A stretch of 10,249 nucleotides of DNA, taken from Thermoflexales bacterium (GTDB lineage Bacteria > Chloroflexota > Anaerolineae > Fen-1058). Where the stretch lies: contig JAUQXD010000359.1 of NCBI GenBank assembly GCA_030834835.1, positions 1 to 10,249 of the forward strand, given 5' to 3'. Below, in pieces: positions 1 through 10,249 of the stretch (positions are counted from its first letter, which is position 1; each line of letters begins with the position of its first letter). The translations under genes and the position numbers were made by a program. The notes beneath the pieces were generated by a model, which saw nothing but the letters and a program-made list of their open reading frames with translations, did not search any database and was not told where the DNA came from.

Positions 1-903
1 TTCAAGATTCGACAGCTTGGCCTGAATCGCCGCTTCCCATTCATCCAGATAGAACTCTTCGTAGATCGCGCGATACAACTTGGCCGTGTACCAGTCGCCG
101 ATGAGCAGCAAACTCTGATTGATCTTCTCGAAGCCCAGCGTCAATGACAGCCGCTGCTCGATGACCTGGCGCAGCACCCGCTTGGAACGCGTGGGCAGCA
201 GCGACCGGCGCGCGCCGTCGTGCAGATTCTGACTGACGGCCGTCAGGTTGAGATCGATGGCTTCGTCCAGCAGGCGGTAGCGCAGCAGTTGATAATTGCC
301 GATCTTCAGCAGCTCAATGTCCGATTGGAAATCGCCCTCTGGCGAGATGATCACCGCCCCTTCCCAATCGACCACGGTCAAATCCGCTTCGGAGTAACGC
401 ACGCGCGAGATCAGGATGTCGTCGATTTCGCGCGGGCCAAAGACCTCGCGCTGGGCGCGCATGAAGCGCGCCAGCGTCTGCCCGTTGCGATCGATGAATT
501 CATCGGGCGCGCCGGTGATGGCCGAGATCATCAGGACCACGTATTCTTCGACCATATCGCCGCGCTGAGGATGCACAGACGTCAGGTGCGTTCGCAGCGC
601 CGCCTGAATGCGCGCCTTGGTCTGCAGCGAATTGTCGCTCAGCACATCGGGCAGCGAAAAATAGCACTCCGCAATTTGCGCCACACCATCATAAATCTGG
701 TAATGAATGGTAATCGGCGTCCCGTCATGCACGATCGAATCCGAGCCGGTGGTGCGCACCTCGACATCCAGCACGTCGAAGTACGGCGCGTCGCGCAGGC
801 GCTTCACCGCCGGCGGCGACTCGACTGGCTTCACGTCTTCGCACGGCATGACCAGCAGATAACAAATCTGTGCATCGATCACATCCGGCTGGGCTTCAGT
901 CAT
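1..903 (-). CDS. Conserved hypothetical protein, 3' end cut off by window edge
   Basis: An open frame of 301 codons runs leftward from the ATG at 903-901 to the first base of the window with no stop, so the protein is C-terminally incomplete. I do not recognise the N-terminal 150 residues. The second half has a rhythm seen in poorly characterised proteins: a stretch reading TVVDWEGAVIISPEG near residues 184-198, then ELLKIGNYQLLRYRLLDEAI, then a region around 270-301 with LLIGDWYTAKLYRAIYEEF and an EWEAAIQAKL motif. That ending is loosely reminiscent of the RMD1/DUF155 family, whose members often end in a membrane helix, but this is weak inference. No signal peptide or membrane segment is visible in the part present. 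Its ATG overlaps the TGA of the thioesterase gene (ATGA at 900-903), so it is the third gene of the operon and probably translationally coupled. The opposite-strand frame here is a shadow. Confidence 0.8.
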   Translation of the reverse strand, partial: MTEAQPDVIDAQICYLLVMPCEDVKPVESPPAVKRLRDAPYFDVLDVEVRTTGSDSIVHDGTPITIHYQIYDGVAQIAECYFSLPDVLSDNSLQTKARIQAALRTHLTSVHPQRGDMVEEYVVLMISAITGAPDEFIDRNGQTLARFMRAQREVFGPREIDDILISRVRYSEADLTVVDWEGAVIISPEGDFQSDIELLKIGNYQLLRYRLLDEAIDLNLTAVSQNLHDGARRSLLPTRSKRVLRQVIEQRLSLTLGFEKINQSLLLIGDWYTAKLYRAIYEEFYLDEWEAAIQAKLSNLE

Positions 904-1316
904 ACGGCCTCGAAATCCACCAGCGTTTGACGCCACCGATCGGGCAACGGCACGGCGCGCCCCACCGCATAGTCAAACATCACCTGCACGGTGCGGCCGC
1001 CAGCCAGCAGGCGCCCATCGGCCGTGTCGATAAATTGGTACTCCATGTCGAAGCTGCTGTTACCCAGGCGGCTGACACGCGCCTGTATGCTCAACTGTGC
1101 TGACATGAGGATGGGCGCTTTGAACTGACACGTCGCTTCGGCGATGATAAAGAACGGCGAGGGGAAATCATCCGCCAACAGGCCCAGGTGTTTGAAGTAT
1201 TCGACGCGGGCCATTTCCATGTACGTAAAGTACACGGCGTTGTTGACGTGCCCGAACGCATCCAGGTCGCGAAAGCGAATCGTGATGGGGGTGGCAAATC
1301 GAAACGTCTCGGCCAC
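900..1316 (-). CDS. 4HBT-family acyl-CoA thioesterase (YbgC/FadM-like hotdog fold)
   Basis: Small hotdog-fold thioesterase, expected to hydrolyse an acyl-CoA thioester in the cytoplasm; the substrate cannot be told from sequence. With the start used here the protein has 138 residues, normal for the family. The family hallmark is complete: RFRDLDAFGHVNNAVY at residues 14-29, in which D19 is the expected catalytic acid and GHVNN follows, then the conserved YMEMARVEYF helix. Start choice: a GTG at 1331-1329 overlaps the Nudix stop (GTGA) but has no ribosome binding site. The in-frame GTG at 1316-1314 lies four to five bases after AAAGGTGAG and is preferred; the longer version would add five residues. 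The gene sits between Nudix hydrolase and the unrecognised protein and overlaps the latter by four bases. Confident on family, not on physiological substrate. Confidence 0.9.
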   Translation of the reverse strand: MAETFRFATPITIRFRDLDAFGHVNNAVYFTYMEMARVEYFKHLGLLADDFPSPFFIIAEATCQFKAPILMSAQLSIQARVSRLGNSSFDMEYQFIDTADGRLLAGGRTVQVMFDYAVGRAVPLPDRWRQTLVDFEAV

Positions 1317-1327
1317 AGTCTCACCTT

Positions 1328-1762
1328 TCACGCCGACACATTGATCCGTTCAAGATAATGCTGCAGATTGATCCGCGAGATTTGCGTCAGGCTGTCCGGC
1401 ACGTCATCCGGCTCGAACCACGCCAGTGCCGCGCACTTGCCCGGCTCACGAATCTCCGCTTCGCCGCCGATCAGCGCGCATACATACGTCGGCGAGACCC
1501 AGTGCTGACCTTCTTCCGGCAGAATGTGATCGACCACGTCCAGCAGGTCGCGCACTTCAATGAGCAGGCCGTATTCCTCGGTGATTTCGCGCTTCAACGC
1601 GGCCAGCAGCGTCTCGCCGAACTCCACCGCACCGCCAGGGAATTCCCACAGGCCGCGCTCGTTCCCGGCCAGCGGACCACGCTGCGCCATAAACACGCGC
1701 CCGCGCGTATTGACGATGATAGCGCCCACGCCGACTCCAATGAAATCGATACCGCGTTGCAT
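1328..1762 (-). CDS. Nudix hydrolase (MutT-like)
   Basis: Nucleoside-diphosphate-X hydrolase of 144 residues, the usual size of single-domain Nudix enzymes; cytoplasmic, metal-dependent. The Nudix box is perfect at residues 44-66: G44, five residues, E50, seven residues, R58-E59, then E62-E63, Y, G65. The upstream strand GLWEFPGG also fits the fold. Residues around WVSPTYVCAL and the late KCAALAWFEPDDVPDSL resemble house-cleaning members that act on (d)NTPs or nucleotide sugars, but the substrate is undetermined. The ATG at 1762-1760 is preceded by GGAGG (1778-1774) at 11-base spacing. It is the first gene of a leftward operon; its TGA overlaps a GTG of the thioesterase frame by four bases, and its last codons carry the ribosome binding site of the next gene. 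Confidence 0.93.
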   Translation of the reverse strand: MQRGIDFIGVGVGAIIVNTRGRVFMAQRGPLAGNERGLWEFPGGAVEFGETLLAALKREITEEYGLLIEVRDLLDVVDHILPEEGQHWVSPTYVCALIGGEAEIREPGKCAALAWFEPDDVPDSLTQISRINLQHYLERINVSA

Positions 1763-1773
1763 GTGTGGCTTAA

Positions 1774-1778
1774 CCTCC
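1774..1778 (-). promoter_or_regulatory. Ribosome binding site of the Nudix gene
   Basis: GGAGG on the minus strand, 11 bases before the ATG at 1762. It supports that start codon. Confidence 0.65.
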
Positions 1779-1794
1779 GGTGAAGATGATGACG

Positions 1795-1800
1795 ATTATA
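1795..1800 (-). promoter_or_regulatory. -10 box for the Nudix-thioesterase operon
   Basis: Perfect TATAAT on the minus strand, about 33 bases before the Nudix ATG. No good -35 hexamer is found 16-18 bases upstream, so strength is uncertain. It lies just beyond the hairpin terminator of the rhodanese gene, which fits an independent transcription unit. Confidence 0.5.
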
Positions 1801-1839
1801 CCCCACCACCCGATTGAGCCACGCAGCGATCCAAAACAT

Positions 1840-1871
1840 CACCCCGATCGGCAGCTGGCGCGATCGGGGTG
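1840..1871 (-). terminator. Hairpin terminator after the rhodanese gene
   Basis: An 11-base perfect inverted repeat (CACCCCGATCG arms with a 10-base loop, 1851-1860) starts 37 bases after the rhodanese stop. On the minus strand it is followed within a few bases by a weak T-rich stretch (GATGTTTTGG). The U tract is imperfect, so termination efficiency is uncertain, but the position between two same-direction units fits a terminator. Confidence 0.6.
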
Positions 1872-1908
1872 TGGAGAGAACCGGAGAAGTCTATAGAAAA
1901 TCGAGCGG

Positions 1909-2424
1909 CTATGGCCCGGTTACCGTCGGCAATTTGGCCGCGGCCCATTCTTTCAGGCCGCCCGCCATGCTGGTCACCTGCGTAAAGCCCGCGTTCACCA
2001 GAATGTCGCGGCCCGCTTGGCTGCGATTGCCCGATCGGCACACCACCACCACTTCTTTGTCACGCGGCACTTCCTTGACCCGCGCTGCCAACTCGCCCAG
2101 CGAAATCAACGTCGCGCCGGGAATGTGGTATTCCGTCCATTCATCCGGCTCGCGCACGTCCAGAATAAACGCGCCCGCCTCGCGTTTGGCCGCCGCTTCA
2201 GCCACAGAGATTTCCGCCGGCAAACTCGCCACGGCTGCGGCGGCTGGCGCACCGACTTTCGGCGCACTGGCCGCACCGGTACTTTGCGACATGAGTACTG
2301 CAATAACGATCACGGCCAGCAAACCCAGCCCGCCCCACACCCAGACCGCAGATGACTTCGGCGCGGCTTTCGCGGGTGGCGTCGCCGTTTTTCCTGCTGA
2401 CGATTTGGCGTTCTTCTTCGACAT
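1909..2424 (-). CDS. Membrane-anchored rhodanese-like sulfurtransferase domain protein
   Basis: Single-domain rhodanese of 171 residues. Residues 1-25 are Lys/Ala/Pro-rich and positively charged; residues 26-45 form one hydrophobic helix (WVWGGLGLLAVIVIAVLM); an Ala-rich linker leads to the rhodanese domain at about 71-165. The charge pattern predicts N-inside, so the domain should face outward. The domain shows DVREPDEW, the HIPGA motif, and the active-site loop C129-R-S-G-N-R-S, so the persulfide-forming cysteine is present. C-terminal GGLKEW is also typical. Start choice: two in-frame ATGs exist. The one at 2430 is only two bases from AGGAG, whereas the one at 2424 lies eight bases from it and is preferred. 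It is divergent from the histidine kinase. Likely role is sulfur transfer or redox sensing; the partner is unknown. Confidence 0.92.
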   Translation of the reverse strand: MSKKNAKSSAGKTATPPAKAAPKSSAVWVWGGLGLLAVIVIAVLMSQSTGAASAPKVGAPAAAAVASLPAEISVAEAAAKREAGAFILDVREPDEWTEYHIPGATLISLGELAARVKEVPRDKEVVVVCRSGNRSQAGRDILVNAGFTQVTSMAGGLKEWAAAKLPTVTGP

Positions 2425-2492
2425 GGTCATTTCTCCTGTAGTGTGTTTATCCGGTTCATTAGATGCATGACACCGTCAAACGTTTCAAACCA

Positions 2493-2522
2493 TTTACCCA
2501 AACAATACCTCGATGGTACAAT
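2493..2522 (+). promoter_or_regulatory. Candidate promoter of the histidine kinase gene
   Basis: TTTACC (2493-2498), an 18-base gap, then TACAAT (2517-2522) preceded by TG at -15/-14 (extended -10). Initiation near 2529 would leave about 33 bases before the ATG at 2562, which argues against the longer frame starting at 2463. Confidence 0.5.
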
Positions 2523-2561
2523 AATGCCATCAACGGCCTCTGTGACTTATGCGCGCACACT

Positions 2562-5174
2562 ATGTCAGACACCTCACCTGATTCAATTACAGCCCCCGAA
2601 CCGGACCGCAGTAACACACTGTTCAGCAGGTTGTTCCGCGAGCACGAAACCGTGATGCTGTTGATAGAGCCAGACACGGGCGCGATTGTCGATGTCAACC
2701 CGGCCGCCTGCGCCTTCTACGGCTACGACCATGCCGCCCTGTGCCGGCTTAACCTGGCGGACATCAATCAACGGCCCCGGCCTGAAATTGCCCTGAATCT
2801 GCAGCACGCCAGACGCGGCGAACGCAACCAGTTTGTTGTCCCGCACCGCCTGGCCTCGGGCGAAGTGCGCACCGTTGAAGTCCGCTCGTCGCTCACGGAG
2901 ATTGACGGTCAGACGCTGCTCTTCGCGATTGTACACGACATCACCGATCACGCGACTGCCGAGCGCGATTTGCGCCAGTTGGCGCAGCGCCTGACCATGC
3001 TCAACGACATCGGCCAGGCCATTGCCTCAACGCTCGATCTCGATCAGATTTTGAGCATCCTGCTGGAACGGACGCGGCAGGCGGTAGGCGCTGAGGCCTG
3101 CTCCGTGGCGCTGCTGGACGAGTCGCATACCGAACTGGTGTTTCGCCAGGCGGCCGGGGTCGCCAGCCGCGACGTTATCGGGCTGCGGTTAAAACGCGGC
3201 CAGGGCGTGGCGGGCTGGGTGGCGGAACATCAGCAATCGGTGCTGATTCTGGACGCCGCCACCGATCCGCGTCTCCTCGGGCAGATCATGACGTCATCGG
3301 ACTTTCAGACGCGCAATTTGATCTGCGTGCCGATGTTTGCCCACAACGTCATCATCGGCGTCCTGGAACAGATCAATAAAGTGACGGGCGTTTTTGACGC
3401 CGCCGATGTGCAGCTGTTGGAAGCCGTCGCCGCTCAAACCGCCGTGGCCATTGACAATGCGCGCCTGTTTGACGCCGAACGGCGCAGTCATCAACGCCTC
3501 GAGACGCTGTACCGCATCGGCCAGACCGTCAATTCGACGCTCGATCCAGCCGCAATCCTCGATCAGCTGATCGATGAGGCCATGCGCGCCACGCACGCCA
3601 CGCACGGCGCCGCACTGATCGCCCGGCCGGCCGAAGGCACCTTTGAACGTCGCGCGCAACGCGGTTACTCGCCGGAACTGATCGCGCGAGCGGCTCAGCA
3701 CCCGCTGCCCCTGGCGGGCGGCATCAATGGCCGGGCGTACACTGCCCGGCAAGTCGTCGCCGTTGACGATGTGCGGCTGGACCCCGACTATTTTCCGCTG
3801 GTGCCGGAAACCCGATCGGAAGTGGTGATCCCGATTCTGCGCGGCGACCGCGTGCTGGGCCATATCGATCTGCAAAGCCCGCTCGTCGGCGGCTTCCGCG
3901 AAGTCGATCTGGACTTTCTGCGCGTGCTGGCCGATCAGGTCGCGGTGGCGCTGGAAAATGCGCGCCTGTATCAAGAGGCTCAGCGCCATGCCACGGAACT
4001 GGAAGAGCGGGTGCGTGAACGCACGGCCGCCCTGCGCGATAGCGAAGAAACGGCCCGCGTGATGCTGAATGCCGCGCCCGATGCAGCCTATTTGCTCGAT
4101 TCGAACGGCACGGTGTTGGCGGCCAACGCGCCCGGCGCCCAGGACCTGGCGACATCGGTCGGGCAACTGGTCGGCGCCAATCTGGTGGATTTATTTGAGC
4201 CAGCCCTGGCGCAGGCCCGCCGCGCCCAGATCGATCGCGCGATCACCACCGGCCAGCCGAACCGCTTTCTAGACGAGCGAGCGGGCCGCTATTTCGATAA
4301 CGTCATTTATCCGATTCAGGCTGCCTCCGGCGTGATCGATCGAGTCGCTGTTTATACCACTGATGTAACCGAGCGCCGCCTGGCCGAAATTGAAATGCAG
4401 CGCGCCCTGGATCAGGAAAAAGAACTTAGCGAACTCAAATCGCGCTTCATCTCCATCGCCTCGCACGAGTTTCGCACGCCGCTGACCACCATCCTGTCGT
4501 CGGCCGAACTGCTGGAGCATTACAGCCATCGCTGGAGCGACGCCAAAAAATTGGACTACTTCAAGCGCATTCAGACCGCCGTGCGGCACATGGTGGACTT
4601 GATCAACGATGTGCTGGTGGTAGGCAAATCGGACGCGGGCAAGCAGGTGTTTGAGCCTGTACCGCTGGACTTGATCGGGTTCTGCGGCGCGATCATCAAC
4701 GAGATCCAGCCCGACGGGTCACACCCCCAGCCGATTGTGTTTCACGCGAGCGGCGACTGCGCTAATGCCGTGATGGACGAGCGCCTGCTGCGGCACATCC
4801 TGTCCAACCTGCTGTCCAACGCCATCAAGTATTCGCCGCCTAAAGCGCCGATCGAATTCAGCCTGCACGGGCGCGATGGGCAAGCCGTCTTCGACATCAG
4901 CGATCACGGCATCGGCATTCCGCCCGATGATCTGGCGCACCTCTACGATACCTTCCATCGCGCCGGCAACGTGGGCAACATCGCCGGCACCGGCCTGGGC
5001 ATGACCATCGTCAAACGGTCGGTCGATCTGCACGGCGGCACGATCGAAGTGAACAGCCGCGTCGGCGCAGAATCCGGTACCCGGTTCACCGTCACGCTGC
5101 CGCTAGTCTCGGTTCCGCCGGCAGCGGCGGAATCTGACCCTGAAAATAACGCTGCACCGACTCCGCCAGGGTAA
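2562..5174 (+). CDS. Soluble hybrid-sensor histidine kinase, PAS-GAF-GAF-PAS-HisKA-HATPase
   Basis: Cytoplasmic two-component sensor kinase of 870 residues with no membrane helix. Order: PAS 1 at about 20-130, GAF 1 at 142-305, GAF 2 at 311-472, a coiled-coil linker rich in Glu/Arg at 468-502, PAS 2 at 501-607, HisKA with phospho-acceptor His635 (SHEFRTPL), and HATPase_c with N-box NLLSNAIK (N753), G1 box D781-HGIGI and G2 box GTGLGM (809-814). All catalytic motifs are intact, so it should autophosphorylate. It has no receiver domain and no response regulator beside it, so it is an orphan. The ligands of PAS and GAF are not predictable; no haem or chromophore cysteine is obvious. The frame is open from an ATG at 2463, which would add 33 residues, but a promoter lies inside that extension and the family start looks like MSDTSPDS. 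Neither start has a good ribosome binding site. Its last 83 bases overlap the opposite gene. Confidence 0.93.
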   Translation: MSDTSPDSITAPEPDRSNTLFSRLFREHETVMLLIEPDTGAIVDVNPAACAFYGYDHAALCRLNLADINQRPRPEIALNLQHARRGERNQFVVPHRLASGEVRTVEVRSSLTEIDGQTLLFAIVHDITDHATAERDLRQLAQRLTMLNDIGQAIASTLDLDQILSILLERTRQAVGAEACSVALLDESHTELVFRQAAGVASRDVIGLRLKRGQGVAGWVAEHQQSVLILDAATDPRLLGQIMTSSDFQTRNLICVPMFAHNVIIGVLEQINKVTGVFDAADVQLLEAVAAQTAVAIDNARLFDAERRSHQRLETLYRIGQTVNSTLDPAAILDQLIDEAMRATHATHGAALIARPAEGTFERRAQRGYSPELIARAAQHPLPLAGGINGRAYTARQVVAVDDVRLDPDYFPLVPETRSEVVIPILRGDRVLGHIDLQSPLVGGFREVDLDFLRVLADQVAVALENARLYQEAQRHATELEERVRERTAALRDSEETARVMLNAAPDAAYLLDSNGTVLAANAPGAQDLATSVGQLVGANLVDLFEPALAQARRAQIDRAITTGQPNRFLDERAGRYFDNVIYPIQAASGVIDRVAVYTTDVTERRLAEIEMQRALDQEKELSELKSRFISIASHEFRTPLTTILSSAELLEHYSHRWSDAKKLDYFKRIQTAVRHMVDLINDVLVVGKSDAGKQVFEPVPLDLIGFCGAIINEIQPDGSHPQPIVFHASGDCANAVMDERLLRHILSNLLSNAIKYSPPKAPIEFSLHGRDGQAVFDISDHGIGIPPDDLAHLYDTFHRAGNVGNIAGTGLGMTIVKRSVDLHGGTIEVNSRVGAESGTRFTVTLPLVSVPPAAAESDPENNAAPTPPG

Positions 5175-5973
5175 GCTCCCCACCCAGCACCGGCTGCTCG
5201 TATGCGGCGGCCCATTCCGCCAGGTTTGATTGCGCGCGCTGTAGTTCGTCGCGGATCAAATAGCCCATCGGCCCGACTTGATCCAGATAACCGGTGATCT
5301 CAAAATCCCGATCGGCCCGGGCGCGATCATACGCCACGCGTTTCACTTCGGCGTGCCAGTGTCCGGCCTGCCACGCGACCTGCCCGTAACTGGCTCGCGC
5401 ATCGCCGTCGAACGGCAAACCCACTGCGCCCACGTTGACGACCAAAGTTCGATCGATGGTGCGAATCAGCGGCCGATGCGTGTGGCCCACGAGCAAGACA
5501 GCCGGCGGCGGCGCATTCTGCGGTGCAATCTTCCAGCGCAATTCATCTTCCGCCGTCTCAATGTAGATCCCCGCGCGCGTTCCCGCCATCGAAGCATGCA
5601 CACTGCGCGCTTCCGAATCGGCCTGCCACACGCTGAACTGAAACGGCCATGCCGCCAGCGTCGCCAGATCGGCCTGCACCTGCTGAAACGTCCAGAACGA
5701 GTTGCGATGCAAGTCGAAGCGCAGACCGCTGCGGGGCGCATTCGGCGCGGCGTGCGTCAGCACGTACTCTTCGTGATTGCCCAGCACGCACTGCCAGCCC
5801 TGCGTGCGCACGCGATTCAGCACCAGGTCAAGGCACTCGCGCGGGCGCGGACCGCGATTGATCACATCGCCGCCAACGATCACATGATCGGGCTGCCAGT
5901 GATCGATGTCTTCGACAACCGCTTCAAGTGCGGCCAAATTGGCGTGGACATCAGTGAGTATGGTAAGTTTCAT
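5092..5973 (-). CDS. Calcineurin-like metallophosphoesterase
   Basis: Metal-dependent phosphoesterase of 293 residues. The dinuclear site motifs are all present in order: D8-x-H10 (LTDVHAN), GGD36 followed by NRGP, GNHE at 65-68, a lone H126 (VHAS), and GHTH at 163-166. This combination matches bacterial single-domain phosphodiesterases and phosphatases related to YfcE/MJ0936. The C-terminal ~100 residues, with no recognised motif, extend past the core and may be a lid or partner-binding tail. Start choice: the ATG at 5973 places MKLTILTDVHAN at the start, as is usual for the family. An ATG at 6003 would add ten residues; neither has a clear ribosome binding site. The substrate (nucleotide, phosphodiester or protein phosphate) is not inferable. 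Its 3' end overlaps the kinase 3' end on the other strand, and it is divergent from the glycosylase gene. Confidence 0.93.
   Translation of the reverse strand: MKLTILTDVHANLAALEAVVEDIDHWQPDHVIVGGDVINRGPRPRECLDLVLNRVRTQGWQCVLGNHEEYVLTHAAPNAPRSGLRFDLHRNSFWTFQQVQADLATLAAWPFQFSVWQADSEARSVHASMAGTRAGIYIETAEDELRWKIAPQNAPPPAVLLVGHTHRPLIRTIDRTLVVNVGAVGLPFDGDARASYGQVAWQAGHWHAEVKRVAYDRARADRDFEITGYLDQVGPMGYLIRDELQRAQSNLAEWAAAYEQPVLGGELTLAESVQRYFQGQIPPLPAEPRLAAA
5113..5132. other. Perfect hairpin inside the convergent gene overlap
   Basis: TTCCGCCG and CGGCGGAA form an 8-base perfect stem with a 4-base loop, in the 83-base stretch coding for both the kinase tail (+) and the phosphoesterase tail (-). There is no T tract on either side, so it is not a classical intrinsic terminator. 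It could still stall polymerase or protect 3' ends. Confidence 0.4.
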
Positions 5974-6002
5974 ATAGAACAGTCTGTGTTGAATTTTGTG
6001 CA

Positions 6003-6031
6003 TTGATCATTAGTCGGCGTTCTCCTATAAT
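6003..6031 (+). promoter_or_regulatory. Promoter of the YcaQ-like gene
   Basis: TTGATC (6003-6008), exactly 17 bases, TATAAT (6026-6031). Initiation near 6038 leaves a leader of about 24 bases before the ATG at 6062. Near-consensus sigma70-type promoter. Confidence 0.7.
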
Positions 6032-6039
6032 CGCGCGAC

Positions 6040-6068
6040 ATTCTACCACACGGATACCCTCATGCGAA
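6040..6068 (-). promoter_or_regulatory. Candidate promoter of the phosphoesterase gene
   Basis: On the minus strand, TTCGCA (6068-6063), 17 bases, then TAGAAT (6045-6040) with TGG directly before it (extended -10). It overlaps the start codon of the YcaQ-like gene and fires away from it. Weaker than the opposing promoter. Confidence 0.4.
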
Positions 6069-7291
6069 CCCTGTCACTTGAAACCGTCCGAAGATTAGCA
6101 CTGGTCAAGCAGCATCTGGCGGATCAATTACCCACCACTGACGCCGCAGGGATTCTCGATCTGGTGCGCGATTTAGGCTGTCTGCAACTCGATCCAATCA
6201 GCGCGGTAGCGCGCTCGCACCAGATCGTCGTATGGAGTCGCGTCGGTCACTACGATCTCGATCATCTCGATCAACTCTTATGGCGCGATCGCAGTCTCTT
6301 TGAATTCTGGGCGCACGCGGCCTCGATTGTGCCCGTGGCCGACTATCCAATTCATCAGCACCTCATGCGGCGCTATGCGACTGAAAAAACTACTGGCCAG
6401 GTCAGCCAACGCTACGCGACGTGGCTCGCCGACAATCAAGGTTTGAAGCGCCATATTTTGCAGCAGATTAAAAAGCACGGCCCGCTGCCCTCACGCGAAC
6501 TTGAAGTCGAAAACAAGGTCTCAGCGGGCTGGTACTCCACGGGCTGGACCTCTGGCCGCGACGTGAGCCAGATGCTGGATTACCTGTGGACGAAGGGCAA
6601 AATCATGGTGGCGGGGCGAACGGGGATTCAAAAGTTGTGGGATCTCAGCGAGCGCTGCCTGCCCGATTGGACACCGCGCGAGACCCTAAACGCAAGGCAG
6701 ATAACGTACCGCGCCGCACAGACAGCAGTGAAGGCGCTGGGTGTGGCGACCACGCAGCAGATTAAGTGGCACTATGTCCGCCACCGCTACGAAGACCTGC
6801 CACAGGTGCTCAAACAATTGGTCCAAGACGGACGACTCGAACAAGTTCACGTTGCCGATCAGAAGGGCGCGTGGTTCATTCACGCCGATGATGTGTCCTT
6901 GCTCGATCAACTCGACTCGATCGATTTTTCGCGCACCACCCTGCTCTCGCCTTTCGACAATCTCATCTGCGATCGGGCGCGCACAACGCAGTTGTTCAAC
7001 TTCGATTTCCGCATCGAGATTTACGTGCCGCCGGCCAAGCGTAAATTCGGCTACTACGTCCTGCCGATTCTGCACGGCGATCGCATCATCGGCCGCATCG
7101 ATCCCAAGTTCGATCGGGAGCACGGCCGATTGCACATTCACGCCGTCCACGCCGAAGCGGACGCGCCAAAAGATCGCGCCACCGCCCGATCGATTCGCGG
7201 CGCGATCGAGAATTTGGCCTCATTCCTCGGCGCGAGTGACATCCATTTCACGCACCTTGTGCCATCGGGCTGGCAGCGCGATCTCAAGTAA
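6062..7291 (+). CDS. ycaQ: YcaQ/AlkX-family DNA glycosylase (HTH_42, winged helix)
   Basis: Protein of 409 residues, the same size as E. coli YcaQ (AlkX), a glycosylase that unhooks DNA interstrand crosslinks and removes bulky N-alkylated purines. The family N-terminus is clear: RDLGCLQLDPISAVARSHQIVVWSR follows a short helix. In it Q42-L-D44 is the QxD catalytic motif of the YcaQ-like branch, as opposed to QxQ of the AlkZ-like branch that protects azinomycin producers. Downstream are the winged-helix repeats and the late LLSPFDNLICDRARTTQLFNFDFRIEIY region, where SPFDN and the following Arg/Phe-rich stretch are typical. It has its own promoter, no operon partner, and convergent orientation to the ABC-F gene across a repeat. 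The start at 6062 fits the family N-terminus, though the ribosome binding site is weak. Function is by family membership; the symbol denotes the family and strict orthology is not proven. Confidence 0.9.
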   Translation: MRTLSLETVRRLALVKQHLADQLPTTDAAGILDLVRDLGCLQLDPISAVARSHQIVVWSRVGHYDLDHLDQLLWRDRSLFEFWAHAASIVPVADYPIHQHLMRRYATEKTTGQVSQRYATWLADNQGLKRHILQQIKKHGPLPSRELEVENKVSAGWYSTGWTSGRDVSQMLDYLWTKGKIMVAGRTGIQKLWDLSERCLPDWTPRETLNARQITYRAAQTAVKALGVATTQQIKWHYVRHRYEDLPQVLKQLVQDGRLEQVHVADQKGAWFIHADDVSLLDQLDSIDFSRTTLLSPFDNLICDRARTTQLFNFDFRIEIYVPPAKRKFGYYVLPILHGDRIIGRIDPKFDREHGRLHIHAVHAEADAPKDRATARSIRGAIENLASFLGASDIHFTHLVPSGWQRDLK

Positions 7292-7302
7292 CCGCGCCTG
7301 AT

Positions 7303-7399
7303 GTCATTCCCGCGTGCTGCCGGCGGGAATCCAACGATTCTATCGATGCACAACGCTATTGGACAGTCTGGATACCCGACGAAAGCATTCGGGCATGAC
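7303..7399. repeat. MITE- or REP-like palindromic intergenic repeat
   Basis: A 97-base unit bounded by imperfect 10-base inverted ends: GTCATTCCCG at 7303-7312 and CGGGCATGAC at 7390-7399 (one mismatch). Each end folds on its own: ATTCCCGC/GCGGGAAT (7306-7313 with 7323-7330, 9-base loop), and TACCCGA/TCGGGCA (7373-7379 with 7389-7395, one mismatch, 9-base loop). The ends with CATTCCCGCG and GGAATCC resemble short dispersed palindromic elements common in many bacterial genomes; copy number cannot be seen here. It fills most of the 7292-7442 gap between convergent genes and may help end transcription from both sides. No other feature is visible in that gap. Confidence 0.6.
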
Positions 7400-7442
7400 G
7401 ACCAATGGCGCGACTTGACACGAACGCCTCACTCCTCACTCG

Positions 7443-9068
7443 TTACCCCAACACCTCCGCCGGATCAAGATACTCCACCAACTCATCGCCCTCCACCACC
7501 CACACGCGCGTGGCGAAGCCTTGAATGAAGTAACGATCGTGCACGACGGCCAGCGCCGTGCCCTCGAACTGCGTCAGCGCCTGCTCGAACTGCGTGCGCG
7601 CCGGAATGTCAAGATGATTGATCGGCTCGTCCAGCAGCAGGAAGTTGCAGCCCTGCGCCACCAACTGCGCCAACATCAAACGCGCGCGTTCGCCATACGA
7701 CAACGACTGATTCAATTGCAATGGTTGATCGCCCGTGACCAGGAAGTAGTGCAAGAAACTGCGGGCCTCGGTGTCGTTCATCAACGCGGCGGCTTGCAGC
7801 GTCTTCAACGGCGTTGAAGCCGGATCGAGCACGTCCTGCTCTTGTGCGAAGTAACCCACTTTCACACTCGCGCCGAGTCGTACTTCACCGGCCAGCGGTG
7901 CAAGTTGCCCGATAATTGTTTTGACCAGCGTCGATTTGCCTGCGCCGTTTTCGCCGATGAGGGCGATGCGCTCGCCGCGCCGGATGATCTGATTGATGTC
8001 GCGCACCAATACCCGTTCACCGTAGCCTACGCTGACGCTCTCAAGCCGCAGCACATCGCGTCCGCTGATTTCAGAATCGAACTCCACTTTCATTTGCCAG
8101 GACTGCCTGGGCTTTTCAACGCGCTCATCCGCCGCAAGGTAGCGTTCCAGTTTCTTTTCGCGCGATTTCGCCTTATTAGCCACCTTCTTCGCCAGACGCC
8201 GCACATTGGGTTGACGCGGCGTGGTGCTGCGCTCGACCGAATTGGCTTGCTCCATGGTGCGGGCAATATCCTGCCGCATGCGGCGAATCTCGGCCTGTTG
8301 ATCGGCGTAGGTTTGCCACTGCTTCTCGCGTTCAAGCAAACTCTGCTCAAGATAGGCCGTGTAATTGCCCACATATTCGCGCAGTCCGTGCGTCTGCGGA
8401 TCGAGGTACAGCACGCGATTGATCGTGCGATCGAGAAAGACACGGTCGTGCGACACGATCAACGCCGCGCCGCGAAAACGATTCAGCCAGTCTTCCAGCC
8501 AGTTCAGCATCGGCAGATCGAGGTGGTTGGTTGGCTCGTCCAGCAGCAGCAGATTGGGTTCGGTCAGCAGCACCCGCGCCAGGCCCAGCCGTGTCTTCTG
8601 TCCGCCGCTGAGCGTAGTCACGCGCGTCTCCAGCGGCACGCCATCGAGGCCGAGATTCGCCAGCACTTCGGCACGGACCGCAGCATCGGGATAGCCGCCC
8701 AGCGCCTCCAACCGATCGAGTGCGCGTTGATACGCGGGCAGTTGACCTGGATCAAGCGCCAGCGCTTCTGCTAAACGCTCGACTTCGAGCGCAACGTCGG
8801 TGCGTTCGTCATGAAGCACATCGGCCAGTGTGGCGTCGGGCGCGAATTCCAGTCCCTGCGGCAAGTACCCGGGCCGCGCATTCGGATCGACGAACACACT
8901 GCCGCGATCGGGTTGTTCGGCGCGAGTCAACAGGCGCAACAACGTTGTCTTGCCGCTGCCGTTCAGGCCGATGAGGCCCACGCGTTCGCCGGGGCTGATT
9001 TGAAACGAGAGGTCACGCACGATCACTTGATCGGCGTAGGATTTGGTGAGTGATGATGCTGATAGCAT
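7443..9068 (-). CDS. ABC-F family ATPase (ribosome-associated, possibly antibiotic-resistance type)
   Basis: Twin-ATPase protein of 541 residues with no membrane segment. ABC-F proteins bind the ribosomal E site and either rescue stalled ribosomes or dislodge antibiotics. ABC 1: Walker A G34-LNGSGKTT, signature LSGGQ at 153-157, Walker B LLLLDEPTNHLD ending at D184, H-loop H207. A charged helical linker at about 237-325 (the P-site tRNA interaction motif) follows. ABC 2: Walker A GENGAGKST from 372, an altered signature LSYGE at 456-460, and DEPINHLD at 480-487 in place of DEPTNHLD. Both Walker B glutamates are present. No large EttA-type arm insertion is seen in ABC 1. The ATG at 9068 has AGGAG seven bases upstream; the frame is also open further upstream through a terminator hairpin, and such an extended start is wrong. 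The leader suggests induction by translation inhibitors. Confidence 0.93.
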   Translation of the reverse strand: MLSASSLTKSYADQVIVRDLSFQISPGERVGLIGLNGSGKTTLLRLLTRAEQPDRGSVFVDPNARPGYLPQGLEFAPDATLADVLHDERTDVALEVERLAEALALDPGQLPAYQRALDRLEALGGYPDAAVRAEVLANLGLDGVPLETRVTTLSGGQKTRLGLARVLLTEPNLLLLDEPTNHLDLPMLNWLEDWLNRFRGAALIVSHDRVFLDRTINRVLYLDPQTHGLREYVGNYTAYLEQSLLEREKQWQTYADQQAEIRRMRQDIARTMEQANSVERSTTPRQPNVRRLAKKVANKAKSREKKLERYLAADERVEKPRQSWQMKVEFDSEISGRDVLRLESVSVGYGERVLVRDINQIIRRGERIALIGENGAGKSTLVKTIIGQLAPLAGEVRLGASVKVGYFAQEQDVLDPASTPLKTLQAAALMNDTEARSFLHYFLVTGDQPLQLNQSLSYGERARLMLAQLVAQGCNFLLLDEPINHLDIPARTQFEQALTQFEGTALAVVHDRYFIQGFATRVWVVEGDELVEYLDPAEVLG

Positions 9069-9075
9069 AGCGAGA

Positions 9076-9081
9076 CTCCTC
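9076..9081 (-). promoter_or_regulatory. Ribosome binding site of the ABC-F gene
   Basis: GAGGAG on the minus strand, seven bases from the ATG at 9068. It decides the start: the open frame continues to a TTG at 9170, but that start has no such site and would force translation through the terminator stem. Confidence 0.85.
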
Positions 9082-9088
9082 TGAAGGG

Positions 9089-9118
9089 CAAACAAAAACC
9101 GAGGGAGCGCCCTCGGTT
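9089..9118 (-). terminator. Intrinsic terminator/attenuator in the ABC-F leader
   Basis: AACCGAGGG (9118-9110), CGCT loop, CCCTCGGTT (9105-9097): a 9-base perfect stem followed on the minus strand by TTTTTGTTTG. It sits only eight bases before the ABC-F ribosome binding site and downstream of the leader promoter. No other gene on that strand ends nearby except the cassette gene 250 bases away. It therefore looks like a regulated stop inside the ABC-F transcript. Confidence 0.85.
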
Positions 9119-9124
9119 GTCGGT

Positions 9125-9171
9125 CAAGGTCTGTTGGCAGCAAGCAAGCCGACAGACTTGAATGAATCAAG
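9125..9171 (-). ncRNA. Competing hairpins in the ABC-F leader RNA
   Basis: A small hairpin CTTGA/TCAAG (9171-9157) shares CAAG (9160-9157) with a larger stem CAAGTCTGT (9160-9152) / ACAGACCTTG (9134-9125, one bulged C). The two cannot form together. A third option pairs TGTCGG (9154-9149) with CCGACA (9123-9118), which abuts the terminator stem. Mutually exclusive pairing suits an attenuator, but I could not find a clear antiterminator that captures the CCGAGGG arm. Confidence 0.5.
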
Positions 9172-9192
9172 CGGTCCCTGAAAAATGAGTCG

Positions 9193-9213
9193 TTACGCCA
9201 TCAGTGTATGCAC
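9193..9213 (-). CDS. Leader peptide uORF (MHTLMA) of the ABC-F gene
   Basis: A GTG at 9213 opens a 6-codon frame ending in TAA at 9193-9195, peptide MHTLMA. TTAGGAG (9228-9222) lies eight bases upstream, the strongest ribosome binding site in the leader. It begins about 26 bases after the predicted transcription start and 75 bases before the terminator stem. Ribosome stalling here would change downstream folding. An inner ATG gives MA-stop. The leader function is inferred from layout; the peptide matches none I remember. Confidence 0.6.
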   Translation of the reverse strand: MHTLMA

Positions 9214-9245
9214 GCCAGCTACTCCTAAGAAACTATATCAAACTG

Positions 9246-9251
9246 ATTATA
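9246..9251 (-). promoter_or_regulatory. Extended -10 promoter of the ABC-F leader
   Basis: TATAAT on the minus strand with TGC directly before it (TGnTATAAT). The hexamer 17 bases upstream, TGTGTT (9274-9269), is a poor -35, but an extended -10 tolerates this. Predicted initiation is near 9239. The promoter lies about 45 bases from the attC-like site at 9297. Confidence 0.6.
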
Positions 9252-9296
9252 GCACAGCCGCCGCCACCAACACAGACGACAACCGTCAAAACTGAC

Positions 9297-9342
9297 GCCT
9301 AACTTCGGCAGCTGGGCGGGCCGGCTGCACGGCGTGTTGGGC
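9297..9342 (-). other. attC-like recombination site at the end of the endonuclease cassette
   Basis: On the minus strand it reads GCCCAAC (9342-9336, fits RYYYAAC), an imperfect palindrome with inner arms GCAGCCGG / CCAGCTGC (one mismatch), and GTTAGGC (9303-9297, fits GTTRRRY). The outer boxes pair along all seven bases with one G-T. It starts 27 bases after the endonuclease stop. GCCCAAC is the exact complement of GTTGGGC, which begins this cassette at 10095, as expected for a circularisable cassette. At 46 bases it is shorter than classical attC sites. Confidence 0.6.
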
Positions 9343-10094
9343 GGCATTGTTTGTGTAGGCACATTGGAACTATTCATCTTCACTTTCTTCTTCTGCATCA
9401 TCGTCAGATTCGAATTCGATATCATTGTTGCGCAAGTATTCAATGAAGTCCGTAATCCATCTAACGTTCTCTTTGTGACCGTAATCGTTGAGTATGAAGA
9501 TACCCAATTCTTCAAATTCTCGACTATTAGTCCAATAATGAACAGACTCCAGCTGGGTGCGAGAAAAACGCACTGGCCCACAAGATTCCGCGGTTATCTG
9601 TTTGACAACCGACAGGAAGTTGGATGATAGGGATTTTCGATGAGTCCTGATCTCACGTATAAGATCCATTTCTTCCCATAGATGTATGCGGAATCTATAT
9701 TCTGATCGAACTGCATGAAGCCAGTCCTTTGTATCAGATGATAGTGTATTCGAAACGATAATCAATAAATTATCTGGCTTGTGTTCGCGGCATTGCTCAA
9801 GCAATGGTGAAATCTGAGCAACCCCAGGTGGTTGCGTAGTGTAGCGCTTACACTGAATGATCCAATCTTCAGTTGTTTTGATTCTGTCTGTGTAGGCGGT
9901 CTCTTTTTTTGCAAGGATGTCTCGCCCTTTATCGCCGCCACCTTTGCCATACCACTGAATTTCTTGAAAGCCGTTGGCGTCAACTAACGTGTAACATAGC
10001 TCTTCAAATTCGGAAGGGGTCAATACTGTCCAATCAATTCCCATATAGCCTCTCTGCAAATACGGCTTCTTCTCGGTTGCAACGTGCCGCCCAA
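9303..10094 (-). mobile_element. Probable integron gene cassette, about 792 bases
   Basis: The unit lies between the cleavage points G^TTGGGC (10095/10094) and G^TTAGGC (9303/9302) of two attC-like sites. It holds one gene, a 44-base leader without an evident promoter, and a 27-base spacer before attC, which is the typical cassette design. Composition differs from the surroundings: 9661-9720 has 23 G+C of 60, while 4981-5040 has 41 of 60. No integrase gene or attI is in the window, so this may be the end of an array or an integrase-less cluster. Confidence 0.6.
9370..10044 (-). CDS. Mrr-like restriction endonuclease (PD-(D/E)xK fold)
   Basis: Protein of 224 residues with the Mrr catalytic core in its first half: LTPSEFEELCYTLV (E14 helix), GKGGGDKGRDI (35-43, acidic D42), and the strand IIQCKRY (62-68, Q64-x-K66), followed by PDNLLIIVSN, the next core strand. 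All expected PD-(D/E)xK residues are in place, so it should be an active DNA nuclease. Residues 150-205 are not recognised and may form a target-recognition part; the last 15 are almost all acidic (EFESDDDAEEESEDE). No methyltransferase is adjacent; Mrr-type enzymes usually cut modified DNA and need none. The ATG at 10044 follows AGAGAGG at four-base spacing; a TTG at 10059 would add five residues. Lower GC and flanking attC-like sites mark it as a cassette gene. A defence role is inferred. Confidence 0.88.
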   Translation of the reverse strand: MGIDWTVLTPSEFEELCYTLVDANGFQEIQWYGKGGGDKGRDILAKKETAYTDRIKTTEDWIIQCKRYTTQPPGVAQISPLLEQCREHKPDNLLIIVSNTLSSDTKDWLHAVRSEYRFRIHLWEEMDLIREIRTHRKSLSSNFLSVVKQITAESCGPVRFSRTQLESVHYWTNSREFEELGIFILNDYGHKENVRWITDFIEYLRNNDIEFESDDDAEEESEDE

Positions 10095-10143
10095 CAACAG
10101 ATGAGCGGACATACCGCGTGGGTCATCCGCTCATCCGTTAACG
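10089..10143 (-). other. attC-like recombination site between two cassettes
   Basis: On the minus strand: CGTTAAC (10143-10137), a perfect 10-base inner stem GATGAGCGGA / TCCGCTCATC, extendable through a G-T pair to AAC/GTT, a 16-base loop, and GTTGGGC (10095-10089, fits GTTRRRY). Length is 55 bases. It starts six bases after the stop of the gene entering from the right. The outer left box deviates from RYYYAAC at its first two bases. Confidence 0.6.
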
Positions 10144-10149
10144 ATGGCC

Positions 10150-10249
10150 TTATTCGAACTTATTCTTGAACAACTCCACCGAGTAACTGATGCGGCGGCG
10201 GGCCTGGGCTGCGCCCTCCCAACCGATAGTCTTCACCGAGACGCCTTCC
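10150..10249 (-). CDS. C-terminal end of an unknown protein, probable next cassette gene
   Basis: The minus strand is open from the window edge for 32 codons to the TAA at 10152-10150. The tail contains KTIGWEGAAQARRRISYSVE and ends in LFKNKFE. It is positively charged, with no recognisable domain, and its composition is GC-rich unlike the neighbouring endonuclease. The stop lies six bases before the attC-like site, as usual for cassette genes, which supports both calls. Only the tail is visible, so nothing can be said about function. Confidence 0.55.
   Translation of the reverse strand, partial: EGVSVKTIGWEGAAQARRRISYSVELFKNKFE

Follow-up and report, generated by a model that had tools for sequence, protein, structure and literature searches.

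A probable single integron cassette with an Mrr-type nuclease gene between housekeeping genes of a Thermoflexales genome

Integron integrases in Chloroflexi are the subject of a 2008 report (PMC2426708), Chloroflexota are named among the integron-bearing phyla in PMC8618304 and PMC9668308, and an integrase-associated sul4 module appears in genome bins, one of which belongs to Chloroflexota (PMC12772301). For stray cassettes, off-target insertion has been put forward as an origin (PMC8618304). The presence of integrons in Chloroflexota is already known and the insertion of cassettes outside integrons has already been proposed; a literature search for the integrons of Chloroflexi, Chloroflexota and Anaerolineae, with subscription journals mostly outside its coverage, found no title on their cassettes.

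Here we describe a window, by which we mean the whole stretch of 10,249 nucleotides that was analysed, and which is an entire contig (C1326) of the genome of a Thermoflexales bacterium (G000; 6.48 Mb in 1452 contigs, 90.7% complete and 7.0% contaminated). A contig of the same-genus genome G001 is collinear with the window (3033-7290 at 83% identity, 7428-9225 at 81%), and the window contig thus belongs to the lineage of its own genome. The family set used for comparison consisted of five genomes, namely G000 itself, G001, G002, G003 and G004. Near the end of the window we probably see a single cassette with an Mrr-type nuclease gene that was placed outside an integron, flanked by a pyrophosphatase gene and by an ABC-F gene, and was then eroded at one end. 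Both neighbours are housekeeping genes, and that the cassette is solitary is seen on one side only, as the contig stops about 150 bp past it, at 10249. The features of the locus are as follows.

7443-9068, minus strand: ABC-F ATPase gene, the right-hand host neighbour (Pfam ABC_tran, ABC_tran_Xtn).
9237-9254, minus strand: host DNA at the position of R', with the -10 box TATAAT (9251-9246) of the ABC-F promoter and then GTTTGAT (9243-9237), assigned from relatives and spacing.
9255-10094, minus strand: integron gene cassette as retained, 840 bp, running from TTGGGCGGCA... (10094) to the last recognisable attC base (9255), delimited by 11-nt complementary ends, the attC model match and the host promoter from 9254.
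9255-9342, minus strand: attC site, positions 1-89 of 107 in the attC model, with the outer R' end missing and R'' GCCCAAC at 9342-9336 (model score and alignment).
9297-9342, plus strand: inner 46-nt palindrome of R'' with the internal GTTAGGC box, the left-hand site of the initial annotation (fold scan, alignment).
9370-10044, minus strand: cassette gene for a 224-aa Mrr-type PD-(D/E)xK restriction endonuclease, ATG at 10044, motifs DKGRD and QCK (PF04471, PADLOC, alignment, Foldseek).
10085-10095, minus strand: cassette 5' boundary GTTGGGCGGCA, with G 10095 and T 10094 on either side of the expected crossover point.
10100-10135, no strand assigned: hairpin GATGAGCGGA/TCCGCTCATC, 3' of the pyrophosphatase gene and the core of the initially annotated right-hand attC (no attC match; counterpart in G001).
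10150-10249, minus strand: inorganic pyrophosphatase gene, of which the contig includes only the 3' end (DNA match to a gene of G003 C295).

Read on the minus strand, the end of the pyrophosphatase gene (10249-10150) is followed by the hairpin (10135-10100), the cassette boundary (10095-10085), the nuclease gene (10044-9370) and the GCCCAAC that opens the attC site (9342-9336). The initial annotation had seen an integron-type cassette here, with one gene between two attC-like sites, and most of its observations were borne out: the boxes GCCTAAC (9297-9303) and GTTGGGC (9336-9342) of the plus strand do surround an imperfect palindrome, one gene lies between the sites, and the stops are 27 nt (9370 to 9342) and 6 nt (10150 to 10143) from the boxes, the former in a gene that is co-oriented with the attC and ends before R''. 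Its reading as an integron cassette with a single gene is likewise backed by the attC homology, the terminal complementarity and the integrase sequence and arrays of the same genome, all of which were observed directly, and by the integrons of related genomes. However, the extent of 46 nt given to the left-hand site and the attC on the right, and with it the idea of two flanking attC sites, did not hold.

The complementarity of the cassette start with its own attC had been described over 7 nt (GTTGGGC, at 10095-10089 on the minus strand), and it is both real and longer than that, as the first 11 bases of the cassette, GTTGGGCGGCA (10095-10085), are exactly complementary to TGCCGCCCAAC (9345-9335, minus strand) at the R'' box. 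In 300 first-order Markov sequences derived from the window and searched for complementary pairs 300-1500 bases apart, an exact pair of 7 nt arose in 27%, of 9 nt in 3.7%, of 10 nt in 0.7% and of 11 nt in 0/300, so that the 7 nt first noted would have been insufficient as proof. Ten other cassettes of the family, each lying between adjacent attC hits on one of 4 contigs, were treated likewise: exact complementary ends of 10-11 nt were found in four (own C419, own C302 and two in G004 C175), 8 nt were exact in one, 8-9 of 11 positions agreed in three, and the two without a match both adjoin a partial attC hit. Cassettes that follow attC sites in the arrays of the own and related genomes begin with GTTGGGC, which is continued by GG, GC, CG or other bases.

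Nothing in the window matched an Rfam family up to E=1, and we therefore built an attC model (R1) from 13 sites picked by hand among the hits, leaving out the window site, the site of own C302 with its odd insertion, the 129-nt site of C419 and partial hits. The RNAalifold consensus of the sites was weak on the gene strand (-8.3, compared with -17.5 on the bottom strand), and for this reason the model was built without structure. The aligned sites of the family are about 106 nt long, and the 46-nt palindrome initially taken for the left-hand site is only the first part of such an attC, of which the window copy reaches 9255. R1 scores 73.5 bits (E 1.6e-22) at 9342-9255, where 88 bases are homologous to the attC sites of the family and positions 1-89 of 107 are matched, with GCCCAAC present as R'' and GTTTGAT at the outer R' position; the second-best place in the window reaches 7.1 bits. 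The lack of an attC score in a covariance search had been named beforehand as a result that would speak against a cassette, and a score was obtained, albeit with our own R1, which differs from the models of IntegronFinder.

At E<=0.01, the own genome has 18 R1 hits spread over 12 contigs, while G001 has 2, G002 17, G003 9 and G004 35, with the provisos that the weakest, below about 25 bits, may be due to chance and that the hits in related genomes include partial ones. With stricter filters and E<=1e-5, the model found all 5 family genomes among 298 genomes of the class and 1 of the 293 others, the latter weakly (29.4 bits). In a BLAST search of the own genome, the left-hand palindrome had 36 matches with E values of up to 10. 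Nine, the window among them, reached E<=4.5e-4, and one of these nine (C1052) is no hit of R1. The box pattern alone, GCCCAACN{20,50}GTTRGGC, is uninformative, with 13 matches in the own genome and 10 for the reversed pattern; among the 13 places, only C901 and the window are hits of the attC model. Some calls of a box-plus-fold scan, such as L044 3261-3309 and L038 4268-4399, were unsupported by R1 and were set aside.

These counts bear on the reading that chance hairpins and chance box matches merely surround an ordinary gene. The frequency of 7-nt pairs in random sequences, the near balance of the box pattern and its reversal, and a right-hand hairpin that is indeed no attC are all as this reading would have them, but the 88-base attC homology and the 11-nt complementary ends refute it for the left-hand site and the cassette ends, and for the locus as a whole we consider it to have next to no probability.

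On the pyrophosphatase side, the segment 10100-10143 was considered as an attC and rejected, as R1 lists nothing there up to E=10 when run on the whole window with its filters off; the outer box of the segment, CGTTAAC, departs from RYYYAAC at two positions. We interpret it as a hairpin downstream of the pyrophosphatase gene, and the cassette, flanked by only one attC, has its 5' boundary beside it. A similar hairpin is present at the matching place of G001 C537 (76% identity, E 0.04), where a different gene follows and no pyrophosphatase end is visible before it. In the five genomes the hairpin has no copy besides itself below E=0.04, and it is absent from a scan for T-tailed terminators, which accepts only loops of 3-8 with a T run; the hairpin has a long loop and lacks a T-run. 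The name of the pyrophosphatase gene follows from its 75% DNA identity over 89 bases to the G003 C295 gene, the protein of which matches PF00719 Pyrophosphatase at 5.6e-59.

At its other end the attC is incomplete. Past GGCGGCTG (9255) the 13 model sites run on for 16-18 nt to the R' end, and the window has instead TGCTATAATC as the -10 region of ABC-F; G001, G002 and G003 likewise have TATAAT at a corresponding position upstream of this gene. GTTTGAT stands at the spacing expected for R', but since it departs from GTTRRRY and is preceded by host sequence, we treat the R' of the window attC as probably lost, with a strongly changed R' as the less likely case. Because the R' end is missing, the right junction is unusable for a comparison with recombination at G^TT. 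A GTTRRRY box is also present inside 13 of 15 aligned sites, and in 12 of these 13 it ends 43-47 nt from the start of R'', in one at 77. As the attC homology continues past this inner box, the alignment indicates that the window cassette did not insert through it. One might still speculate that the attC of this family is nested, with an inner hairpin, and that a cassette devoid of R' stays mobile through the inner box, lone cassettes then routinely planting defence genes by housekeeping genes. We hold this to be improbable; the sites are related by descent, and the conservation of the inner box alone is hence no proof of function.

The same attC family is found in tandem arrays with different genes (C419 and C901 of the own genome, G004 C175), and in G002 C790 six attC hits lie beside an integron integrase. 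Both observations argue against the view that the nuclease gene is carried by another kind of small mobile element, MITE-like and with palindromes at its ends; such an element might also have complementary ends that are short and, on one side, a hairpin, yet this reading is already disfavoured and we judge it very improbable.

In the own genome, the integron integrase profile TIGR02249 matches contig C1444 in three adjoining pieces (1-123, 121-213 and 213-313 of 315, with 135, 123 and 159 bits) that lie in different frames and none of which alone passes the cut-off of 265 bits. This is the mark of either a broken gene or assembly indels, and the integrase may be dead. The three frames occupy 839-1820 (L037), the first break lying close to a palindromic stretch, and a cassette start GTTGGGC lies about 220 bp upstream of the integrase, the gene there reading away from it; GTTGGGCGGC lies beside the integrase of G001. 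No contig of the own genome joins the integrase sequence to the cassette arrays, which are on other contigs. At E<=0.001 the profile matched all 14 of 14 control genomes as well, none over the cut-off, and at E<=1e-25 it matched 44 of 100 genomes, the own included and 28 over the cut-off, together with 1/14 controls, 0 over. Given the loose matches in the controls, only integrases over the cut-off or adjacent to attC arrays are regarded as firm. G001, G002 and G004 have matches over the cut-off, that of G001 running just past the stop codon of the gene, and G003 is without any match at E<=1e-25. The named proteins among the best 120 of 7832 relatives of the G001 integrase are integron integrases, one of them also called XerC. 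Five of ten scanned cassette or neighbour proteins are without a Pfam match, and those recognised include ParE and a DNA methylase in G004 and an adenylyltransferase-like protein in G002. In own C1296 (L039, 2900-4780), a gene with the Shedu SduA_C domain precedes an attC and a tyrosine-phosphatase-like gene follows it.

Whether relatives lack the cassette was asked of the window locus, for which we found no clean empty site: in G001 C537 the interval from the hairpin to ABC-F is occupied by another gene, at about 6700-7700 (L065) and lipoprotein-like in our own reading. The initial annotation had named the same flanks around an unrelated, conserved gene order in relatives as an observation that would count against it, and one relative, G001, touches on this point, with a similar hairpin, the same ABC-F gene and a different gene between them. 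The first bases after the G001 hairpin, TGGGCGG, are common to the cassette start; R1 found no attC in this insert (best 0.7 bits), and its interpretation as a cassette was dropped on that score.

The G001 gene also touches on the possibility that the locus is what remains of a former array or whole integron, its other cassettes having been excised or deleted and its attC having decayed. An extra gene at the same spot with a cassette-like start after the hairpin would suit this possibility, as would the missing R' end, which shows decay, and the partial attC hits in related genomes. Against it stand the lack of a second attC in the window and of any in the G001 insert, at the best scores given above, as well as the housekeeping nature of the neighbours, and we regard such a remnant as possible but rather unlikely.

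The best evidence for insertion outside an integron comes from G004, and the window has no equal case. Four of the 35 attC hits of G004 (C240, C228, C320 and C318) each stand alone on their contig, at least 9 kb away from either end; hits near contig ends, which are many, as expected if arrays break assemblies, were not counted as lone. In C320 (L206), a lone cassette follows a parB gene (Pfam ParB_N, HTH_ParB, ParB_C), and its flanks, 842-885 bp apart in G004, are separated by 58 bp in G002 C135 and by 27 bp in own C776. In G003 C372 the start of the same next gene comes no more than a few bases after the end of parB, the likeness stopping after about 12 codons; this case is weaker because BLAST matched the parB side only and the likeness fades. 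The cassette is absent from G002, from G000 and, less firmly, from G003, and its start, one base off the expected one, appears from the sequence to supply the parB stop codon. The flanks of the C318 cassette are found together on no single contig of a relative. Its gene has a relative in own C861 (L222, 82% identity), and as no attC was found in the flanks fetched there (best 4.7 bits), such genes need not be cassettes. In C240 (L198), an attC hit at 16678-16770 lies directly after an isocitrate/isopropylmalate dehydrogenase gene (PF00180), where a clear cassette start was not found.

The cassette protein of the window matches PF04471 in Pfam (3.8e-13) and the candidate PDC-M58A in PADLOC (1.8e-24), and the PD-(D/E)xK catalytic motif is apparent in this match and in an alignment of 28 rows, in which the start and the motifs are conserved, D43 and Q69 are invariant and K71 is kept in at least 90% of rows. 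It has 41 homologs besides itself, and none at E<=1e-25 in 395 other genomes of the class; in the named genomes a first scan found none and an alignment-based scan found 29 loci, in nine of which no attC was noticed by eye in the flanks. The structure model (mean pLDDT 86.3, pTM 0.70) gave three Foldseek hits at E<=0.001, all of them MspJI chains (E 9.9e-06 to 2.5e-05), at a TM-score of only 0.44-0.45, and a sequence search of solved structures returned only a meaningless multicystatin match. The protein shares the motifs of the catalytic domain with Mrr_cat and MspJI-type modification-dependent nucleases, but unlike the latter it has only 224 aa and no recognisable DNA-recognition domain. A function in defence is probable, and the putative nuclease might cut incoming, perhaps modified, DNA. 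Together with the Shedu C-terminal domain gene of C1296, this would make two cassettes with likely defence genes in the own genome, which fits the idea that cassettes store such genes.

The ABC-F neighbour is 83-90% identical to its closest homologs, and among the best 120 of 3650 homologs the few that bear an organism name belong to Chloroflexi bacterium, Thermoflexales or Anaerolineae. Its leader contains a 6-codon ORF, MHTLMA (9213-9193, minus strand), 38 nt after the -10 box, and, ahead of the start codon, a terminator-like hairpin that carries a T-run (9116-9099, minus strand). A like layout is present in G001 (MHTLVA), in the first copy of G002 (MIKMFA) and in G003 (MTTRIV), and in our reading the arrangement resembles that of an antibiotic-type ABC-F gene under ribosome-mediated attenuation. 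In G002 C496 (L068, 5229-8616) two copies of the ABC-F gene stand in tandem, and the window has one.

Here we propose that the integrase IntI would have taken up a circular cassette, using the folded bottom strand of its attC, and joined it to a chromosomal site outside the integron. A later loss might then have removed the outer R' end of the attC and the adjoining host DNA, so that the site now abuts the -10 box of ABC-F. That the insertion took place at this exact spot of the window is what we infer. The window locus and its sister in G004 C320 may be natural instances of lone cassettes among housekeeping genes, in a lineage that does not belong to Proteobacteria, and the attC model of the family makes the dispersal of cassettes countable.

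Compared with described systems, the window cassette resembles a CALIN in lying away from an integrase, and off-target insertion is among the origins proposed for these elements in PMC8618304; however, the definition given in PMC12444791 needs at least two attC sites, and the window has one. From the attG insertions of Loot et al. (2024), as described in papers citing them, it differs in the loss of its right junction, and it probably shares with them the placement of single cassettes at non-integron chromosomal loci. The likeness to the cassettes of sedentary chromosomal integrons is not complete, as no other cassette is seen on the contig of the window copy, the attC of which is without the outer R' end. 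In addition to a co-oriented ORF and an attC of the R''/R' type that retains R'', tandem arrays and an integrase sequence in the same genome, it has in common with such cassettes an attC sequence that is confined, among the genomes searched, to one family.
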